A stretch of 5,238 nucleotides of DNA, taken from positions 1 through 5,238 of the forward strand of contig JACQWU010000320.1 of assembly GCA_016209155.1 (NCBI GenBank), read 5' to 3'. Source of the DNA: Candidatus Desantisiibacteriota bacterium. Its GTDB lineage: Bacteria; JACRDZ01. The position numbers and the translations under genes are program-made. Shown one piece after another: positions 1 to 5,238 of the stretch. The number at the start of each line of letters is the position of its first letter. The first letter of the stretch is position 1. The notes below the pieces were generated by a model. The model searched no databases and had not been told where the DNA came from. It saw only the letters and a program-made list of their open reading frames with translations.

Positions 1-600
1 GATAACCTATCTCTTTTGCTATTTCTAAACGCTGCGTATAAAATTCAATTGCTTTTTTGTACTCGCCTAATGAATAATAATCTACGCCCAGGTTGCCCAA
101 AGCATTACTTTCTCCTAAACGATCACCTATCTCTTTTGCTATTTCTAAACTCTGCTTATGAAACTCAATTGCTTTTTTGTACTCGCCTAATGAATAATAT
201 GCTATGCCCAGGTTGCCCAAAGATTGACCTTCTCCTAAACGATCACCTATCTCTTTTGCTATTTCTAAACGCTGCTCTTGAAATTCAATTGCTTTTTTGT
301 ACTCACCTAAAGAATAATATGCTGAGCCCAGGTTGCCCAAAGATTGACCTTCTCCTAAACGATCACCTATCTCTTTTGATATATCTAAATGCTGCTTATG
401 AAACTCAATTGCTTTTTTGTACTCGCCTAATGAATGATAAGCTATGCCCAGGTTGCCCAAAGCAGCACCTTCACCTAACCGATAACCTATCTCTTTTGCT
501 ATTTCTAAAAGCTGCTCTTGAAACTCAATTGCTTTTTTGTACTCGCCTAATGAATAATATGCTAAGCCCATGTTGCCCAGGTGTGAGCCTTCAAAATTAC
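1..600 (-). repeat. Tandem array of five 120-bp TPR-coding units
   Basis: Units begin at 1, 121, 241, 361 and 481 and keep exact 120-bp register. Each encodes one 40-residue TPR around the core GNLGxAYYSLGEYKKAIEF. The units at 121-240 and 241-360 differ at only 8 of 120 positions, giving 4 amino-acid changes. The unit at 481 fades towards position 600, where the array joins a degenerate TPR-like helix (about residues 566-587). The array continues past the left edge, so the copy number is unknown. The high DNA identity suggests recent unit duplication or gene conversion. Confidence 0.95.
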
Positions 601-2347
601 GCAATTTTAAACGCCTTGCTGCTTTTAATGCTGATTCAAGCCAATGTATACTTTCTTTTGGATGCTGGCGAAAATTAAAAATAAGATATCCTGCATCAGG
701 ATAATCATTGCATAATTTTGCTGTTACTTCATCTTTTTCAGAATGCACCTCAGCCCATACATGGCCAGTTTGAATATTTTTCCATTCTTTATCAAATAAA
801 TTCAACCCCTGCATTATTGCATCCCCGCCTTTACTATAAAGTTCATTAGCATTTCTCAGCACAGATTCATAATTTTTTGCGTGATTAAGAGATGCTGTAT
901 TTAATAATTTTTCTGCTTTCGCCTGACCTAAATCTTCAAAAACAAATTTTTTTACAACATCGCGCATTAGATCATGCATACGGAAACGATTATCTTTTTC
1001 ATTATAAAGCAGGAGACTATATTCAATAAAAACATCCATACAATCATCAATTTCCCCTGTTTTTTTTTCGCAAACTTTTAATGCTGCTTCTTTATCAAAA
1101 CTTTCAGGAAATACAGATAGCATTTCAAAATGTTCTATCACTTCAGGTCTTTCCTGTTTAACTTGATCTAAACTCAATCTCAGGACTGTATCAACATCAA
1201 GATCATCAACTTTTAATTTTTTAAGACGCTCTCGTTCATCAGACAAAAGTTTAATATAATCTTCTATTGTCCGTGCCGGATGTGCTTTTATAAAACTTCC
1301 TGCAACTCGTAAAGCCAGAGGCAGATAACCGCACAATTTTGCTATTTTTTCCAAATCATCTTTTGTGGCTTTTTTGCTGTCAATAACTTTTGTTAATAAT
1401 TCACATGATTCTTCTTTTGACAAAATATTAAGATCAAATGATTTCAAATCCGGTATGCTGACAATTTTATGACGTGATGTTACAATAAAACCACATGGCA
1501 AAACCGGCAGCATATCACGAATCTGAGCCGCATCAAAGGCATTATCAAGAATTATTAAAGCTTTTTTATCTTTAATTACACTTCTATAAATACCAGCTAA
1601 TTCTCGAAGATCATCCGGAAGTTTTGCATCTGGATGAAAAGCTCTAATCACCTTTGTCAAAGTTTGTAAAGAATGATTTTCATCTAAATGTTCTTTTATT
1701 TCCTCTAATTCAGGGTTACCTGTCAGCTTAAAAAATTCTTTATTTTCGATTAACCTGGAAACAGATGTAGCGTGTAAACGTTTACCATCAAAAGCTTCAG
1801 GAACATTACGCAAAATACCTGCAAAAAAACCATCTATTATTACCGGACCCCCTGATAGCCCTTTCCATAATTCAGGATCTTTTGTTTCACCTTCTACTGT
1901 TAATTCCAAATATTCATTTTTTTGTCCTCCAAAAGCCTGCACCTTGCCATTTACTCCAACGCTGTCCTGATATTTTACTTTTTCAGATGAATCAACAATT
2001 TTTCCGGCAATGGGAAATCCGCCGCCAGACCATTCTGCCTGAATATCTTTGCACTTTGCTAATTTCAAAGGTTTATAAAAATTTCTTTTTTTTGAAAGTT
2101 TTATTAAAGCAGCATCAATATATTCATTTTTTTCAAGCCATATCAATTTATGTTCTTCCCAATCCTCATTTTTAAAACGTATCTCAGTTTTAGGTGAATT
2201 AGAAACATTATATCCATGTTTAATAAAAGCATGAGCAACTGTTAACACAAGATCATCTGTAATTGTGTAACCGGTACATAATTCATATTCCCCATTTTTC
2301 AATGGTAAGGAAATTTCCACTAATCTGGATGTATCTACTTTTGGCAT
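1..2347 (-). CDS. Trypsin-like protease / NB-ARC (STAND)-like / TPR-repeat conflict protein, C-terminus cut by window edge
   Basis: The frame is open from ATG at 2347 to the left edge (782 residues, no stop). Residues 1-200 are a trypsin-like fold: H39 in LTVAHAF, D78 in YIDAALIKL and S165 in GLSGGP form an intact triad. There is no signal peptide or membrane segment, so it should act in the cytoplasm. Residues 225-470 match the second half of an NB-ARC/STAND NTPase: Walker B ALIILDNA (D268), VTSRH (289-293), GYLPLAL (340-346) and MHD (457-459). No Walker A is visible between residues 200 and 262. From about 566 onward lie TPRs, five of them regular 40-residue units. By family analogy the TPRs sense, the NTPase switches and the protease is the effector; this is inference. 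The start follows a weak purine-rich site (AGAGAG), 20 nt after the trypco2 stop, so the pair is probably co-transcribed. A signalling role outside defence is possible. Confidence 0.9.
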   Translation of the reverse strand, partial: MPKVDTSRLVEISLPLKNGEYELCTGYTITDDLVLTVAHAFIKHGYNVSNSPKTEIRFKNEDWEEHKLIWLEKNEYIDAALIKLSKKRNFYKPLKLAKCKDIQAEWSGGGFPIAGKIVDSSEKVKYQDSVGVNGKVQAFGGQKNEYLELTVEGETKDPELWKGLSGGPVIIDGFFAGILRNVPEAFDGKRLHATSVSRLIENKEFFKLTGNPELEEIKEHLDENHSLQTLTKVIRAFHPDAKLPDDLRELAGIYRSVIKDKKALIILDNAFDAAQIRDMLPVLPCGFIVTSRHKIVSIPDLKSFDLNILSKEESCELLTKVIDSKKATKDDLEKIAKLCGYLPLALRVAGSFIKAHPARTIEDYIKLLSDERERLKKLKVDDLDVDTVLRLSLDQVKQERPEVIEHFEMLSVFPESFDKEAALKVCEKKTGEIDDCMDVFIEYSLLLYNEKDNRFRMHDLMRDVVKKFVFEDLGQAKAEKLLNTASLNHAKNYESVLRNANELYSKGGDAIMQGLNLFDKEWKNIQTGHVWAEVHSEKDEVTAKLCNDYPDAGYLIFNFRQHPKESIHWLESALKAARRLKLRNFEGSHLGNMGLAYYSLGEYKKAIEFQEQLLEIAKEIGYRLGEGAALGNLGIAYHSLGEYKKAIEFHKQHLDISKEIGDRLGEGQSLGNLGSAYYSLGEYKKAIEFQEQRLEIAKEIGDRLGEGQSLGNLGIAYYSLGEYKKAIEFHKQSLEIAKEIGDRLGESNALGNLGVDYYSLGEYKKAIEFYTQRLEIAKEIGY

Positions 2348-2367
2348 AAGTATTTTCTCTCTGTTTA
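2348..2367 (-). promoter_or_regulatory. Intergenic spacer with weak ribosome binding site for the protease-STAND gene
   Basis: The 20 nt between the trypco2 stop and the ATG at 2347 read, on the minus strand, as a purine-rich AGAGAGAA run about 6-8 nt before the ATG. This is only a partial match to AGGAGG, in contrast to the perfect site in front of the upstream gene. The short spacing suggests the large protein is translated mainly in coupling with its neighbour. Confidence 0.45.
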
Positions 2368-2688
2368 TTATGTCCTATTACCCGTATTACTTACTTCTAT
2401 GTCCGTAAGTTTATTTCCATCTTTATCATACATAACAGGTTTCATGCTTAATTTGATTGTATGTGTAATAGTATCACCATATTTGATTCCGGCATTGGTA
2501 TCAAGAACCCAGAATTTTGTACCTGCAGAAGCATTTGCTTCTTTTGTTACTACTACCTGTAACTCTAAATCTATACTATTTAAATTAAAACGCAACGATT
2601 CTTTTTCTGCTTTTCCAAAAGATATTTGTAATTCCTTTCTTAAATCCTGCAGCATTGTTGAAAGCTGTATTAAATCTTTTTCGCTCAT
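2368..2688 (-). CDS. Trypsin-co-occurring domain 2 (trypco2)-like small protein
   Basis: This is a complete 106-residue protein. Residues 3-27 look like an amphipathic helix. The rest is beta-rich: SLRFNLNSIDLELQVVVTKE (31-50), then KFWVLDTNAG and THTIKLSMKP, ending in a short polar tail. That layout (helix, then LRF...V/I-ELQV-VT, KFWV, HTIKLxxxP) is what I remember for the trypco2 family, named for genes found beside trypsin-like proteases in NTP-dependent conflict systems. Its neighbour here is exactly such a protease, 20 nt downstream, which supports the call independently. No enzyme motif, signal peptide or membrane span is visible. Its biochemical role is not established; an adaptor for, or regulator of, the protease-STAND protein is a reasonable guess. 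The start at 2688 is fixed by a perfect Shine-Dalgarno. Confidence 0.85.
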   Translation of the reverse strand: MSEKDLIQLSTMLQDLRKELQISFGKAEKESLRFNLNSIDLELQVVVTKEANASAGTKFWVLDTNAGIKYGDTITHTIKLSMKPVMYDKDGNKLTDIEVSNTGNRT

Positions 2689-2693
2689 ATTTT

Positions 2694-2700
2694 CCTCCTT
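2694..2700 (-). promoter_or_regulatory. Consensus Shine-Dalgarno of the trypco2-like gene
   Basis: The minus strand reads AAGGAGG, then AAAAT, then ATG at 2688. This is a full match to the 16S rRNA tail at 5-nt spacing. It decides the start codon and predicts strong translation of this small protein relative to the large one downstream. Confidence 0.9.
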
Positions 2701-2725
2701 AATAGTATTCTGGTAATGTCAAAAA

Positions 2726-3028
2726 TTAACCACAGAGAACTTGAATAGATACTGTAAAAATAATTTTTGTATTTAATTCAGAAAGAATCCCGGAATGTTT
2801 GAAAAAAATTTCATGTATTTTTGATGTATCTGCTTTATCAAGGTCTTCAATAACAAGAAGAAGGTATTTGTTTTCCTTTTTTAAAGCAATTTCGATTTCA
2901 TTTATAAGAATATTACAATATGCTTTTAAAACACTGATTTTTTTATCCAATTCTTCTCTATATTCAGTCTTATTATTACTTCCAGTTTTAACTGCTGCTT
3001 TATATTCTGCATACAAACCTATAAGCAA
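2726..3028 (-). pseudogene. P-loop ATPase remnant keeping the Walker B region (possibly an expressed 100-residue protein)
   Basis: A 100-codon frame starts at TTG (3028) and ends at TAA. Its C-terminal half reads like the middle of an AAA/STAND-type ATPase: a helical stretch rich in Lys and Glu, then LLLVIEDLDKAD (Walker B, residues about 56-67), a helix with EIFFKHSGIL, and TKIIFTVSI, a strand resembling sensor 1. Nothing precedes it that could supply a Walker A; in frame it stays open only back to 3070, after a TAA with no ATG. It stops right after the sensor-like strand, where homologous ATPases would continue for hundreds of residues. I therefore read it as an internal fragment of a decayed gene. 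Against decay, a strong promoter lies just upstream and AGAGGG sits 9 nt before the TTG, so a short protein could still be made. The exact ATPase family is not recognised. Confidence 0.55.
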
Positions 3029-3037
3029 AGAAACAAT

Positions 3038-3043
3038 CCCTCT
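3038..3043 (-). promoter_or_regulatory. Possible ribosome binding site for the ATPase remnant
   Basis: The minus strand has AGAGGG 9 nt before the TTG at 3028. It is the only support for translation starting at that codon, and it may be chance in purine-rich sequence. Confidence 0.35.
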
Positions 3044-3069
3044 ATCAGTTTTTAATCGATAATGAGGAC

Positions 3070-3099
3070 ATTATAAAGCTCTTATAATAAGATAGTCAA
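3070..3099 (-). promoter_or_regulatory. Near-consensus sigma-70 promoter firing leftward into the conflict cassette
   Basis: On the minus strand the -35 box TTGACT (3099-3094; 5 of 6 consensus) is followed by an 18-nt spacer and the -10 box TATAAT (3075-3070; 6 of 6). Transcription should start near 3063. It lies 10 nt past the radical SAM stop codon, so it separates the left cassette from the methyltransferase/radical SAM pair. If it drives the trypco2-like gene, the transcript has a leader of about 375 nt that contains the ATPase remnant. No closer convincing promoter was found for that gene. Confidence 0.65.
3080..3092. promoter_or_regulatory. 13-nt inverted repeat inside the promoter spacer (candidate operator)
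   Basis: TCTTATAATAAGA on the plus strand has perfect 6-nt arms around one central base. It sits entirely between the -35 and -10 boxes, a position where a bound dimeric repressor would block RNA polymerase. The arms are short and AT-rich, so chance is a real alternative. No second copy was noticed near the other gene starts. Confidence 0.3.
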
Positions 3100-3109
3100 C
3101 AGATTTTTG

Positions 3110-4648
3110 TTAATCAATAATCTCCCATGGCAGGACTTCTCCCTTTTCTCTTTTTCTATATACAAATTCATCGTCAAACTTTGCATCTATCATGGCTTTA
3201 GAGAGGCTCTCTCCATTTGCGCATCTTATCAGGAGTTCTCCCATTCTTCTGTCGCCTCGTGCAAGAAGAGCATTCCAATATGAGAGATTTAAACTTTCAA
3301 GATTGAGTTCGACATTTGAAAACGGGCGGATGGTTTTCTTTAAATATTTATATTTTTTATTCAATGAATTTATATCTTCAAACCCGCAAGTTTGAAATTC
3401 TGTAAATGGTTTGGGAATAAAAGGATTTACGCTTATAATCAGTTTCCCTATTTTACCTTTTTTTGCGCTTGTGGATATATATATTTTTTTTATATCATCA
3501 ATAAAATTTACCATATTTTCTATATCTTCCCATGTTTCTTCAGGCAGTCCTATCATAAAATAAAGTTTAATACTTAAACTTCCGCATTTAACCGCCATTT
3601 CAACTGTTTGCAGAATTTTTTCTGAAGAAATATTTTTCCCTATCATGCGCCTTAATTTTTCCGACCCTGCTTCAGGCGCGAGAGTTATAGTCTTCTGCCC
3701 GCTTTTTATCAAAATTTCTATTATTGAAGCATCCAGGTGCTCGAGACGCAAAGATGAAAAAGATATTTTATACTGCATATCCATAAGCTCTCCGCATAAT
3801 TCCTTAAGCTGCGGATAATTTGTTACCGTTGGTGCAACAAGCCCTATTTTATCAGTATACACTCTGTATGTTCGCGCAATACCGGTTACTATTTTTTTAT
3901 CCTGATGCCTTATTGGTCCGTAAACACTTTTAACCATACAAAATTTGCACTGCATTGCGCACCCGCGGCTGATTTCAAAAAGAAGCATGTTTTTAAATTC
4001 TGTGTTTGAAGCAATGTAATGCGAGTGAGCAGGAAATAAAGCAAGATTATTTATATGCTGTCTTTTTATTTTTACAGGGAAGGAAGAAGGCTTATCATAA
4101 GTAAAAGAATAAAATGACGGTAAATAGACTCCATCTATATTTTTAAAAGATTGCAAAATATTATTTCTGTCATCGCTTGTATTTTGAGCATAAGTATCCA
4201 ATAATTTTTGCAGGGTTTCTTCTCCCTCGCCAATTATAAAAACATCTGTAAACTCGGCAATAGGTTCGGGATTAAAAAAAGTGCATGCTCCGCCGACAAT
4301 TACAACCGGGCAGTTTGAGCTCCGCTTATCCGCTTTTAAAGGTATTCCGGATTCCATAAGGATACGGACAAAATTTAAATAATCCAGTTCATAAGAAATA
4401 CTAAAAAACAAAATATTAAAATTTTTAAGAGGTAACCCTGTTTCGTATGAACGTATTGGAGATTTTTCTGAAAGAAAAGCCCTGTCAGCATAAAAATCAG
4501 GATGTCTATTTATCTGTGAGTAAATATGCTGAAAACCTATGCTGGACATTCCTATATAATATGTATTGGGATAAATCAAAACTGTCGTAAAAGATTTGCC
4601 GAATTTTTGAGGTTTTGGTCCATTTTCATCAAAAAAAATTTTTTTCAT
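3110..4648 (-). CDS. B12-binding-type radical SAM protein of unassigned substrate
   Basis: This is a complete 512-residue protein. The N-terminal part (about 20-150) resembles the Rossmann-like B12-binding region of these enzymes, with VLIYPNTYYIGMS (23-35), VVIVGG (115-120) and the typical NPEPIAEF...IIGEGEE segment (126-144). The radical SAM core carries the 4Fe-4S/SAM motif CxxxCxxC as C230, C234 and C237 (SRGCAMQCKFC). Later come SFSSLRLEHLD (296-306) and TLAPEAGSEKLRR (322-334), the segment often seen in this branch. The protein ends in LPWEIID, like the LPW-ending uncharacterised radical SAM group (TIGR03960-like, from memory). It should reductively cleave SAM to a 5'-deoxyadenosyl radical in the cytoplasm, but the substrate is unknown. 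ATG at 4648 lies 2 nt after the methyltransferase stop, without a strong Shine-Dalgarno, so translation is probably coupled. Confidence 0.9.
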   Translation of the reverse strand: MKKIFFDENGPKPQKFGKSFTTVLIYPNTYYIGMSSIGFQHIYSQINRHPDFYADRAFLSEKSPIRSYETGLPLKNFNILFFSISYELDYLNFVRILMESGIPLKADKRSSNCPVVIVGGACTFFNPEPIAEFTDVFIIGEGEETLQKLLDTYAQNTSDDRNNILQSFKNIDGVYLPSFYSFTYDKPSSFPVKIKRQHINNLALFPAHSHYIASNTEFKNMLLFEISRGCAMQCKFCMVKSVYGPIRHQDKKIVTGIARTYRVYTDKIGLVAPTVTNYPQLKELCGELMDMQYKISFSSLRLEHLDASIIEILIKSGQKTITLAPEAGSEKLRRMIGKNISSEKILQTVEMAVKCGSLSIKLYFMIGLPEETWEDIENMVNFIDDIKKIYISTSAKKGKIGKLIISVNPFIPKPFTEFQTCGFEDINSLNKKYKYLKKTIRPFSNVELNLESLNLSYWNALLARGDRRMGELLIRCANGESLSKAMIDAKFDDEFVYRKREKGEVLPWEIID

Positions 4649-4650
4649 TG

Positions 4651-5238
4651 TTATGATTTCTTAACCTTCGTGCAGAAGTATCTGGCAAGAACACCGTCAA
4701 TGTAGTTTGTATTATTGATTTTGAAACCTGCTTTTTTAAGCATTCCTTCTATTATCCATGTGAAGGTCGAGTGTTCATTACGTATGTGCTTTGTTATATC
4801 TACAGCTATTTCAGGGTTTATTTTGTGCAGTTTTTTAATCCACGTTTGAATGTTCTTCACGTAATTTTCCGAAAATACCACATCAAACAGTAAAAGTCGC
4901 CCGCCGGTTTTTAATATCCCGCTCATTTTATCAAAAGCAGTTTGTTTCCAGAAATCGGGCAGATGATGAAGAGCCATGCTTGTTGAAATTGCGTCAAGCG
5001 GTTCCCCCTCATGTTTATAAGTGAGAAATCCGGCATGACAATAAACAATGTTTGAAAGCCCCAGTTTCTCTGCTTTCCATTTTGTGTAATCCAGCATGGC
5101 AGGTGATATATCAACAGCATAAACTTTTGCACATTTTTGAGCGGCCTCTATCGTAAATGCTCCTGTCCCGCATCCGATATCCGCAACGATGTGATTTTTT
5201 TTAAGGTTAAGACCTTTCGTAATTACCTTGTTTTCATT
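4651..5238 (-). CDS. Class I SAM-dependent methyltransferase, N-terminus cut by window edge
   Basis: The frame is open from the right edge (5238) to TAA at 4651, with 195 residues visible. An internal ATG at 5097 must not be taken as the start, because the SAM-binding motif lies before it: VADIGCGTGAFTIEAA (visible residues 18-33), followed by VYAVDIS (motif II, acidic residue contacting the ribose). Then come DAISTSMALHHLPD (82-95, motif IV-like) and LKTGGRLLLFDVVF (109-122). This is a UbiE/Methyltransf_11-like Rossmann methyltransferase. The substrate is not readable; the C-terminal 75 residues, which usually shape acceptor binding, match nothing I recognise. It lies 2 nt upstream of the radical SAM gene, so both probably act in one pathway or on one substrate. 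Missing sequence is probably a few tens of residues. Confidence 0.9.
   Translation of the reverse strand, partial: NENKVITKGLNLKKNHIVADIGCGTGAFTIEAAQKCAKVYAVDISPAMLDYTKWKAEKLGLSNIVYCHAGFLTYKHEGEPLDAISTSMALHHLPDFWKQTAFDKMSGILKTGGRLLLFDVVFSENYVKNIQTWIKKLHKINPEIAVDITKHIRNEHSTFTWIIEGMLKKAGFKINNTNYIDGVLARYFCTKVKKS

Follow-up and report, generated by a model that had tools for sequence, protein, structure and literature searches.

Introduction

The domains Trypco1 and Trypco2 owe their names to trypsin-like peptidases, next to which they occur in predicted NTP-dependent conflict systems (Kaur et al. eLife 2020, PMC7159879). In Avs1, Hachiman and Lamassu, a protease cuts a pro-nuclease which is encoded directly upstream (PMC12799240). 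The window analysed here is a stretch of 5,238 nucleotides, the entire contig C272 (C272:1-5238) of a draft genome bin of 3.08 Mb in 352 contigs with 78.8% completeness. A preliminary description of the window proposed a Trypco2-like gene next to a gene for a protease fused to an NB-ARC-like switch and TPR repeats. It also traced the trypco name to trypsin-like proteases, in agreement with Kaur et al. We confirm its observation as a whole, with two omissions: the Walker A motif is missing, and the TPR array leaves the contig.

Gene and domain organisation of the locus

All five genes of the window lie on the minus strand. They are an incomplete methyltransferase gene, a gene for a radical SAM protein, a 100-aa fragment, the Trypco2 gene and a large gene which runs past the contig end (Table 1). 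The last two are adjacent, as described previously, and the start of the protease gene is located 20 bases 3' of the Trypco2 stop. An AAGGAGG ribosome-binding site is found immediately 5' of the Trypco2 ATG.

Table 1. Coordinates of the features identified in the window, with the evidence for each
Feature	Position	Strand	Evidence
Trypco2 protein, 106 aa, first of the pair	2368..2688	-	PF19631 over the whole profile; ribosome-binding site; alignment with 12 relatives
Trypsin / P-loop-less NB-ARC / TPR protein, at least 782 aa, open at contig end	2..2347	-	open frame and profile matches
Trypsin-like protease domain, residues 1-214	1706..2347	-	PF00089, 26.2 bits (cut-off 20.6); family profile; triad columns
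Catalytic residues H39, D78, S165	2231-2233; 2114-2116; 1853-1855	-	aligned triad columns
Junction, residues 215-228; in relatives linker plus beta1-Walker A-alpha1; about 90 residues gone	1664..1705	-	alignment with L130-L132; GxSG-Walker B spacing
NB-ARC region without P-loop, residues 228-393; Walker B at 1541-1561	1169..1666	-	PF00931, residues 248-393 = profile 87-246 of 248
MHD motif, residues 457-459	971..979	-	H and D invariant in alignment with L130-L132
Tandem TPR array, 40-aa units, at least 4.8 copies, 89% DNA matches	2..577	-	TPR profile and repeat analysis
KAP-like NTPase interior remnant, 100 aa of about 410, both ends gone	2726..3028	-	profile match and relatives

The small protein had been called Trypco2-like from reading the sequence, and the profile search bears this out. 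It matches PF19631 with an E-value of 3.1e-19 and 69.4 bits, against a curated cut-off of 24.2, from position 1 to 78 of the 78 profile positions. The adjoining trypsin-like peptidase gene provides the neighbourhood expected of Trypco2. With the Trypco2 protein as query, a PDB profile search returned nothing significant and PADLOC 2023 no match. Its single-sequence structure prediction shows one helix followed by strands at a pLDDT of 61, which is too weak for a fold search.

The trypsin domain of the large protein covers positions 1-223 of the 226 in the family profile with 238 bits, the window sequence itself being part of this profile. The catalytic triad is intact, as reported before. The aligned columns of the relatives hold the histidine in 46/46, the aspartate in 45/46 and the serine in 46/46 cases. 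In the tree of trypsin domains the window is found beside locus L128 on a very long branch (1.96), and for this reason we claim no origin for it.

The following NB-ARC region matches PF00931 with 39.1 bits (cut-off 23.5). Its Walker B (ALIILDN, residues 263-269), TSR (290-292), GxP-type LPLA (342-345) and MHD motifs are all present, as the preliminary description had listed, and align with those of the relatives L130-L132. The TPRs are likewise found, with a TPR_12 match (E 6.8e-53) and a tandem array of a 120-bp unit, inside which the contig breaks. A continuation of the array, or the same repeat, was sought on the other contigs of the bin and was not found. Pairwise comparison of the units gives pS of 0.06-0.31 and pN of 0.05-0.13, with too few differences to judge selection. 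The arrays of the window (1-579) and of proteins P0003-P0005 consist of similar, partly near-identical units; a recent expansion or homogenisation of these sensor repeats is suggested. Such expansion and homogenisation have been described for the repeats of fungal NLRs.

The open frame of 782 codons is far beyond chance. For the 567 codons outside the repeats, the probability of meeting no stop at the base composition of the window is about 1e-21. Matches of the large protein in PADLOC 2023 are limited to TPR or weak protease models. Structure prediction of residues 1-560 from four sequences reached a pLDDT of 40, too weak for a fold search. Viral contigs contained no relative of Trypco2 or of residues 1-560 of the large protein, and the phage search gave no relatives.

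The P-loop segment is missing

The NB-ARC profile is matched only from position 87 onwards, so that the first third of the domain is gone and Walker A is absent. A search for GxxxxGK[ST] between the protease and Walker B of the window protein found none, while a Walker A motif is present in 38/38 of the STAND relatives. Of the NB-ARC matches of the window protein in the retrieved loci, 34/34 have the P-loop, some of these loci being near-copies and the matches not all independent. From the GxSG motif of the protease to Walker B the window protein has 102 residues, against 160-222 (in one case 351) in the 28 measurable relatives. The alignment with L130, L131 and L132 shows that linker, first strand, P-loop and first helix are all absent from the window protein. 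One alignment placed a degenerate P-loop at LTGNPELEEIKEHL. We rejected this candidate as the family profile aligns the stretch up to residue 214 as the trypsin C-terminus, which is support rather than proof, as this profile contains the window sequence.

The Trypco2-trypsin pair is a recurrent modular unit

Our survey covered a further 56 Trypco2 loci, drawn from actinobacteria, cyanobacteria and Chloroflexota. A trypsin-domain gene lies directly downstream on the same strand in 46 of the 56, so the pair indeed recurs; these loci were mostly picked as best Trypco2 matches and some are near-identical, and the figures are counts and not rates. A trypsin-STAND fusion is encoded by 38 of the 46 downstream genes (a STAND-type P-loop after the trypsin domain was seen in 35 by the first scan and in 3 more by a later analysis), usually with TPR or WD40 repeats at the C-terminal end. 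In the sampled loci, Trypco2 thus goes chiefly with proteins of the trypsin-STAND-repeat type. The other eight comprise vWA domains (L143 and L148), LGFP repeats (L134), a MoxR neighbour (L044), a frame without P-loop after the trypsin domain (L078), a gene cut at the contig end (L121) and two early stops (L116 and L137). The stop in L137 (minus strand) is located just before the NTPase, the homology goes on in the same frame, and the near-identical L138 is intact. The L116 frame (minus strand) ends in an apparent shifted P-loop (VGGQRGQDV), possibly by a frame break or a sequencing error.

The STAND families vary between loci and include NB-ARC, NPHP3_N/NACHT (NPHP3-like), nSTAND1 and nSTAND_NTPase5, and the repeats vary between TPR and WD40. 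Exact trypsin-NB-ARC-TPR counterparts beside Trypco2 are found in three Streptosporangiales loci, L130, L131 and L132, with a GxxGxGKT P-loop. Trypco2 itself is rare and patchy. It occurs in 2/386 genomes of a broad sample, including the present one, in 6/244 genomes of the phylum around a cyanobacterium, in 49/200 of the order around a Streptosporangium and in 3/400 around a Chloroflexota bin. The Trypco2-trypsin pair is a recurrent modular unit, of a type for which a role in biological conflicts has been predicted (eLife 2020).

Genomic context and the proposed conflict role

Trypco2 is present on 11 plasmid records, ten from Streptomyces and one from Rhodococcus, and some of the relatives on plasmids adjoin integrase or relaxase genes. 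The cyanobacterial Trypco2-trypsin-STAND genes of L073, L075 and L072 adjoin ParE/Phd, UPF0175 or HepT/MNT toxin-antitoxin genes. The defence models Avs1b, LmuA, HamA and RT-Protease are weakly matched by trypsin domains, either that of the window protein or those of its relatives. The preliminary description held that homologous pairs found as stable core genes in housekeeping contexts, with no enrichment in defence islands, would speak against a defence role. The pairs turned out to be sporadic (2 of 386 sampled genomes) and not core genes, but in the window itself the pair has ordinary neighbours, radical SAM and methyltransferase genes, apart from one NTPase remnant.

This remnant, the 100-aa frame, matches the interior of a KAP-like NTPase whose two ends, including the P-loop, are gone. 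Such a doubly truncated gene upstream points to a site that held another cassette, now eroding or turning over. A KAP-like NTPase of about 410 aa and the TPR-array protein encoded directly after it seem to form a two-gene cassette of their own (L159:1-2113, L160, L161). In L160 (1367-2632, 421 aa) and L161 (1673-2902, 409 aa) the NTPase frame is directly followed by a TPR-array gene, and a further pair of this kind is present on contig C302 of the same bin.

Placement of the window pair in its family is firm. Its conflict role is predicted, carried over from the literature and from context. The earlier interpretation as a defence or conflict cassette is partly supported, by the Trypco2 assignment, the recurring pair, the plasmid and toxin-antitoxin context of relatives and the weak defence-protease matches, but not for the NTP switch of the window copy. 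Specifically, the proposal that TPR sensing releases the protease activity is not supported for this copy, because the P-loop segment is missing and release through a STAND cycle cannot be assumed.

Mechanistic implications and state of the window copy

Intact members most probably function in the manner of other STAND effectors. The repeat array would bind a cue, upon which the ATP-bound STAND module would oligomerise, and the clustered protease would turn active and cleave its target. Trypco2 would be a dedicated partner of the protease, as regulator, adaptor or substrate. The STAND family and the repeat type vary while the Trypco2-trypsin pair is constant, which suggests that Trypco2 is a partner of the protease and not of the switch. 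The position of its gene is that of the pro-nuclease gene in Avs1, Hachiman and Lamassu, and on this analogy a role as substrate or regulator of the protease is the leading idea.

For the window pair, we consider it most probable (about 0.6) that it is a crippled or early-decaying member whose ATP switch was deleted in frame and which still encodes a protease with intact triad. The in-frame loss of about 90 residues would have taken the linker and the beta1-Walker A-alpha1 segment, so that the NTP-driven step could not run normally. Loss of function is most likely in view of the deleted nucleotide-binding segment, the eroded neighbour gene and the broken sibling genes (L137 against the intact L138). 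A crippled copy is thus more likely than a working defence gene. The 782-codon open frame, the intact triad and the conserved motifs downstream of the deletion argue against a long-dead gene.

The same open frame and triad, together with the conserved TSR, LPLA and MHD motifs, are also what a functional P-loop-independent variant would show. Here the NB-ARC region would be a scaffold, activation of the protease would fall to the TPR array, Trypco2 or another, intact STAND partner encoded elsewhere in the genome, and the protein would be a helper and not a sensor. Precedents exist: the ATPase domain of LypA is without Walker residues yet is essential and needed for lysis (PMC13236601), and among plant NLRs, ADR1-L2 acts as a helper in ways that do not depend on its P-loop (PMC3636237). 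We nevertheless regard such a variant as unlikely. The loss is not seen in any of the 38 relatives, and no sibling genome shares it among the four genomes of the phylum that were searched, the other three giving no match. Moreover, linker, beta1, P-loop and alpha1 are gone as one block, which differs from point decay of the motif. Somewhat more doubtful still is a working trypsin-STAND immune protein that has dispensed with its nucleotide switch, keeping a P-loop-less NB-ARC as scaffold and leaving control of the protease to the TPR array, to Trypco2 or to a distinct STAND partner.

An assembly error is possible, since the bin is a draft. The real gene would then have an intact P-loop, and the contig would misjoin two of its points. 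The fragmented and incomplete bin, the contig break in a tandem repeat and the finding of the P-loop-less allele in one genome only are consistent with this. To be noted, the reading frame continues through the junction, which chance alone would give in 1 of 3 cases, the repeat analysis of the window yielded a single tandem array, that of the TPRs and not at the junction, and a search of the own genome gave no second trypsin-NB-ARC piece. A misjoin therefore seems rather improbable. An ordinary regulatory STAND protein of AfsR/SARP or HaaT-like type with no conflict role can be dismissed as very improbable: the NB-ARC part does resemble AfsR-type modules most closely (PDB AfsR E 3e-30; NCBIfam AfsR E 1e-52 and FxSxx_TPR E 3e-40, all NCBIfam scores being below the curated cut-offs), but no DNA-binding domain is matched in the part seen, and the N-terminal protease with intact triad and the Trypco2 neighbour are foreign to AfsR-type proteins.

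With a crippled or early-decaying member as the preferred reading, the window copy is a caution that a conserved-looking STAND gene can be without its switch; less likely, it is a natural P-loop deletion that works.

Comparison with known systems

The CARD-NLR system LypABC (PMC13236601) resembles the window in its trypsin-like peptidase and in the LypA ATPase domain without Walker motifs, and LypB is a TPR-bearing NLR. LypA differs by its N-terminal CARD-like domain and its separate intact NLR partner, neither of which is seen in the window.

The trypsin domains match those of the AVAST type 1, Hachiman and Lamassu nuclease-protease pairs (PMC12799240) weakly by profile. The upstream gene of these systems encodes an MBL-fold pro-nuclease that is cut by the protease, while that of the window encodes Trypco2, which has no known catalytic fold. 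An MBL-fold nuclease gene as in Avs1 is not among the upstream genes of the window, which are Trypco2, the NTPase remnant, radical SAM and methyltransferase.

In the VMAP ternary systems (Kaur et al. eLife 2020, PMC7159879), as in the window, the Trypco2 gene lies beside a gene in which a trypsin-like peptidase is fused into a larger regulatory protein. The fusions are trypsin-VMAP there and trypsin-STAND-repeat in the window and most surveyed partners. VMAP systems contain a MoxR ATPase, a vWA protein and the VMAP C-terminal region, whereas NB-ARC-TPR follows the trypsin domain in the window. Their MoxR and vWA genes are not seen in the window, whose contig ends before the downstream side, where such genes could lie. 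The survey locus L044 on a Streptomyces plasmid shares the VMAP-system form with a MoxR ATPase gene; Trypco2, the trypsin gene and the MoxR ATPase stand in a row (L044:4688-8161) and look VMAP-type.

The Streptosporangiales loci L130, L131 and L132 have the same gene and domain order as the window, with an overall identity of 22-25%. They keep the P-loop, in contrast to the window copy, from which the whole P-loop segment is gone.
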